Shown one piece after another: positions 1 to 64,000 of a stretch of DNA of 64,000 nt. The stretch is taken from positions 1 through 64,000 of the forward strand of contig JAEEMS010000018.1 of assembly GCA_016283355.1 (NCBI GenBank), written 5' to 3'. The notes under the pieces were generated by a model. That model did no database searches. It saw only the letters and a program-made list of their open reading frames with translations, and was not told the origin of the DNA. A program made the position numbers and the translations under genes. Positions within the stretch are counted from its first letter, which is position 1. Every line of letters starts with the position of its first letter. This stretch comes from Elusimicrobiaceae bacterium (GTDB lineage Bacteria; Elusimicrobiota; Elusimicrobia; Elusimicrobiales; Elusimicrobiaceae).

Positions 1-260
1 AAAAATAAGCAACAACAATCAAGTTGCCTGGGCTAACGCTTAGTCCACTGCGCCTTTTGTGTTTTCCATGCGCAAAAGGGTCGCAGTCAAACCATGGAAT
101 GCGGCAAGAGGGGCGCGGTTCGTCCGTTCTTGCTTAAGACACACGAACCACCCGCAAACATGCTGTCTTGCGCTTAGTTTGCGGTACACAGCAAGACTAA
201 ACTTGTAGTGCCTGAGAGGAAAAGATGTTCGGACGGGGGTGCGAATCCCCCCACCTCCAC
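1..260 (+). ncRNA. ssrA: tmRNA (ssrA), 3' part, truncated by the window edge
   Basis: The 3' half of transfer-messenger RNA, which rescues stalled ribosomes and tags the nascent peptide. The block at about 196-260 has the conserved 3' layout: GACTAAAC, GTAG, then a T arm of GGGGG/CCCCC around a GTGCGAATC-type loop, ending in an acceptor strand CCACCTCC plus discriminator A at about 259. CCA appears not to be encoded in full. The A-rich start at 1-43 is probably the end of the tag reading frame; one frame (from base 2) ends VAWANA-stop at about 43. The pseudoknot region fills 44-190. The 5' half lies outside the window. Confidence 0.88.
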
Positions 261-312
261 TTTTTGTAAAAAAGGATGAAGATTTACAATTTACCTTTTA
301 TAAGGAGAAACT

Positions 313-1725
313 ATGGCAGCAGAATTGAAATTTGGTACGGACGGCTGGAGAGGGATTATTGCCTGGGATTTTACGTTTGACAATGTGCACCGTATGGCCC
401 AAGCGTTGGCTGATTATATCAACGAAAATGCCCCCAGCGACGAAAAAGGAAAAATGCCTAAAATTTTTGTAGGGTTTGACCGTCGTTTTATGTCGGATCA
501 ATTTGCCGAGCATATTGCGCATATTTTTCGCTCCAATAAAATTGATGTAACCCTTTCTTCTGTACCGGTTACTTCGCCGGTGGCTGCCTGTCTTAGCTTG
601 AATAAATTTTGGATGAGCATTATTGTAACGGCCAGCCATAATCCTTCGCATTTTAACGGAATTAAGATTAAAATCAACGGGGGCGCCGCTCCGGCCCGTG
701 TGACCAAGGACATCGAAGCCCTCCTGGGCCAAAACTCTGTGCTGAAATTATATGGTTATCAGCCGGAGCAGAAAGATTTAACAGACCTTTATTTTAAATA
801 TGTAGAATCTCACTCTATTTCCAAAAAACTAAAAAATTTTAAAGGAAAAGTGGTGGTGGATTACATGTATGGTGCGGCGGCCGGATATGTGGAACATTTC
901 TTGCCGTCTAAACAAGTGATTGCCCTGCATGAAGAGCACGACCCTACTTTTGGCGGGGTTCAACCCGAACCGGTAGAGAAAAATTTAAGTGAACTTAAAA
1001 AAACCGTAGTGGCTAAAAAAGCCGCGTTGGGGATTGCTTTTGACGGCGATGGAGATCGGGTGGCCTTGGTAGATGAAAAAGGAACCTATTGGACTCCGTG
1101 CCAAGTAGCCGGTGTGGTGTGCGACTATCTAATTAAACATAAAAAATTGGACGGTCATATTGTGCAGACCGTTTCCATGGGTTATTTGCTCAAACGTATT
1201 GCTCGCAAATTCGGTTTACATTTTGAAGAAGTAAATGTTGGCTTTAAGCACGTTGCCGAGCGGATGAACTTAGACGATGTGGCCTTTGGCGTGGAAGAAT
1301 CCGGCGGGTTTGCGTGGAAAGGTAATTTACCTGACCGCGACGGTTTAACACTGGCGCTGGCCTTTATTGAAATTATGGCCGCCACCGGTAAAAAAGCCAG
1401 TGAGTTGTATGCGGATTTATCCAAGGAATATGGTACTTCGGTTTACATGCGCCGCGATATTGCGCTGGCGAAATCTTTAGATAAAAATGTATTATCGGAA
1501 AAGTTGCGCAAAAAAATGCCCAAGAAAATTAACGGGCACAAAGTAGAAGAAATGCTTACTTTTGATGGGTTGAAAGTAATTTTGGATAATGACGAATGGT
1601 TGCTCATTCGTCCTTCGGGCACGGAACCGCTGCTGCGCATTTATGCGGAAACGGCTACCAAAAAAGATACATTGGCCTTATTGGATTTGGGAGAAAAAAC
1701 GGCCGCTTCCTTTTGTCAAAAATAA
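313..1725 (+). CDS. Phosphoglucomutase/phosphomannomutase family protein
   Basis: A 470-residue alpha-D-phosphohexomutase, interconverting hexose 1- and 6-phosphates for sugar-nucleotide and cell-envelope precursors in the cytoplasm. All four family signatures are visible: FGTDGWRG at 7-14, the phosphoserine loop TASHNP with Ser108, the Mg-binding loop DGDGDR at 244-249, the sugar-binding GVEESGG near 326, and the phosphate-binding RPSGTEP near 430. Length is normal. AAGGAG stands 6 nt before the ATG. It follows tmRNA and is 3 nt from the response-regulator gene, so the two are probably co-transcribed. Sequence alone does not separate glucose, mannose or glucosamine specificity. Confidence 0.93.
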   Translation: MAAELKFGTDGWRGIIAWDFTFDNVHRMAQALADYINENAPSDEKGKMPKIFVGFDRRFMSDQFAEHIAHIFRSNKIDVTLSSVPVTSPVAACLSLNKFWMSIIVTASHNPSHFNGIKIKINGGAAPARVTKDIEALLGQNSVLKLYGYQPEQKDLTDLYFKYVESHSISKKLKNFKGKVVVDYMYGAAAGYVEHFLPSKQVIALHEEHDPTFGGVQPEPVEKNLSELKKTVVAKKAALGIAFDGDGDRVALVDEKGTYWTPCQVAGVVCDYLIKHKKLDGHIVQTVSMGYLLKRIARKFGLHFEEVNVGFKHVAERMNLDDVAFGVEESGGFAWKGNLPDRDGLTLALAFIEIMAATGKKASELYADLSKEYGTSVYMRRDIALAKSLDKNVLSEKLRKKMPKKINGHKVEEMLTFDGLKVILDNDEWLLIRPSGTEPLLRIYAETATKKDTLALLDLGEKTAASFCQK

Positions 1726-1728
1726 ATT

Positions 1729-2088
1729 ATGTTAAAATTCGCCCTTGTAGACGATTCGGTAATTTTGCGTTCCGCCATTAAAAATGTGTTGGAATCCTCC
1801 GGCTATGAAGTGCCGGTAGAGGCAGATGGGTCGAAAGAATTGTTTGAACAATTACCCGGCAAAGATGTAAATGTGGTGTTGTTGGATGTGTTCTTCCCCA
1901 CGGAGAACGGCTTGGATATTCTGACGGATTTAAAAGCCCGTTATCCTTCCCTTAAAGTATTGATGGTAACGGGATTGCGCAAAGACGATATTTTGGAACA
2001 AGCCCAAAAACGCGGAGCGGACGGCGTGCTCTACAAACCGTTTGACACCGATGACCTACTTTCGGCGGTGCGTCGTTTGGAAATCTGA
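1729..2088 (+). CDS. Stand-alone response regulator receiver (CheY-like)
   Basis: A 119-residue protein consisting only of a receiver domain. The acidic pair D8-D9, phospho-acceptor D53, T81 and K103 are all in place, so it should accept a phosphoryl group. No DNA-binding or enzymatic output domain follows; output must come by protein contact, as in CheY or Spo0F. It starts 3 nt after the phosphohexomutase stop and is followed by a strong terminator. No histidine kinase is adjacent; the only kinase in the window is about 60 kb away, so the partner is unknown. Confidence 0.9.
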   Translation: MLKFALVDDSVILRSAIKNVLESSGYEVPVEADGSKELFEQLPGKDVNVVLLDVFFPTENGLDILTDLKARYPSLKVLMVTGLRKDDILEQAQKRGADGVLYKPFDTDDLLSAVRRLEI

Positions 2089-2102
2089 AGGAAAAACAAT
2101 TT

Positions 2103-2133
2103 AAAAAGCGTGCCCACAGGCACGCTTTTTTTG
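2103..2133. terminator. Rho-independent terminator between convergent genes
   Basis: Perfect 12-bp stem AAAAAGCGTGCC / GGCACGCTTTTT around a CACA loop, followed by T's. A-tract and T-tract flank it on both sides, so it can serve the response regulator (+) and the lptG-like gene (-). Confidence 0.9.
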
Positions 2134-2153
2134 TGTTATGATATCAAAAACCG

Positions 2154-3239
2154 TTACATACGTAAATACTTAAACTCTACCACCAGTACAGCGCCAAACA
2201 ATAGTACGGGTCCCCAACCGGCCAGAAAGGGGTTTATCAGCCCGTTTTCACCGATAGAAGTACACATGGAAATAAACCACCAAAATAAGAAGGCAATTAC
2301 AATCGACATCAAAATATTGACAAGCTTGCTCTTGCGCCGCGTACTGATAGCGAAGGGCATGCCCAGTAAACACATGATGAGCGTGACGAGCGGTGCGGCC
2401 AATTTGGATTGGCGCACGGTTTCGGTAGCATAGTGTGATAATCCGCTTTGTTTATAAAAACGGATGCGTTTGGTTAGTTCCCGGATGCTGAGCAAATCAT
2501 CTTCGGTTTTGCTAATGGACATTTGTTGCGGATTCAGTTCAATATTGGAAACTTCTTGCTCAAAATGGGTCTCGGTCGTATTGAGTGGGTTGAGGTAAGT
2601 GCGTTCGATTCCGTTGGAAAAAATCCACGCTTGTTTCTCTTCATCCCAAGTCATTTTGTCCGCTACAATCTGGTGTGCAATGTTCCACGCATTATCGTAG
2701 GTATCTACTGCCACTTTGTTCATGATTTTGGTGGACATATCCACTTCTTTAGCAAAAAGCATTTGGTTGGGAGATGTTTTGATTAAGACGTTTTCTTCCG
2801 CATGGGGGTTGAAAGTTTCCTCCGATCGTTTTACGCGGGTGTGATAAATTTCATCGGCTTTAATATTGATGGACGGAATGAAAAATTCTTGTGCCAGCAG
2901 TGTGACTGTTACTACCAATAACACACAGGCAATGATAGGGTTAAACAACTGTTTGGGGGAGAACCCTCCCGCAACGCAAGCGGTCCACTCGCCGTTTGAA
3001 ACCATTTCGGAGATTACGAAGATAGCCCCTAACAAACAAGCCACCGGTATAATGGTAGCTAACCAATTAGGCACCGTTAAGATACTGTAAGACAGCACGT
3101 CCCACAACGTTGTTACACCGTTGCTCATTTTTTTCATTTTTTCAAAAACGTCACCCAACAGTACCAGAGTAGTAAAAATCCCCAGTGCAAAAAAGAAAGG
3201 AGCCCAAAATTTACGGGCGATATAACCATACAAACGCAT
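2154..3239 (-). CDS. lptG: LptG/LptF family LPS-export permease
   Basis: A 361-residue YjgP/YjgQ-family inner-membrane permease, part of the LptB2FG ABC transporter that extracts lipopolysaccharide from the inner membrane. It shows the family layout: N-terminal transmembrane helices (start MRLYGYIARKFW, then a hydrophobic stretch to about 35, plus helices near 60-80 and 100-120), a periplasmic domain of about 150 residues, and three C-terminal helices (from about 275). It lies directly after a paralogous permease with a 1-nt overlap. Naming it lptG rather than lptF rests on gene order only. No lptB ATPase gene is in the window. Confidence 0.85.
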   Translation of the reverse strand: MRLYGYIARKFWAPFFFALGIFTTLVLLGDVFEKMKKMSNGVTTLWDVLSYSILTVPNWLATIIPVACLLGAIFVISEMVSNGEWTACVAGGFSPKQLFNPIIACVLLVVTVTLLAQEFFIPSINIKADEIYHTRVKRSEETFNPHAEENVLIKTSPNQMLFAKEVDMSTKIMNKVAVDTYDNAWNIAHQIVADKMTWDEEKQAWIFSNGIERTYLNPLNTTETHFEQEVSNIELNPQQMSISKTEDDLLSIRELTKRIRFYKQSGLSHYATETVRQSKLAAPLVTLIMCLLGMPFAISTRRKSKLVNILMSIVIAFLFWWFISMCTSIGENGLINPFLAGWGPVLLFGAVLVVEFKYLRM

Positions 3240-4333
3240 TAGCTATTCAACCTCTTTTTCCATAAATAACGGGCCAACAATAGGCCGATAAAGATAGGTA
3301 ACCATGGAGCCCAATAAGAAAGTAGTGCATACTTTTTCCCCAAAGTCAGTCCGGCTGCCCCGATACCATAGAATGTTACGATAATGATTACACTAAACAG
3401 CATACCCCAACCTTTGTTGGTACGTTTCCCAAGAGAAAATCCAATCGGGCAGCTGATGAGCAACAGTATCAAGGGGGCAATAGCCAGCACATTGCGCAAA
3501 CTGACTTCTGTCTTAAATTCGTTTTGGGTACGCGGTTCCAGAGGGGTCTTGTAAATATAACGGATAAGCCGCGGTGTTCCCATTTCGCTGGCGCGTTTTT
3601 CACGTTGGCTTTCACGCGTTAGAGGAATATTCATGGTGTATTCTTTAAAATTGGCGGCGATAAAAGACGTGGGGTCTTTATCGTCCAAGCGTTGCATTTG
3701 CCCGTCCTTTAAGTGGAGTCCGATGGCGGTTTTTGTTAGGGTTACTTTTCCGTAAGAGGCATTAACTTTGGTGCTCAGTGCCCCGGAATCTTCTTTCTTG
3801 AGCAGTTGAATTTTTTTTGCTTGATTGGTGGAGCCATCCAATTCTTCGATGTAAAGTTGCCATTCCCCCAAATCTAAAAGGGTGTTGGGTTCTAAATTGA
3901 TTTTGGAAATTTTGCTGCGGGCTTCTTGACGCAGATTTAACACCCGTTTAAAACAGTGAGGGGTCAGCCAGTTATTGCAAACAAAGAGCAACCCGGATAA
4001 AATCAATGCGCAAACAAACAACGGTTTGACGATGGCTTTAAAAGAAAATCCCGCTGCCCGCAATGCAATTAATTCGCCTTGTTCGCTCATGGTAGAAAGT
4101 GTAAATAAGATAGAAATTTGGAATGCCATCGGGGCGCTAAGCCCGATTACATCGGGCAACATGTTTAACAATGTCATGGCAATCCATCCCCAGCTGGTGC
4201 CAAAACGCATGGCCATACGCACGACGCGGATAAAATTGTTCATAAAAATGACAAGCGTTAAGATGCCGAGGATACCGGAAAAAAAGATGGCCCAGCTTTT
4301 GGCGATGTATTTATTGAAAATTCCGATGCGCAT
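3239..4333 (-). CDS. lptF: LptF/LptG family LPS-export permease
   Basis: A 364-residue permease of the same YjgP/YjgQ family and first gene of the pair. An N-terminal helix (about 13-33), helices around 60-75 and 100-118, a large periplasmic domain, and C-terminal helices from about 280 match the family. Its product should pair with the downstream permease and LptB for LPS transport. There is no clear Shine-Dalgarno sequence: a TAAAAT hexamer on the minus strand ends 8 nt before the ATG, so the message may have almost no leader. Confidence 0.85.
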   Translation of the reverse strand: MRIGIFNKYIAKSWAIFFSGILGILTLVIFMNNFIRVVRMAMRFGTSWGWIAMTLLNMLPDVIGLSAPMAFQISILFTLSTMSEQGELIALRAAGFSFKAIVKPLFVCALILSGLLFVCNNWLTPHCFKRVLNLRQEARSKISKINLEPNTLLDLGEWQLYIEELDGSTNQAKKIQLLKKEDSGALSTKVNASYGKVTLTKTAIGLHLKDGQMQRLDDKDPTSFIAANFKEYTMNIPLTRESQREKRASEMGTPRLIRYIYKTPLEPRTQNEFKTEVSLRNVLAIAPLILLLISCPIGFSLGKRTNKGWGMLFSVIIIVTFYGIGAAGLTLGKKYALLSYWAPWLPIFIGLLLARYLWKKRLNS

Positions 4334-4341
4334 ATAACGTC

Positions 4342-4347
4342 ATTTTA
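4342..4347 (-). promoter_or_regulatory. Candidate -10 box of the lptF-lptG operon
   Basis: Minus-strand TAAAAT with 8 nt between it and the lptF ATG (4333). Transcription would begin at or next to the start codon. No convincing -35 was found. Confidence 0.35.
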
Positions 4348-4443
4348 TCAAAATATGATTTGTGACGGTAGGAAAAGTTCTTTTTTCTCTTTCAAATAGA
4401 AGGAAATTTTATAAAATAAAAAAATGAGGTTTTTTCACTTTTT

Positions 4444-7400
4444 ATGAAACTAAGCCGTCTTGCGCTTGCGTGCATACTCCTGTTGGAATTTACCTACGCG
4501 CCTTTGGCCGCGCAGACGTTGCCGTACAGCTTAGTGGATAAAGACGAATACAGCATTTTTGAAGAGGAACAAGCGGCCAAACGGGAAGCGGCACTCCTCT
4601 TGGAAGATCCTCCGGACGATGCAAACCTGTTGCATTATTCCAACGAATTCTGGCGGCAAGCGGTTACCTCTGTAGAGGGTTCCTACGAACTGGATAAAGC
4701 GCCGGAACCCATCCCGGATTTAACGCTACTCAATCCCACCCTTTCCTTACCGTTGTACGGAACCAGTGTTGCTTTGACTGGGCGGTATGTGTTGGGTTTG
4801 AAACTAGCTGGGAAACGTTATAAAAGTGATCCCAACAGCACTGTTGCGGACCGCAATGCGCACAGTTTACAAATGGACCAGCAATTGCAACTAAAAATGC
4901 AGGGGAAAATTCTGGACCGCGTGTTTGTGGATATTGATTATGATGACAAACGGGAAGATGAGAAGACGTTATCGGTAGCGTACCGCGGAAAACCGGGAGA
5001 AGTAGTGCAACTGGCTGAATTCGGGGATATCAATTTGTCACTACCCGGTACTGAATTTATTACTTACAACAAACAACTTTTCGGGGCCAAGATGCACCTG
5101 CAGCATAAAAATGCCAATTTGTACGTTATCGGGTCGCAGACAAAAGGGTCCAGCAAGCAAAAACGGTTTGTCGGTTCCAGTGTGGCGGAAATTGTTACAT
5201 TGGAAGATATTTCTTACAAACGTCGCACTTACTATGATTTGACGTTTGGCGGTAATGTGCGGGCTACTATTAAAGAAGACGGCACTATTGTGCCTTCGAT
5301 AGATCCCACGGCCAACGGCGAGTGGAGTAATGAAATCGGTGCGATTTCCCCGGGCACGGAAGAAATTTATTTGGATAGCAATACGACCTCTTCGGATTAT
5401 GTCCCCGTTTACAAAACGGCTACGGATTATTTGGGGGGAGGTACTTATGAAGCCAAGTGGCAACTGTTAACCCGCGGGGTAGATTATACCGTGGACTATA
5501 CGAAAGGATACATCACGTTCAAACGTGCGCTTTCGGCGGCCAGTGTGTTGGCCGTAGATTACGTGGGAACGAATGGACAGCGCTTGAGTGATTTGCACGA
5601 TGCCAATACCATTAAATTTATCAAAACGGCCAACGATACGCCGGTTACTTCTTCCATTACGGAAACAGCCAATAAATTAGAGCTGAAAACTTTTTACAGT
5701 ATCGGGGCACAAAAAATTACACAAGACAACGGCAAAGGTAATTTTATTTTGCAGCTGCTGGATGCCAACGGTCAAGCAGTTACTAATCCGTATTTCATCT
5801 ATCCAACATACGTGAATGTGGATTTTGATGACGGTGTTTTTAATCTTGCTTACCGCTTGGATGATAGCGGAGTGTATGGCCCGACTCCCACATCTTCAAA
5901 AAACCAGGCATTTAAAATCCAGTATGAAAGTACGGTGAAAACGTACTTTATCGAAGCGGGGATTGTGGTCCAGTCCGAAAACGTCAAACTTAACGGCGTT
6001 TCTTTGACGCGTAACAATGATTATTATATTGATTACACTTCAGGATTTATTACTTTTTACAAAGGTGAGCAGCTAACCGAAAATTCCGTTATTGATATTA
6101 CCTACGATACTACAATCGGGAATAACAGCAACACGTCCGTTGTCGGCGGGCGGTTGGATTATAGATTGTTTGAAAAAGTAATGGCGGGGGTTTCCGTGAT
6201 TCGGGAAGGGGGGGAAAAGCCCGCTACCGTTCCGCAAGTGGGGCAATATTCTAAAGATTTATTGGTATATGGGGCCGACATCAACGGGAAAGATATTAAA
6301 TTGGCAGCACCGCTTTCTATGGATTTCAGTGTGGAAGGAGCCCATAGCGAGAAACGCCAAAACTTGTATGGCTACGCGATGATAGACAGTATGAACGATA
6401 CCAACGAGCAAGTAGCCGGTTCCCACATATTTAGAGATTGGCAAATCGCGGCCAACCCCAATGCCCGTCCTAATTTTTTGAGTGCTATTCGTTGGGACAG
6501 TGAGGATTTGCCCTCTTTGGAAATTAACCCTAATTCCATTGCCAATTACAATGACAAACAACCTGTATTGGTGTTGGATTATGACTTTACACAAGGAGAA
6601 GCGTACGGAACGGATGAGGTTTCTATTGTGTATCCGCTAAGTCAGACCGGGATTGATTTGTCGGAAAAAACGTCTTTTGAATTGACGATTTTAGGGGAAG
6701 AGGACGGCCCGCAGGTTAATTTTACGTTTGGTAATATCAACGAAGATTCGGACAGTTCCGGCGGAATGGATACGGCTTGCGGAACCCACGTACCCAAAAC
6801 GGAAGATGTAAATTGCCGTAATAATTTAGCTCCCAACGAGGATATCGGTTGGCTTTATACTAATCCGGACGGCACGCAGGAGCGTTATAACCCCTTTGTG
6901 CATAACACGTTTAATTATGAATCTCAACCTAACGGTCGTATCGATACGCAAGATTTAAACGGCAACGGAAAATTTGACGATGAAAACATACCGGTAGACG
7001 GTAATTTCGGTTTTGCGGGGAGTGAAATACCCGGTTTAAGTGGCAGTTTGGCCAATAATCCTTCTTGGCAGACATATTCTATGCCGGTTACGTTTGTAGA
7101 TAAAGAGGAATGGACCTCGGTACGCCACTTGCGTATCACGCTTAAAAAAGGCGGCAAATTAAAGGGGCGTATCAAAATTGCCAATATTTCTCTTTCCGGT
7201 ACTTCGTGGAATCCCAATACCGAAAATCCGGGCGTGTTTTCTATTTCCGGCATTAACAACGTGGATAATAACACCTATGAGCCGATTTTTAATGATACTA
7301 CCGGCGACGGGCAGCGCGTGTTTAATTACTTGTATGGTTCCTTGCAGAATTACAAACATGCGACGGATTCTTCCAATGCATTAGATCAGGCCTTGAGCTT

Positions 7401-9786
7401 AAAATTCAATACAGCCAGTGCTTCTTTTGCGGCCGATTGCCCGGAGGGGGAATGTTACGCCAACCGTAATTTTGCCAGTATGGATTTCAGCCAGCACCGG
7501 GAAATACGTTTCTTGTTACACGGGGCTGTGCAACCTGCCACGGGGGAACCGCTCAACCAAGACGGTACGGAATTTTTCCTCAAATTAGGAACGGAGACCA
7601 ATTACGATAAAGTTATTGTGCCAACTAATTTTACCGGTTGGCGTCTTATTGCGTTACGGATGGTAGATACAAATGGGGACGGAATTGCCGATACGTTGGA
7701 GAATAATTCAGATGCGGAGTATAACGTACGGGTGGAATCTGTCCGGGCACCAAACGGCATTTTAAATTTCCGAGAAATCAGTTTGGTATTGGCCGGTGTG
7801 CAAAAACAAGAAGGGACTTCCGGCAGTGAAGGGGCCGTTTGGCTCAATGTGCTTCACTTGGCGGATGCTATCAAACAGGAAGGGGATGCCTACAAAGGGC
7901 AGGTGGATCTGAAACTAAATGAATGGGGCAGCGCGGGGGCCAAATATATCCACAAAGACAGCAATTTCGAAACGCCGCTTTCCGTTTCCAAACAACAAGA
8001 AAGCACGGAAGAAGAATATTATTTAAAAATTAACCGTATCAAGGAATTTCCGATGCAAGCCAACTTAACCCGTTCCAGTATAACGACTCCCTTGGTAACG
8101 GATACGACGGATTACAATACGGTTAGTTTGTTGGATAAAGGGGAAGTGAAACGGGAACGGGCTGTGGTGCGCGGCGATTTTGTAAAAGATAACTACCCTA
8201 AAATCGGTTTGGAATATACGCAAAACAAAACCGATTATCAGTTAATGCAACGGCAAGATAGTTCCCGCAGTTACGGTGTTACGCTCAATCATACTGTCGG
8301 CAGTTTTAAAAACATTGTAGCGGGTTATCATTTGATTGATTCTGACATTTCATACGATCGTGCACGCCATTTGGAAGCGGATACATATTACGACACGCAA
8401 GAAAATACACAAAAAATTAATATGAAAGCCACCTTCCAACCCAGCAGTAAATTTCAATTTACGCCCAACTATAATTTGACGAAGAGTAAGGAAGAGCGTA
8501 CACATTTGGATACAACTTCCAGTTTTGAAGTACATTATCCGAAGGCCATGTCACAATCTACGGGGTTTAACTCCACATGGAAAATTTCCAAGTGGTTGGC
8601 TCCTTCTTTGAGCTATAACATCAGTACGGTGGAAACGAATAACCTAAATGAAAAAACAAGTGCGGACGGTAAACATACGTTTGGTATCGGGGACGTCAAA
8701 ACTGTCAACCGCAATGCGGACGGCGGTTTGTCGCTTACGCTGAACGGTAACGAAATTATGCCCAACAGCAAACTATTTAATACGTTGGTTATTTCGTCCA
8801 GTTACCGTATCCAGGATGCGGATTCATGGCTGGATGTAGACAGTGGTTTTGATTCCCGCAAGGCCTTATGGATTCGGGATTCGCTGGGCGGTGTGGGAAC
8901 GTTCGGGTACCGCCGCAGTTTGATTTTACGGGATACGATAACGTCCACCCAAAGATGGAATCCGTTTTCGCAATATGATTTACGTGGGGCAGCCGCGCCG
9001 CTTAAAACGCTTTCGATTATTAACAACTTTTCCAAAACTATGCAAAATAACGATCAAACGGGAACCATATATGATTCCACGAGCCGTACTTTGCCGGATG
9101 TAACCGTTTCTATTTCCGATTTTGAAAAGATGTTGCACGCGGGGCGTTGGCTGAGTTCTTCCAATTTAAAATTGCGCTACAGTCAAATCGACCAAACTAA
9201 TATCGGGTCAGATACCCTGCAAAATACCCAGTACGGCGGGGATTTGCGGCTGCGGTTATTTAATTATTTCGATACGGTATTCAACTATACGCACCAAGAT
9301 ATTGATAAAACAGATTTGCGTGCCAATGCCGGTTTGGAACGCGTTAAAAATGATGACCTTTCTGCCCAAACCTCTTTCTATGTGAAGTCCCTGCGCGTAA
9401 CTCCCAAAATTTTGTATTCCTCCCATCAGAAGAGCGTTGCTTTGGGACAAATGAGTGAAGACAGCACCGCCTGGACCCCCAGTTTAAACCTGCGTTGGGA
9501 TTTCAATATACCTCGTGGCTTCAAACTACCTCTTTTCAATAAAGTGTACAAAACAACCAACCGTGTAATTTGGAACACGACGTTTACTTATACGCATAAA
9601 AAATCGCCGGTGGCGGTAAAAGAAAATTACCAGTTATTTGATGTGACTTCGGCGTTAGATTACGAATTTTCACAAAATATGCGCTTTACGCTTTCGGGCG
9701 GGCTGACGATGTTGCAGCATGCTTACGTCGAATCCGAAGATTACACCGCGTATAATGTGGCTGCCAATGTTACCGTCCAATTCTAA
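4444..9786 (+). CDS. SprA-like giant outer-membrane beta-barrel protein
   Basis: A 1780-residue exported protein. Residues 1-23 form a signal peptide (cut after AAA-Q region); the Cys at 10 is not in a lipobox. Residues about 95-260 resemble the N-terminal domain of SprA, the T9SS translocon/gliding protein of Bacteroidetes: an LxLxMQGKI-DRVFVDIDYD segment, then an EFGDINLSLPGTEF motif followed by QLFGAKMHL and repeated GYITFxxxL / LAVDY strands. Calcium-loop-like DLNGNGKFDD and DTNGDGIADT occur mid-protein. The last third is alternating strand sequence ending in VTVQF with C-terminal Phe, typical of outer-membrane barrels. SprA is usually longer (about 2400 residues). Function as a protein translocon is inference; another large barrel is possible. 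Confidence 0.7.
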   Translation: MKLSRLALACILLLEFTYAPLAAQTLPYSLVDKDEYSIFEEEQAAKREAALLLEDPPDDANLLHYSNEFWRQAVTSVEGSYELDKAPEPIPDLTLLNPTLSLPLYGTSVALTGRYVLGLKLAGKRYKSDPNSTVADRNAHSLQMDQQLQLKMQGKILDRVFVDIDYDDKREDEKTLSVAYRGKPGEVVQLAEFGDINLSLPGTEFITYNKQLFGAKMHLQHKNANLYVIGSQTKGSSKQKRFVGSSVAEIVTLEDISYKRRTYYDLTFGGNVRATIKEDGTIVPSIDPTANGEWSNEIGAISPGTEEIYLDSNTTSSDYVPVYKTATDYLGGGTYEAKWQLLTRGVDYTVDYTKGYITFKRALSAASVLAVDYVGTNGQRLSDLHDANTIKFIKTANDTPVTSSITETANKLELKTFYSIGAQKITQDNGKGNFILQLLDANGQAVTNPYFIYPTYVNVDFDDGVFNLAYRLDDSGVYGPTPTSSKNQAFKIQYESTVKTYFIEAGIVVQSENVKLNGVSLTRNNDYYIDYTSGFITFYKGEQLTENSVIDITYDTTIGNNSNTSVVGGRLDYRLFEKVMAGVSVIREGGEKPATVPQVGQYSKDLLVYGADINGKDIKLAAPLSMDFSVEGAHSEKRQNLYGYAMIDSMNDTNEQVAGSHIFRDWQIAANPNARPNFLSAIRWDSEDLPSLEINPNSIANYNDKQPVLVLDYDFTQGEAYGTDEVSIVYPLSQTGIDLSEKTSFELTILGEEDGPQVNFTFGNINEDSDSSGGMDTACGTHVPKTEDVNCRNNLAPNEDIGWLYTNPDGTQERYNPFVHNTFNYESQPNGRIDTQDLNGNGKFDDENIPVDGNFGFAGSEIPGLSGSLANNPSWQTYSMPVTFVDKEEWTSVRHLRITLKKGGKLKGRIKIANISLSGTSWNPNTENPGVFSISGINNVDNNTYEPIFNDTTGDGQRVFNYLYGSLQNYKHATDSSNALDQALSLKFNTASASFAADCPEGECYANRNFASMDFSQHREIRFLLHGAVQPATGEPLNQDGTEFFLKLGTETNYDKVIVPTNFTGWRLIALRMVDTNGDGIADTLENNSDAEYNVRVESVRAPNGILNFREISLVLAGVQKQEGTSGSEGAVWLNVLHLADAIKQEGDAYKGQVDLKLNEWGSAGAKYIHKDSNFETPLSVSKQQESTEEEYYLKINRIKEFPMQANLTRSSITTPLVTDTTDYNTVSLLDKGEVKRERAVVRGDFVKDNYPKIGLEYTQNKTDYQLMQRQDSSRSYGVTLNHTVGSFKNIVAGYHLIDSDISYDRARHLEADTYYDTQENTQKINMKATFQPSSKFQFTPNYNLTKSKEERTHLDTTSSFEVHYPKAMSQSTGFNSTWKISKWLAPSLSYNISTVETNNLNEKTSADGKHTFGIGDVKTVNRNADGGLSLTLNGNEIMPNSKLFNTLVISSSYRIQDADSWLDVDSGFDSRKALWIRDSLGGVGTFGYRRSLILRDTITSTQRWNPFSQYDLRGAAAPLKTLSIINNFSKTMQNNDQTGTIYDSTSRTLPDVTVSISDFEKMLHAGRWLSSSNLKLRYSQIDQTNIGSDTLQNTQYGGDLRLRLFNYFDTVFNYTHQDIDKTDLRANAGLERVKNDDLSAQTSFYVKSLRVTPKILYSSHQKSVALGQMSEDSTAWTPSLNLRWDFNIPRGFKLPLFNKVYKTTNRVIWNTTFTYTHKKSPVAVKENYQLFDVTSALDYEFSQNMRFTLSGGLTMLQHAYVESEDYTAYNVAANVTVQF

Positions 9787-10522
9787 GTTATCTCGTTTTC
9801 TTATATCTGCCGGCCGGTGGGTGGCTCATTTCTTTTTTCCGCGGGTTTGTTTCGCGTGTAATACGGATTTGCCCAGTCAAGAAACCGCCCTGCTGTGCTC
9901 CTCCTGTCAGGCCCAATTGTTAACTCCGGGCCCGCTGATTTGCCAACGGTGCGGCGTGGTCCTCCCGTCGGGAGGGGCGCATTGTTTTGCGTGCCGCGGC
10001 AGCAAAGAACAGAAATATAAGTGTAAAGTTATCCGTTCTTCGTTTGTGTTTAATACTTCTTCGCGTGCTTTGGTGCATGCGCTGAAGTATAAAGGGGCCG
10101 ACTATGTGGCCAACTACATGGGGCACTTGATGGCCCAACGGTATTCGTATTTACCGGAATTAGCCGGGGCGGAAGTCGTTATCCCTGTTCCTCTTTATCC
10201 CTCCCGTACCCGAAAACGCGGCTATAATCAAAGTGAACTATTGGCCCGTGCTTTTGCCAAAGAAATACCGCTCTCATGTAATACTACTTGTCTGGTTCGC
10301 ACACGTGATACGCAAAGCCAAACTAAATTAGACCGCAAAGGACGGCTTGAAAATATGACAGGCGCTTTTGCGTGTGTGCGGCCGGAAGACGTACATAATA
10401 AAATCGTTCTGCTGATAGATGATGTGGCTACTACCGGTGCAACGTTAGAAGGGTGCGCTATTGCGTTACGTCAAGCCGGAGCCAAACGGGTGATGGCTTA
10501 TACATTCGCGCGGGAAAATTAA
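9767..10522 (+). CDS. comF: ComF family phosphoribosyltransferase-like protein
   Basis: A 251-residue ComF/GntX-type protein, associated with DNA uptake in competent bacteria. The N-terminal four-Cys zinc-finger region (CFAC, CSSC, CQRC, CFAC) is followed by a PRTase fold with VIPVPLYPSRTRKRGYNQ, then the PRPP loop LLIDDVATTGATLEG near residue 215. I chose the ATG at 9767, overlapping the end of the upstream gene by 20 nt, because it leaves a normal N-terminus; an in-frame ATG at 9719 would add 16 residues. It converges with the RadC gene and overlaps its stop by 4 nt. Confidence 0.85.
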   Translation: MLPSNSKLSRFLISAGRWVAHFFFPRVCFACNTDLPSQETALLCSSCQAQLLTPGPLICQRCGVVLPSGGAHCFACRGSKEQKYKCKVIRSSFVFNTSSRALVHALKYKGADYVANYMGHLMAQRYSYLPELAGAEVVIPVPLYPSRTRKRGYNQSELLARAFAKEIPLSCNTTCLVRTRDTQSQTKLDRKGRLENMTGAFACVRPEDVHNKIVLLIDDVATTGATLEGCAIALRQAGAKRVMAYTFAREN

Positions 10523-11205
10523 CATTTACCGTGTTGGCGCATGCTGTAATAAGTATTTTTTCCAATAATAATGTGGTCGTGAACTGCGATGTTGAACAGC
10601 CGTGCGGCTGCGATGGTTTGCTGGGTAAATTCCAAATCTTGCTCGGAAGGGGCGGCATCTCCGGAAGGATGATTGTGTACCAGGATAATGGCAGATGCTT
10701 TTGCGGTTAACGCACTTTCCACAATTTTACGAGGAGAAACAACCACACGGTCAATTAATCCGGAAGACAAGGTTTGTGTGCCGATAATTGTGTTGCGTAC
10801 GGAAAGAAAAATAATTTCTACACATTCTTCTTGTTTGCCAGCCAGAGACGCTTTGCAGTAATCAATAATTTGTTGCGGGGAGCGTACTTCGATATTTTTG
10901 CGGACCGTTCCGAATGAGTAACGCTTGAAAAGGGCGCGAATCAGTTTTAGAAAATAAACGGAATTTTCCCCTATGCCGGGCACTTCCGCTAATTGTTGGG
11001 GTGAGGCATCTAATACTGCCGATAAAGAGCGGAATTTTTTAAGCAATGCCCACGCCAAGGGCTTGGTGTCTTTACGGGGGATAATATAGGTTAGCAATAA
11101 CTCCAGAACCTCGTGATCCAAAAACGGCTCCAAACCGGAGGTAATAAACTTCTCGCGCAACCGTTTGCGGTGTCCTTCATGCGAAACTGTTTTCTTTTGA
11201 GTCAT
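10519..11205 (-). CDS. radC: RadC family protein (JAB/MPN domain)
   Basis: A 228-residue RadC-type protein. The N-terminal part holds helix-hairpin-helix-like sequence (LAEVPGIGENS, about 75-85). The C-terminal JAB/MPN domain has the metal motif HNHPSGDAAPSEQD near 175, with His, His and Asp ligands intact. RadC was named for DNA repair, but its biochemical role is unsettled. AAGGA precedes the ATG. The gene stands alone, and its 3' end overlaps comF. Confidence 0.92.
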   Translation of the reverse strand: MTQKKTVSHEGHRKRLREKFITSGLEPFLDHEVLELLLTYIIPRKDTKPLAWALLKKFRSLSAVLDASPQQLAEVPGIGENSVYFLKLIRALFKRYSFGTVRKNIEVRSPQQIIDYCKASLAGKQEECVEIIFLSVRNTIIGTQTLSSGLIDRVVVSPRKIVESALTAKASAIILVHNHPSGDAAPSEQDLEFTQQTIAAARLFNIAVHDHIIIGKNTYYSMRQHGKC

Positions 11206-11311
11206 AAGTCCTTTTTGCCGTTCCCTGCTGTTGGTTTGGATATGGTCTAATTGTCTCTATTATACCGTTTTTAATGGTACAATAGGTATATATTTCAGTA
11301 AGAGGTCTATT

Positions 11312-12643
11312 ATGAAAAAAATTGTAGTAATTGGCGGTGGTCCGGGCGGTTATCCGGCGGCATTGAAAGCTGCTGCCCTGGGAGCGCACGTTACATTGGT
11401 GGAAAAAGGAAAGTTAGGCGGTGTATGTTTAAACTGCGGTTGTATTCCTTCCAAATCTTTTTTATATCAAGCCCATCGTTATCAAACGGCGTGTGCGGAA
11501 GGTTTTACCGGTACACCCGATTTTGAAAAAATAAAAAAAGCCCAGCAAAATACTACTCAAAAATTATCACAAGGAATTTCTTTCTTACTGAAAAAAGCCG
11601 GGGTTACCGTTATAACAGGAGAAGGGCGATTAACGGATGAACATACGGTAGCGGTTCGTTTGCCTTCGGGTGAAATGCAAACATTATCGGCGGATGGAAT
11701 CATTTTAGCAACCGGGTCTGAAGCGTTTTTGCCTTCCCCGCTGGATGCGTGGAAAGGACAGATCTACGATAATTCCAATTTTTTCACGATGCCCACGCTA
11801 CCCCGCACATTGGCTATCGTGGGAGGGGGAGTCATCGGTTGTGAAATGGCCGATTGTATGAACGCCCTGGGGGTGGAAGTACATCTTATCGAATTGCAAG
11901 CACGCATTTTGCCACAGGAAGATGAAAACGCTTCGCGTACATTAACACAGGTATTTACTAAACGCGGTGTACACCTTCATACCGGGGTAAGTGTGCGTGA
12001 AATTGCACGCCAAGACGGCTGCTTTGCTTTGACGATTTCTGACGGAACAAAACGAACCGTGGATGCGGTATTGGCCGCCATCGGGCGCGTTCCCAACACA
12101 TCCGGTTTAGGGTTGGAAACAATCGGTGTTACATCCACGCGCCACGGGGTGCAAGTGAATCCGCACACCTTACAACTAAAGAACAACATTTATGCGGTAG
12201 GAGATGTGAACGGACTTTGTCCGTTGGCGCATGCCGCAACGCGCCAGGGGCAAGTAGCCGCCACTAACGTATGCGGGGTGCCCGCACAATATCATAATGA
12301 ACGCGTGCCGCGTGCCATTTATACCACACCGGAAATTGCTTCCGTGGGGTTTACGCGCGCGCAACTCCAAGAACAGCAAATTCCTTTTAAAAGTCACAAA
12401 TCGTTTTTACTCGGTAACGGTCGCGCCGCAGCGCAAGACCAAACGACCGGATTTTTTGAAATTTTCAGCCACACCCAAACGGAAGAAGTGTTGGGTGGTA
12501 TTTTGGTAGGGGCGCAAGCCACCGAATTGGTGCACGTATTAAGCACCGCATTGTGTGCAAAAATGACGCGCACGCAACTAGCGGAAGTGGTTTTTGCGCA
12601 TCCCACGTTAGCCGAAAGTATCGGCGAGGCAATCACAAAATGA
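11312..12643 (+). CDS. lpdA: Dihydrolipoamide dehydrogenase-type flavoprotein
   Basis: A 443-residue pyridine-nucleotide disulfide oxidoreductase. The FAD dinucleotide fold GGGPGGYPAA begins at residue 7, the redox disulfide region is CLNCGCIPSK near 40, the NAD fold GGGVIGCEMAD is near 170, the second FAD motif is AVGDVNGLCPLAH, and the C-terminal active-site HPTLAES supplies His and Glu. It should oxidise dihydrolipoamide with NAD+ for a 2-oxoacid dehydrogenase or glycine cleavage system; neither is nearby. An additional Cys lies between the two redox Cys. The start at 11312 has AGAGG upstream and gives the canonical N-terminus; a longer frame reaches back to 11231. The stop overlaps trmJ by ATGA. 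Confidence 0.88.
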   Translation: MKKIVVIGGGPGGYPAALKAAALGAHVTLVEKGKLGGVCLNCGCIPSKSFLYQAHRYQTACAEGFTGTPDFEKIKKAQQNTTQKLSQGISFLLKKAGVTVITGEGRLTDEHTVAVRLPSGEMQTLSADGIILATGSEAFLPSPLDAWKGQIYDNSNFFTMPTLPRTLAIVGGGVIGCEMADCMNALGVEVHLIELQARILPQEDENASRTLTQVFTKRGVHLHTGVSVREIARQDGCFALTISDGTKRTVDAVLAAIGRVPNTSGLGLETIGVTSTRHGVQVNPHTLQLKNNIYAVGDVNGLCPLAHAATRQGQVAATNVCGVPAQYHNERVPRAIYTTPEIASVGFTRAQLQEQQIPFKSHKSFLLGNGRAAAQDQTTGFFEIFSHTQTEEVLGGILVGAQATELVHVLSTALCAKMTRTQLAEVVFAHPTLAESIGEAITK

Positions 12644-13347
12644 GCAATTTTTGCGTTGTACTCGTTCGCCCGCGTGACCCCAATAACATAGGGGCCTGTG
12701 CACGTGCGATGGCTAATTTCGGCCTTGCGGATTTGCGCGTAGTGGAGCCGTTTGCCCCCGTTTGGCGTGAGGCAACCAGCGCCGTAGGTGCCGGTGACAT
12801 TATGAAAAATGCCCGGCAACTGGACAGTTTGGATGAAGCATTGCACGACACTACGTTTTCATTAGCGGCCACGGCACTACGTAACCGCGGGGTGGTACAA
12901 GAAGTTATCACACTTCCTCACTTAAATGAACGTCTTAAGAAATTGCCTACCCAAAAAGTAGCCCTCGTATTTGGTAACGAAAAAACAGGCCTTAGTAATG
13001 AAGACATCGAGCGTTGTGACGCTATTTTGAATATTCCCACGGTGGCAAAACAACCCTCTATCAATTTGGCGCAAGCCGTTATTTTGACGTGTTACGAACT
13101 TTCACGCCAAAGCAATTTTACGCCCTTGCGTACCGTACACATGCCCGATGACCAACCTACGGATGCACAGCGGGAGATGTTTTTAACGTCGGTAGAGAAA
13201 CTTTGCGAAAAAACCGATTTACGCAATGATTTATCTTTAACGCAACGCAAAGCATTTTTGCGCCACGCGTGTGCGCGCCAGCCGCTTTCCGCAGTACAAT
13301 TGTTTTTCTTAAAAACGTTGGTGGACCGCTTAAACCAACGGCTGTAA
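12640..13347 (+). CDS. trmJ: TrmJ-like tRNA/rRNA methyltransferase (SPOUT/TrmH family)
   Basis: A 235-residue SpoU/TrmH-family S-adenosylmethionine methyltransferase. It has the motif-1 region VRPRDPNNIGACARAMANF (8-26), motif 2 VALVFGNEKTGLS near 110 and motif 3 IPTVAKQPSINLAQAV near 140, the knot-forming SAM site. The closest architecture is TrmJ, which 2'-O-methylates tRNA position 32; the C-terminal extension of about 80 residues fits that. It begins inside the lpdA stop (ATGA), so translation is probably coupled although the functions look unrelated. Confidence 0.85.
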   Translation: MSNFCVVLVRPRDPNNIGACARAMANFGLADLRVVEPFAPVWREATSAVGAGDIMKNARQLDSLDEALHDTTFSLAATALRNRGVVQEVITLPHLNERLKKLPTQKVALVFGNEKTGLSNEDIERCDAILNIPTVAKQPSINLAQAVILTCYELSRQSNFTPLRTVHMPDDQPTDAQREMFLTSVEKLCEKTDLRNDLSLTQRKAFLRHACARQPLSAVQLFFLKTLVDRLNQRL

Positions 13348-13367
13348 ATTATAAATTAATTTGAAAT

Positions 13368-13401
13368 AAAAACCGCCCTCTGCACTTTTAACAGAGGGCG
13401 G
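13368..13401 (-). terminator. Terminator of the 351-residue secreted protein gene
   Basis: Ten-bp stem CCGCCCTCTG / CAGAGGGCGG (13373-13382 and 13392-13401). Read on the minus strand it is followed by a T-run, so it best serves the leftward gene ending at 13431; it may also slow transcripts leaving trmJ. Confidence 0.8.
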
Positions 13402-13430
13402 AATTATCAGTTCATTCGTTAGGTTAAGAT

Positions 13431-14486
13431 TTATTTCTTTTTTGTCTGTTGCAATTTTTGTTTCGTTTTTTGGGTGGCTACTTTGGCAGAGTTACCATAA
13501 TAACCGTAATTTTTGGCATTTAGGAGTATTTTGCCACAATCTAGGTCGAGTGGTTTGGGCGAGTGAGTAAAGCGCGCGTTCTCTTTGCGTTGTTTATCCC
13601 ACGCTTTGCAGTCTTTGTATACAGATTTAACTGCATCCCGAATTTTCCTTGCTTCTTTTGCCGGAACGTTTGCATTAGGAGAAATCGGCGTTATGGCAAA
13701 ATTTTTCCAAAATTTAGTACTCATAAGCCAATCCATTTTTAGAGTGGGGTTTCCGCTGAAATCATAAAGCATCATAGCGCTAAAAAGATTCCATTTAACT
13801 TGGTAGAAAGTGGCTTTGTCGTTATAAACTTTAGTGGCTTCTTCCCACCATTGTGGCATTCTCATTTTGCCCCAGTCGTGCATCTGCCGGGCAACCGTTT
13901 CAAGAAATCTATCGGGCCATATATCGTTTTTCTCGGGGACTATATTGGGTAAAACGGCTTTGAGTACAAAAGCGGTCATGGCGTAAGATTCATACTGATA
14001 TGTTGCCCACTCTTTTAATTGCCGCCCTGCCCAAGTGTACCTATAGTTTTCGTAGAACTTTTGCATTTTATTGTAGTCCATATACTTGGAATTTTTCTTT
14101 AAGGCAAAATACTTTGTTGCCGCCGATCTAAAAGCTCCTATAGGGTCAACCGTGGCAACCGGAACACCTGGTTTATAGTGCCCAGGATCCAAAACGGATT
14201 CTGTTTCAATTGTATATGGTTCCAATGGGTCAAAGGAAGTTCGACATACAGTAGGGAGCTGATTCTCTTTGTACGTTTTCTTCAAACTGTTACAGTCCGG
14301 GATGGCTGCAAACACCTTTTCCATGTCTTTTGCTTTCTCTTGATTTAAATAGGAGAGCATTTGGTCTACAAGTTTTTTTTGCGCTTTTTGAGATGGCTGA
14401 TGGTCCGTCCACCACATACCCGCAAAAAGTGGCGTGACAGCACACAAGGCAACGGCGCAAATTGCTAATTTTTTCATGTTTTTCAT
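13431..14486 (-). CDS. Unknown secreted protein, 351 residues
   Basis: I do not recognise this family. Residues 1-22 form a clear signal peptide ending LFA before GMWW. The mature part is rich in Lys, Trp and Tyr and appears mainly helical; four Cys (around 46, 63, 293 and 317) could make two disulfides in the periplasm or outside. The C-terminus is a basic tail (KTKQKLQQTKKK). No catalytic motif is visible. AAGGAGG lies 4 nt before the chosen ATG; a second Met is 3 codons downstream. It is a single-gene unit with its own terminator, an operator-like palindrome over its candidate promoter and a strong hairpin in its leader. Confidence 0.75.
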   Translation of the reverse strand: MKNMKKLAICAVALCAVTPLFAGMWWTDHQPSQKAQKKLVDQMLSYLNQEKAKDMEKVFAAIPDCNSLKKTYKENQLPTVCRTSFDPLEPYTIETESVLDPGHYKPGVPVATVDPIGAFRSAATKYFALKKNSKYMDYNKMQKFYENYRYTWAGRQLKEWATYQYESYAMTAFVLKAVLPNIVPEKNDIWPDRFLETVARQMHDWGKMRMPQWWEEATKVYNDKATFYQVKWNLFSAMMLYDFSGNPTLKMDWLMSTKFWKNFAITPISPNANVPAKEARKIRDAVKSVYKDCKAWDKQRKENARFTHSPKPLDLDCGKILLNAKNYGYYGNSAKVATQKTKQKLQQTKKK

Positions 14487-14506
14487 ACTTCCTCCTTGTT
14501 TTTCGG

Positions 14507-14535
14507 ACCCTGTGTTATACGTTTAACAACAGGGT
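14507..14535 (-). promoter_or_regulatory. Leader hairpin upstream of the 351-residue secreted protein
   Basis: Arms ACCCTG+TGTTA and TAACA+CAGGGT make an 11-bp stem with one bulged base and a 6-nt loop. It ends about 20 nt before the start codon, just ahead of AAGGAGG, so it lies in the 5' leader of the minus-strand mRNA. Confidence 0.6.
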
Positions 14536-14565
14536 ACCTCGTCGTCCTCATGATGAGATACTCTT

Positions 14566-14594
14566 ATTGTAATTGTTGCTTAAAACAATTACAA
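14566..14594 (-). promoter_or_regulatory. Candidate promoter with overlapping 24-bp palindrome
   Basis: On the minus strand TTGTAA (14594-14589) and TACAAT (14571-14566) are separated by exactly 17 bp. A perfect palindrome, GTAATTGTT-6 nt-AACAATTAC (14569-14592), covers the whole spacer and touches both boxes. That geometry fits a repressor operator; the protein that would bind is not identifiable here. Confidence 0.5.
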
Positions 14595-14758
14595 AGGAAA
14601 CAAGACCCAAATGAAAAGGTATTTTGGACCTAGGGGAAAAATAGGCCTTATTGGTCCTTCCCGTTAATTGAATTCAGATACTGCTGTATCCGGCACATTC
14701 GGTTTGGAGGGCCTGCAGGCCTTTTTTGTGGGCGCCGGATTAACTGCCCCAAATACCG
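14595..14758. other. Intergenic remainder with inverted repeat and weak terminator-like hairpin
   Basis: The space between the secreted-protein gene and buk is 313 bases. Apart from the promoter and hairpin listed separately, it holds an inverted repeat GGACC...GGTCC (14626-14657) containing the minus-strand decamer TAGGTCCAAA, and a short hairpin AGGGCC-TGCA-GGCCTT followed by T's (14708-14727). No open reading frame with a credible start is present. The hairpin plus T-run reads as a plus-strand terminator although no plus-strand gene precedes it. Confidence 0.45.
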
Positions 14759-14764
14759 TATAAT
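14759..14764 (+). promoter_or_regulatory. Candidate -10 box of the buk-ptb operon
   Basis: TATAAT 35 nt before the buk ATG, leaving a short leader that carries the GGGGGAG ribosome-binding site. No good -35 was identified at 16-18 bp. Confidence 0.5.
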
Positions 14765-14799
14765 TTTGTTAAAATATAAAAAGACAAACAGGGGGAGTG

Positions 14800-15909
14800 A
14801 TGGCATACAATATTCTTGTCATTAATCCGGGGTCTACTTCGGACGATATCGGCTACTACCGCGGCAATAAAGTCGTGTTCGAAGTGACGGTTCGCTATTC
14901 TATACTTGACTTGGAACCCTATGAAGGCAAAAACGTAACCGACCAACTTCCGCTGCGCCGCAAACTCATCTTAGATTATTTGTTGGACCACAACGTACCG
15001 CTCAAAGAAATTGATGCGGTTATCGGCCGTGGTGGGTTGTTGCACGCTCTGGAGGGGGGGGTGTACGCTGTCAATGAGCCGATGATTAAAGATTTAACAT
15101 GTGGGAAATACGGCAGTCATGCCAGTAATTTAGGCGGTATTTTGGCACGTGATATTGCCAAATATGCCGGTTGCCCCAGTTTTATTGCCAATCCTGTTAT
15201 CGTGGACGAATTAGAGCCGGTGGCCCGTTATTCGGGTATGCCGGAAAATCCGCGTATTTCCATTTTCCATGCACTCAGTCAAAAACGTGTGGCGCGTTTA
15301 ATTGCCGGGAAACGCGGCAAAACGTACGAAGAAGTCAACTGTGTGGTTTGCCACGGAGGCGGGGGTGTTTCCGTCGGCGCGCACCGCAAAGGGCGCGTAA
15401 TTGACGTGACGAACGGTTTTGAAGGGGATGGCCCCATGACGCCCCAGCGCAGCGGTTCCACTCCCGGTTCCAAATTGGTGCAAATGTGTTTTTCGGGCCA
15501 ATATACGGAGCGGGACATCCGTTTTAAAATGCGCGGTAAAGGCGGATTAGTGGCCTATACCGGTACTTCCGATGTGAAAGAATTGGAAGAATTTATCGCT
15601 AAGGGGAAGAAACGCCCCGGCAGTTTGATTACCTGCTCCCGCACACAAGCCAAATTGGCGCTTGAAGCGCTGATTTACCAGTTGTCCAAAGCCATCGGTG
15701 AAATGGCCGTGGTGTTGGAAGGGAAAGTAGATTTTATTGCGCTTACGGGAGGGCTGATGCACAGCCAATATATCCCGCAGCGCATTAGCGAATATGTGGG
15801 TTGGATTGCGCCGCTGTATGTCTTCCCGGGCAGCGAAGAGAAAGATGCCCTGCGCGAAGCGGCACGGCGCGCGCTTGAAAACCCAAAAATTATAAAACAG
15901 TATAATTAA
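14800..15909 (+). CDS. buk: Butyrate kinase
   Basis: A 369-residue acetokinase-family enzyme that transfers phosphate from butyryl phosphate (or branched acyl phosphates) to ADP. The N-terminal phosphate loop VINPGSTS (6-13), the central VCHGGGGVSVGAH near 185, and GDGPMTPQRSGSTPGS near 210 are characteristic of Buk rather than AckA. The ATG at 14800 is preferred over the in-frame GTG three bases earlier because GGGGGAG would be too close to the GTG. It is followed after 21 nt by ptb. Branched-chain acyl specificity cannot be excluded. Confidence 0.92.
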   Translation: MAYNILVINPGSTSDDIGYYRGNKVVFEVTVRYSILDLEPYEGKNVTDQLPLRRKLILDYLLDHNVPLKEIDAVIGRGGLLHALEGGVYAVNEPMIKDLTCGKYGSHASNLGGILARDIAKYAGCPSFIANPVIVDELEPVARYSGMPENPRISIFHALSQKRVARLIAGKRGKTYEEVNCVVCHGGGGVSVGAHRKGRVIDVTNGFEGDGPMTPQRSGSTPGSKLVQMCFSGQYTERDIRFKMRGKGGLVAYTGTSDVKELEEFIAKGKKRPGSLITCSRTQAKLALEALIYQLSKAIGEMAVVLEGKVDFIALTGGLMHSQYIPQRISEYVGWIAPLYVFPGSEEKDALREAARRALENPKIIKQYN

Positions 15910-15930
15910 TTCTAACGGAGTGAGGTGTAT

Positions 15931-16848
15931 ATGAAATTCAAAAGTTTTGCGGATTTGATTAACCAAGTAAAAGGAAAATCCAACCGCGTCGTTGTACCGG
16001 GGGCCAACAATAAAGAAGCCCTTACCGCCATTAAAATGGCCGATGAAAACGGTCTTATTTCGCATGGTATTTTGATTGGGCCGTTAGCGTTGGTAAAACA
16101 AACGGTAAAAGAAGTGGGACTGGACGAAAGCAAATTCGAATTTATTGATTGCGAAGATGTCCCCACGATGTGCAAATTGGCCGTGGACCAAATCTTGGCC
16201 GGTAAAGGCGATTTCTTAATCAAAGGGCTCGTAGATACCAAATACTACATGAAAGCTATTTTAAACAAAGAGGCCCACTTGGTGCCGGAAGGAGCGCTTT
16301 TATCCCATTTTGTGTTGTTCAGCACGCCCAAGTACAAAAAACCGTTTGCCGTTACGGATTCGGCAGTTGTAATCGCACCGACTTTGGAACAAAAAGTAAA
16401 AATCATCAACAATGCTGTTTCTACCATGCACAAATTAGGGTTAGCTAATCCGAAAGTCGCATGTGTGTGCCCGGTAGAAAAGGTGAATGAAAAAATCCCC
16501 AGCACCGTAGATGCAGCGGCGCTTGAGCAAATGAATAAAGAAGGGAAAATTACAGGTTGCGCCGTGGAAGGGCCGTATGATTTCTATATTTCCATGAGCG
16601 AGGAGCGCGCCAAAGAAAAGGGGATTACCGGTAAAGTGGTGGCCGGAGATGCCGACATTTTGATGTTGCCGGATTTGGACGCGGGGAACCCGCTTTACAA
16701 AGCATTGGCCTTCTTCGGGGACCACATGGAAGCGGCGGCTGTACTTGTAGGGCCGAAAATCCCTGTTATCTTGCCTTCCCGCGCCGATGACCCGAAAGTA
16801 AAACTCAACGCCATTGCGTTGTGCTCTTTTTTAAAAGATCAGAAATAG
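15931..16848 (+). CDS. ptb: Phosphate butyryltransferase
   Basis: A 305-residue phosphate acetyl/butyryl transferase. It converts butyryl-CoA plus phosphate into butyryl phosphate, which Buk then uses for ATP formation. Features of the family include VVVPGANNKEAL near 22, DFLIKGLVDTKYYMKAIL near 95, the VTDSAVVIAPTLEQK segment and the C-terminal ADILMLPDLDAGN and VILPSRAD. The order buk-ptb is reversed from the usual clostridial ptb-buk. The start ATG at 15931 is preceded by GGAG/GAGG; an in-frame GTG sits 6 nt upstream. Confidence 0.92.
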   Translation: MKFKSFADLINQVKGKSNRVVVPGANNKEALTAIKMADENGLISHGILIGPLALVKQTVKEVGLDESKFEFIDCEDVPTMCKLAVDQILAGKGDFLIKGLVDTKYYMKAILNKEAHLVPEGALLSHFVLFSTPKYKKPFAVTDSAVVIAPTLEQKVKIINNAVSTMHKLGLANPKVACVCPVEKVNEKIPSTVDAAALEQMNKEGKITGCAVEGPYDFYISMSEERAKEKGITGKVVAGDADILMLPDLDAGNPLYKALAFFGDHMEAAAVLVGPKIPVILPSRADDPKVKLNAIALCSFLKDQK

Positions 16849-16854
16849 GAAATA

Positions 16855-16875
16855 GGGGGCGGGTTTCCCGCCCCC
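16855..16875 (+). terminator. GC-rich hairpin between ptb and the M23 peptidase gene
   Basis: A 9-bp stem GGGGGCGGG / CCCGCCCCC with a TTT loop. There is no T-run after it and the next start codon is 10 nt on, so it may be a weak terminator or an mRNA processing/stability element rather than a full stop. Confidence 0.5.
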
Positions 16876-16885
16876 CTTATGAGCT

Positions 16886-18172
16886 ATGAAAGAAAAACTG
16901 CTTGATTTTATCCGAAACCATTACCGTCATTGTCATGATGTTATTTTCTATGCTATTACACTGGCTATAATTGTAGTATGTGCGTATTTGGCCGTTCATA
17001 TTACGCAGCAAAACCGGGAAAAAGAACGTACATTTTTGATTGAACGCGAAATCCCGGCGGAAGAATTTTCTATTAAAGACAAACCGATTTATGTGGCTTT
17101 GCAGGAAGCCGGGCTTTCCGCCCAAGAAATAGTACAAATTGTGGGCAAATTATCTTCGGTAGTGGATACGCGCAAACTTCAACCGCAAGATACCTATACT
17201 CTTTCCGTAGAAGACCAACGATTTATTGTGTTGTTGTTGATGCAAGGGTTTAAACGTTATTATGTGGCCAATGTGGAAGATACTTTGGTGGCCGGCGTGA
17301 GCGAGGTGGAAATTAAAACACGTGTAAAAACGGCTGCCGGTACGGTACAGAATTCACTTTTTAACAGTATGCTCAAGGATGGGTTACAAAGTGGGTTGAT
17401 ACTGGATTTTACGGATGCTTTTTCGTGGACTATTGATTTTAATACAGATACTCGCAACGGCGATGCGTATACGGCATTGTGGGAAGAAAATTATACCCCA
17501 TCGGGGGAAATTGTCAGCCAGGATTTGTTGGCAGCTTCCTATACCAGCAATTTTGCCAACAGTACCACGTACTCGTTTTATTTTGAAGGGGAATTTTACG
17601 ACCAAAACGGAAAAATCAGTAGGAAAATGTTCCTAAAATCGCCAATCAGTTTCCGTAATTACCGCATTTCCTCGCATTTCTCTTACGGGCGATTACATCC
17701 TATTTTGAAAATTCGTCGTCCTCACTTGGGAATTGATTATGCTGCTCCGGCCGGGACACCGGTGCAATCCGTAGCGGACGGTCGAGTGGTATTTGCGGGG
17801 CGCAAAGGCGGGTTTGGCAATTTTGTGGAAATTAAGCATGCCAATAATTTTACCACGATGTACGGACACCTGAGCAAATACGGGAAAGGAATCAAAGCCG
17901 GGGTGCATGTGAAACAAGGCCAAACGGTGGGTTATGTGGGGGCCACGGGATTAGCCACGGGGCCGCATTTGGATTTCCGTATTAAAGAGGGAAACAAATT
18001 TTTAGATTTCCTGCGGATGCGCAACCGTAGTGCTGCTGTGCGTGATTTGACGGGGGACAAACGCAAAGAATTTGATGAATTAAAAGTGCTATACTTAAAG
18101 GAGTTGGAGGCAGCCAAACAGCAAGGGGGCAGGACGCTCCCGGATGCTACGGAGGAAACGCATGAAGCATAA
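16886..18172 (+). CDS. M23-family peptidoglycan endopeptidase, membrane-anchored
   Basis: A 428-residue MepM-like protein. A single N-terminal membrane helix (about 19-40) is followed by a periplasmic region of about 230 residues and a C-terminal M23/LytM domain. The first zinc motif HLGIDYAAP (H and D, near 285) and MYGHLSKYG are normal. The final motif, normally HxH, reads GPHLDFRI: the second His, a zinc ligand in LytM, is Asp. Asp could still bind metal, or the protein may be an activator rather than an enzyme. It begins the unit with the two AAA_28 genes and SEC-C gene; its stop overlaps the next gene. Confidence 0.85.
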   Translation: MKEKLLDFIRNHYRHCHDVIFYAITLAIIVVCAYLAVHITQQNREKERTFLIEREIPAEEFSIKDKPIYVALQEAGLSAQEIVQIVGKLSSVVDTRKLQPQDTYTLSVEDQRFIVLLLMQGFKRYYVANVEDTLVAGVSEVEIKTRVKTAAGTVQNSLFNSMLKDGLQSGLILDFTDAFSWTIDFNTDTRNGDAYTALWEENYTPSGEIVSQDLLAASYTSNFANSTTYSFYFEGEFYDQNGKISRKMFLKSPISFRNYRISSHFSYGRLHPILKIRRPHLGIDYAAPAGTPVQSVADGRVVFAGRKGGFGNFVEIKHANNFTTMYGHLSKYGKGIKAGVHVKQGQTVGYVGATGLATGPHLDFRIKEGNKFLDFLRMRNRSAAVRDLTGDKRKEFDELKVLYLKELEAAKQQGGRTLPDATEETHEA

Positions 18173-18737
18173 GAAAATTGCTCTAACCGGTGGCCCAAAC
18201 AGTGGAAAAACAACTGCTTTGTCCGTTTTAAAAGAAACCTTTGGCCCGCAGGTTGAACTGGTACGCGAAGCCGCTACTATGATTTTTAGCGGCGGTTTTC
18301 CACGGCAAGATAATAGCCGGTATCACATCGAAGCTGCTCAAAAAATCATTTTTGTGGCCACACGCGAAATGGAAGCATTGGCCGAAGAATATTCACAAGC
18401 TCCGCTTATTGTGTGTGATCGTGGAACGGTAGATGCGGCTGTATACTGGCCCGGCGGTGTAGATGATTTTTTTGCTGTAATGGGTACCTCGTTACAAAAA
18501 GAAATGGCCCGTTACGATGCGGTACTCCATTTATCCCCGCCCACCAATCCGGCATTTTATCAATCTACGCATGTGCGGACGGAGAATTTGCACCAGGCCT
18601 TTGAAATTGATGAAAAAATTTTAAAAATTTGGGATGGACATCCGAATCGTTTGATTGTACCGGGTAAAGAGCATTATTTCGAGAAAGCGGAAATTATCAA
18701 AGATTTTGTAGAAAAATTATTCAAGGATAATCTATGA
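18162..18737 (+). CDS. AAA_28-type P-loop NTPase, first of a tandem pair
   Basis: A 191-residue soluble P-loop protein. Walker A is GGPNSGKTT (9-17); VCDRG near 85 is the likely Walker B/LID region; the C-terminus has KEHYFEKAEIIKDFVEKL. It resembles the AAA_28 family, whose members are mostly uncharacterised and related to NAD-metabolism kinases. ATG 18162 is chosen because GGAGG lies 6-7 nt before it and it overlaps the M23 stop. The next gene is a close paralog beginning at its own stop codon. Substrate unknown. Confidence 0.75.
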   Translation: MKHKKIALTGGPNSGKTTALSVLKETFGPQVELVREAATMIFSGGFPRQDNSRYHIEAAQKIIFVATREMEALAEEYSQAPLIVCDRGTVDAAVYWPGGVDDFFAVMGTSLQKEMARYDAVLHLSPPTNPAFYQSTHVRTENLHQAFEIDEKILKIWDGHPNRLIVPGKEHYFEKAEIIKDFVEKLFKDNL

Positions 18738-19297
18738 AAAAAATCGTTTTAACCGGTGGCCCCAGCGGGGGCAAAACAACGGCCCTTTCTATTTTGAAAG
18801 AGACGTTCGGCAAAAAAATTGCCCTGGTGCAAGAAGCGGCCACGTTGATTTACAGCGGCGGTTTCCCGCGTACGGACAATAGCCCTATTCACATTGTACA
18901 CGCGCAGAACATTATTTTCTACACCGTGCATCAATTGGAGGAATTGGCGCAAAAAACATCGGACGCTACGTTAATGGTGTGTGATCGCGGATCGATTGAC
19001 GGAGCCGTTTACTGGCCTTATGGTCCGGAAGATTTCTTTAAGGCCATGCATACTTCACTCGAAGCGGAATTGGCGCGTTACGATGCGGTTATCCATCTTT
19101 CCCCACCGCCGGAGAAAGATTATTACCAGGCCACCAACGTGCGCACGGAAAACTTGCAACAGGCCTTTGAAATCGACGATAAAATTTTGAAAATTTGGGA
19201 AAAACACCCCAACCGTTTAGTGGTTCCGCGGGAAAAGCATTATTTTGAAAAAGCGGAAATTATCAAAAATTTCGTAGAAAATTTATTGACCAAATAA
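18734..19297 (+). CDS. AAA_28-type P-loop NTPase, second of a tandem pair
   Basis: A 187-residue paralog of the preceding gene, alignable from end to end without large gaps and identical at most motif positions: Walker A GGPSGGKTT (7-15), EAATLIYSGGFPR, VCDRGSIDGAVYWP, HLSPPPEKDYY, VRTENLQQAFEIDDKILKIW. It starts inside the stop of the first copy (ATGA). Conservation of every motif in both suggests both are functional, perhaps as a heterodimer or with different substrates; this is inference. Confidence 0.75.
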   Translation: MKKIVLTGGPSGGKTTALSILKETFGKKIALVQEAATLIYSGGFPRTDNSPIHIVHAQNIIFYTVHQLEELAQKTSDATLMVCDRGSIDGAVYWPYGPEDFFKAMHTSLEAELARYDAVIHLSPPPEKDYYQATNVRTENLQQAFEIDDKILKIWEKHPNRLVVPREKHYFEKAEIIKNFVENLLTK

Positions 19298-19309
19298 CAG
19301 GAGTTATCG

Positions 19310-19699
19310 ATGTGGAATCCATTTAAAAAGAAAGGGGATCCCGCCCCGGATGTTGCGGGCAAAAAAGAGCCGTCCAAAAATGAGACAATTGAAGAACGCT
19401 TGGAACGGGAGATGGAGTCCCTCCCGGCAATGCTTAAAAGCAAATTGAAAGACCCGGCTGTTAAAAAGCGACTGTTGGACATTGCCAAGCGTATGGAAGC
19501 CGACGGCGTAAATTTTAAAAGCATCCGCCAAATGAAAAAGTGGATGAAAGATCACGAGAAAGAATTGCGTGCCGAAAATGCGGACGCACAGCCCAAAGTG
19601 GAAACAGTAGTGCATGAAGGGCCGCGTATCGGGCGCAACGATCCGTGCCCGTGCGGCAGCGGAAAAAAATATAAAAAATGTTGCGGCGCAGATAAGTAA
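19310..19699 (+). CDS. SEC-C motif protein
   Basis: A 129-residue protein with a charged, probably helical N-terminal part and a C-terminal SEC-C zinc motif, [18 protein letters not shown] (108-125), with Cys-x-Cys...Cys-Cys ligands as found at the end of SecA and in many small proteins. There is no SecA motor domain. CAGGAG lies 7 nt before the ATG. It is last in the unit starting with the M23 peptidase and is followed by a terminator. Function beyond zinc/protein binding is unknown. Confidence 0.8.
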
Positions 19700-19706
19700 C
19701 ACTATT

Positions 19707-19744
19707 AAAGGCCTTTGCCACTGAAACGGTGAAGGCCTTTTTTC
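19707..19744 (+). terminator. Terminator after the SEC-C gene
   Basis: Stem AAAGGCCTT...AAGGCCTTT with an inner CCAC/GGTG-like extension, followed by TTTTTT. Confidence 0.8.
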
Positions 19745-19757
19745 AGTATTTATACCG

Positions 19758-20300
19758 ATGAATATTAAAGATACTAAAAAAAGAATTAAAGAAAAATTAA
19801 AAGTCATTTGGCACTGGATAGATCCATACAAACAAAGTATTTTTTATTTTGATATGGATTGGACAGATTGGGCCTTTGTTTTCATTATTTCTATTATATT
19901 GTTTCTAAATTTAAAAAATGTATATTTGTTCTTTTTAATCTACAACCCACTTGCAATGTTATATAACGAAAGATTGCGATTTTTGTTTTGCTTTTTGCTC
20001 TTACGGTATTTTTGGGGACTGATATGTTGGTTACTATTCCCATTAGTTCTTCCAATGAGCGGAATAGTGACTGCCTTACGTTTGCAAGGGGGGCGATATG
20101 TATTACCTTTCTTACTATGGTGGCTATGCTCAGGTATAGCTACGACGGCAGGCGATTTTTTGCAATTTCGCGGTTGGCCCACGATAATAGGAAAATGCTT
20201 GCTGTTCTCTTCAGTCGTGGTATTCGTATTGGCAATTTGGAGTGCCGTTCATTATTTGCGCCACTGGTATGAATATCCTATATGCGGCGACGAAATATAA
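19758..20300 (+). CDS. Unknown small membrane protein
   Basis: I do not recognise this 180-residue protein. A basic N-terminus (about 1-30) is followed by four or five hydrophobic segments (about 37-53, 56-70, 75-100, 107-130 and 143-166), so it is an inner-membrane protein with Trp, Phe and Leu richness. Its 5' part is markedly more A+T-rich than its neighbours. There is no Shine-Dalgarno sequence before the ATG, which lies 14 nt past a terminator T-run. It converges with the TPR gene with no space between stops. Confidence 0.55.
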   Translation: MNIKDTKKRIKEKLKVIWHWIDPYKQSIFYFDMDWTDWAFVFIISIILFLNLKNVYLFFLIYNPLAMLYNERLRFLFCFLLLRYFWGLICWLLFPLVLPMSGIVTALRLQGGRYVLPFLLWWLCSGIATTAGDFLQFRGWPTIIGKCLLFSSVVVFVLAIWSAVHYLRHWYEYPICGDEI

Positions 20301-21557
20301 CTATTTCCCCAATTTATTGATGCGGCCTTGAGCTCTGGCAGCATATTTGCCGTCCGGATGGCGAAGTACCAGCTTTCTATACATTTCCATCGCTTGTGCG
20401 GTGCGGTTTTGACGTTCATACGCTTGCCCCAGCTCGTACATAATTTCGTCGTTGCGGGGATTATTGAGGGTGGTTACCAGTATTTTTTCCAACGATTGCG
20501 TATATTTGATGTCATCGCGTAAATTCCTGCGGGCGACTTGCGCCGCTTCCAGCAGGGCTTGGGTGCGGCGTTGCTCATCCTCGGCAAATGCCATGCTGGC
20601 TTGTTGCAATTCGCGATAAGCACTATCAAAATCTTTTCTTTTCTTATACACATCCGCTTTCCCGGTATAAGCTTCGAATGCGGCGGGGGAAGATCCCAAC
20701 GCGCGGATGGCTTTGTCATAATAAGCAAGGGCCGCGTCGTAGTTCCTTTCATTCTCCTCTAAGATAGCCAGGTGTTTGTATACAATGCCCGTTTCGTTGG
20801 AATCCGGATAAGTTTGTAATACTTGATTATACAAAGCGCGAGCGCGGTTAGTGTCATTTAAATGGTCTGCATAAATATCCCCGGTCAGGCGCAAGCTGGC
20901 TGCACGGTAAGGCGTGAGGGGATAAAGAGCCGCTACCTTTTGATACTGGGAAAGGGCAGCTAAGTAGTTGCCGTTTTCGCGGTGTAAATCCCCGTACCAT
21001 AATTCAACTTGATCATTTTGCCCGTAGGAAGGGTAGCGTAGAAAAAAATTTTCAAAAGCGGCGGCAGCCGGAGCATAGAGTGTGCTGCCCGGCAATTTGG
21101 AAAGCGCAAATAAGACGGCCGCTTCACGCTCAACCCAAGAGGTCTCCAACCCGGCGGATAAACTAAAAGCACGCATTCCGTCGGCAGAACGGGCCGGTTC
21201 ATCCACTATTTGCAATAAATCTTGAATTGTGTTTTTTTGATTAGCCAAGCTGACTTGCGGATAGAGTTTGCTTACTTTAAGCAAAGCAATCAACGCATTG
21301 GCTTTTTCCTGGGCCAGCGTGTAAAGACGGGCTTGGGTAAGGAGCACCTGCGGAGTATTTTCGTCCGCAAGATGTTGCGCGGCCCAGGTGCCCAGGTTGT
21401 CTGCCAGTGTTTTGGCATAAGCGCGTTGGTTGCGGTTGGTGGCCGCAGTCAACCCATCAGCTTGTTGTTTGTAAAAAGCCAACGGGGTCATTTCATTTTG
21501 AGCGGACGCGACCAGCGCGACACAGCAAACAGCAAAAATAAATCCGGTTTTTTTCAT
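20301..21557 (-). CDS. Exported tetratricopeptide-repeat protein
   Basis: A 418-residue protein with a signal peptide (1-19, ending ASA before Q). The rest is helical TPR-like repeat: clear units include YLAALSQYQKVAALYPLTPY, NRARALYNQVLQTYPDS, YDAALAYYDKAIRALG and QAMEMYRKLVLRHPDGKYA. This resembles YbgF/BamD-type periplasmic scaffolds. It probably works as a protein-protein scaffold in the periplasm; partners are not indicated. It begins 2 nt after the yajQ stop, so the two are co-transcribed. Confidence 0.8.
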   Translation of the reverse strand: MKKTGFIFAVCCVALVASAQNEMTPLAFYKQQADGLTAATNRNQRAYAKTLADNLGTWAAQHLADENTPQVLLTQARLYTLAQEKANALIALLKVSKLYPQVSLANQKNTIQDLLQIVDEPARSADGMRAFSLSAGLETSWVEREAAVLFALSKLPGSTLYAPAAAAFENFFLRYPSYGQNDQVELWYGDLHRENGNYLAALSQYQKVAALYPLTPYRAASLRLTGDIYADHLNDTNRARALYNQVLQTYPDSNETGIVYKHLAILEENERNYDAALAYYDKAIRALGSSPAAFEAYTGKADVYKKRKDFDSAYRELQQASMAFAEDEQRRTQALLEAAQVARRNLRDDIKYTQSLEKILVTTLNNPRNDEIMYELGQAYERQNRTAQAMEMYRKLVLRHPDGKYAARAQGRINKLGK

Positions 21558-21559
21558 CG

Positions 21560-22054
21560 TTAGCGGTAATTCGTAAATTGAAGTTCTACACCGAAGTCAT
21601 GCCCTCTGAGCAGTGCAATGACCGCTTGTAATTCATCCTTGGATTTGGAAGATACACGTAATTGATCCCCTTGGATAGAGGCGGATACCTTCAATTTGGC
21701 ATCTTTAATGGTTTTGGTAATTTCTTTGGCTTTATCGGCCGGGATACCTTGTTGAATTTTTACCGTCTGTTTGGCATTTCCGCCCAATGCGGCCTCAATT
21801 TTTTGCGGTTGTAAATTTTTAAGAGCAATTCCGCGTTTAGCCATACGGGTAAAAATGATATCGCGCAAGGTATTTACTTTATATTCATCACTGGAAGATA
21901 ATTTAAGCTCGTTATCTTTTTGATTGAGTTCAATATTGGAGTGGGTATCCTTAAAATCATAGCGGTTGGTAATTTCTTTATTGGCGGCGTTAACGGCCTC
22001 GCTGATGACGTTTAAATCGACTTTGGATACGACGTCAAAACTGTAATCTGCCAT
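21560..22054 (-). CDS. yajQ: YajQ family nucleotide-binding protein
   Basis: A 164-residue YajQ/DUF520 protein. The family opening SFDVVSKVDLNVISEAVNAA, the EITNRYDFKDT segment (30-40), GIPADKAKEITKTIKDAKLKV and the closing RGHDFGVELQFTNYR are all present at normal length. Some members bind cyclic di-GMP; others bind nucleic acid or tRNA. CCAGGAG lies 8 nt before the ATG and a minus-strand TATAAT (22091-22086) about 31 nt upstream. The promoter is back-to-back with that of nupG. Confidence 0.92.
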   Translation of the reverse strand: MADYSFDVVSKVDLNVISEAVNAANKEITNRYDFKDTHSNIELNQKDNELKLSSSDEYKVNTLRDIIFTRMAKRGIALKNLQPQKIEAALGGNAKQTVKIQQGIPADKAKEITKTIKDAKLKVSASIQGDQLRVSSKSKDELQAVIALLRGHDFGVELQFTNYR

Positions 22055-22085
22055 ACAAAATCTCCTGGGGGATTGAATTTCCTAT

Positions 22086-22107
22086 ATTATACTTTTTTTT
22101 GTACAAT
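22086..22107. promoter_or_regulatory. Divergent -10 boxes of yajQ (-) and nupG (+)
   Basis: Minus-strand TATAAT at 22091-22086 and plus-strand TACAAT at 22102-22107 stand 10 bp apart, so the two promoters overlap and probably compete. The nupG transcript would have a leader of about 75 nt. Confidence 0.5.
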
Positions 22108-22115
22108 GATTTTAA

Positions 22116-22191
22116 GGCAACCTGGCGGTTGCCAAATCTAGGGAGGTGGCTTCTTTTGGGCCGGCCCGCAGACGCGGGAATAATCGTATGA
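22116..22191 (+). promoter_or_regulatory. Structured nupG leader with possible 11-codon upstream ORF
   Basis: The leader has a 7-bp hairpin GGCAACC-TGGC-GGTTGCC (22116-22133), a strong AGGGAGG at 22140-22146 and a second hairpin CCCGC-AGAC-GCGGG (22165-22178). A TTG 9 nt after AGGGAGG opens an 11-codon frame whose TGA (22189-22191) overlaps the nupG ATG. The layout suggests translational coupling. Confidence 0.35.
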
Positions 22192-23486
22192 ACATTAAAA
22201 TTCGTTTAACAGTAATGAATTTCCTCCAGTTCGGTTTATGGGGTGCTTATTTAACATCCATGGGCGCTTTCTTGGCCGGAGCTGGGTTTGCAGGTCAGAT
22301 TGGTTGGTTTTATGCGACACAAGGTTTTGTGTCTCTTTTTATGCCGGCGGTTATCGGTATTATTGCAGATCGTTGGGTTCCGGCTCAAAAATTATTGGGT
22401 TTATGCCATTTGTTGGCGGCTGTTTTTATGGCCGGGGCGGCTTATTGCGGAGCACAGCCGGTTATCAATTTTGCGGCTATGTTCACATGCTACACCATCA
22501 GCGTGGCCTTCTATATGCCTACGATTGCGCTATCTAACTCGGTAGCTTATACCGTGTTGCGCCAGAATAATTTTGATACGGTAAAAGTTTTTCCGCCTAT
22601 CCGTGTGTTTGGAACGGTCGGTTTTATTTGTGCCATGTTGACTACCAACTTTGCCGGATTCCAAACCAGCTATACGCAGTGGTATTTTTCCGCAGTGTTG
22701 GGCTTTATTTTGGGCGTGTATTGTTTTACTTTGCCCCACTGCCCCACCAGCAGCGGGGAAGCCAGAACGTTGTCCGAAGCCATGGGGCTCAAAGCGTTTG
22801 CTTTGTTTAAAGAGAAAAAGATGGCAATTTTCTTTATTTTCTCCATGCTTTTGGGTATGATGTTGCAAATTACTAACGGGTTTGCCAATCCGTTTATCAC
22901 AGGGTTTAACTCCTTGGCGGGATACACGGGTTCGTGGGGGGCCAATAACGCAAACGCGCTGATTTCCCTTTCGCAAATGTCCGAAACGCTTTGTATTTTG
23001 CTTATTCCGTTTGCCTTAAAACGCTTTGGTATCAAGAAAGTAATGCTCATCAGTATGATTGCGTGGGTATTGCGGTTTGGGTTCCTGGGATTGGGCAATC
23101 CGTCTACCGGAGTAGGAATTACCTTGTTGGTAATCTCCATGATTGTATACGGGGTTGCTTTTGATTTCTTTAACGTGTCCGGTTCGTTGTATGTAGACCA
23201 GGAAACAGATCCCTCCATCCGTTCCAGTGCCCAGGGTGTGTTTATGTTGATGACCAACGGGTTCGGTGCGGCAATCGGTTCGTTGGCCGCCGGGAAAGTG
23301 ATTAACGTATTGGTTAATTCTCATTTAAATCCGGACTTGATGATAGACGGTGTTTATCCGCCGGCCATTTCTCAACAAATCATGAGCGGGTGGGCCAATT
23401 CCTGGTTCATCTTCTCCGGGTTTGGGTTGGTGGTGGCGGTGTTATTTGCCATTCTGTTTAAATACAAACACGTCCCGCAGGCATAA
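22188..23486 (+). CDS. nupG: NupG/XapB-type nucleoside:H+ symporter
   Basis: A 432-residue major-facilitator protein with about 12 membrane helices. The N-terminus, LTVMNFLQFGLWGAYLTSMG, with IGWFYATQGFVSLFMPAVIGIIADRW, is characteristic of the NupG nucleoside-transporter branch. The central cytoplasmic loop lies around 205-225. It should import nucleosides using the proton gradient. ATG 22188 is chosen because it gives the standard N-terminus; an in-frame GTG at 22146 would overlap a Shine-Dalgarno sequence. Monocistronic, with a terminator 20 nt downstream. Confidence 0.88.
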   Translation: MNIKIRLTVMNFLQFGLWGAYLTSMGAFLAGAGFAGQIGWFYATQGFVSLFMPAVIGIIADRWVPAQKLLGLCHLLAAVFMAGAAYCGAQPVINFAAMFTCYTISVAFYMPTIALSNSVAYTVLRQNNFDTVKVFPPIRVFGTVGFICAMLTTNFAGFQTSYTQWYFSAVLGFILGVYCFTLPHCPTSSGEARTLSEAMGLKAFALFKEKKMAIFFIFSMLLGMMLQITNGFANPFITGFNSLAGYTGSWGANNANALISLSQMSETLCILLIPFALKRFGIKKVMLISMIAWVLRFGFLGLGNPSTGVGITLLVISMIVYGVAFDFFNVSGSLYVDQETDPSIRSSAQGVFMLMTNGFGAAIGSLAAGKVINVLVNSHLNPDLMIDGVYPPAISQQIMSGWANSWFIFSGFGLVVAVLFAILFKYKHVPQA

Positions 23487-23506
23487 GGTTGCCGTGTATT
23501 TGTTTT

Positions 23507-23535
23507 AAGCCCTCCCAAAAGGAGGGCTTGTTTTT
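23507..23535 (+). terminator. Terminator after nupG
   Basis: Nine-bp stem AAGCCCTCC / GGAGGGCTT with loop CAAAA, then GTTTTTG. Confidence 0.88.
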
Positions 23536-23536
23536 G

Positions 23537-23542
23537 TATAAT
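23537..23542 (+). promoter_or_regulatory. -10 box of the first prepilin cassette
   Basis: TATAAT immediately after the nupG terminator. It overlaps an in-frame ATG at 23541, which therefore cannot be the start codon; transcription near 23549 leaves a 22-nt leader with AAAGGAG for the ATG at 23571. Confidence 0.55.
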
Positions 23543-23570
23543 GAAAAAAACCGAAAAGGAGTGTGTGCCT

Positions 23571-24041
23571 ATGCGACACAAAGGGTTTACCCTGATTGAG
23601 ATGTTGGTAGTAGTGCTGGTAGTTGGTATTTTGGTTGCAGTTGCTTTGCCGGAATATCGTAAGGCGGTGGCCAGTTCTCATTTTTCCGAAGCAGTCAGTA
23701 CGCTTAGCACAATAGCAAAGTCCCATCAACTCTGTGCGATGAGTAAAGATGATTGTACGTGGGATGATTTGGATGTTTCTATTGGTTCCCAGGAAGGGAA
23801 TGGCCCGCGGGAAACAGAACACTTCATTTATATGCTTAATAACCCGGGTGGATCCAAAGATGTATGGGCAAGTGCCCTGTATAAAAAAGAAGATATTTGT
23901 GTATGCCACTTGCGGACGGGGGAAACGGTGCTTGTAAACGAGTATGAAGAGGGCGGTTGTGTAGATAAAGAACCGTCTTTTGATTATGCCGATTTACTGA
24001 ATATTATGGAAGTGGATTATAGTGTGTGTGGCTGTTGCTAA
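23571..24041 (+). CDS. Type IV prepilin-like protein
   Basis: A 156-residue secreted/pilus-type protein. The class III leader MRHKG is followed by the prepilin-peptidase site G-FTLIE with Glu at +5 and a hydrophobic helix to about 30 (LVVVLVVGILVAVALPEYRKAV). The variable C-terminal domain has seven to nine Cys, including a terminal CGCC. The mature protein should be cleaved and N-methylated by PilD, then enter a type IV pilus or pseudopilus. It is a monocistronic cassette with its own promoter and terminator, far from any pilus operon, and shares C-terminal motifs with the second prepilin at 40.05 kb. Confidence 0.88.
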   Translation: MRHKGFTLIEMLVVVLVVGILVAVALPEYRKAVASSHFSEAVSTLSTIAKSHQLCAMSKDDCTWDDLDVSIGSQEGNGPRETEHFIYMLNNPGGSKDVWASALYKKEDICVCHLRTGETVLVNEYEEGGCVDKEPSFDYADLLNIMEVDYSVCGCC

Positions 24042-24056
24042 GAATGATTTTCCCAT

Positions 24057-24090
24057 AAAAATCCCCGGTTTTTGCACCGGGGATTTTTTA
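24057..24090. terminator. Bidirectional terminator between prepilin gene and rpsT
   Basis: Nine-bp stem ATCCCCGGT / ACCGGGGAT (24061-24069, 24076-24084) with A-run on one side and T-run on the other, serving both convergent genes. Confidence 0.88.
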
Positions 24091-24102
24091 CGACTCAATA
24101 TC

Positions 24103-24381
24103 TTATTTTGCAGCTTTGTTGGCAGCTTTTGCCAAGCGCGATTTCTTGCGGGCAGCCGTTTTCCAGTGAATTACTTTCTTTTTAGCGGCTTTATCAATGC
24201 AAGATTCAGCTTTTTTTAAATCATCTTTCAACGTAGCGGCTTTCGTTTTGGCGGAAGCTTTTACAGTTTTAGTGGCCAAGCGGATTTTTTTGGTTAAACC
24301 TTTGTTTGCAGAAGTTCTTTTTTCTGCTTGGCGTTGCGCTTTCAAAGCGCTGGTGTGACGTCCAGTTTTTAATTTTGCCAT
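24103..24381 (-). CDS. rpsT: 30S ribosomal protein S20
   Basis: A 92-residue, Lys/Ala-rich helical protein matching bS20: MAKLKTGRHTSALKAQRQAEKR at the start and KGVIHW-like KKKVIHWKTAARKKSRLAKAANKA at the end. It binds 16S rRNA in the small subunit. Monocistronic with a good sigma-70 promoter and an AAGGAA-type ribosome-binding site. Confidence 0.93.
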   Translation of the reverse strand: MAKLKTGRHTSALKAQRQAEKRTSANKGLTKKIRLATKTVKASAKTKAATLKDDLKKAESCIDKAAKKKVIHWKTAARKKSRLAKAANKAAK

Positions 24382-24420
24382 TTTTAACTAATTCCTTTGT
24401 ATCAAAAATCGGTTACCTAT

Positions 24421-24449
24421 ATTGTATCTTATTGGGGAAAATGGGTCAA
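24421..24449 (-). promoter_or_regulatory. rpsT promoter
   Basis: Minus-strand TTGACC (24449-24444), 17-bp spacer, TACAAT (24426-24421). It gives a leader of about 33 nt. This is one of the two best sigma-70-like promoters in the window. Confidence 0.75.
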
Positions 24450-24475
24450 GACGTTTTTAATCCTTGCGAAATTGG

Positions 24476-24481
24476 TACAAT
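24476..24481 (+). promoter_or_regulatory. -10 box of uvrC-like gene, 6 nt from the ATG
   Basis: TACAAT with exactly 6 nt before ATG 24488 and no Shine-Dalgarno sequence, so the mRNA would be leaderless. Confidence 0.5.
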
Positions 24482-24487
24482 ACCCGT

Positions 24488-25816
24488 ATGGACCCCCGTA
24501 TTGATATTTTACCCAATGAACCCGGCGTTTATATTATGCGTGCCAAAGAAGGCACGATTTTGTACGTCGGGAAAGCCAAAAAATTATCAGACCGCGTGAA
24601 ACAATATTTTCAAGAGTCCAATTTGTATTCACGGGGGTGGAAACTTCCGTCTTTATTACCGCTTATTGCCAAGATTGACTATGTTACGTGTTTGAGCGAG
24701 CGGGATGCCCTTGTTTTGGAAGAAAAGTTAATTAAAAAATATCAACCGTTTTTTAATTCGCTGGGGAAAGATGGTAAAAGTTACCCTTATTTGCGGTTAA
24801 CCCTGTCGGAAGATTTCCCGCGTTTGCAGTTGGTGCGCAGTTATGCGGCCACGCATAAAAAAAATAAAGACCTGTATTATGGGCCCTATCCCAAAACGCA
24901 CCCTATTAAAAGCTTGATGCGTTTTTTGTGGAAAAGTAAATATGCCCCGTTGCGGCCGTGCAAATGGAACTTTTCGCGAGAAAAACCGTTGGACACACGC
25001 AAAATAAATACGTGTATTTATTATCATACCGGCCAATGCCCGGCCCCGTGTACCGGAAAAATTTCTTATACGGCCTATCGCCAAATTGCCCAGCGCATGG
25101 CAGATTTTTTAGATGGAAATTTCAGTGCATTAGAGAAAAGATTGACGGCACAGATGCAAAAGCATGCCACCCGGTTGGAATACGAACAAGCGGCGGTATA
25201 CCGCAATTTTCTTCATGCATTATCCCATATGCGCGAGCGGGTGTTGGTAGGCCAATTCAAGGATGAGCAAATTACCGCCGCCATGGAAAATACGGATAAA
25301 CTCAAACGCTTGGCGGAAGTGATCGGGCTGAAAAAATTACCGGCGCATATTGAGGCGTTTGATAATTCGCACCTGTTCGGGCGCGAAGCCGTGGGGTGTA
25401 TGGTGTGCTTTATCAACGGTGAGAAAAACCACGAACATTATCGCCGTTTTAAGATTAAAACCAAAATGCCCGCAAAAGGCGGCAGTGATTTTGCCATGAT
25501 GGAAGAAAGTGTTTTTAGGCGTTTGCGTCAGATTAAGCGAGATCCTTCACAAACCCCCGATTTGATTTTATTGGATGGGGGAAAAAGTCAAATTCACGCT
25601 GCGCTCAATGCTTTTGACCGCGCCGGTATTTACATTCCTTTTATTGCTTTAGCGGAAACCCACGAGGGGATTTATTTGCCTGGAGCCGCCAAAAGCATTA
25701 AACTCCCGCTTGCGGATCCTGCTTTAAATTTACTCAGGGAAATTCGCGATGAAGTGCACCGTTTCGCGGTAACCTATCACCGTAAGCTACGGGATAAAGA
25801 AATTTTCCGCAAGTAA
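24488..25816 (+). CDS. uvrC: UvrC-type excinuclease subunit lacking the HhH domain
   Basis: A 442-residue UvrC homolog for nucleotide excision repair. In order: GIY-YIG nuclease (NEPGVYIMRAKEGTILYVGKA, about 9-29), a Cys-rich segment (CIYYHTGQCPAPC near 175), a UVR-like helix near 220-240 and the RNase H-like nuclease with IEAFDNSH, LILLDGGKSQ and EVHRFAVTYHRK retaining the catalytic Asp, Asp and His. The protein stops directly after this, without the C-terminal (HhH)2 DNA-binding domain of ordinary, roughly 600-residue UvrC. A terminator follows within 20 nt, so the short form looks settled rather than recent. The start follows the leaderless arrangement. Confidence 0.85.
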   Translation: MDPRIDILPNEPGVYIMRAKEGTILYVGKAKKLSDRVKQYFQESNLYSRGWKLPSLLPLIAKIDYVTCLSERDALVLEEKLIKKYQPFFNSLGKDGKSYPYLRLTLSEDFPRLQLVRSYAATHKKNKDLYYGPYPKTHPIKSLMRFLWKSKYAPLRPCKWNFSREKPLDTRKINTCIYYHTGQCPAPCTGKISYTAYRQIAQRMADFLDGNFSALEKRLTAQMQKHATRLEYEQAAVYRNFLHALSHMRERVLVGQFKDEQITAAMENTDKLKRLAEVIGLKKLPAHIEAFDNSHLFGREAVGCMVCFINGEKNHEHYRRFKIKTKMPAKGGSDFAMMEESVFRRLRQIKRDPSQTPDLILLDGGKSQIHAALNAFDRAGIYIPFIALAETHEGIYLPGAAKSIKLPLADPALNLLREIRDEVHRFAVTYHRKLRDKEIFRK

Positions 25817-25826
25817 GGACTGCAAT

Positions 25827-25858
25827 AAAAAAGCCCGGGGAATTCCCCGGGCTTTTTA
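25827..25858. terminator. Bidirectional terminator between uvrC and pilT
   Basis: Stem AAAAAAGCCCGGGG / CCCCGGGCTTTTT with loop AATT. Confidence 0.9.
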
Positions 25859-25869
25859 TAAGAGTATCC

Positions 25870-26949
25870 TTAATTAAAGTTCGTACGGCCTGTTTTTTCT
25901 TGCAGGTATGCTTTAAGACCGGTCGGATCTCCAGAGTGCGAATAGGCCTCTTGAAAGGAAATACGTTTCTGCAAGTACAGGTCGGCCAACGCTTGGTTCA
26001 TGGTAATCATACCCATTTGGGCGTTGGTTTGCATGGTGGATATAATCTGTTCCACTTTCCCGTCGCGGATAAGGCTGCGCACAGCAGAGTTGGCCATTAA
26101 CACTTCGCACGCCATGGCGCGGGTGCCGTCCAATGCTTGGATGAGCTGTTGGGACAAAATGGCCTCTAACACGAAGGAAAGCTGTGTGCGGATCTGCGGT
26201 TGTTGGCTGGGGGGGAACACGTCGATAATACGGTTGATGGACTGTACCGCGTCGTTGGTGTGCAAGGTAGCAAATACCAAGTGCCCTGTTTCGGCCAGTG
26301 TCAAGCATGCTTCCATGGTTTCAATATCGCGCAACTCCCCTACCAGGATGATATCCGGGTCCTGACGAAGGAAGTGCTTTAGGGCTGCCGCGAAAGAGCG
26401 GGTATCCATACCTACCTCGCGCTGGTTAACGATACTGCGTTTATGCGGATGGACGAATTCGATAGGGTCTTCTACCGTCATAATATGGTTACTTTCGTTC
26501 ATGTTGAGGTAGTTAATCATACTGGCCAACGAAGTGGATTTACCGGAACCGGTGGCCCCCGTTACCAGTACAAGCCCTTTGTTTAATTTCACAATGTTGT
26601 GAACAACGGAAGGCAAGTTTAATTCTTCAAATGTTTTGAACTCATTGGGAATGGCACGTAAAGCAGCCGCCACGCATCCTTTCTCTTTGTATACGTTTAC
26701 ACGTAAACGGCCCAACGCTTTCAGACCGAAGGAGAAGTCCAATTCCAAATGTTCTTCGAACTGTTGGCGCTGTTCGTCAGTCATAATGGAATAAATCAGT
26801 GTCTGCGCACTTTCTTTTGTCAATACTTCAAATTGGGTGGCATACAGGCGGCCCTGAATACGAAGCACCGGCGGTACTCCTACTGCCAAGTGAATATCCG
26901 AGGCATTTTTTGCTTTCATCAATGCAAACAAGTCGTCCATTAATATCAT
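25870..26949 (-). CDS. pilT: Twitching motility retraction ATPase PilT
   Basis: A 359-residue type II/IV secretion ATPase of the PilT branch, which depolymerises pili at the cytoplasmic face. Walker A is GATGSGKS (131-138), the Asp box is VEDPIEFVHPH, Walker B is DPDIILVGELRD near 200, and the His box TGHLVFATLHTND follows. The conserved PilT tail AYSHSGDPTGLKAYL is present near the C-terminus. GAGGG lies 6 nt before the ATG at 26949. It is third in an operon with gltX and a GYF-like membrane protein; no pilB, pilC or pilM-Q genes are in the window. Confidence 0.93.
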   Translation of the reverse strand: MILMDDLFALMKAKNASDIHLAVGVPPVLRIQGRLYATQFEVLTKESAQTLIYSIMTDEQRQQFEEHLELDFSFGLKALGRLRVNVYKEKGCVAAALRAIPNEFKTFEELNLPSVVHNIVKLNKGLVLVTGATGSGKSTSLASMINYLNMNESNHIMTVEDPIEFVHPHKRSIVNQREVGMDTRSFAAALKHFLRQDPDIILVGELRDIETMEACLTLAETGHLVFATLHTNDAVQSINRIIDVFPPSQQPQIRTQLSFVLEAILSQQLIQALDGTRAMACEVLMANSAVRSLIRDGKVEQIISTMQTNAQMGMITMNQALADLYLQKRISFQEAYSHSGDPTGLKAYLQEKTGRTNFN

Positions 26950-26963
26950 AGTTAACCCTCTTT

Positions 26964-28526
26964 TTATACTTTACCAACTAAATCAAGTGTAATATTATTT
27001 AAAGCCCCCGTCAATTGTCCGGTAACCGTGTCGGCTTGGAACACGTATATGATTGGCTCTGTACGGGTTTTCGCTAATCTGTATTTTACAACATATGTAC
27101 TCTTATACAAAGGTTCGGCAGACCAATTGGCTTGATATCCTTGCGTCAAATGGGTGCTATACAAACGGTTTAGATAGTTTTCCACTGTCCCGCGTCCGTT
27201 GGGAAGCGCATATTCTTTTACGATACGCACCGCTTCTTCTTGCGCTAGCGGTACGGTAATGGCCTGTGGCGGAGGCGGTGTAGGAATAGATTGCATTTTT
27301 GCGGAGGTTTTCTTGGTAGGAGATGTTACCCTTTGAGACGTGGTAGCCGCTACCGCATGAGGAGTTCCTTTCCATTTGAAATAAGGAAAAATTTGATATC
27401 CCACTCCTAAACAAACCAGTGCTAGAAAGGTACAGAAAATTCCAAATAAAACATTTCGCGTAGAACGGGTGGAAGATTTTTTTAATGAAGCAGGCAATTC
27501 TTCTTCCGGATCTTGCGCGGCGCGCACCTGTCGCTGGGCGGAGGCAATCGTCATTTTGGGAGTAGTAACTGGCACAACCGTTTGTCGGACGGGAGCCGCT
27601 ACACGGGGCGTCGCTTGTTTAACGGGAACTGTTACACGGGGAGTCGCTTGCTTTACGGGAACAGGACGCGGCGTCGGTACCAATTCTTCCACTGTATCGG
27701 AAAACCCTGTCAGTGGAGTTAAAACGGAATTTGGCAACGGGATAGATCCCGTTGCTGCGGATAAAGCTACGGAAGAAACCTTCCATTGTTTAAATCGTTT
27801 TTCTTGTCGTTGCACGGCAATGGAGGAAGGTGTAGAATACGAAGGTTTTTCCTGCGGTTGATTCTCCCAGGCAGAGTGGAAATCTTCTTCGGGGAGTAGC
27901 GGTAATCGGCTTTCCGATACCCCCAATATGGGCAACGAGTGGGGAGAACGCAACGAAATTTGAGTTTCATCTGTCCGTTGGGTAGGTACCCGTTTTTGAG
28001 CAGACGTAACCGTTGTTTGCTTTTGTGCGACGGCAACATTTGTTTTTGCTTCGTTATTGGATTGCGTTTTTTCCGCAGTTATTGTTTCTTGGAGGGAAGA
28101 ACGCAACGGCAAAATTATTTCATCTTTCTCTACTTGAGAAATCGGAATAGCCGAAAAAGCAAACGGTTCTTGCTTCGATACGGCATGTCTTGTAACGGTG
28201 TGGAGCGATGTTGTTTGTTCTGCGGACAATGTCAAAATAGGTTGAATTCGTCGCGCTGCGTGCGTGTTCGTTGCATTGGCAGAAGAAGTTGCTTGGCGGT
28301 TAGAAGAAGTGCGGACCGTATTTGAGGTAACCGGCTTGTCGGAAACAACGGAGTCCGCCTTGCGGTTAAAATCCTCAAACGAGGCAGCAGGTCGCCAAGC
28401 GCGCTCATTTTCGCTTTCTTGTTCCGGACAGACTAGAAAAGACGGCGAAAACCCCACCCGCTGTGCGATGCACTGTGGGGTAAGCGGTCCGATTACATCA
28501 TTGCCGTCAAAAAGCCAGTATCTCAT
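26964..28526 (-). CDS. GYF-like, proline-rich single-pass membrane protein
   Basis: A 520-residue protein not assigned to a named family. Residues 1-55 resemble a GYF_2 domain (YWLFDGNDVIGPLTP...RAWRPAASF), normally a proline-peptide reader. Then comes about 290 residues of low-complexity Pro/Thr/Gln/Ser sequence with a repeated PVKQATPRV unit near 290-320. A membrane helix lies at about 360-380 (VLFGIFCTFLALVCLGVGY). A final domain of about 100 residues would lie in the periplasm. It sits between gltX (6-nt gap) and pilT (14-nt gap), so it may take part in pilus control; that is inference. Confidence 0.65.
   Translation of the reverse strand: MRYWLFDGNDVIGPLTPQCIAQRVGFSPSFLVCPEQESENERAWRPAASFEDFNRKADSVVSDKPVTSNTVRTSSNRQATSSANATNTHAARRIQPILTLSAEQTTSLHTVTRHAVSKQEPFAFSAIPISQVEKDEIILPLRSSLQETITAEKTQSNNEAKTNVAVAQKQTTVTSAQKRVPTQRTDETQISLRSPHSLPILGVSESRLPLLPEEDFHSAWENQPQEKPSYSTPSSIAVQRQEKRFKQWKVSSVALSAATGSIPLPNSVLTPLTGFSDTVEELVPTPRPVPVKQATPRVTVPVKQATPRVAAPVRQTVVPVTTPKMTIASAQRQVRAAQDPEEELPASLKKSSTRSTRNVLFGIFCTFLALVCLGVGYQIFPYFKWKGTPHAVAATTSQRVTSPTKKTSAKMQSIPTPPPPQAITVPLAQEEAVRIVKEYALPNGRGTVENYLNRLYSTHLTQGYQANWSAEPLYKSTYVVKYRLAKTRTEPIIYVFQADTVTGQLTGALNNITLDLVGKV
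27601..27665. repeat. Tandem 33-bp coding repeat
   Basis: Two imperfect 33-bp units, each beginning ACACGGGG, encode the repeated PVKQATPRV segment of the GYF-like protein. This is an in-frame coding repeat, not a mobile element. Confidence 0.75.
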
Positions 28527-28532
28527 GGCGGT

Positions 28533-29996
28533 TTATTTGCAATACGTTTGCGCTTTTTTAATACGCGCCAGAACCGTTTCGCGGCCCATGGCTTCTAACA
28601 TTTTAAACAACGTTGGCCCATGCGTGCGGCCGGATACAGCCACACGTAACGGGTGAAAAATTTGTCCGGCTTTTAAGCCGTTTTCTTTCGCGTAAGCACG
28701 AGCAGCGGTTTCCAATTCCGTGTCGGTAAATTGCGGCAAAGCAGCGTATACAGCGGCGATACCTTCCAACACTTGTTTAGCTTCCGGCTTGGCAAAAACT
28801 TTATCCAGTGCTTCTTGTTCAAATACCGGTTCTTCAAAGAAGAAACGGATTAAATCCGGGATTTCGGTAAGCAATTTATATTTTTCTTGCTCGAGGCCGA
28901 TGATCTTTTCCAATTTGGCACGGTCTACCCCTTGCAGGTTGATACCGGCTTTTTCAATAAACGGCAATGCCAAATCAGTCAGGCGTGCAATAGGCGTCTG
29001 ACGAATGTATTCTCCGTTCATCCAGTTGAGTTTTTCCGGGTCCATGACAGCCGGGCTGGGTTGGCAACCGGAGATATCAAATTTTTCTTCCAGTTCCCCC
29101 GGTGCAAAAATTTGTTGCGAATCACTGGTAGCCCATCCTAACAATGCCAAGTAATTCTTGAGTGCTTCGGGCAGATATCCCATGTTACGAAATTCCACTA
29201 CGTTGGTGGCTCCGTGACGTTTGGAAAGTTTTTTTCCGTCCGGCCCATGAATCATAGATAAGTGGGCAAATATAGGTTCCTTCCAACCCAAAGCACGATA
29301 AATTTGAATCTGGGCCGGCGTGTTGGAAATATGGTCATCCCCGCGGATGACGTGGGTCATGCGCATGAGGTGATCATCCACTACTACGGCAAAATTATAC
29401 GTCGGATAACCGCTGGTTTTTTGGATGACTAAATCGTATAAATCTTTGCTGGCAAATTTTACGTGTCCGCGGATAAGGTCATCCCATTCCACGTCTCCTT
29501 CTTGCGGCATGCGGAAACGAATGACGTATTTGCGCCCCTGTGCCTCCAACGCATCTTGTTGTTCTTTGGTTAAATGCGCACATTTGCCGGAATATTTGGG
29601 CGGACGATGTTCAGCCAAACATTTTTGGCGATTTTCTTCCAATTCTTCTTCGGTACAATAACATTTGTATGCTTTGCCTTCGGCGATTAATTGGTCAATA
29701 TATTTTTTATAAATTCCTTGATCTGCGCGGATGGCTTGGTAATAGGGAGCATCCGGGCCTTTGTTGGTGCCGTCGGGCATGGGGCCTTCGTCCCACAACA
29801 AATTCATCCACTGCATCCCTTCAAAAATGGCATCTGTAGAAGCTTGGGTGGAGCGTTCCTCATCCGTATCTTCGATACGAAGTAAAAACGTTCCTTTATT
29901 TTTTTTAGCAAAAAGATAATTAAAAAGCGCCGTACGCACCCCGCCGATATGCAAAAAACCGGTTGGTGACGGAGCAAAACGAACACGTACTGTCAT
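28533..29996 (-). CDS. gltX: Glutamyl-tRNA synthetase
   Basis: A 487-residue class I synthetase charging tRNA-Glu. The HIGH motif is FAPSPTGFLHIGGVRTAL (7-24), the zinc-like region around 105-130 has CYCTEEELEENRQKCLAEH, and KMSKS is KLSKRHG near 255. The C-terminal anticodon-binding part ends with HPLRVAVSGRTHGPTLF. First gene of the gltX-GYF-pilT unit, with AGAGGA before the ATG and a minus-strand TATAAT about 40 nt upstream. With one GlnRS-independent GluRS this could be non-discriminating, but that cannot be seen here. Confidence 0.95.
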   Translation of the reverse strand: MTVRVRFAPSPTGFLHIGGVRTALFNYLFAKKNKGTFLLRIEDTDEERSTQASTDAIFEGMQWMNLLWDEGPMPDGTNKGPDAPYYQAIRADQGIYKKYIDQLIAEGKAYKCYCTEEELEENRQKCLAEHRPPKYSGKCAHLTKEQQDALEAQGRKYVIRFRMPQEGDVEWDDLIRGHVKFASKDLYDLVIQKTSGYPTYNFAVVVDDHLMRMTHVIRGDDHISNTPAQIQIYRALGWKEPIFAHLSMIHGPDGKKLSKRHGATNVVEFRNMGYLPEALKNYLALLGWATSDSQQIFAPGELEEKFDISGCQPSPAVMDPEKLNWMNGEYIRQTPIARLTDLALPFIEKAGINLQGVDRAKLEKIIGLEQEKYKLLTEIPDLIRFFFEEPVFEQEALDKVFAKPEAKQVLEGIAAVYAALPQFTDTELETAARAYAKENGLKAGQIFHPLRVAVSGRTHGPTLFKMLEAMGRETVLARIKKAQTYCK

Positions 29997-30096
29997 GTGA
30001 TATCATCCTCTTTATAAGTATATATATAAATATTATACTTATTTTGCAATAAATTTTTTACAATATACTAAAAGAAATTTTCACCCGGAGCGGAGT

Positions 30097-31170
30097 ATGT
30101 GGATTTTTTACAGTTTACTATTTTTGGTTTTGTGGGGAATGCAGGCACTGATGGGAATTTGGTTCGCTACGGTTTGGCCTTCACTCAGCGGTCGTTGGAT
30201 GGTAATATATGGGCCTTTTTTATTGACGGTGTTAACACTGAGCATGATAGGATATAGTAACATGCATTACCATGTGTTGGCACGCATCGGATATTATTTG
30301 GCGTATACCTGGTTTGGGTTTGTGTTTTTAGGTTTTTGTATTTGCACTTTTTTTGTAATTTTGTATTACGTGTGTGGTGGGTTGCACCTCCCGCGCAACT
30401 GGATGGGAACTGTTAGCATGGGGGTTTTGTTAGTGGTGTGGGGAATGTCCGTGTGGGGAGGATTCTCTTCCCCAAAGGTAAAACGCATTTCGTTACAAAT
30501 CCCCAATATGCCTAAAATGAAAATTGCTTTGTTGGCGGATTCTCACTTGGGGATGGGTGTATCGTTGCAACGTTTTGATAAAGCCATGACACGATTGGAA
30601 CAGGAAAAGCCCGACGTGCTTTTTGCGATAGGAGATATTTTTGAGTACGGTCCAGACCGTGCGCAATATGCTGCGCGCATCCGGCAAGTACAACCTCCGC
30701 TGGGAGTATACGGCGTGTTAGGGAACCACGAGTACTACGTTGGTTATGGTGACAGTAAATCCTTTTTTCAAGAATCGGGAATTACTTTGTTGGAAAATGC
30801 TTCCACTGTTTTGGCGAACGGAGTACAAGTGGTCGGTTTGAAGGACATTGTGACGGCCGGCGTTACGGAAAAAGAAGTGACGGAGGTGTTGGCACCGTTG
30901 CCCAAAGAGAAGCCGACCATTTTGCTTTCACATACACCCAAATATGCCGAAGTGGCCGCCGCAAACGGCGCAGATTTAATGTTCAGCGGGCACACGCACA
31001 ACGGGCAGATATGGCCGTTTAAGTATTTGGTGCGTTTGCAATTTCCGCGTGTGTATGGTTTGTTTGACGTAGACAATATGAAATTTTACATAACATCGGG
31101 GATGTTTTATTGGGGAATTCCTCTGCGGTTTTTGACATCGGCCGAAATCCCGATAATTGAGGTAAATTAA
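30097..31170 (+). CDS. Membrane-anchored metallophosphoesterase (YkuE/YaeI-like)
   Basis: A 357-residue protein. About four hydrophobic helices occupy 1-130, followed by a calcineurin-like phosphoesterase domain with metal motifs ADSHLG, GDIFEYG, GNHEYY, HTPKYA and GHTHNGQIWPF in the right order. All metal ligands are present. The topology matches YkuE/YaeI-type enzymes, some of which act on lipid-linked phosphate such as UDP-diacylglucosamine; the substrate here is not shown. GGAG precedes the ATG. Its stop overlaps the start of the downstream glycosidase (TAATG). Confidence 0.88.
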   Translation: MWIFYSLLFLVLWGMQALMGIWFATVWPSLSGRWMVIYGPFLLTVLTLSMIGYSNMHYHVLARIGYYLAYTWFGFVFLGFCICTFFVILYYVCGGLHLPRNWMGTVSMGVLLVVWGMSVWGGFSSPKVKRISLQIPNMPKMKIALLADSHLGMGVSLQRFDKAMTRLEQEKPDVLFAIGDIFEYGPDRAQYAARIRQVQPPLGVYGVLGNHEYYVGYGDSKSFFQESGITLLENASTVLANGVQVVGLKDIVTAGVTEKEVTEVLAPLPKEKPTILLSHTPKYAEVAAANGADLMFSGHTHNGQIWPFKYLVRLQFPRVYGLFDVDNMKFYITSGMFYWGIPLRFLTSAEIPIIEVN

Positions 31171-32819
31171 TGCGAAAAATTTTACTTTTGCTGTTAGGGT
31201 TGTGTAGCTTGCCGTTGGGAGCGGTAACATTTGAGGAACTCACACCGGAAGAAAAATTGGGGCAAACGCTGGTTGTGTTTGTGGACATAGATAGTGCCGA
31301 AAGTGTGCGTCCGGTTATCGAACAGGGAAAAATCGGTGGGGTGCTTATCCAATGGGGAAATTATTCTTTGGAAGAGACACAGCGATTGGTTAGTAAATTG
31401 CAAGGTTGGGCAAAAAACAGCCCCCATAAAGTACCTTTGTTAATTTCGATTGATTATGAAGGCGGTACGGTGTATACTCCCATTACGTTGGGGTTTGATT
31501 ACTTGCCTACGAATATGATGTTTGCCGCTGCGCAAGATGAAGGAAAAGCGGCTACAATTGCTTATTTGGCCGGGAAAGAATTAAAACGGGCCGGTGTGCA
31601 TATCAATTTTTCTCCGGTGCTGGATATTAATAGCAATCCTCATAACCCGATCATCGGGGTACGTTCGTTCGGTTCGCGGGCGGAGGATGTAAGCAAGATG
31701 GGGATGGCGCTTGTGCATGGCTTTAAGGCCGCCGGTATTGTGCCGATGGTGAAACATTTTCCGGGACACGGGGATACGGCCGTAGATTCCCATTATGCGG
31801 TACCGGTTGTACAGGCCGATTTAAAACAGTTGGAAAAGGAAAATCTTAAACCTTTCCAAGATGCAATTGATAATCAGGTGGAAGGAATTATGACAGGCCA
31901 CGTGATGTATCCGGCTTTGGACAACAAAGATATTGCCACTTTTTCAAAACCGATTTTACACGATTTGTTACGTAACAAAATGAAATTTAAGGGGCTGATT
32001 GTAACGGACAGCTTAGATATGAAAGGGGCTACTTCTTATTGCACGATTTCCGGTTGTGCCTTGCGTGCGTTGGGAGCGGGGGCCGATATAGTTTTATTGG
32101 GACGTTACATTAAGCCGGCGCGTGTATTCAATGAAATTTTTGCCGGAGTAACACAGCAACATCTTACCCCCCGCGTAGAAGAATCTGCCCGCCGTGTGTT
32201 TGAGTTTAAAAAGAAGTTAGGGCTTTTTTCCGTAGAGAATCCGTTTCGGGAAGCGCCTTCTTCCCAGGCCTATCAAGCGGCTTTGTCCAGTATCGGGGAC
32301 AAAGCGGTTACATTGGTGCGGAACAGGGCCGGCCTTTTGCCATTCACGTGGGAGGACCCGAAGAAAAAACCGACGGTATGTGCTGTTTTCTTTGCGCCGG
32401 CACGTTTTGCGGATCAATTAATGAGTTTGAGTCGGCCCTTCTTAGAAAAAGGGTGGAAAGTACGCTCTTACAACGCGGCACTTACTCCGAAAAAACGGGA
32501 TTTGGATCGTGCTTCCCAATGTGCCAAGGGAGCCGATTTGCTCGTTGTTACCAGTTTACAATGGGCGGATAAGATTAACTCCAGTCAGAAAAGTGTTATT
32601 GATGCATTGCTCCAAAAAGAGGTTCCCTCCGTATTGGTTTCCACGATGAGCCCGTACGATATTACCTATTATCCGCAAGCCCCTACGGTATTGGCTACAT
32701 ACGGGGTAAACAAGTATGTATTGCAAACCACGGCGCGGATTATTTTAGGGGAAATCAAACCGCAAGGAAAAATACCGGTTGTGATACCGGGAGTTACTGA
32801 GAGCGCTTCCGAGAAGTAA
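31170..32819 (+). CDS. Secreted GH3 family beta-N-acetylhexosaminidase (NagZ-like)
   Basis: A 549-residue glycoside hydrolase family 3 protein with a signal peptide (1-18, LPLGA). Its catalytic barrel carries the NagZ hallmarks: KHFPGHGDTAVDSHYAVP near 195, with the His/Asp general acid-base dyad, and the nucleophile region VTDSLDMKGA near 275. A second alpha/beta domain follows (from about 370). NagZ cleaves GlcNAc-anhydroMurNAc in cell-wall recycling and is cytoplasmic in enterobacteria; this one is exported and longer, so it may act on peptidoglycan or on external substrates. It converges with dedA, overlapping by 26 nt. Confidence 0.88.
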   Translation: MRKILLLLLGLCSLPLGAVTFEELTPEEKLGQTLVVFVDIDSAESVRPVIEQGKIGGVLIQWGNYSLEETQRLVSKLQGWAKNSPHKVPLLISIDYEGGTVYTPITLGFDYLPTNMMFAAAQDEGKAATIAYLAGKELKRAGVHINFSPVLDINSNPHNPIIGVRSFGSRAEDVSKMGMALVHGFKAAGIVPMVKHFPGHGDTAVDSHYAVPVVQADLKQLEKENLKPFQDAIDNQVEGIMTGHVMYPALDNKDIATFSKPILHDLLRNKMKFKGLIVTDSLDMKGATSYCTISGCALRALGAGADIVLLGRYIKPARVFNEIFAGVTQQHLTPRVEESARRVFEFKKKLGLFSVENPFREAPSSQAYQAALSSIGDKAVTLVRNRAGLLPFTWEDPKKKPTVCAVFFAPARFADQLMSLSRPFLEKGWKVRSYNAALTPKKRDLDRASQCAKGADLLVVTSLQWADKINSSQKSVIDALLQKEVPSVLVSTMSPYDITYYPQAPTVLATYGVNKYVLQTTARIILGEIKPQGKIPVVIPGVTESASEK

Positions 32820-33441
32820 AAAATTCGTACACGGCGGGCAAAGCCGAAATTACGATAATTACCACAATTACATAATGAAAGTGTTGTTTGACGACGGGCA
32901 AATCGGCAAAATAGTAGCCGCCCAACGTGAACAACAACACCCACAGGGCTGCTCCTATAAAGTTGTAGGAAGCAAAATGCAGATATGTCATTTTCCCAAT
33001 ACCGGCCACAAACGGTGCGAAGGTGCGGATAATGGGAATGAAACGTGCTAAAATAATTGTTTTTCCGCCGTGTTTCTCATAAAAAGCATGGGCTTTATTT
33101 AAGTGATCTTTGTTGAGAAACCGGCTATCTTGTGCGGTAAATACCTTAGGCCCCATCCACTTGCCGATTTCATAATTACAAAAATCACCCAACACAGCCG
33201 CTGCAAACACCACCGGAATTAAAACGAGTAAACAAATGGGGCTACCTTCTACTGCTGCCAGTGCGCCACAGGCAAACAAGAGAGAATCTCCCGGTAAAAA
33301 TGGGGTAACTACCAACCCTGTTTCGCAAAAAATAATCACAAAAAGCACAACGTAAAGCCAGGCACCCATTATGCCGGCCCACGAGGTAAGGTGGACGTCC
33401 AAGTGCAAAAAAATATCAAGTGCTTGTCCCAGTAATTCCAT
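32794..33441 (-). CDS. DedA family membrane protein
   Basis: A 215-residue DedA/SNARE-associated protein with 4-6 membrane segments. Family motifs are EtGLVVTPFLPGDSLLFACGALAA near 40-62 (E and FLPGD), the GxxxxY segment CNYEIGKWMGPKVF, and the FARFIPIIRTFAPFVAGIGKM motif near 130 with two conserved Arg. Relatives flip undecaprenyl phosphate or other phospholipids across the inner membrane. Last gene of leuS-lptE-holA-dedA, starting 2 nt after the holA stop. Confidence 0.9.
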   Translation of the reverse strand: MELLGQALDIFLHLDVHLTSWAGIMGAWLYVVLFVIIFCETGLVVTPFLPGDSLLFACGALAAVEGSPICLLVLIPVVFAAAVLGDFCNYEIGKWMGPKVFTAQDSRFLNKDHLNKAHAFYEKHGGKTIILARFIPIIRTFAPFVAGIGKMTYLHFASYNFIGAALWVLLFTLGGYYFADLPVVKQHFHYVIVVIIVISALPAVYEFFTSRKRSQ

Positions 33442-33443
33442 AG

Positions 33444-34451
33444 TTATTTAAAAAGCGTTAATAAAATTCCTTTGAGTGTAATTTTAGGATCTGCCGAGGA
33501 AGAAGATTTAAAAGCCCCGTCAGCGTCGATGATACGGTTGAGGGCTTGCTCAAAATTTTTGGCGGGAGGGAAGCGACGCGCTGCGCTGACCAAACGGCTT
33601 TCCCAGGGCATTAGTCCCGCTGTATGCAAGATTTCGGCAGGAGAAACACCGGCTTCACTTAAACGTTTGATGCGTGCCATTTTTAAAATAGGGTATGTCA
33701 TTTTGCTCAAAATACCGATGGGCTCTTCTCCGTCGTCCACCAGTTTATCCAACAAAGCCAAAGCACCGGTTTTGTTGCATGCCGTAATCAAGTTAGCTAA
33801 TTCATAAGGGTTTTGTTCTTTATTAAAACCGATGCAATCCAGTACATCTTGGCGGGTGATTGTTTTATCGGTGCGGTCCAAGGTATAGAGATAAATTTTT
33901 TCAATTTCATTTTCCAGGGCGGCCAGTTCGCTGCCGACACTCTCACACAACAAATCCACGCTTTCAAAATCGGGGCGGAGTCCTTTTTCCGTTAATTTCT
34001 GACGTACCCATATCGCCAAAGCATCCGCCTTGAGTTCTTCAAAATTAACCACGCGCCCGTTATCGGCACAGACCTCGGCCAGTGCTTTTTCCGTTTTCAT
34101 TTTTTTACTGTCGTTGTGGGTTAAAATCAGGGTGGTGGTGGGAAGAGGATGGTCCAAATAGGCAATAAGCGCTTCTTTGGGTTCTTTGCGTAATTTTTCA
34201 ATACCGGTTAAGATGAGCACACGCACTTCGGAAAATACAGGGGCTGTGTTGGCTTGCGCAAGTACGTCGGAAAGGTCGGCCTTGTCGGCCTCGCTTTTAT
34301 AAAAATTAAAATCATCGGGATGCAGGGCTGCTTTGATTTTTTCAATTACTAAATTTTTGCGATAAGTATCTTCTCCCGTTAACAAGTAAACGGGGGAAAA
34401 AGTACCTTTTTCCAGCTCTGCATTTAATTTTTCTGCCGTGATTTTAGGCAT
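33444..34451 (-). CDS. holA: DNA polymerase III subunit delta
   Basis: A 335-residue clamp-loader subunit (HolA). The pattern is typical: EKGTFSPVYLLTGEDTYRKNLVIEKIK at the start, weak AAA-like domain without a functional Walker A, then a helical collar domain with FESVDLLCESVGSELAALENEIEK near 165 and a terminal KITLKGILLTLF. It opens the beta clamp in the replisome. The ATG lies one base after the lptE-like stop, indicating translational coupling. The leuS-lptE-holA order matches that in E. coli. Confidence 0.9.
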   Translation of the reverse strand: MPKITAEKLNAELEKGTFSPVYLLTGEDTYRKNLVIEKIKAALHPDDFNFYKSEADKADLSDVLAQANTAPVFSEVRVLILTGIEKLRKEPKEALIAYLDHPLPTTTLILTHNDSKKMKTEKALAEVCADNGRVVNFEELKADALAIWVRQKLTEKGLRPDFESVDLLCESVGSELAALENEIEKIYLYTLDRTDKTITRQDVLDCIGFNKEQNPYELANLITACNKTGALALLDKLVDDGEEPIGILSKMTYPILKMARIKRLSEAGVSPAEILHTAGLMPWESRLVSAARRFPPAKNFEQALNRIIDADGAFKSSSSADPKITLKGILLTLFK

Positions 34452-34452
34452 A

Positions 34453-35034
34453 CTAATCCGTGATAGTGGTATACTGCGGGTTGTTTTGCACCTTGCGTTT
34501 GTTTTCGCTCATAACGGAGCCAAATCCTTCTACGGTGCGTTTAACGATATCTTTGGATAATTTTTCAAATACAACGTCCCGTGCTTGTACTTCGGTCATA
34601 CCGCCGGGCAAAGTAGAAGCCGCATAGATTTGCGTACCCAGAAAAGCCGGTTCGCGCCAAACGGGTTCATCGGTGGTTTTATCCATTAATACCACGTCCA
34701 ACCAAATATCCATACGGTATACCGTTGGGATGAGTTGACTATCGTATTGAATCGGTACATTTAAATAGCGGGAAATGGTAGTAACTACTACCCCTTGTGC
34801 GCCGTTATTTTCAGCTACCATTTGATAGGAGCCGTTTCGTAAAAATTCATCGTAAAGCTCGTTGTAAAATTTATCTTCCAACGCAAAAACTTCCGTGCGA
34901 TTCAAAATCGGGCGTACAGCTATTTTCTTGATGTGTTGGGGCATAATTTGGGCTTGCGGGGTGTAAATGGCCCCTTCGGAGGCACAGGCCACCAACGCGC
35001 CGCATGCGCACAGCGCAAGTAAACACTTTTTCAT
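34453..35034 (-). CDS. lptE: LptE-like LPS-assembly lipoprotein
   Basis: A 193-residue lipoprotein with signal peptide and lipobox LVAC (Cys17). The mature part, with IKKIAVRPILNRTEVFALEDKFYNELYDEFLRNG followed by strand-rich sequence, matches the LptE plug fold. LptE fits inside the LptD barrel and helps deliver LPS to the surface. Location between leuS and holA is the conserved lptE position, which supports the name more than sequence alone. AGGAG lies 6 nt before the ATG. Confidence 0.82.
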   Translation of the reverse strand: MKKCLLALCACGALVACASEGAIYTPQAQIMPQHIKKIAVRPILNRTEVFALEDKFYNELYDEFLRNGSYQMVAENNGAQGVVVTTISRYLNVPIQYDSQLIPTVYRMDIWLDVVLMDKTTDEPVWREPAFLGTQIYAASTLPGGMTEVQARDVVFEKLSKDIVKRTVEGFGSVMSENKRKVQNNPQYTTITD

Positions 35035-35042
35035 ATCGACTC

Positions 35043-37550
35043 CTATTTTTGAGGTACGGCCACAATGCTAACCATCCGGCCGGGTACCACAATTATTTTT
35101 TTGATTTCTGCATTCTTTAGATGATATTGTACTTTTTCGCTGGCCAGAGCTGCTTTTTCGATGGCTTCTTTGCTATCGGTGCGCGATACCGTAATCCGGT
35201 CACGTACTTTACCGTTGATTTGTACACCGATATCCAACGTATCATCTTGCAGTAAATTTTTATCCGCCACGGGCCAAGCGGTTTGTACAACAAACCCGGT
35301 ATATCCCTTGGTTTGCCAAATTTCCTCTGTGAGGTGGGGGGCAAAGGGATGTAAAAGTTGCAAAAATAGTTTGAAAGTATCTTCGCTGAGAGTAGGCAGT
35401 TTGCTTAAATCGTTGAACAATACCATCAGTGCCGAAATAGCGGTATTGAAACGGAAATTTTCAATATCTTCACCTACTTTGGCAATAGTTTGGTTTAATA
35501 AAATAGCTGATTTTTTGGGGAGGAGTTCCTTGGAGAACTGTACGGTTTCGCTCCAACCGTAGACACGCTTGAGGAAACGGTTGATTCCTTCAATTCCTTT
35601 CATATCCCACGGTTTTTGCGCATCAAAAGGCCCCATGAACATTTCGTACATACGGAACGCATCTGCGCCATAATCCTTTAAAATATCGTCGGGGTTGATG
35701 ACATTTTTTTTGGATTTGCTCATCTTTTCTACCATAGAAGAAAGTTCTTCTCCTGTGGTCTTCAAAAATGCCTTTCCGTCCTTAAAATCGATTTCGTCAT
35801 AGGCGTGGTAGTTGCCCATTTTATCCCGGTAAGAGAAGGCCAAAATCATTCCCTGGTGGCGTAATTTTTTGAACGGTTCCTTGTGTGATACAATGCCCAA
35901 ATCAAAAAGTACCCGATGCCAAAACCGCGCGTACAGCAAGTGCAACACGGCATGCTCTGCCCCACCGATATAACAATCTACGGGGTCGTAGGCCTTTTCG
36001 ATGGCCGGATCTACCAAAGCAGTATCGTTGTGAGGGTCCATGTAGCGTAAATAATACCAGCATGAACCGGCCCATTGAGGCATGGTGTTGGTTTCGCGTT
36101 TGGCCGGGCCGCCACATTTCGGACAAGTGGTGCGAACCCAACTTTCCACAGTGGCAAGAGGGGATTCGCCGGTACCGGAGGGTTCAAATTTCTCTACTTC
36201 CGGCAAACGTAACGGCAATTCACTTTCCGGTAAAGCCACCACCCCGCATTTTTCACAATGCACAATCGGGATAGGTTCCCCCCAATAACGTTGACGGGCA
36301 AATACCCAATCGCGCAGTTTGTAGGTCGTTTTGGCGTTACCCGCTTGATGTTCTTCCAACCATTTAATCATGGCGGCTTTGCTTTCTTGAACATGCATTC
36401 CGTTTAAAAAACCGGAATTGATCAGTTCCCCGTCTCCGGTAAAAGCTTCTTTTTCAACTCCTTGTTCACTTTTAATGACTTCAATGATAGGTAAATCGAA
36501 TTTTTTGGCAAATGCGTAGTCGCGCTCGTCGTGTGCAGGAACGGCCATAATGGCCCCTGTACCGTAACCCATTAACACATAGTCGCTTGTCCAAACAGGA
36601 ATTTTTGTATTGTTGACGGGATTAATAGCGTAGGCCCCTGTAAAAACGCCAGTTTTTTCTTTATTGATTTCCCCGCGTTCCAAGTCGCTTTTCTTAGCAG
36701 CTTCTTTTTGATAAGCAGCTACGGCTTCTTTTTGCTCGGGAGTAACAATTTTGTTTAAAATGGGATGTTCGGGAGAAACCACCATATAGGTAGCCCCGAA
36801 AAGAGTGTCTGGCCGGGTGGTGAAAACGGTTAACGTTTCATCGTGCCCTTCTACCTTAAAAAGCACATTGGCCCCGTTGGATTTGCCAATCCAGTTCTTC
36901 TGCATGGTAAGGGTGCTTTCGGGCCAATCCAGTTCGTCCAACCCTTCTAGCAATTGTTCGGCATAGTCCGTGATTTTTAAAATCCATTGGCGCAGTGCTT
37001 TACGCTCGATTTCATGCCCGCAGCGTTCGCATTTCCCGTTGAAAACTTCCTCGTTGGCCAATCCTGTTTTGCAGGACGGGCACCAGTTAATCGGTACGGT
37101 TGATTCGTAGGCAAGCCCCTTTTTGAAGAGTTGCAGGAAGATCCATTGTGTCCACTTGTAATAATTGGGGTCCGTGGTATCAATCTCGCGGTCCCAATCG
37201 TAGCAAAGGCCGATGGATTTAATTTGTCGTCGGAAATTGTCGATATTTTTTTGAGTTGTGATTTTGGGATGCACGCCGGTGGCAATGGCATAGTTTTCCG
37301 CAGGTAAACCAAACGCATCCCAACCCATCGGGTGCAGTACATCATACCCGTTCATCCGTTTGTAACGTGTTAAAATATCAGAGGCGGTGTATCCTTCCGG
37401 ATGTCCTACATGCAAACCGGCTCCTGACGGGTAAGGAAACATGTCCAAACAATAAAATTTTTTAGCACGGGGCATTTTAGGGCTGGCGAAAAGATGCTCT
37501 TTTTCCCAGCGGGCTTGTTGTTCTTTATCTATTTGCGGAAAAGTTTTCAT
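35043..37550 (-). CDS. leuS: Leucyl-tRNA synthetase
   Basis: An 835-residue class I synthetase. HIGH is HVGHPEG with [14 protein letters not shown] (about 36-50), a zinc knuckle [22 protein letters not shown] near 155-178, the CP1 editing domain (about 220-410) with [19 protein letters not shown] and [11 protein letters not shown], and KMSKS at KMSKSKKNV near 590. The C-terminal domain ends normally. It proofreads and charges tRNA-Leu. First gene of leuS-lptE-holA-dedA. Confidence 0.96.
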
Positions 37551-37665
37551 ATACCATACATTTTACCATATTCGTACCGGTAACGTTTTGCATTTGGGAT
37601 TGGCGTTGCCTTAGACAACGGATTTAAGCAGAGAGCGGCACATTTTTCCTCCGCGGAAAATAAGT

Positions 37666-37671
37666 TACAAT
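37666..37671 (+). promoter_or_regulatory. -10 box of the GT-C gene, 6 nt from the ATG
   Basis: TACAAT, 6 nt, ATG 37678, without a Shine-Dalgarno sequence: same spacing as the uvrC-like gene. Predicted leaderless start. Confidence 0.5.
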
Positions 37672-37677
37672 ATAACT

Positions 37678-39123
37678 ATGAAAAAATCATTGCAAAATAT
37701 TTTTAAAGGTACATGTATCGCCGCTACGTCGGTTTTGGTGGTGGGAATGATATTACTGCGCTTTATTGCGCTAACGGAAACGCCTCTTTATGACGAGGTT
37801 TATTCTTTGGTAACGGCCGATCCGTCTATTCCGCTTTCTACGGTTTGGTTTAATATCCTATTGCAGGATGTTAATTTGCCGTTATTTAATTTGGCACTGC
37901 GTGCTTGGGCCTGGATAGTGCCCAATACGCTGCCTTGGATGCGGTTATTCTCGATTTTGCTGTCGTTGGCTACTTTGCCAGCCGTATGGTTTTGCGCTCC
38001 GAAAAGTTGGACAAAGTTTGCAAAAGGGGTGCTATGCAGCTTGTTTGCCTGCTCTTTTATTATGACGTTGTTTGCCCATATCATACGAAGCTATTCCATG
38101 GGGATGTTGTTTACGGCCGTGTTTACCTTGCTTGCCTTGCGGATTTTGGAAGCATTTATTACAAAACAGAATGTTTCTAAAAAATTATGGGCCGGATTCT
38201 TTATAACAGGATTATTGGGGGCCTATACGCATTTTTTTGCTTCCGGGTTGTTTTTTATAACGGGATTATTTTTGTTTTGCTATGCTTGTGCTTATAAGCG
38301 TGACCGTTTGTTGGTGTTTTGTGCTACGGGTCTGTCCTTTTTCTTATGGATTCCGTGGTTGCTTAACACGTACCAGACGATGGGTCATTTTTCGGCGGAT
38401 TGGTGGTATAGCACACCCAAGATGTTGGCTTCATGGAAAATCCTTACGTATAACTTAGGGTCGGAACCAATGTTAGCGGGTTTACTGGGGTTGGTGGTAA
38501 TCGGATTTGTTTCCGTCGGATTTCACGAGCGGCCTGTTTTTAAAAAAGTACCGGAAGTAATGTTGCCGTTGTTTCAATTAGTCATGTTGGTGTTAGTAGT
38601 GCTGGTTGTGTCGAAGCGTTACAACTTGTTTATGGAGCGTTATTTTTTGATGGTCCTGCCGAATGTTTTTATTTTGTTGACGGGATTATTTGTGCACCTT
38701 TGTAAACGTTGGATGGGTTTTGCAATACTTCTGCCGGTATTTTTGTATGCAAATTTTGCATATTTTCATAATCATGCCCTTCCGCGCCCGAATGAATATA
38801 CCGGATTGACGGATTCCTTTGCGTATGTGGAAAAAGTAAGTCCCTCTAAAAAAGTTCTCTTTTTTATGGCACCCATTTCATACCCCAAGGCCTCGCAGGA
38901 ACCTTTTGTGCGCTATTTTATCAATCCTGCTTCCAATATAGAACTGATTCCGTTTAATAACGAAACCTTAAAATTGATGCAGGCACCGGAACGTTTGCCG
39001 GTCGTTGTTCCGCTGTGTGCATTACAGCGGTTGCTAGACCTATCCAACGGTTCTCATTTTAAAATACCCGAACCGGTGGTTGCGTTTGGGCAAACGTGTA
39101 TTTTGCAAGAACCTGAAGAATGA
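37678..39123 (+). CDS. GT-C type membrane glycosyltransferase
   Basis: A 481-residue multi-pass protein with about 10-12 helices. The first extracytoplasmic loop carries the Asp-Glu motif LYDEVYSL (about 38-45) typical of PMT/ArnT (GT39/GT83) enzymes, which use polyprenyl-phosphate sugars. A soluble C-terminal part of about 95 residues follows the last helix. It probably glycosylates lipid A, protein or a surface glycan; the acceptor is unknown. Its stop overlaps the next gene's start (ATGA). Confidence 0.7.
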   Translation: MKKSLQNIFKGTCIAATSVLVVGMILLRFIALTETPLYDEVYSLVTADPSIPLSTVWFNILLQDVNLPLFNLALRAWAWIVPNTLPWMRLFSILLSLATLPAVWFCAPKSWTKFAKGVLCSLFACSFIMTLFAHIIRSYSMGMLFTAVFTLLALRILEAFITKQNVSKKLWAGFFITGLLGAYTHFFASGLFFITGLFLFCYACAYKRDRLLVFCATGLSFFLWIPWLLNTYQTMGHFSADWWYSTPKMLASWKILTYNLGSEPMLAGLLGLVVIGFVSVGFHERPVFKKVPEVMLPLFQLVMLVLVVLVVSKRYNLFMERYFLMVLPNVFILLTGLFVHLCKRWMGFAILLPVFLYANFAYFHNHALPRPNEYTGLTDSFAYVEKVSPSKKVLFFMAPISYPKASQEPFVRYFINPASNIELIPFNNETLKLMQAPERLPVVVPLCALQRLLDLSNGSHFKIPEPVVAFGQTCILQEPEE

Positions 39124-40007
39124 ACGCATTGTTAGAGGATTTTAAAAATCATCTTTCTTTTGAACGGCAACTTTCGCCCAATACGGTAGCATCGTATGGG
39201 GCAGATGTTGCCGCGTATTTGGAATATTGTGAAGCCAACCAAATCGCACCTGAACATGCTCAACCGGCTTTTTTGGACCAATACAACTATCAGCTGCGTG
39301 TAGTGCAACGGTTGGAAACTTCCAGTGTGTTCCGCAAAATGGAAGCCGTAAAAAGTTTTTATAAATTTTTACTTATCGAGCAACGTATTAAGGAAGATCC
39401 CACGCGTTTTCTAAAATCACCCCGGTTGCCGCAGACGATTCCGCACCAACTTTCCAGAGAGGAAATGGAGCGGCTGTTGTCATATCCGGCGCAGACATTT
39501 GAAGAATTACGTACGGTAACAATTGTTGATTTGCTCTATGCGGCCGGACTGCGGGTAAGTGAATTAATCCGCCTGCGGTTGGAACATGTTAATATCCAAG
39601 AAAGGTGGGTACTGGCCTACGGAAAGGGCGGAAAGCAACGCTTTGTGCCGATTCACAAAGAGGTCTGCCGCCGGTTGGAGCAATATTTAAGTGCGCGTGA
39701 AGCAAAGTTTGCCTCCAAGACGCAGGTAGATTCCGAATTGTTTTTAAATAAAAATGGACGAAAAATCAGCCGCGTGTCCGTTTGGAAAGATTTAGCCGCT
39801 TTAGGTCGTAAAGCCAATATCTCGCAACCGTTGCACCCGCATTTGTTCCGTCATACATTTGCCAGCCACCTTTTGCAAGGGGGGGCCGATTTGCGAAGTT
39901 TGCAAGAAATGCTTGGCCACGCAAACCTGACTACTACCCAAATTTACACGCACCTGGATGTAAGCGATTTAAAAGAAAAACATAAAAAATTTCATCCGCA
40001 CGGGTAA
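39120..40007 (+). CDS. xerC: XerC/XerD-type tyrosine recombinase
   Basis: A 295-residue site-specific recombinase. The N-terminal SAM-like core-binding domain (1-90) is followed by the catalytic domain with AAGLRVSELIRLR (Arg near 143), the beta-hairpin Lys in GKGGKQRFVPI, HLFRHTFASHLLQGGA (His-x-x-Arg), GHANLTTTQIYTH with His and nucleophile Tyr near 278. Length and lack of an integrase-like extra arm-binding domain fit a housekeeping Xer that resolves chromosome dimers. No attachment sites or phage genes are nearby. It overlaps the GT-C gene by 4 nt. Confidence 0.9.
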   Translation: MNALLEDFKNHLSFERQLSPNTVASYGADVAAYLEYCEANQIAPEHAQPAFLDQYNYQLRVVQRLETSSVFRKMEAVKSFYKFLLIEQRIKEDPTRFLKSPRLPQTIPHQLSREEMERLLSYPAQTFEELRTVTIVDLLYAAGLRVSELIRLRLEHVNIQERWVLAYGKGGKQRFVPIHKEVCRRLEQYLSAREAKFASKTQVDSELFLNKNGRKISRVSVWKDLAALGRKANISQPLHPHLFRHTFASHLLQGGADLRSLQEMLGHANLTTTQIYTHLDVSDLKEKHKKFHPHG

Positions 40008-40013
40008 TTTTGC

Positions 40014-40019
40014 TATACT
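40014..40019 (+). promoter_or_regulatory. -10 box of the second prepilin cassette
   Basis: TATACT placed 7 nt after the xerC stop, leaving a leader of about 25 nt with AGGAGAA before the GTG start. Confidence 0.5.
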
Positions 40020-40049
40020 GATTCTATCTAAGCAACTATAGGAGAAAGT

Positions 40050-40580
40050 GTGAAAGGATTTACATTATTAGAATTATTGGTTGTGGTGCTTATTATCGGT
40101 ATTTTGGCAGCCGTTGCGTTGCCCCAGTACCGCAAAGCGGTGCTTAAAGCGCGTTTTTCCGAAGCGATTACCGTTTTAAATTCCATTAAAAAAGCACAAG
40201 AAGTTTGTGCAATGGAATACGGAAATTCGGACGAATGTAGGGGCTGGGATAATCTGGCTATCGATATGAATAATTTTATTTCTTCCAATAATTTTATTCG
40301 TACAAATGATTTTCTTTATGGTTTGTCTAATCGGTATGGAGTACAGGGGCCACAGGCCTGCTATTTGAAAGAAGATGTTTGTTTATGTTACTATGACGAC
40401 AGTAGCTTTCTCAGTAGGGATTACTCCAAAATGAAGTTATTTATAACACAAGATTATAATGGACCTATTACCAATATTACAACACCCGCCAGCGTAGATT
40501 ATGCAAGACTTCTTGATCTGCCGACGGGAGAGGACTCCACTTTCGGCATGCCGGCGTGTGTAGCAGATGTGTGGTTATAG
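40050..40580 (+). CDS. Type IV prepilin-like protein (GTG start)
   Basis: A 176-residue prepilin with a three-residue leader MKG before FTLLE, Glu at +5 and the hydrophobic helix [23 protein letters not shown]. The C-terminal region has CAMEYGN, then [12 protein letters not shown] and a [10 protein letters not shown] motif matching the first prepilin's KKEDICVCHL and SFDYADLLNI, though the rest diverges. GTG is the only start that keeps a short leader, and AGGAG stands 7 nt before it. A monocistronic cassette with its own promoter and terminator. Confidence 0.9.
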
Positions 40581-40598
40581 TTTTACTGCTTCGAAAAT

Positions 40599-40632
40599 AA
40601 AAAATCCCCCGGTTTTGCCGGGGGATTTTTTG
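40599..40632. terminator. Bidirectional terminator between prepilin gene and recA
   Basis: Stem TCCCCCGG / CCGGGGGA with loop TTTTG, A-run before and T-run after. Confidence 0.9.
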
Positions 40633-40645
40633 TTTGGTTAGATTT

Positions 40646-41692
40646 TTATTTCTTTCCTGCCTTCACTTTTACAGGTTCGGCTTGTGCCGGTTGTCCGTTG
40701 TAGTGATGGCCTAAATACTTGACGTAGAGTTTATCTTCTATTTCGGCGGCTAATTCGGGGTTGTCTTTTAAATACTGGCGGGCGTTATCGGCGCCTTGAC
40801 CCAGTTTTTCTTCCCCATAGAGGAACCAACTTCCGCTTTTTTCGATAATGCCGGCTTCTACGCCTTTGTCAATGATGCAGGACTCACGAGAAATCCCTTG
40901 GCCCAAAATCATCGTAAATTCGGCTTGGCGGTAGGGCGGAGCCACTTTATTTTTGGTTACTTTGGCCCGCACACGGGTACCGATAACTTCGTCGCCTTTT
41001 TTCAAATTTTCAATACGGCGTACATCAATACGTACGGAGGCATAAAATTTGAGTGCCAACCCGCCGGGGGTCGTTTCCGGATTACCGAACATAATACCGA
41101 TTTTTTGGCGTAATTGGTTGATGAAAATAATGCTTGTTTTGGTTTTATTCAAAATGCTGGTCAACTTACGCAAGGCCTGGCTCATTAAGCGCGCTTGTAA
41201 ACCGACGTGTGCATCACCCATTTCACCTTCGATTTCCGCTTGCGGTACCAAAGCGGCTACCGAGTCAATGATAATCAAGTCGATCGCGCCGGAGCGAACG
41301 AGTTTCTCGGCAATTTCCAGGGCTTGTTCACCGGAATCGGGTTGGGAAACCAACAATTCGTCCACATTTACACCGATATGGGCGGCGTAAACCGGATCCA
41401 ACGCGTGTTCCGCATCAATGAAAGCAACGGTTCCGCCCAATTTTTGAGTTTGCGCTGCTACATGTAACGAAAGCGTTGTTTTACCGCCCGCTTCCGGTCC
41501 GTAAATTTCAATTACGCGCCCGCGCGGTAATCCACCCACGCCCAGCGCCAAATCCAAAGACAGGGCTCCGGTGGGGATGGCTTCCACGTTTTTCACGCTG
41601 CCTGCCCCTAAGCGGCAAATGGCTTCTTTGCCGAAAGCTTTTTCAATTTGTCCCAAGGCCAAATCGAGTGCTTTTTGTTTGTTTGCGTCCAT
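40646..41692 (-). CDS. recA: Recombinase RecA
   Basis: A 348-residue RecA. Walker A is GPEAGGKTT near 65, where most RecA have GPESSGKT; Walker [13 protein letters not shown], the loop L1 [22 protein letters not shown] and L2 region [20 protein letters not shown] are present. It forms the strand-exchange filament and triggers LexA cleavage. The acidic tail is replaced by a Lys-rich end (VKVKAGKK). It lies 14 nt downstream of clpC on the same strand. Confidence 0.96.
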
Positions 41693-41706
41693 TTCAATCC
41701 TCCTAC

Positions 41707-44232
41707 TTAACGGGTTATGGTTTCTTTTTTTCCTGTCGCCACACCGGAGAACGTGAGTTTTCCGGAGTTTTTGTCTAAATCTACTTTTATTTTAGTGTGG
41801 GCCGGGTAACGGCTGACTAAAATGTTTTCAGCCAACGGGTCTTCCAGTTCCCGCTGAATTGTACGCAAAAGGGGACGCGCGCCGAATTTCGCATCGAATC
41901 CCTTTTCCACTAAAAATTCTTTGGCGGCCTTGGTCAACGTGATGGAAAGGTCACGGTCGGTCAATTTATCGTTAACACGTTTGAGTGAAAGGTCCAAAAT
42001 TTTTCCAATGTTTTCTTTGGACAACGCATGGAATACTACGATCTCATCAATACGGTTGATAAATTCCGGGTTGAATGTTTTTTTCACTTCGTCCATCACA
42101 TTTTGACGCATGTCTTTGTATTCTTCCTCTGCGGATTGTGCGGCGGTAAAACCCAACGAATTGCCCTTGTTGGTAATTTCACGTGCTCCCACGTTGGAAG
42201 TCATGATTATCACGCAGTTTTTAAAACTTACTTTATGGCCCAAGTTGTCAGACAGAGCTCCTTCGTCGAGGACCTGTAATAAAATGTTGTAAATGTCGGG
42301 GTGTGCTTTTTCCAATTCATCCAACACCACCACGCTGTAAGGGCGGCGGCGCACCGCTTCGGTCAATTGGCCACCTTCCTCGTACCCTACATAGCCGGGC
42401 GGCGCCCCAATCAAGCGCGAAACCGCAAACTTTTCCATGTATTCGGACATGTCCATACGAATCATGGCTTCTTCATCTCCGAATAAGAACGTTGCTAAAC
42501 TCTTAGCCAACTCGGTTTTTCCGACGCCGGTGGGCCCTAAGAATAAGAAACCACCAATCGGACGGTGGGGATTGCCAAGCCCGGTACGGTTGCGGCGAAT
42601 GGCTTGTGAAACGACTTTCACGGCATCTTCTTGGCCGATGATACGCTCATGGAGGTGTTCTTCCATGTGTAAAATTTTGTCGGTTTCGCTTTGTGTCAAG
42701 CGTGTAACGGGAATTCCCGTCCACTTGGAGGCCACCAGCGCAATATCTTCCTCTGTTACTTTCGGCAAATCTTTGCTACGCTGTTGTTCGAACTCCTGTT
42801 TCATGTGGTCGATGTATTCTTTCAAGCGCGTTTCCGTCGCTTTGGCTTCGGCTGCTTTCTCAAACTGTTTGGCCGCCATGAATTTTTCTTTTTCTTCCAC
42901 AGCTTCGCGATATTGGGCCTGTTTTTGTTTGATTTCCGGTGGCAGTACGGCGTTGGCTAAACGGGCACGTGCGCCGGCTTCATCGAATAAATCTAATGCT
43001 TTGTCGGGCATGGCGCGGTCGTTGATATAACGGTCGGCAATGGTGGCCGCGGCACGGATTGCGTCTTCGGTGTAAGTTACCTTATGGTGCGCTTCGTATT
43101 TGGCACGTACCCCTTTCAAAATAGTAATCGTTTGTTCTACATCCGGCGGGTCTGCCACGACGGGCTGAAAACGTCTTTCCAAAGCGGTGTCGGCCTCAAT
43201 GTATTTACGGAATTCGTCGAAAGTAGTGGCTCCGATACATTGTACTTCTCCGCGGGCCAAAGCCGGTTTTAACATGTTGGAAGCATCGATGGATCCTTCC
43301 GCGGCTCCCGCGCCGATAATGGTATGTAATTCGTCGATAAATATAATGGCATTTTGAGCGGTAGAAAGTTCATCAATAATATTTTTAAGGCGTTGTTCAA
43401 ATTCTCCGCGGTATTTTGTTCCGGCTACCACCGATGCCAAATCCAATGCCAACAAACGTTTACCGCTGAGCACATCCGAAATTTCTCCGGCGGCCATTTT
43501 TTGTGCCAATCCTTCCACGATAGCGGTCTTCCCTACGCCGGGTTCTCCGATTAACACCGGATTGTTTTTAGTGCGGCGGGCTAAAATTTGTACCAACCGT
43601 TCGATTTCATCTTCACGGCCGATGACCGGATCAAGCTGGTGTTTGGCGGCCAAAGCGGTTAAATCGCGTGTATATTCGTCGAGGGTTGGAGTTTTTGTTG
43701 TTTTGCGGTCTTTTTTAGTTTGTGTTTGGGATTCTTCCGGCAGGTTAATATCCGCCATGCGAGAGGTAGAATTTTCTTCTTTTTCCGTTTCTTCGTCGGT
43801 ATTGACCAATCCCATGGCAGCTTCTCGAATGAGAAGTAAATTGGTGCCTAAATTATTTAAAATACGGCTGGCCATGCCTTCTTCTTCTCGGATGAGCCCC
43901 AACAAAATATGTTCGGTGCCGATATGGTCGGAATTGAGCAGTTGTGATTCTTCTACGGAGAATTCCAACACTTTTTTGGCACGCGGGGTAAACGGAATTT
44001 CCCCCAACAACATAATCGTGTCGCCGATGCCCACCATTTTTTCAATTTCTTGACGCACCTTGCGAAAAGAAATACCCACACTGGCCAAAATTTTATTGGA
44101 TAACGTCCCTTCTATTGCACACAACCCTAGTAAAATATGTTCGGTCCCTACGTAATCGTGGTTAAGCCGTTTGGCTTCTTCTTGCGCAATCAAAATAATT
44201 TTTTGCGCATTTTCCGTAAAACGTTTTGCCAT
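41707..44232 (-). CDS. clpC: ATP-dependent Clp protease ATPase subunit ClpC
   Basis: An 841-residue Hsp100 unfoldase. Two Clp_N repeats (about 1-140) contain [16 protein letters not shown] and [20 protein letters not shown]-1 has Walker A GEPGVGKT, then a UVR-like coiled region near 420-455 ([19 protein letters not shown]), the marker for ClpC, and AAA-2 with [15 protein letters not shown]. It feeds substrates to ClpP, which is not in the window. The gene precedes recA in the same direction. Confidence 0.94.
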
Positions 44233-44330
44233 GTTTAAAACCTCGTGAAAATTGTAATTGTTATTATTATATAAAATTCGTAGGGTTCGGGTTTCCTTTT
44301 TTGACCGGGCTACGCGGGCTTGTTATTTAG

Positions 44331-44336
44331 TATAAT
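44331..44336 (+). promoter_or_regulatory. -10 box of the kdsC-tmk-holB-metG operon
   Basis: Perfect TATAAT ending 9 nt before the kdsC ATG with no Shine-Dalgarno sequence, so the transcript should start one to three bases from the start codon. Confidence 0.5.
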
Positions 44337-44345
44337 ACCTTATAT

Positions 44346-44939
44346 ATGGAAAACGCAGTGAACCGCGCCAAAAAAATAAAAATAATTTTGACCGACGTAG
44401 ACGGTATTTTAACGGACGGAAGAGTAAATTTTTACGTTGCACCTGACGGCCGCATTGAGGAAATTAAATCGTTCCACACTCAAGACGGTGTGGGGGTGAT
44501 GCTCTGCCGTAGCGCAGGGCTTATTTGCGGCATTATTACGGGGCGCCGTCACGAAACAACCGTAGCCCGTGCCCGCAATCTGGGGTTCAAATATATGTAC
44601 CAGGGTTTTTTAACCAAGTTAGGGCCGCTGGAGGATATTTTAAAACGGGAAAGCGTGACCCCGCAGGAAGTGGCCTATATCGGGGATGATATCACAGATT
44701 TACCGCTACTTAAACAGGTAGGTTTTGCAGCGACCGTGCCGGGTGCAGTTGATGTGGTAAAAGAACATTGCCACTACATTACCCAACGTGTAGGGGGAGA
44801 CGGTGCTTGGCGCGAAATTATCGATTTTATTCTTAAGGCCCAAGGCAAGTGGGAAACGCTGGTACATGATCCCGCCCGCTGGACGAAAAGCCCTAAGCCG
44901 GAATTGGAAATTGTTACCTCGCAGGAAGGGCTGAATTAA
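44346..44939 (+). CDS. kdsC: 3-deoxy-D-manno-octulosonate 8-phosphate phosphatase
   Basis: A 197-residue HAD-superfamily phosphatase of the KdsC class, removing phosphate from Kdo-8-P for LPS core synthesis. HAD motif I is TDVDGILTDG (nucleophile Asp near 16), motif II ITGRRHE near 79, and motif IV YIGDDITDLPLL near 117. The C1-type DGVGVMLCRSAG segment is KdsC-like. The C-terminal extension of about 25 residues is beyond the core fold. Its stop overlaps tmk by TAATG. Specificity is inferred from family resemblance; related YrbI-type sugar phosphatases look similar. Confidence 0.88.
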   Translation: MENAVNRAKKIKIILTDVDGILTDGRVNFYVAPDGRIEEIKSFHTQDGVGVMLCRSAGLICGIITGRRHETTVARARNLGFKYMYQGFLTKLGPLEDILKRESVTPQEVAYIGDDITDLPLLKQVGFAATVPGAVDVVKEHCHYITQRVGGDGAWREIIDFILKAQGKWETLVHDPARWTKSPKPELEIVTSQEGLN

Positions 44940-45553
44940 TGAAGGGAAAATTTATTGTTTTGGAAGGGCCGGACCGGTGCGGCAAGTCAACACAGGCCAA
45001 GCTGTTATCTAAGTGGTTACAGGAACAAGGGAAACCGGTGCTGTTGACGCGCGAACCGGGAGGGACACCGACGGCGGAAGAAATCCGCAAAGTGGTATTG
45101 GACCCCAAATTGGATGTTCGCCCGATGGCCGAATTATTGCTTTATGAGGCATCCCGTGCGCAGCATACACAAGAGAAAATTCTGCCTGCCTTGCAAGAAG
45201 GGAAAATTGTTATTTGCGAGCGTTACACCTTGTCTACCTGTGCGTACCAGGGATACGGTCGCGGAATTGATTTGAATCAAATTCATACCCTCAATCAGAT
45301 TGCTACGCTGGGGCTTACGCCGGATTTAACACTTGTATTTTTGATGTCGGATAAATATTTTGTGCAGCGCGGAGAATATTTGTTTTCGGACCGCTTGGAA
45401 AAAGAAGATATTTCCTTCCGCCAGAAGATGCGCAAAGGATATTTGGAATTGTTGGAACAAACCCCCAATGCCCATTTGATTAACGCGGACCAAAGTGTGG
45501 AAGAAATACAAAAACAAGTGTTAGCCCTGTTACAGGCCCGAAAAATTATTTAA
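44939..45553 (+). CDS. tmk: Thymidylate kinase
   Basis: A 204-residue dTMP kinase making dTDP. P-loop EGPDRCGKSTQAKLL (8-22), the DRx-type TREPGGTPTAEEIR near 40, ERYTLSTCAYQGYGRG near 95 and the LID YLFSDRLEKEDISF near 142. It is the second gene of the operon, starting in the kdsC stop, followed by holB after a single base. Confidence 0.92.
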   Translation: MKGKFIVLEGPDRCGKSTQAKLLSKWLQEQGKPVLLTREPGGTPTAEEIRKVVLDPKLDVRPMAELLLYEASRAQHTQEKILPALQEGKIVICERYTLSTCAYQGYGRGIDLNQIHTLNQIATLGLTPDLTLVFLMSDKYFVQRGEYLFSDRLEKEDISFRQKMRKGYLELLEQTPNAHLINADQSVEEIQKQVLALLQARKII

Positions 45554-45554
45554 C

Positions 45555-46535
45555 ATGACTGAAATCCTCGGACAAGAAAAAGCCCTTTCTTATTTAGCGT
45601 TGCTGGCCCGTTCTCATCGGGTACCCGGTGCTTTTTTATTTTACGGACCGGATGGTGTGGGTAAAAAATTGGCCTCTCTTTCTTTTGCCAAGGCACTGAA
45701 TTGTTTACACCCGCAGGAAGGACATGCTTGCAACGTGTGTGCTAACTGCGTGGCAATTGACAAGGGTACCTATCCGGATGTAACGGTAATAGATTTTGAA
45801 TACCAGGCCCGCTTGGAAATTAAAAAAGAACCTTCCAGCAAAGGGTATGAAGAAGAACTGGAAAAAGAAATAGCCAAACAACAGCATCTAAGCGTATCCA
45901 CCGTTCGGAATGCGGCGATACGTTCCCAACAAAAAGCGATCGGTAGCGGCGGTTGGAAAGTGCTAATTGTGGATCAGGCCCAAACCATGCAAGGGGCGGC
46001 GGCGAATGCCCTTTTAAAATTTATTGAAGAACCTCCCTTTCAAACTGTTTGGATTTTAATTACGAGTAAACGGTCCGGGATGCTGAAAACGATTTTATCC
46101 CGTTGTCAGCCGTTGGCTTTTGCGCCGCTTGCGGAAGATATCGTTGCTAAGATTATCGAGCCGGAAGTGGACAATGCTTCTTTGGCGGCGCGTTATAGCG
46201 GCGGGTCCGTTTCGGCTGCGTTGTCGGCGGCGGGGGCTCTTACTTTGTTGCAAAACGGCAACTTTGGTACTCCGGCCGGCCCGATAGAAGTGGCGGGTAA
46301 TTTATCTCGTACGTTGGTAACGGCACGGCAGGAAGCACAAAGCGTGCTGGATGTGCTGACGCAGGCACTTCACCGCCAATGGAAACAGCAACCCGACGGG
46401 CCGAAAGCACGCCGTACCCAACAGCTTTTAAAACGGCTGGAAAATTACAAACGCAGTATTTCGCGCAATGTATCCCCCGCGTTGGTGTTAGAGACCGCGT
46501 TAATGGGATTAGACGGAATCGATTTAACTATTTAA
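45555..46535 (+). CDS. holB: DNA polymerase III subunit delta prime
   Basis: A 326-residue clamp-loader AAA+ subunit. Walker A-like GPDGVGKKLAS (33-43), the four-Cys zinc module C-x8-C-x2-C-x2-C (CLHPQEGHACNVCANC, near 50-67), VLIVDQAQTMQGAAANALLKFIEEPP (Walker B region) near 135, and the sensor-1/SRC motif LSRCQPLAF near 178. It works with HolA, whose gene is 11 kb away. ORF order tmk-holB matches the widespread tmk-holB linkage. Confidence 0.9.
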   Translation: MTEILGQEKALSYLALLARSHRVPGAFLFYGPDGVGKKLASLSFAKALNCLHPQEGHACNVCANCVAIDKGTYPDVTVIDFEYQARLEIKKEPSSKGYEEELEKEIAKQQHLSVSTVRNAAIRSQQKAIGSGGWKVLIVDQAQTMQGAAANALLKFIEEPPFQTVWILITSKRSGMLKTILSRCQPLAFAPLAEDIVAKIIEPEVDNASLAARYSGGSVSAALSAAGALTLLQNGNFGTPAGPIEVAGNLSRTLVTARQEAQSVLDVLTQALHRQWKQQPDGPKARRTQQLLKRLENYKRSISRNVSPALVLETALMGLDGIDLTI

Positions 46536-46547
46536 CAAGAGGAACTT

Positions 46548-48050
46548 ATGACAAAAAAATTCTATATTACCACTCCTATTTATTATGTTAACTCCGTGCC
46601 ACATTTAGGCCACGCTTATACGACGATTGCATGTGATATTTTGGCCCGCTACAAACGTCAACAGGGCGTTGATACGCGTTTTTTAACCGGTACGGACGAA
46701 CACGGGGCCAATATCGAAAAATCGGCCGCGACCCAGGGAGTCAGCCCCAAAGAATGGACGGACAGAGTATCGGCCCAATACAAAGAATTGTGGAAAATTT
46801 TAAATATCTCTTACGATGATTTTATCCGCACGACGGATAAAAACCACGAGCATGTAGTGCAAGCCGTATTTGAAAAATTGCTCAAAAACGGAGATATCTA
46901 TTTAGGGTCTTATTCCGGCCAATATTGTACTTCTTGCGAACAATATTATAACGAGAGCGAAATTTTAGAAGGGGGTCTCTGCCCCGTGCATAAAAAACCG
47001 CTGACCGAAGTAAATGAAGAAACGTATTTCTTTAAACTTTCTCGCTATGAAAAACCGCTTTTAAAATACTACGAGGAACATCCGGAATTTTTAAGCCCCA
47101 AATTCCGTGCAAACGAAATCATTAATTTTGTGAAGAGCGGACTACAGGATTTGTCTGTTACGCGTACAAAAGTAAAATGGGGCATCCCGGTAAAATCCAA
47201 TCCGGCGCATACAATTTACGTGTGGTTTGATGCGCTCATTAACTATATTACCGCCGCCGGTGTAGGGATGATTTTGTGTGACGATAAAGAAGAACACGAA
47301 GCACAACTCAAAGATATCCGCACCGAAAAATTTGAAGATTTGTGGCCGGCAGACATCCACATGGTGGGAAAGGAAATTTTCCGTTTTCACTCGGTCATTT
47401 GGCCGGCGGTGTTGATGGCGCTTGGGTTGCCGCTGCCTCAAAAAGTATTTGCACACGGTTGGTGGACTGTGGAAGGGGAAAAAATGTCAAAAACGTTGGG
47501 AAACGTGGTAAATCCGGCCGAATTAGCCGCTAAGTACGGCGTGGACCCGGTACGTGTGTTTTTGTTCCGCGAAGTTCCGTTCGGGCAGGATGGGGATTTT
47601 TCCATGGCCAGTTTTCTTAACCGGTATAATTCGGATTTAGCCAACAACATCGGCAATCTTTTATCCCGTACGCTTAACATGGCAGCCAAAAATATCGGTG
47701 AGTTGCCGGAAAGAATCGAAGGGAACTATCCGCTCTTGGTACAAGCGGCCGAGGTGGAAAAAACGATTGCCACAGCGTATGAGCAGTTGGCATTTGATAA
47801 AGTGTTGGAACAAATTTATGGGTACGCCAGCGAGCTAAACAAACAAGTCAACGACAAAAAACCGTGGGAAATGGCAAAGACCGATCCCGAAGGTGCCAAA
47901 CAAATTTTGTTGGAACTCATTGCATGCCAACGCAAAGTGGCGCAGTGGTTGGAGCCGTTTATGCCTACGGTTGCCAAAGAAATGCAAAAGCGTTTATCGG
48001 CGGGGAAAATCGAAAAATACGCACCGTTATTCCCGCGCTTGGAAAAATAA
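46548..48050 (+). CDS. metG: Methionyl-tRNA synthetase (short form)
   Basis: A 500-residue class I synthetase. HIGH is PIYYVNSVPHLGHAYTT (7-22), the zinc site CTSCEQYYNESEILEGGLCPVHKKP near 125-148, and KMSKS reads KMSKTLGNVV near 308. The EMAP/Trbp111-like C-terminal dimerisation domain found in E. coli MetG is absent, as in many short forms. AGAGGAAC lies before the ATG. Last gene of the operon, followed by a terminator. Confidence 0.95.
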   Translation: MTKKFYITTPIYYVNSVPHLGHAYTTIACDILARYKRQQGVDTRFLTGTDEHGANIEKSAATQGVSPKEWTDRVSAQYKELWKILNISYDDFIRTTDKNHEHVVQAVFEKLLKNGDIYLGSYSGQYCTSCEQYYNESEILEGGLCPVHKKPLTEVNEETYFFKLSRYEKPLLKYYEEHPEFLSPKFRANEIINFVKSGLQDLSVTRTKVKWGIPVKSNPAHTIYVWFDALINYITAAGVGMILCDDKEEHEAQLKDIRTEKFEDLWPADIHMVGKEIFRFHSVIWPAVLMALGLPLPQKVFAHGWWTVEGEKMSKTLGNVVNPAELAAKYGVDPVRVFLFREVPFGQDGDFSMASFLNRYNSDLANNIGNLLSRTLNMAAKNIGELPERIEGNYPLLVQAAEVEKTIATAYEQLAFDKVLEQIYGYASELNKQVNDKKPWEMAKTDPEGAKQILLELIACQRKVAQWLEPFMPTVAKEMQKRLSAGKIEKYAPLFPRLEK

Positions 48051-48070
48051 ATACCGATAATTATAATATA

Positions 48071-48096
48071 GGCCCGCTTCGGCGGGCCTTTTTATT
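48071..48096 (+). terminator. Terminator after metG
   Basis: Seven-bp stem GGCCCGC-TTCG-GCGGGCC followed by TTTTTATT. Its minus-strand reading may also help stop recG. Confidence 0.88.
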
Positions 48097-48105
48097 GGAA
48101 TAAAT

Positions 48106-50193
48106 TTAGCTTAAATCAATTAAGTGCCAATTTTTCTGGTAAAGTTCTTGTAATTTTTGGCGGAACAAAAAATGCTCCGGTTTTTGAAGGGTAGGATCTT
48201 GTGTGAGTAATTCATCGCGGTCTTCAATCGCCCTGTACAAAATATCTCTGTCTTGGAAAATATCCCCGGCTTTAAATTCAAATTCTCCGCTTTGGCGCGT
48301 GCCTAAAATTTCGCCCGGTCCGCGCAACTGCATGTCGCGCTCGCCGATTTTAAATCCGTCGCGCGTGGCGCAAATGATGTCTACCCGTTCTTTGGCTACA
48401 CTGGTAGCATGTTGAGGTACCAAAATACAATAACTTTCGTGCTCGCCGCGCCCGATACGTCCGCGCAATTGGTGTAAGCTGGCCAACCCAAAACGTTCTG
48501 CGTTTTCAATTACCATTACCGTAGCATTCTTAACATCAATCCCTACTTCTATCACGGGGGTGGCCACCAAAATATCGGTTTTGTGCGCGGCAAAATCGTT
48601 CATAACGCTTTCTTTTTCGGTAGGAGTCATCTGCCCGTGCAGTACGGCCAGTTTGAACTGCGGAAATATTTTTTTAAGTTTTTCAAATTCTTCCGTAACG
48701 GCTTTTGCAGAGATTTTTTCACTCTCTTCAATAAGCGGAAACACGATATAGGCCTGCCGTCCTTTTTCTACTTCCATCCGCACGCGGTCATACGCCAAGC
48801 GTGAAGTGGCCGTTTCCGTTTGAATGGGTTGACGGCCGGGGGGAAGTTCACTTAACGTAGAAACGTCCAAATCGCCGTAGAATGCCAGTGCCAGGGTGCG
48901 GGGGATGGGAGTCGCGGTCATGGTCAGCAAATCAAGTTTAGAGGTTTTTTCCTTGAGTTTACTGCGTTGTTTAACGCCGAAACGGTGTTGCTCGTCAATG
49001 ACGGCCAGACGCAAATTATGAAATTGCACCGTGTCTTGAATAACGGCATGCGTTCCTATTAAAATTTGTAAAGTGCCCTCCGCCAATTCTTTTAAAATTT
49101 TCTTTTTAGCGGCAGCTTTGGTGCTGGAAGTGAGAACCGCCACTTTAACAGGTAAACCCCGGAGCATCTTTTTAAATGTTAAAAAATGTTGTTCGGCTAA
49201 AATTTCCGTTGGCGCCATCAAAGCGGCCTGATAATCGTTCTCTACAGCCAACAACATAGCGCACAACGCCACCACCGTTTTACCGGAACCCACGTCCCCT
49301 TGTAAAAGTCGATTCATAGGACGGGGGGAGGTGAGGTCGTTGAAAATTTCGTTAATTACTTTTTTTTGGCTGTTGGTAAATTCAAACCCCAACTGTTGGC
49401 GAAAAGGAGTTAATAAATTTTTTTTGATTTCGTATGAATAATCTTTCGATAGAACTTTTGTTTGGGTCCGTTTGATGCCCCATGCAGTAGCTAAAAGCAG
49501 AAATTCTTCATAGGCCAAACGGGCACGGGCCGTTTCCAATTCGCTCAGAGATCCCGGGAAATGCACAGCCCGTAGGGCTTGCGGCGCACTTAACAGCCCT
49601 CTTTTTTTTAATAGGGAGGGAGGTAAAATTTCCGGTTCGTTTGCCAGGGAAGACGTTTGCAGTGCCTCGTAAACAAATTGCCTGAATTGTTTATTGGTAA
49701 GTCCTTCGGTTAAGGCGTAAATAGGGGTTAATCGCCCGGCGTGCAACTGCGTGAGAGCATCATTCGCTACGTAATGCTCTTCTACTGTAATTTTGTTATC
49801 AAAAAAATTGTTTTTATGTTCCCGCTTCCCGATCACCCATACCTCACTATTTAACGTAAAATCTTTTTTAAGCGTGCCGAAAGGGTCAAACCGGAAACCG
49901 CGGTACATCCGTTTTTTAAACCACGTGCATTCCATTTCTTCGCCCTTTTCGCTTTGTAAAAACGCCTTAAAAATTAATACGCTGCGTGCGGGGATGGTTT
50001 GGGTGCGCAGTACACGCCCTTTGAATACAACGCGGTCATCGGCGTTATATAGGTTGGGGGGGACGCCTAAACGGCGGTCTTGATAGGTGCGCGGATAATA
50101 ATGGAGCAAATCTTCCACCGTATTTATTTCTAACCGGTCAAATAATTTGGCCTTAGCCGGGCCGATCCCTTTTAAGTATTGGATTTGCGTCAT
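48106..50193 (-). CDS. recG: ATP-dependent DNA helicase RecG
   Basis: A 695-residue RecG. The N-terminal wedge/OB domain is followed by superfamily-2 motor motifs: LLQGDVGSGKTVVAL (motif I, near 300), DEQHRFGV (DEQH, near 400), TMTATPIPRTLAL, and motif VI QLRGRIGRGEHESYC near 610. The terminal TRP-type sequence around RAIEDRDELL is normal. It regresses stalled forks and branch-migrates junctions. The -10 sequence is 6 nt from its ATG and no Shine-Dalgarno sequence is visible. Confidence 0.96.
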   Translation of the reverse strand: MTQIQYLKGIGPAKAKLFDRLEINTVEDLLHYYPRTYQDRRLGVPPNLYNADDRVVFKGRVLRTQTIPARSVLIFKAFLQSEKGEEMECTWFKKRMYRGFRFDPFGTLKKDFTLNSEVWVIGKREHKNNFFDNKITVEEHYVANDALTQLHAGRLTPIYALTEGLTNKQFRQFVYEALQTSSLANEPEILPPSLLKKRGLLSAPQALRAVHFPGSLSELETARARLAYEEFLLLATAWGIKRTQTKVLSKDYSYEIKKNLLTPFRQQLGFEFTNSQKKVINEIFNDLTSPRPMNRLLQGDVGSGKTVVALCAMLLAVENDYQAALMAPTEILAEQHFLTFKKMLRGLPVKVAVLTSSTKAAAKKKILKELAEGTLQILIGTHAVIQDTVQFHNLRLAVIDEQHRFGVKQRSKLKEKTSKLDLLTMTATPIPRTLALAFYGDLDVSTLSELPPGRQPIQTETATSRLAYDRVRMEVEKGRQAYIVFPLIEESEKISAKAVTEEFEKLKKIFPQFKLAVLHGQMTPTEKESVMNDFAAHKTDILVATPVIEVGIDVKNATVMVIENAERFGLASLHQLRGRIGRGEHESYCILVPQHATSVAKERVDIICATRDGFKIGERDMQLRGPGEILGTRQSGEFEFKAGDIFQDRDILYRAIEDRDELLTQDPTLQKPEHFLFRQKLQELYQKNWHLIDLS

Positions 50194-50199
50194 AGTATT

Positions 50200-50205
50200 A
50201 TTGTA
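50200..50205 (-). promoter_or_regulatory. -10 box of recG, 6 nt from the ATG
   Basis: Minus-strand TACAAT, 6 nt, ATG 50193. The position expected for the -35 (about 50228-50223) lies inside the repeated leader that starts at 50215. Confidence 0.5.
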
Positions 50206-50214
50206 GCAAATGGT

Positions 50215-50317
50215 CCTTGTTTTTTAGAAAGAAACCCTTATACTTGAAATATAAGATGTTTTTAAATATGCGCGCTTCCTTTTGTCAAAACCGTTGGGTC
50301 TTTTGAGAAAGGCGGAG
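50215..50317 (+). repeat. 103-bp direct repeat, copy 1 (promoter/leader of first metallopeptidase)
   Basis: Aligns without gaps to 51468-51570 with only about six mismatches in 103. It contains a candidate promoter, TTGTTT (50218-50223), 15 bp, TATACT (50239-50244). The first bases, CCTTGTTTTTT, equal the right arm and T-run of the terminator that precedes copy 2, but the matching left arm is missing here. Confidence 0.9.
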
Positions 50318-50334
50318 CGTGTATTTGGGGATAA

Positions 50335-50424
50335 TTGGGAGTATTTCTTCCGGGTTTAAGTAAGCTGTGGACCGGGGGAGATTACGAGATTCATCCATCC
50401 AAGAATATTTTAGGATGTAATTAA
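50335..50424 (+). pseudogene. Remnant of a metallopeptidase paralog's signal-peptide region
   Basis: A 29-codon open segment reading LGVFLPGLSKLWTGGD... ends at TAA 50422-50424. It matches residues about 14-32 of the second paralog (LGMSLPGSSKPWTGED) in both protein and DNA. It has no usable start, a stop just upstream, and lies in the same frame as the following intact gene. I read it as the scar of a deleted third copy or of a failed duplication. Confidence 0.7.
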
Positions 50425-50442
50425 TTGCAAATGGTGGTGGTT

Positions 50443-51435
50443 ATGTTACGCAAAACGGTGAGTGTATTACTGATGATATGCGCGGGACTTTATGGTACCG
50501 CAACATCCTCTCGAGGAGTAGCGCTTGCACTGCAGGCGGAAAGCCCTTGGGCCGAAGAGAGAGATTCCGTCTCGGTGCGCAACGGTGAGATGCCGCTAAA
50601 TCATCGGATAGATAAAGAAAAAGAGTTAGAGCCCAGGGAAAAAGTCAAAGGCATGTATCGTCTTTCCCATCCTGAGAAAATAAACCTCTTGCCACTTATT
50701 TTAAAAGGGCAGACGCTTAAAATAAGTGTGTATCCGCCCGATGATGTCGAGGAAGAGAAGCTGTGGGCGGCCCAAAAAAAAGTGCGTCGCGCCTATAACG
50801 ATTGGTTTACCAATGCTGTCGAAATCATCAAAAGGCAAAATCGCACGGCAGAATTTGAAGATATACTACCTACTTTAGAGTGGGGGATTCCCATCCAATT
50901 TGTTGCATTTGCCTCCGATGAGGGACCGGAAGACCTATGGGTGAATATGGAAAGAACGTTGGAAGACGTATCGGAAATATGCAAATGCAGATGTACAGGA
51001 TGTCAGTTGCTGGGCGGGAAAGGAGTCCCCATGCAAATTACAGTAATGGAGAGGGGAACCTATAGTACATTGCTGCACGAGATTGGTCACACGTTGGGAT
51101 TGGCCGATGCTTACGATGAGGCATACGAAAAATTTGCATCCGATGTGTATGGTTCTAAAAAGCGGATTGCACAAACAGTAATGGATAAAAAAGAGGACAC
51201 CTTATTGAGCGAAGATGATGCGGACGGACTTATTAATATGATGGATGCCTGGAATATTTACTTTCTGCGGAAGAAATATCCACAGGATTGGTGCAGATAC
51301 GTACCCGAGCGGGTGCGTAATGGGTGGGATAGCTTAACCCGTTTCTCAAATGATGAACCGGCGGATCGTTATGCCATGGGAACGTCCGTGGAGAATTTAT
51401 CCAAACTGCCACGAACACAACGATGTGAGCACTAA
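50443..51435 (+). CDS. Secreted HExxH zinc metallopeptidase, first of tandem pair
   Basis: A 330-residue exported protein. The signal peptide is MLRKTVSVLLMICAGLYGTA (cut near 20-30). The catalytic motif is LLHEIGHTLGLADAY with His at 212 and 216, Glu 213, and a possible third ligand in the H-x-x-G-x-x-D tail, as in metzincin-like or M64-like families. A Cys cluster CKCRCTGC lies about 30 residues before it and is absent in the paralog. The C-terminal DADGLINMMDAW...YPQDWCRYVPERVRNGWD aligns with the paralog. Start uncertain: ATG 50443 is preferred for the signal peptide; ATG 50431 and TTG 50425 are in frame. Substrate unknown. Confidence 0.7.
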   Translation: MLRKTVSVLLMICAGLYGTATSSRGVALALQAESPWAEERDSVSVRNGEMPLNHRIDKEKELEPREKVKGMYRLSHPEKINLLPLILKGQTLKISVYPPDDVEEEKLWAAQKKVRRAYNDWFTNAVEIIKRQNRTAEFEDILPTLEWGIPIQFVAFASDEGPEDLWVNMERTLEDVSEICKCRCTGCQLLGGKGVPMQITVMERGTYSTLLHEIGHTLGLADAYDEAYEKFASDVYGSKKRIAQTVMDKKEDTLLSEDDADGLINMMDAWNIYFLRKKYPQDWCRYVPERVRNGWDSLTRFSNDEPADRYAMGTSVENLSKLPRTQRCEH

Positions 51436-51450
51436 AAGTATCCAAATCTA

Positions 51451-51479
51451 CAAGGGGGAAATTTTCCCCTTGTTTTTTA
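51451..51479 (+). terminator. Terminator after the first metallopeptidase
   Basis: CAAGGGG / CCCCTTG (51451-51457, 51466-51472) followed by TTTTTT. Its right arm is also the first part of the repeated leader copy 2. Confidence 0.85.
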
Positions 51480-51570
51480 GAAGGAAACCCTTATACTTGA
51501 AATATAAGATGTTTTTAAATATACGCGATTCCTTTTATCAAAACCGTTGGGTCTTTTGAAAAAGGTGGAG
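51468..51570 (+). repeat. 103-bp direct repeat, copy 2 (promoter/leader of second metallopeptidase)
   Basis: About 94% identical to 50215-50317, with the same candidate promoter (TATACT at 51492-51497). Similarity ends about 45 nt before the second gene's start codon. Confidence 0.9.
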
Positions 51571-51616
51571 AGAATGTTTTAAAAAAGGAGCCCTTTGCCG
51601 TGGTAGGGAGACAATT

Positions 51617-52594
51617 ATGAAAAGAATTTTTGCTGTTTTCTTTTTAATGGTGTTATTGGGCATGTCACTTCCGGGTTCGAGTAAACCGTGGACCGGGGAG
51701 GATTTGCATAATCAACCTGTCGAAGAAAGAGATAAAGAAATATACAGTTTGGTTCCCTTTGTGCTACATGATGAGGTGGTGCGGGTTAGTATTGATAACT
51801 CCGCATACAAAGATGCTAAAGGGGCGCACCGTGAGCAGGTGTTTGAGTATGTGAAATGGTTGTATCAACAATGGTTCCAAACGGCGACCCATGCTATAAG
51901 GCAGGCCGGGCGTGAAGAAGATTTTGCAGACATTTTGCCTGTTTTAGAGCGAGGCATAAAATTGGAATTTACATATGAAAATGAAGAAGAATGGGAGCGG
52001 ACGACTGATATACGTTTTCTCATTTTTCCCAATTTGAACGCAATGCGCCGAAACGTGGCGAAAGAGATGGAAGAAAAAAAGGATAATGCGTTATTAGGCC
52101 ATTATATGCGAGCAATCACCACTGACCCGATGGAAATAAGAGTGGCTGAGGACAGCGGTGAAGAAGTATGGTTGCATGAAATTGGGCACAGTTTGGGTTT
52201 TAAAGATGAATACGGATGGGAGGAAAATTCGAGGGAATCGGTAAAATATCGTTCTTTTGTCCAGCCCGAAAAAAGCGCCATGGGGGACGGAAAGAATAAA
52301 ATCACTTGTTTGGATACGGAAGGATTGGTCAATCTATTTGATGCATGGCGGGTACATGAGGAAAAATATTACCATCCTGAAAACTGGCCGGAACATCTGC
52401 CCGCCCGCATTGTAGAGGGATGGGAGGGATATTGTTCCAATGAGCAAAATGAGAAAGAGTTCTATGTGTTAGGTAGTTCTTTGAAAGCATTACAACAGCA
52501 AGAACTGGACGAAACAGAACGTGCTCTGGTGGAAGCAGCTAGCGCAGCTAGAGTACGCAATCGTGTCAAGAAAGCATTTGGGGTGGCAGAATGA
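51617..52594 (+). CDS. Secreted HExxH zinc metallopeptidase, second of tandem pair
   Basis: A 325-residue paralog of the previous gene with signal peptide MKRIFAVFFLMVLLGMSLPG. The active-site motif is WLHEIGHSLGFKDEYG (His187, Glu188, His191), close to the HExxHxxxxxDEY pattern of M64-like enzymes. Regions shared with copy 1 include WLYQQWFQTA...DFADILPVLERGI and EGLVNLFDAW...YHPENWPEHLPARIVEGW. The two proteins are clearly related but far more diverged than their leaders. GGGAG lies 7-9 nt before the ATG. The C-terminal helix is charged. Probably periplasmic or secreted; no substrate evidence. Confidence 0.75.
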   Translation: MKRIFAVFFLMVLLGMSLPGSSKPWTGEDLHNQPVEERDKEIYSLVPFVLHDEVVRVSIDNSAYKDAKGAHREQVFEYVKWLYQQWFQTATHAIRQAGREEDFADILPVLERGIKLEFTYENEEEWERTTDIRFLIFPNLNAMRRNVAKEMEEKKDNALLGHYMRAITTDPMEIRVAEDSGEEVWLHEIGHSLGFKDEYGWEENSRESVKYRSFVQPEKSAMGDGKNKITCLDTEGLVNLFDAWRVHEEKYYHPENWPEHLPARIVEGWEGYCSNEQNEKEFYVLGSSLKALQQQELDETERALVEAASAARVRNRVKKAFGVAE

Positions 52595-52700
52595 TAAGGA
52601 ATATGTAATTATGATGACTATGCATTTGCTCGTGCCTATGCGTATTTTCTTGTGAAGGCAGTTGTACTCATTTAAATAAAATTGAATTTAACGTGAAATG

Positions 52701-52728
52701 AAAAGCCCCGCACAATGCGGGGCTTTTT
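52701..52728. terminator. Bidirectional terminator between metallopeptidase and rpoD
   Basis: Stem AAAAGCCCCGCA / TGCGGGGCTTTTT with loop CAA (core 52705-52723). Between the metallopeptidase stop and this element the roughly 105 bases are A+T-rich and hold nothing I can identify. Confidence 0.9.
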
Positions 52729-52730
52729 GA

Positions 52731-54434
52731 TTACTCTTGATAATCTTTAAGCATCTTGGTTCGGCTGGGGTGGCGCAATTTGCGGATGGCCTTGGCCTCA
52801 ATTTGGCGCACACGCTCGCGTGTAACGTTAAACATTTTGCCCACTTCTTCCAGTGTACGCGGATAGCCCGAATCGATTCCAAAACGCAAACTAATGATTT
52901 TTGCTTCACGTTCGGAGAGTGTGGCTAACACGTCGGCCACTTCTTGTTTGCGCAAGAAGTCCACAGCGGCCATGGTGGGGTTTGGCCCGCTTTTATCTTC
53001 GATAAAATCTTCCAAGTTGGAATCTTCATCTTCTCCGATAGGAGTGGAAAGCGAAATGGGGTCTTGCATAATTTTGAGCACACTTTTCACTTTTTCTACC
53101 GATAAATGCAATGATTTGGAATAATCTTCCAACGTTGGTTCGCAGCCGTGTTCCTGGCGGAATTTGTTGGTAACTTTGGTAAGTTTGGAAACAAGTTCCT
53201 TCATGTGCACCGGAATACGGATGGTGTTGGCTTGGTCGGCAATGGCACGGTTGATGCTTTGCCGGATCCACCAAGTAGCATACGTGGAGAATTTGAATCC
53301 GCGTTTGTATTCGAATTTTTCCACAGCTTTCATGAGCCCCAAACCGCCTTCTTGAATGAGGTCTGAGAGTTCCAAATTGGAATTGACGTGTTTTTTTGCA
53401 ATAGATACCACCAAACGCAAGTTGGCTTTGATGAGTTTTAATTTATCCTGCAAAATCATATCTTCAAAGAAGATAATTCGGTTGTTGAACGCAATAAATT
53501 CCCGTTCCGTCATGGGCAGCGTTTCCACCATTTGATTGTGGCGGCGGCGGACATCCTCGATGTTAGCCAAGGCACGTTCCAATTCCGGCAACGTGAATTT
53601 AGTGGCTTTCTTGAATGCTTTTTCCGTCAGTTTTTTGGCTTTGTAATCTCGCACCAATTTTTTAACAAATTCGTACGGGCCGAAAAATTCGTCAAAACGC
53701 TTCATGTCGTTGGTGGTTTCTTGCAAACGGTCCGCCAAGGTTTTGATTTTATTGGTTAAACGTTTGATTTTGTTTTGGTTTAAATTCAATTTGTTGATGC
53801 GTGCCACCACTTCTTTTTGTTTGGCTTCCAATTTTTCAATGCAATGGTTGCGTTTTTTATCGGAGAGGTGTGCATCTTGCAACGTTTTCATCAGCTTAGT
53901 AATTTCTTGCTCGCGTTTGCCGATAAATTGTGCGGCTTCTTTAAGTTTTTTGCGCATGTTGTTAAGTTCGCGCGTGGTACGTTTTCCGCGAGGCATCAAT
54001 TCTTTGGTGGTCATTTCTTCCTGGTCTACAAGTTCTTCCCAGTTGCAAATTTCACGCATGGTTATAGGAGATTCGAGTACCAGCTTGCGCAATTCTTTTT
54101 CCCGTTCGCGGATGTTGCGCGCCAGCGTTACTTCTTCGTCGCGTGACAAGAGCGGTACTTTTCCCATTTCGGACAAGTACATCCGGATAGAGTTGGAAAT
54201 ATCCAACCCTGCGGCAGCCCAATCTTCCGATACGGTTTCTTTTTCCGCCTCTTTGTACTTTTTTTGGTCCACTACCTGGATCCCCATTTCATCGAGCGTA
54301 CCCATCACATTGTCGATGTCTTCGGCGGACATATCCGAAGCGGCGATAGAGCGGTTCAAATCTTCCAGTTGCAGGTAGCCGCTTTCTTTTCCTTCTTGCA
54401 CTAATTCTTTAAGCGATTTATTTGCCGATGCCAT
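52731..54434 (-). CDS. rpoD: Primary sigma factor RpoD
   Basis: A 567-residue sigma-70. Short region 1.1-like N-terminus, region 1.2 ([27 protein letters not shown] near 80-107), a charged non-conserved insert (about 130-300), region 2 with [42 protein letters not shown] near 385, region 3, and region 4 with [28 protein letters not shown] at the end. It directs RNA polymerase to TTGACA/TATAAT promoters, consistent with those seen here. Last gene of rpsU-dnaG-rpoD, 8 nt after dnaG. Confidence 0.95.
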
Positions 54435-54442
54435 TGTAACCT

Positions 54443-56200
54443 CTAATTGCGATATTTTTTTAATTTGTTTTGAATTGTTGCATACTGCTGAAAAACTTCC
54501 GGCGGCACATTGCCGGTGCCGTACGTTTTCATTTGCTGCTTAATTTGTTTTAACTGTTTCTGTAAACCCGTTGCGGATAACTTGGCCACACAGGCGGCAA
54601 TATCGCGCGCGGGTTCGAAATCTGCCGGTACCGGTAAAAGTGCCAGCTTAATAATTTCCTGTTTTTGTTCCGGGGCGTATGTTTGCGCCAACGCGGTTAA
54701 ATCTTCCGCATCCGGATGCTGGGTATGGGCTGTTACCAGCGTACCGAGCAATTGCCATAACGACGGGGAAGAAAAATCCTGTTCGGTTAATTCCGCGCAC
54801 AGTACGGTGTACTGCGGGTTTTTCATTACCCACGCCAACAAATCTTCTTGCGCATCGTGTGTACCGGTCGGATTGACGTTGGCCACCACCGGTTTTGCAC
54901 CACGCGGAGCGAAGGACGTGCTTTGGCGGATTTGTTTGAGCCGCCCCAACACCAGTTGTTCCTCTACTCCTACTTGTTCCGCCACATATTTGGCCCACTC
55001 GCGCCGGACAATTTCGTCCGGTTGTTTGTCGAGTGTTTGTGCCAACGTGGAAACAATCGTTGTTTTTTGTTGTGCACTGAGCGGTTTGGGGAACGACTGC
55101 AATTGCAGTTGCGTGTGAAACTCAATAAGCTCCTGTGCACGATCTAAAATCTTTTCAAAACTTTCTTTGCCATATTTGAGGATATATTCATCCGGATCCA
55201 AACCGTCCGGCAAAGAGGCCACTCTTACAAAAAGTCCCCGTTCAATCAAAATGAGCGCGCCGCGTAAAGCCGCTTTAATACCGGCGTTATCCGGGTCAAA
55301 CAAAACAACGACGTTATCCGTATAACGTTTTAAAAGTCGCGCGTGATCTTCGGTTAAGCTGGTCCCCAGCGGAGCCACCGTATAACCTACGCCCGCTTGG
55401 TGGCAACCGATAACATCCATGTACCCTTCCAACAGTACTGCCCGTCCTGCCTTGCGGATTTCCGGCCCGGCAAAGTTAAGGCCATAAAGCACGTGGGACT
55501 TAGTGAACAAAACCGTTTCCGGTGAGTTTAGATATTTGGGTTCACCTTCATCTAAAATCCGTCCCCCGAATCCGACAGTATCTCCGCGTTGGTTGATAAT
55601 GGGGAACATCAAGCGGTTTCTAAAATAATCGCGTAATCCGTATTGGGTGGCGGCGCAAAGCCCGGCTGCTTTCAAATCTTCATCCGTGTAACCGGTTTTG
55701 CGTGCTTGCTGTGCCAAGTCCGTTCCGCCGGGTTTGGAAAGCCCCAATTCAAATTTTAAACAGGTCTCTTTACTCAGCCCGCGCTTTTTTACGTACGCGC
55801 GCGCGTGCTCGCCCGCCCGTGCGAGTAAATTCTTATGATAATATTCTTTGGCAAAGTCCAATACCTTGCGTACGCCGGCGCGGCGGAGTTCTTCGGCGGT
55901 TTCGGGTCGTGCGGGGCGGTATTCCACCCCGGCCATTTCAGCCAATTTTTGCAACGCTTCGTTGAAAGAAAGGTGTTCCATTTTCATCAGGAACGCAAAC
56001 AAATCGCCCCCTTCCTGACAGCCAAAGCAGTAGAACAGCCCTTTTTCACTGTTACACATAAAAGAAGGGGTCTTCTCTTTGTGAAACGGACAACACGCCT
56101 TGTAATTGCGTCCCGTGCGTTTTAAATCGGGTACATACTGGCGGATGAGTTCCACAATATCAATTTTTTCTTTGATTTCTTCTACAATGTTATTGTTCAC
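54443..56200 (-). CDS. dnaG: DNA primase
   Basis: A 585-residue DnaG. The N-terminal zinc-binding domain has [13 protein letters not shown]...[11 protein letters not shown] (about 37-67), the RNA-polymerase core contains [19 protein letters not shown] and the TOPRIM motifs [15 protein letters not shown] and [17 protein letters not shown] near 255-310, and a helical DnaB-interacting domain closes the protein. It makes primers at the fork. The middle gene of the rpsU-dnaG-rpoD operon. Confidence 0.95.
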
Positions 56201-56280
56201 ACCCGTTCCGCCTTGTATCTGCTAAAGGGCAAAGAAGGCAATAGCCCTTTTGCAAGGACTATTGCCTGATGAATTTGAGC

Positions 56281-56475
56281 TTAAAAGCGTCTGCGTTTGG
56301 TGCGGCGTGCACGGCGCTGAGCTTCTTCGGATTTGATTTTCCGTTTTACGCTTGGCGGCGTGTAGGTTTCGCGGCGTTTGATTTCGCGCAAAATACCGTT
56401 CTTTTCACACTCGCGTTTAAAGCGTTTGAGGGCTTCTTCCAAGTGTTCAGCGTCTCTTACTTTTACAAAAACCAT
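56281..56475 (-). CDS. rpsU: 30S ribosomal protein S21
   Basis: A 64-residue basic protein: MVFVKVRDAEHLEEALKRFKRECEK followed by REIKRRETYTPPSVKRKIKSEEAQRRARR, the bS21 pattern. It leads the macromolecular synthesis operon with dnaG (80 nt downstream) and rpoD, the classical arrangement that couples translation, replication and transcription initiation. The Shine-Dalgarno sequence, AAGGTGG, is about 12 nt from the ATG, a long spacing. Confidence 0.94.
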   Translation of the reverse strand: MVFVKVRDAEHLEEALKRFKRECEKNGILREIKRRETYTPPSVKRKIKSEEAQRRARRTKRRRF

Positions 56476-56526
56476 TTACTTTTTCACCACCTTCTATGGT
56501 CAATAGTTCAAAATGAATACCTATAT

Positions 56527-56555
56527 ATTATAGATTATTTTAAATTATTTGGCAA
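56527..56555 (-). promoter_or_regulatory. Promoter of the rpsU-dnaG-rpoD operon
   Basis: Minus-strand TTGCCA (56555-56550), exactly 17 bp, TATAAT (56532-56527). It begins at the base next to the hinT stop. Leader about 45 nt. Confidence 0.75.
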
Positions 56556-56891
56556 TTACCCGGCCGGCCACAAAAAACGGCGTCCGGCCATTAAGTGAAA
56601 GTGCAAATGGTCTACACTTTGCCCGGCGCCTTTGCCGTTATTGGTAATCAAACGGAAATCTTTGAGGTTAAATTGCTCCGAAAGTTTCTTGGCTACAAGC
56701 AAAATGTGCCCCAAAAGGGATGCGTCTTTTTCATCCGCTTCCGATAAGCGCGCAATGTGTTTGCGCGGGATGATGAGCAAATGGGTGGGCGCTTGCGGAT
56801 TTAGATCCTTAAACGCTACCACTTGGTCATCTTCGTAAACGAGTTGGCTTTTTACGGAGCCGTCGGCAATGCTGCAAAATATACAGTTCAT
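56556..56891 (-). CDS. hinT: HIT family purine nucleoside phosphoramidase-like protein (HinT)
   Basis: A 111-residue histidine-triad protein. It starts MNCIFCSIADG, has a HLLIIPRKHIARLSE segment near 37-50 and the triad VDHLHFHLMAG near 95-105 with three His. Members hydrolyse adenosine phosphoramidates. The C-terminal end GRRFLWPAG is normal. The minus-strand TATAAT lies 6 nt from the ATG, so the message is probably leaderless. Confidence 0.93.
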   Translation of the reverse strand: MNCIFCSIADGSVKSQLVYEDDQVVAFKDLNPQAPTHLLIIPRKHIARLSEADEKDASLLGHILLVAKKLSEQFNLKDFRLITNNGKGAGQSVDHLHFHLMAGRRFLWPAG

Positions 56892-56897
56892 AGCATT

Positions 56898-56903
56898 ATT
56901 ATA
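56898..56903 (-). promoter_or_regulatory. -10 box of hinT, 6 nt from the ATG
   Basis: Perfect minus-strand TATAAT with AATGCT between it and the ATG at 56891; no ribosome-binding site. Confidence 0.55.
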
Positions 56904-56925
56904 TCATACTTGCGCGTGGCCGCTG

Positions 56926-56953
56926 GGGCCTAGAAACGGTCTAGGCCCTTTTT
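56926..56953 (+). terminator. Terminator-like hairpin upstream of a secreted-protein gene
   Basis: Perfect 8-bp stem GGGCCTAG-AAACGGT-CTAGGCCC followed by TTTTTA. No plus-strand gene precedes it within 4 kb (rpsU, dnaG and rpoD run the other way), so it may be an attenuator or a regulatory element for the downstream gene, not an ordinary gene-end terminator. Confidence 0.6.
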
Positions 56954-57039
56954 ACCCAGAGATATAGGTCCAAAGACCCTGGTTTTTCCCAATAAGGAAC
57001 TTACACTAATAATAGTAGGAAACGGAAAAAGGAGAATGT

Positions 57040-57744
57040 ATGAAAAAACAAATGGGAATAGTAATTTTGATGTTATGTGCGGCAATGGCTTGGGCGCAAA
57101 CAATAGTGAGTCCGGGTTATGTGGAGGCATATAAAAACGGGGCAACTTCCCCCCTGGTTCGTATGTATAAAGAAATGTATAAAGACATAAGGGATCGGGA
57201 CACACATAAATTTTATAAAAATTTTTACGAAAACGAGTTTGGCAAAAAACGTAACGTTTATTGGGAAAAAGCGAATCTACCACGAAGGATGATGGTGAAT
57301 ATGAATTCCCCGAGGGCCATTGCGTTTTCCTACGTGAATGAAGTAACGGGTGGGAAATGGGAAGCACATCACGTGGGCCGGCTCATTGATTTGGCCATTG
57401 AAATGGATCGCTCAAATGTTTTGAGGGCACTGCATGATCATGGAAAGTACTATTGGAAAGATTACACAATTACATATCCGGATGGCAAACAGGAAGAAGT
57501 TGTTATAGCTGATTATGTCGAAAAGGCCGTTAAACTTAAGAAAATGAGCTGCGTTCATTTTTTCTTAAGGTTAGAAAACGGAAGAGGTAGAGCTCTTCGA
57601 GAAAGGGTGCCGGAAAGCGTATTAAAAGAAGGAGAAGCATTACTAGCTGCTGAAGAAGCAAAAAACCGCAAGGTAGAAACCGCTAAAAAAGAAGTAGGCA
57701 AGCAAGTAAACGCGGGAAGAAAATCCTCTAAAAAGAAAAAATAA
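57040..57744 (+). CDS. Unknown secreted protein with lysine-rich tail, 234 residues
   Basis: No family recognised. The signal peptide is MKKQMGIVILMLCAAMAWA (1-19), cut before QTIVS. The mature part is basic and helical, with SPLVRMYKEMYKDIRDRD near 40 and a run of Lys/Glu helices; the last 30 residues are Lys-rich (KKEVGKQVNAGRKSSKKKK). The middle, with SNVLRALHDHGKYYW near 125 and KKMSCVHFFLRLENGRG near 170, looks like an ankyrin-repeat-like helix pair, weakly. AAGGAG lies 6 nt before the ATG. It is a monocistronic unit and shares a leader element with the secreted protein at 13.4 kb. Confidence 0.7.
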   Translation: MKKQMGIVILMLCAAMAWAQTIVSPGYVEAYKNGATSPLVRMYKEMYKDIRDRDTHKFYKNFYENEFGKKRNVYWEKANLPRRMMVNMNSPRAIAFSYVNEVTGGKWEAHHVGRLIDLAIEMDRSNVLRALHDHGKYYWKDYTITYPDGKQEEVVIADYVEKAVKLKKMSCVHFFLRLENGRGRALRERVPESVLKEGEALLAAEEAKNRKVETAKKEVGKQVNAGRKSSKKKK

Positions 57745-57765
57745 AGTTATAAATGTATTTACAGG

Positions 57766-57798
57766 AACCGGCCCGGTTGATTCCCGGGCCGGTTTTTT
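57766..57798 (+). terminator. Terminator after the lysine-tailed secreted protein
   Basis: Eleven-bp stem AACCGGCCCGG / CCGGGCCGGTT, loop of 7, followed by TTTTGT. Confidence 0.9.
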
Positions 57799-57814
57799 GT
57801 GAGAGTTTTATTTT

Positions 57815-57822
57815 GGTATAAT
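57815..57822 (+). promoter_or_regulatory. Extended -10 promoter of the acyl-CoA dehydrogenase-Etf operon
   Basis: TGGTATAAT (TGnTATAAT) 33 nt before the first ATG; no good -35, which an extended -10 does not need. TGGAGCG serves as ribosome-binding site. Confidence 0.55.
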
Positions 57823-57855
57823 ATCCTCTATACTCTATTTTGGAGCGTTTGAATT

Positions 57856-59499
57856 ATGGCAAAAAATGACCTAATGACCCGCAACCTGATGTTAGACAGC
57901 TTGCGGCAATATGCAAAAAACCGGATTTCCTTCAACCTCATCCGGGAACACGACGCGAAAAATCAAATCCCTTTAGATATCTTAAAAGAAATGTACGACC
58001 ATGACATATTGGGCGTACATTTGTTGCTCATCCCCGAAGAATACGGCGGGTTGGGCGGTCAAACAACCGAAATCTACCGGGTCTGCGAACAATTGGCTCG
58101 TATCGATTTGGGTATTGCCACCGGCGTATTTGCCACTTTTTTGGGCAGTGACCCGCTTAACGTAGGCGGTACGCCCGAACAAAAAGCCAAATGGTTTAAG
58201 AAAATTGCCCAAGAAAATAAATTGGTGGCCTACGGCGCCACGGAAGCGGATGCCGGGTCAGACCTGGTTTCCTTGCGTACCCGTGCCGAGCATGTAGTGA
58301 AAGACGGCAAAGTAGTGGGGTACAAAATTACCGGCAGCAAAATGTGGATTTCCAACGGCGGCGTAGCCGATATTTATACGGTACTCGCTTTAGCGCCGGG
58401 CGGTCCTTCGTGGTTTATTGTGGAGAAAGGTACACCGGGATTTACACAAGACGCGCACGAGGACAAACACGGAATTCGCTTATCCAACACGGCGGGTCTG
58501 GCGTTTGATGATGTGTACGTGCCGGCCGAAAATTTAATCGGGCTCAAAGAAGGGCAAGGTTTTCTGCAAGCGCAGGCCGTTTTCGGTTATACACGTTTAA
58601 TGGTAGCGGCGTTTGGATTAGGCGGCGGTGAAGAAGCCGTGGAAACCGCGCTTGAATATGCCAATCAACGTATCCAAGCCGGTGGGCCGTTGTCGCAGAA
58701 ACAAGGGTTCATGTTAAAACTCATTACCCCGCACTACATTCGTTTTGAAGCGGCGCGCGCCTATATCGATTGGACCGCCAAACAATTGGAAGTCAACAAC
58801 CACGGGTTAGCCACGGAAGGTGCCATTGCCAAATTATATGCCACCGAATCAGGCAACAAAGCGGCCGAAGATGCTATCCAGGCCATGGGTGGATTTGGAT
58901 ACACAAAAGAATTTTCCGTAGAAAAAATCAAACGCGATGTAAAAATTACCTGTATTTATGAAGGTACGAGCGAAGTGTTGGAAATGACCATTTTCCGCGG
59001 TCGCTGGCAGGAACATTTAAAATCGCGTGGCCAATACTACCTGAAACAGGCCGAAGAATTTGACGCATTGCATACCCAAAACCCCGAAGTGGGTGCGGAC
59101 AGCGTAGCCCTGGGACTGCGGGCGTTAGCACGCGTGTTGGAAGATTGCCGTGTCAATAAACTTACGCGCCACCAGTACGTTACATTCCAATTGGGTGACC
59201 TCATCAGCGAAATGGAAGTGGCCGCGGTCTTCACGCGGGAATGTGCGAACAAACGCATCACGGAAGGAAGCCGCTTTGACTTGTCTTCTCTATGCACGAT
59301 GGCCCGCGTCAACGCGCGCCAAAGTGCTTTCAAAGTAGCCAGCGAAGGAATGCGCCTTATCTTGGGTACATGTCCCGCTATCAATACGGCCGAACTTTCC
59401 CAAGCGGTCAATTTGGTGGCTATTGAAGACAAAATGCGCGGACTCATCGAAGATATGGATGTGGTGTCCGCCAAACTCAGAGAAATTTTTAAGAAATAG
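57856..59499 (+). CDS. Acyl-CoA dehydrogenase (butyryl-CoA dehydrogenase-like)
   Basis: A 547-residue FAD enzyme. The core (about 1-385) has GATEADAGSDLVSLRTRAE, KMWISNGGVADIYTVLA and IYEGTSEVLEMTIFRGR with catalytic Glu near 375, the position used by short-chain acyl-CoA dehydrogenases. A C-terminal extension of about 150 residues, helical and with no recognised motif, makes it longer than the usual 380. The two downstream genes encode EtfB and a ferredoxin-fused EtfA, so it likely reduces crotonyl-CoA (or oxidises acyl-CoA) with EtfAB. Substrate chain length is inferred. Confidence 0.88.
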   Translation: MAKNDLMTRNLMLDSLRQYAKNRISFNLIREHDAKNQIPLDILKEMYDHDILGVHLLLIPEEYGGLGGQTTEIYRVCEQLARIDLGIATGVFATFLGSDPLNVGGTPEQKAKWFKKIAQENKLVAYGATEADAGSDLVSLRTRAEHVVKDGKVVGYKITGSKMWISNGGVADIYTVLALAPGGPSWFIVEKGTPGFTQDAHEDKHGIRLSNTAGLAFDDVYVPAENLIGLKEGQGFLQAQAVFGYTRLMVAAFGLGGGEEAVETALEYANQRIQAGGPLSQKQGFMLKLITPHYIRFEAARAYIDWTAKQLEVNNHGLATEGAIAKLYATESGNKAAEDAIQAMGGFGYTKEFSVEKIKRDVKITCIYEGTSEVLEMTIFRGRWQEHLKSRGQYYLKQAEEFDALHTQNPEVGADSVALGLRALARVLEDCRVNKLTRHQYVTFQLGDLISEMEVAAVFTRECANKRITEGSRFDLSSLCTMARVNARQSAFKVASEGMRLILGTCPAINTAELSQAVNLVAIEDKMRGLIEDMDVVSAKLREIFKK

Positions 59500-59506
59500 G
59501 TAGCGT

Positions 59507-60295
59507 ATGAATATTATCGTTTGCATTAAACAAGTACCCGATTCTACCCAAGTAAAAGTAGATCCCAAAACCGGCACCCTCATTCGCGCAGGCGTGCCCA
59601 GCATTTTAAATCCGTACGACCATTACGCTTTAGAAAAAGCCCTGGCGATTAAAGCCAAAACGGGGGCCAAAGTAACAGTGCTTTCCATGGGGCCCAACCA
59701 AGCGGTGGCCGTGTTGCGTTTGGCCTTGGCCTTGGGGGCGGACGAAGGTATTTTACTTAGTGACCGAGCTTTTGCCGGGTCTGACACATGGGCTACCTCT
59801 TATGCGCTTGCTACGGCGGTGCGCAAAATCGGCAAGTACGATTTGATTCTTTGCGGGCAGATGGCTATTGACGGGGATACGGCCCAAACCGGCCCCGGGA
59901 TTGCCCGTCACTTAAACATTCCGCAGCTTACTTTCTGCGAAACGGTGGATGCGGACGGGAACCAAGTTCTTGTCAAAAAACTCATTGAAGGTGGTCACCA
60001 GATTATACAGGCCGAAATGCCCGTGTTGGTCACTATGACGATGCCTGCTGATTATATGCCTAAATATCCTTCTTTTATGGCAGCGCACAAAGCACAGGAT
60101 AAACAAGTTTTCACCTGGACGGCTGCGGATATTCAAGCCGATGTGCACAAGTTGGGGTTGGAAGGGTCTCCCACGCGGGTAGACCGTATTTTCCCGCCGC
60201 CGGCTCGCCCGAAAGGAGAGATGTACAGCGGTTCGGCTGTAGAACTGGCCAACAAGTTTGTTGAGATTTTGAAAAAGGAGAGTATCGTCAAATGA
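59507..60295 (+). CDS. etfB: Electron transfer flavoprotein subunit beta
   Basis: A 262-residue EtfB. The start MNIIVCIKQVPDSTQVKVDPKTGTLIR and the NPYDHYALEKAL segment are the family opening; the AMP/FAD-binding loop is CGQMAIDGDTAQTGPGIARHL near 125. It lies 7 nt after the dehydrogenase and overlaps etfA by ATGA. With EtfA it holds FAD and passes electrons between the dehydrogenase and other carriers; in anaerobes the pair can bifurcate electrons from NADH to ferredoxin. Confidence 0.94.
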   Translation: MNIIVCIKQVPDSTQVKVDPKTGTLIRAGVPSILNPYDHYALEKALAIKAKTGAKVTVLSMGPNQAVAVLRLALALGADEGILLSDRAFAGSDTWATSYALATAVRKIGKYDLILCGQMAIDGDTAQTGPGIARHLNIPQLTFCETVDADGNQVLVKKLIEGGHQIIQAEMPVLVTMTMPADYMPKYPSFMAAHKAQDKQVFTWTAADIQADVHKLGLEGSPTRVDRIFPPPARPKGEMYSGSAVELANKFVEILKKESIVK

Positions 60296-61476
60296 TTCAA
60301 ATTTCGGAAAAATGTGTCGGTTGCGGCAAATGTGTGGCCGCGTGTCCGTTCGGGGCTCTCTCCTTGGCTAACCGCAAAGCGGTAGTTTCCAATGCATGTA
60401 CCATGTGCGGTTCGTGTGTGAGCGTGTGCCCGATGGGTGCGCTTTCTTTACCGGTCACAGGCGCCGCAAAAAAAGATTTATCTGCCTACAAAGGGGTGTG
60501 GGTGTTTGTGGAAGTCGGTGATAACGGCCGTACGCAATTTATCCGCCCGGTGGGATATGAACTTTTATCCAAAGGACGCGAACTCGCCAATCAATTGGGC
60601 GAAGAACTTTGTGCGGTGTTAATCGGCAATCAAGTGGAAGCGTATTTCCCGGAATTATCCACCTATGGTACCGATAAAATTTATGCGGTCAGTTCCCCGT
60701 CATATCAACAGTATAATACGCTGGCGTATGCCAACGCATTGGTCACGCTTATTAAAAAGTATAATCCCAGCATAGTGCTGTTTCCTTCTACTTATGTGGG
60801 GAGGGATTTGTCCCCGCGGATTTCTTCGGAATTGTTTGTGGGACTTACGGCCGATTGTACGGGGTTGTCGATTAAAGAAGGTAATTTGATTCAAACCCGT
60901 CCGGCATTTGGCGGCAACATTATGGCCGATATCAAATGCCCGGATTACCGCCCGCAAATGGCCACGGTACGTCCTAATGTATTTAAGAAAGCGGTTACCA
61001 CCCCGGGCCGGATGGCAATTATCGTGAAAGAAACCATTCCCGTTCCCGTGGAGGCCGGAAAGGTGCGCGTGTTGGAAACACATATGGACCCCGTTTCCAC
61101 ACAGGAAAAACTCGATGAGGCCCCTGTAGTCATTGCCGGCGGTCGCGGAATGAAAGACAAGGCCGGATTTGATTTGCTGGACGCTTTGGCCGCACGCTTA
61201 GGCGGCGCGGTGGGGGCTTCCCGCGCGGCGATTGATTTGGGGCTCAAAGACAAAGAGAAACAAATCGGACAATCGGGTGTGACGGTATCTTCCAAACTCT
61301 ATGTGGCGTGCGGCATTTCCGGTGCGGTGCAGCATATAGTAGGGATGGAACATTGCGATGTGATTGTGGGTATTAATAAAGATGCCAACGCGCCTATTTT
61401 TAACGTATGCAAATACGGCTTGGTGGGAGATGCCAAACAAATCCTACCGCGTATTTTGGAACAACTCAAAAAGTAG
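60292..61476 (+). CDS. etfA: Electron transfer flavoprotein subunit alpha with N-terminal 2x[4Fe-4S] ferredoxin domain
   Basis: A 394-residue EtfA. The first 55 residues are a ferredoxin-like domain with two CxxCxxCxxxC clusters (CVGCGKCVAAC, CTMCGSCVSVC). The normal EtfA parts follow: an N-terminal domain, VIAGGRGMKD near 280 and the FAD domain with GAVGASRAAIDLG, GQSGVTVSSKLYVACGISGAVQH and INKDANAPIF. Ferredoxin-fused EtfA occurs in anaerobes and fits bifurcation linked to ferredoxin. The next terminator closes the operon. Confidence 0.94.
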   Translation: MIQISEKCVGCGKCVAACPFGALSLANRKAVVSNACTMCGSCVSVCPMGALSLPVTGAAKKDLSAYKGVWVFVEVGDNGRTQFIRPVGYELLSKGRELANQLGEELCAVLIGNQVEAYFPELSTYGTDKIYAVSSPSYQQYNTLAYANALVTLIKKYNPSIVLFPSTYVGRDLSPRISSELFVGLTADCTGLSIKEGNLIQTRPAFGGNIMADIKCPDYRPQMATVRPNVFKKAVTTPGRMAIIVKETIPVPVEAGKVRVLETHMDPVSTQEKLDEAPVVIAGGRGMKDKAGFDLLDALAARLGGAVGASRAAIDLGLKDKEKQIGQSGVTVSSKLYVACGISGAVQHIVGMEHCDVIVGINKDANAPIFNVCKYGLVGDAKQILPRILEQLKK

Positions 61477-61502
61477 TTTGTTTTTGGGCTTTTGTTAAAT
61501 TT

Positions 61503-61532
61503 ATCCCCGAACTTTTGTTCGGGGATATTTTT
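61503..61532 (+). terminator. Terminator after etfA
   Basis: Ten-bp stem ATCCCCGAAC / GTTCGGGGAT with TTTT loop, then ATTTTTAA. Confidence 0.9.
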
Positions 61533-61563
61533 AAGGCATTATTCCTTTTTTCTCCCTAATTAG

Positions 61564-61569
61564 TATAAT
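61564..61569 (+). promoter_or_regulatory. -10 box of the histidine kinase gene
   Basis: TATAAT just upstream. It overlaps an in-frame ATG at 61568, so that ATG is excluded and the start is placed at 61583, giving a leader of only 6-8 nt. Confidence 0.5.
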
Positions 61570-61582
61570 GATAAATGGGATT

Positions 61583-63292
61583 ATGTCTTCTTTTTCAAAA
61601 TTATTTAAATTATTTTTGCTGGTGGTGTTTTTGCCGCTGGTGCCATTGGTGTTGCTTTTATCGTACTACCAGGTACATTTGAAAGATAACATCCTGGAAA
61701 CGCACGCCCATTTGGCACAAATTGTTGCGTCTTCGCTTAACCAGCATATCGAAGATTTACAATGGCGTCTTGCTTTCCATCAGGATTTATCCCAATTGCT
61801 ATCTAAACGGCAAGATCCCCGCCCGCTTTTGCAGAATGCGTTAGCTGCTAACCCCGATTTTTTGATGCTGGCCGTGCTTTCCAAAGAAGGGAAAGAACAG
61901 TTGCGCGTTGGCCCGGCCCCGCTACTGAAGAATATTCCGCCGGTAGATGTAGCGGATGATCCACAATTACCGTTGCTGGCACAAGAGGAACGGTTGTATA
62001 TCAGTAATTTTGATGTGGTGGACGGACGTCCCATTAGCGAAATTATTTATCCGCTCAAAAACGGAGAATATTTGTATGGGTTGGTTAGTTTTTTCGGTTT
62101 TTTGGCGCGTGTACAAGAGCAACGTATCGGCAACACCGGGCGCATTTATTTAATAGCACCGGACGGATCTGTTTATGCCAATGAATATCAATATACGCCC
62201 GCATTTGACAAGGAAGCGTTGCAAAAAGCGTTTGCATCCGGCAAACCTTTGATTTATCGTTTGAAAAGCGCACAGGAAACATATTCCGGGGCTTTTGCGC
62301 CTACACCGGGGTTGGATGCGTACGTAACGGTGCTTCAATTAAAGAAAGAGGCCTTGCGCAGCATCTATCATACCAACATTTTACTTTTACTGTTTTTACT
62401 CACAATTGCCACGCTTGCTTATTTTGGTGCGTTAACGTTTGCGGAGCAATTAGGGGAACCGATTGCGGCATTGTCGCACGCGGCCAATGAAGTGAGCCAT
62501 GGAAATTTGGATGTGCACGTTGATGAAGAAATCGGTTGGGGGGAATTTAAACAGCTCATCCGGGATTTTAATAAAATGACGGTTGATTTAAAAGATTACC
62601 AACATTTGCAACTGCAAGCACAAGTAAGTGAAATGAAAGAAAATGTATTCCGTTCCGTTGCCCACGATTTACGTGCGCCGCTACTCGGGTTACAGGGATA
62701 TTTGTACATTTTGCAAAGCGGCAAGGCCTCCAAAAAAGAAGAGAAACAATACCTTACGCTCATGAGCCAGGCCGCCGAAAATTTATCCTCTTTACTCGAA
62801 GATGTATTAGATGTGTCGCGCGTGGAAGCCGGTATGCTTACGCCTAAGAAAGAAAAAGTATCGCTGGCCTTGCTATTTAAAAACGTAACCGATACATTAA
62901 CCCCCGCTGCGGCGGAAAAGGGCTTATCCTTGCAAGTACAGGAAGCGGACTTTACGGTGCAAGCGGACCCGAAACTTTTGCGCCGCGTGATTATGAATTT
63001 GGTTTCCAACGCCATCAAATTTACGGAAAAAGGAGCTGTTGTTTTGCGGGCCCGCCAAGATGAGGCGCACAGTTGGATAGAAGTGCAAGACAGCGGAATT
63101 GGACTTTCGCAAGAGCAAATCAAAGGACTTTTTCAAAAGTATCACCAAGTACATGATGAAAAACCCGGTTACGGGTTAGGTCTGTTTATCAGCCGCCAAA
63201 TGGTGCAGGCGCATGGCGGTACGTTAGAAGTGGTGTCCGCGCTCGGTGAGGGTAGCACCTTTACGATTTGTCTACCCAAGGAGAACGTATGA
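61583..63292 (+). CDS. Transmembrane sensor histidine kinase
   Basis: A 569-residue kinase. Helix 1 (about 9-30), a periplasmic sensor of about 230 residues, helix 2 (about 255-280) and a HAMP segment precede the DHp domain, whose H-box is FRSVAHDLRAPLLGL (His near 360). The ATP domain has the N-box NLVSNAIKF, G1 VQDSGIGLS and G2 GYGLGLFISRQMVQAHGG. It should autophosphorylate on His and pass phosphate to a partner. No response regulator is adjacent; the only one in the window is a lone receiver at 1.7 kb. The 3' end overlaps the next gene by ATGA. Confidence 0.9.
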   Translation: MSSFSKLFKLFLLVVFLPLVPLVLLLSYYQVHLKDNILETHAHLAQIVASSLNQHIEDLQWRLAFHQDLSQLLSKRQDPRPLLQNALAANPDFLMLAVLSKEGKEQLRVGPAPLLKNIPPVDVADDPQLPLLAQEERLYISNFDVVDGRPISEIIYPLKNGEYLYGLVSFFGFLARVQEQRIGNTGRIYLIAPDGSVYANEYQYTPAFDKEALQKAFASGKPLIYRLKSAQETYSGAFAPTPGLDAYVTVLQLKKEALRSIYHTNILLLLFLLTIATLAYFGALTFAEQLGEPIAALSHAANEVSHGNLDVHVDEEIGWGEFKQLIRDFNKMTVDLKDYQHLQLQAQVSEMKENVFRSVAHDLRAPLLGLQGYLYILQSGKASKKEEKQYLTLMSQAAENLSSLLEDVLDVSRVEAGMLTPKKEKVSLALLFKNVTDTLTPAAAEKGLSLQVQEADFTVQADPKLLRRVIMNLVSNAIKFTEKGAVVLRARQDEAHSWIEVQDSGIGLSQEQIKGLFQKYHQVHDEKPGYGLGLFISRQMVQAHGGTLEVVSALGEGSTFTICLPKENV

Positions 63293-63999
63293 TTGTATTT
63301 TGGCGGTTGTTTTTATCGTTGTATATGGCCGATTTTTTGCTTTTTCATAAATTGCCTGCACTCGAGGCACAAAACCGTACGCGGGCTACCGCTGTCCGCA
63401 CCGGCATCTTTTTGCTTTTTGGCTTTTTGTTGTGCCGGCGTTATTTGTTGCTGGAATGGCCGTTTTTGGGTGTAATTGATTTGCCCGGTTGGTTGTGTAT
63501 TTTGTTGTTTGGAATCTTCTTTGCTTGCGTGCGCCAGTGGTTTAACTTCGGCGGACAAATACGGTTGGGCCATGTGCTGACGTTTGTTATAAAAAATACG
63601 TTTTTGTGGTTATTCTTATTTTTATGCACGCCGTTTTTGGTGCTTTATCATACCGGCAATTTCTTTGCAGAGCCGTGGACAATTTTTTGTGTGGGAGTAG
63701 TAGTGGTCACACGGTTGTTGGATGAATTGATTACCGCGTTGGAGCGCGATTTGTACGAAGATACACTTCCCACATTTGATGAACAATGGATGTTGATGAC
63801 GGTACGGTTGATTTTCTTTTTAATTATGTTGTTACCAGGTGTACGGTGGTTGATTTTCTTTATCATTTGGTTGGGTACGTGTATTTATGCGCGCAGGATT
63901 CGCTTGATGGATGTTACCCATTTGGCTTTTTACTTGGGTATTACGGGCGCGGCTATCGTCGGGTTGTTGGTGCGTTTACGGTTTTATTGGATGATTTAA
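63289..63999 (+). CDS. Unknown multi-pass membrane protein
   Basis: A 236-residue protein with about six to seven hydrophobic segments: roughly 5-22, 40-60, 68-82, 98-122, 128-150, 168-200 and 212-232. I do not recognise a family. Its N-terminal ATG overlaps the histidine kinase stop, so the two are co-translated; it may belong to the same signalling unit, for example as a sensor partner. It ends just inside the window. Confidence 0.6.
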   Translation: MIVFWRLFLSLYMADFLLFHKLPALEAQNRTRATAVRTGIFLLFGFLLCRRYLLLEWPFLGVIDLPGWLCILLFGIFFACVRQWFNFGGQIRLGHVLTFVIKNTFLWLFLFLCTPFLVLYHTGNFFAEPWTIFCVGVVVVTRLLDELITALERDLYEDTLPTFDEQWMLMTVRLIFFLIMLLPGVRWLIFFIIWLGTCIYARRIRLMDVTHLAFYLGITGAAIVGLLVRLRFYWMI

Positions 64000-64000
64000 T

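Follow-up and report, generated by a model that had tools for sequence, protein, structure and literature searches.

Probable recombination at a secreted-protease slot between recG and rpoD in Elusimicrobiaceae, and a covarying leader hairpin linked to it

Introduction

How can a noncoding leader stay nearly identical in front of two neighbouring genes whose proteins have diverged strongly? This question is raised by a pair of genes for secreted HExxH proteins located between recG and rpoD in an Elusimicrobiaceae bacterium (GCA_016283355.1). The stretch of DNA analysed, here called the window, comprises 64,000 nucleotides of contig JAEEMS010000018.1 (positions 1 to 64,000, forward strand). The original prediction named three possible causes: gene conversion of the leader, selection on an RNA element, or diversifying selection on the proteins. 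The reading that we favour, with a probability of roughly 0.6, is a recombining protease locus in which the units keep a leader composed of a promoter and an RNA hairpin, and the gene bodies diverge or are replaced; the window pair would then be the remnant of a shrunken array, with its first leader derived from a deleted gene, designated X.

Two window genes and their leaders

The main features of the locus are as follows.

48106-50193, minus strand: recG, left flank of the slot; 695-aa ORF recognised as RecG from its sequence
50215-50317, plus strand: leader copy 1 (promoter, hairpin and Shine-Dalgarno sequence, SD); 97/103 identical to copy 2, positioned next to recG like leader 1 of the relative G003
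50443-51435, plus strand: gene 1, secreted HExxH protein of 330 aa, short form (HEIGHTLGLADAY); family profile E 2.3e-79
51468-51570, plus strand: leader copy 2
51617-52594, plus strand: gene 2, secreted HExxH protein of 325 aa, short form, predicted metzincin-like fold (HEIGHSLGFKDEY); AF2 pLDDT 86
52731-54434, minus strand: rpoD, right flank of the slot; 567-aa ORF recognised as RpoD from its sequence, the same flank as in relatives

Both ORFs are intact, and each has a signal-peptide-like N-terminus and the HEIGH motif. The two leaders are identical at 97 of 103 positions (94%, E ~1e-40) without gaps, and the mismatches, placed at 50230, 50270, 50275, 50284, 50307 and 50313, confirm the earlier count of about six. 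BLASTP aligns 269 aa of the proteins with 27% identity (E 1e-25), and identity is 30% when 285 aligned codons are compared. The coding DNA is 45% identical, with 33% identity at third positions and a pS of 0.75, indicating that synonymous change between the two genes is saturated. The coding sequences are thus less similar than the leaders in every alignment, and the claimed divergence of the proteins despite like leaders is borne out.

The leader occurs only twice in the whole 1.40 Mb genome, and strong matches to its hairpin, described below, are found only upstream of proteases at this site, in agreement with the view that it is not a random many-copy repeat. A dispersed repeat was ruled out accordingly; only the promoter half resembles other promoters of the genus. 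The elements around the two start sites are listed here.

50217-50244, plus strand: sigma70-like promoter TTGTTT-16-TATACT, copy 1 (pattern match)
51450-51473, plus strand: terminator-like hairpin of gene 1, whose 3' arm and T-run overlap the -35 region of promoter 2
51470-51497, plus strand: sigma70-like promoter TTGTTT-16-TATACT, copy 2 (pattern match)
51497-51525, plus strand: second sigma70-like promoter, TTGAAA-17-TATACG, of leader 2
51574-51582, plus strand: minimal ORF ATG TTT TAA, directly after the SD of the leader 2 hairpin
52699-52729, plus strand: terminator-like hairpin between gene 2 and the convergent rpoD

The overlap of the gene 1 terminator with promoter 2 has a counterpart in G003 (L088 2106-2133). 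Gene 2 uses a second SD (GGGAG) that is distinct from the one next to the hairpin. The CCCTTGTTTTTT...TTATACT stretch of the leader promoter recurs within the genus, and some of its occurrences precede unrelated genes. Near position 1501 of L039, L044 and L055, similar CCCTTGTTTTTT...TTATACT-like promoters precede a conserved, noncoding-looking region upstream of a YggS-like gene, which is perhaps an RNA gene. Separately, a TATACT-like -10 box lies ~4-6 nt before the ATG of family genes in L120, L144 and L141, suggesting leaderless mRNAs.

The recG-rpoD slot in related genomes

With the N-terminal 200 aa of RecG as the query, recG was located in 61 of 66 genomes of the genus, and the adjoining regions were read for 57 of the 61. 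Most genomes in which recG and rpoD are neighbours hold at least one member of the HExxH family between them, all reading away from recG, and the usual content is one gene of ~480-540 aa. Arrays are present in G003 (six genes), G009 (at least three, plus one beside rpoD on another contig), G069, G007, G071 and the window. The slot is empty in a few genomes with adjacent recG and rpoD (e.g., L096, L115 and L121), and in another set the two genes are not neighbours within the region read. The pair had originally been regarded as accessory among housekeeping genes, which holds in part, since most genomes with recG and rpoD side by side have this slot in common. Strong matches to the family are limited to the host's own taxonomic family among the 295 genomes of the phylum searched. 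In three genomes the slot genes are broken by stops or frameshifts and represent decaying copies (L095 1383-2829 in G012, L090 1395-2849 in G021 and L109 1338-2860 in G028).

The contrast between leaders and bodies recurs in these arrays. Of the six genes arrayed in G003, numbers 1, 2, 4 and 6 are preceded by a leader, and the leaderless genes 3 and 5 begin 14-16 nt after the previous gene; the 60-nt leaders of genes 1, 2 and 4 are 87-93% identical, with bodies at 54-65% nucleotide identity. Two other arrays, which lack the hairpin (L187 and L188), have 5' ends 84-85% identical over ~200 bp and diverged bodies.

A covarying hairpin next to the Shine-Dalgarno sequence

The end of the 103-bp block coincides exactly with a 40-nt hairpin and the SD, present in the window as two copies.

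50278-50317, plus strand: SD-proximal RNA hairpin, copy 1; covariation, E 5e-8 with a model built solely from other genomes
51531-51570, plus strand: SD-proximal RNA hairpin, copy 2; covariation, E 2e-8 with the independent model

Ten copies are found in five genomes (two in the window, four in G003, two in G009, and one each in G063 and G069). Across the ten sequences, 90% of the cells of the 13 base pairs are paired, compared to 45-69% when the structure is slid, and six of the 13 pairs are altered on both sides in a compensatory manner. The covariation score was reached by none of 500 shuffles, and the three differences between leaders 1 and 2 within the hairpin all fall at unpaired positions.

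A covariance search of the leader had been suggested with the original prediction. Besides the compensatory pairs, it yielded two models, built from disjoint halves of the set, that find each other's members. The model from G009, G063 and G069 alone recovers both window copies (E 2e-8 and 5e-8) and three of the four G003 copies, and that from the window and G003 alone recovers both G009 copies and the G069 copy (E 2e-4 to 2e-3) and, weakly, that of G063 (E 0.13); over the 420-490 kb searched, neither gave another match better than E 0.5. A model of all ten, run on 90 genomes of the family, returned only these ten as strong matches (E <= 1.3e-8; next E 1e-4), every one heading a protease gene at the recG-rpoD site. 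The genomes with the hairpin all belong to one well-supported nine-genome clade, whose other members are without it. The leader matches no Rfam family above the gathering threshold, the best being SraG on the opposite strand with 24.1 against 50 bits. The only Rfam RNA of the window is a tmRNA (RF00023) at positions 1-262 on the plus strand, cut by the left end of the window.

These data support selection on an RNA element, one of the three causes first proposed, in that the last 40 nt of the leader form a covarying hairpin linked only to these genes. The leaders could instead be alike merely through recent copying, by gene conversion or partial duplication, with a functionless hairpin and fast-evolving bodies. 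Consistent with copying, leaders are closer within a genome (94% for the window pair and 87-93% in G003) than between genomes (72-80% for the hairpin of window leader 2 against G003), and the portion 5' of the hairpin, promoter aside, has no match in other genomes. Copying does not readily explain why the hairpin pairs vary in a compensatory way between genomes, why the covariance model of one group recovers the other, or why the distance from hairpin to ATG is constant at 49-51 nt in eight leaders, all of other genomes. We therefore regard copying alone as a rather unlikely explanation.

The hairpin lies at the predicted 5' end of the transcript and adjoins or overlaps the SD, as do fourU and ROSE thermometers and 5' stabilisers. 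An RNA thermometer masking the SD at low temperature would be in line with the pairing of CCUU(U) in the 5' arm with AAGG just before or overlapping the SD, which follows immediately after the stem. However, the GGAG core lies outside the stem, little opening is computed between 25 and 42 C for most leaders, and no thermometer family of Rfam is matched; we give this role a low probability. The element also differs from these known hairpins in having its own conserved loop and bulge and in being confined to one gene family in one clade. The hairpin presumably acts on the protease mRNAs through the initiation of their translation or the stability of their 5' ends. In the window, the distance from hairpin to start is 86 nt for leader 2 and 165 nt for leader 1, compared to 49-51 nt elsewhere, indicating that the window leaders are altered, and any translational role of the hairpin may be weakened there.

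Replacement of gene bodies behind the leaders

In near-identical genomes (flank dS 0.04-0.14), the slot proteases are only 40-60% identical. For G020 and G087, dS is 0.04-0.07 in recG, rpoD and dnaG, and the protease has 46% amino acid identity with saturated dS; G020/G001 and G001/G087 likewise combine near-identical flanks with a strongly diverged slot gene. In G065 and G024, a flank dS of 0.09-0.14 accompanies a protease dS of 1.5 and 60% amino acid identity. The drop in identity coincides with the edges of the slot gene in these pairs, a pattern compatible with transfer accompanied by flank recombination as well as with the reciprocal loss of old tandem copies. The converse is seen in G069_2 and G009_3, which are 97% identical in nucleotides from 15 nt before the ATG in genomes whose recG dS is 0.86, and which stand under different leaders, one behind a hairpin leader and the other as the second gene of a unit. 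Transfer fits this pair better than reciprocal loss, provided that the G069 contig, whose end falls within the swapped gene, is not a chimeric assembly. Collectively, protein diversity at the slot involves the replacement of whole gene bodies.

Between the slot protease and rpoD of G024 (L092 10104-10628, minus strand, and 10762-11031, plus strand), there is a pilin-like ORF beside a duplicated rpoD 3' end. The ORF and the duplicate are a trace of insertion by recombination.

Gene conversion or recombination, another of the causes first proposed, is therefore supported for the family, since leaders and signal peptides are homogenised within the arrays of relatives and bodies move between leaders. 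Diversifying selection on the proteins finds no support in dN/dS, which is saturated for the window pair and 0.19-0.30 in closer pairs. Where measurable, these values give no sign of positive selection over the gene as a whole.

The change of bodies behind leaders is also what would be expected if the palindromic leader worked as DNA, either as a repressor operator or as a recombination site that moves gene bodies as in the vpma and vsp loci of mycoplasmas. In Mycoplasma agalactiae, the conserved 5' untranslated and signal-peptide regions of Vpma bear recombination sites (PMC2268961). The Vpma and Vsp (M. bovis) variable-lipoprotein loci resemble the slot as tandem single-locus families in which the bodies diverge and the 5' untranslated and signal-peptide regions are conserved (PMC2268961). 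In those loci, one active promoter is joined to silent genes by Xer1-driven inversions, whereas most slot units have their own promoter, all are read in one direction and the products are proteases; a promoter-like sequence precedes each window unit and four units of G003. No adjacent site-specific recombinase was recognised among the ORFs in 46-57 kb, and the breakpoint of the G069/G009 pair is at the start codon, 3' of the hairpin. The U-G pair kept in nine of the ten hairpin sequences and the conserved one-sided bulge in the 3' arm point to RNA rather than to a DNA palindrome. A role of the leader as DNA is thus improbable in our view.

Origin of the leader before gene 1

The body replacement seen in relatives leaves the question of how the window pair itself arose. 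A second matching block, overlooked in the first reading, is informative here.

50334-50383, plus strand: relic of a signal-peptide coding region; 39/50 identical to 51655-51704 inside gene 2

This block lies on the noncoding side of gene 1, and its partner falls within gene 2, where the signal peptide is encoded. Translated in frame, the relic gives LGVFLPGLSKLWTGGD (50335-50382), against LGMSLPGSSKPWTGED in gene 2; its start codon is absent, and it is in frame with gene 1, with a TAA between them. Furthermore, the leader repeat begins inside the 3' arm of the terminator-like hairpin at 51450-51473, so that copy 1 is without the other arm. The relic and this starting point indicate that what precedes gene 1 is the 5' stub of a different gene, similar to gene 2; judged from these remains, the leader looks as if it came from a deleted neighbour instead of belonging to gene 1. 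Fewer changes have accumulated in the leader (6 differences in 103 positions) than in the signal-peptide stub (11 in 50; Fisher p 0.005), as expected if the leader is still functional.

The kinship of gene 1 is consistent with such an origin. In the tree it groups with G009b (support 99/89), which is without the hairpin and starts ~10 nt after the stop of the upstream reading frame. Gene 2 is placed on a long branch, which leaves its precise relationships uncertain. Beside recG, the window's leader 1 takes the position that leader 1 has in the G003 array. It could be supposed that the window array shrank to two short genes and that its first unit lost the opening gene, X, by deletion. The promoter, the hairpin and a stub of the signal peptide of X would have remained before gene 1, which would otherwise be a second-in-operon gene without its own leader. 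The 94%-identical leaders would then have belonged to X and gene 2, and genes 1 and 2 would be old paralogs. This is the simplest account for the window, although the deletion is itself deduced from the remains, and no close strain with an intact gene X was found.

A lineage-specific family of metzincin-like proteins

Among 41 members of the family, H187, E188, G190 and H191 (HExGH) are invariant and G194 and D197 nearly so, which corresponds to the HExxHxxGxx(H/D) zinc motif of the metzincin clan; an invariant downstream Met (M222) and D242 are also shared. The first 13 PDB matches of the gene 2 AF2 model (pLDDT 86) are all metzincins; the best four have probabilities of 0.89-0.95, but E values are no better than 3e-3 and TM is low, at 0.19-0.43. 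Profile searches with the sequences gave weak matches to serralysin, snapalysin, matrixins and IgA protease. None of the curated cut-offs of the M6, M10, M12, snapalysin and serralysin families is reached (best 20.4 bits versus 110.8 for TIGR03296), and all Pfam matches of the window proteins are below cut-off. In the long forms (model pLDDT 89), a further domain rich in beta structure is present at the C-terminus; it is absent from the window genes and has a weak Rhs/YD-repeat match (8h8a, E 0.003) and no convincing fold match.

The family resembles known metzincins (serralysin, snapalysin, M10, M12, M6 and M64) in its HExxHxLGxxD motif, its downstream Met and its best fold matches, which are to ADAM, snake-venom and astacin enzymes, but falls under every curated family cut-off and has long forms whose additional domain is not confidently assigned. 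The motif, the signal peptide and the modelled fold suggest secretion and zinc-dependent proteolysis, and the enzymes probably act on extracellular protein in the gut. A defence system was considered and rejected, the sole PADLOC match, PD-T4-4_B, being weak (E 0.047) and taken as chance. An origin from phages or viruses was also rejected, as a search of viral contigs with gene 2 gave no relative. A literature search found nothing on this protease family. The first description of the pair as a candidate undescribed system is thus fair for the locus; the enzyme clan itself is already known.

Concluding remarks

Slot synteny, covariation and specificity of the hairpin, the relic signal peptide, similar arrays in relatives, and replaced bodies between near-identical flanks are all directly observed. 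The favoured reading joins them as follows. The recG-rpoD interval would be a recombining site that houses secreted metzincin-like zinc proteases of a family specific to this lineage. Most units of one clade would open with a shared leader comprising a strong sigma70-type promoter, a 5'-end hairpin of ~40 nt and then the SD. This leader would be retained by selection on hairpin and promoter together with recombination within arrays, and the bodies would diverge or be replaced via duplication, loss and transfer. The puzzle of a conserved leader before a diverged protein is thereby explained without an exotic mechanism.

Near-identical flanks around a replaced secreted protein are usually tied to host interaction, competitors or changing substrates. 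The present locus is a chromosomal site of this kind in an almost uncultured gut phylum, at which the secreted protease is replaced between housekeeping neighbours that are near identical (dS 0.04-0.14). The analysis has also provided a small, specific and covarying RNA element suited to reporter testing. More tentatively, and as a possibility that we hold at less than even odds, an undescribed cis-regulatory RNA hairpin may head a fixed-site protease locus in gut Elusimicrobiaceae, where genomes exchange bodies with one another behind retained leaders and arriving variants come under the same control, so that the locus would constitute a modular diversification system of secreted enzymes.
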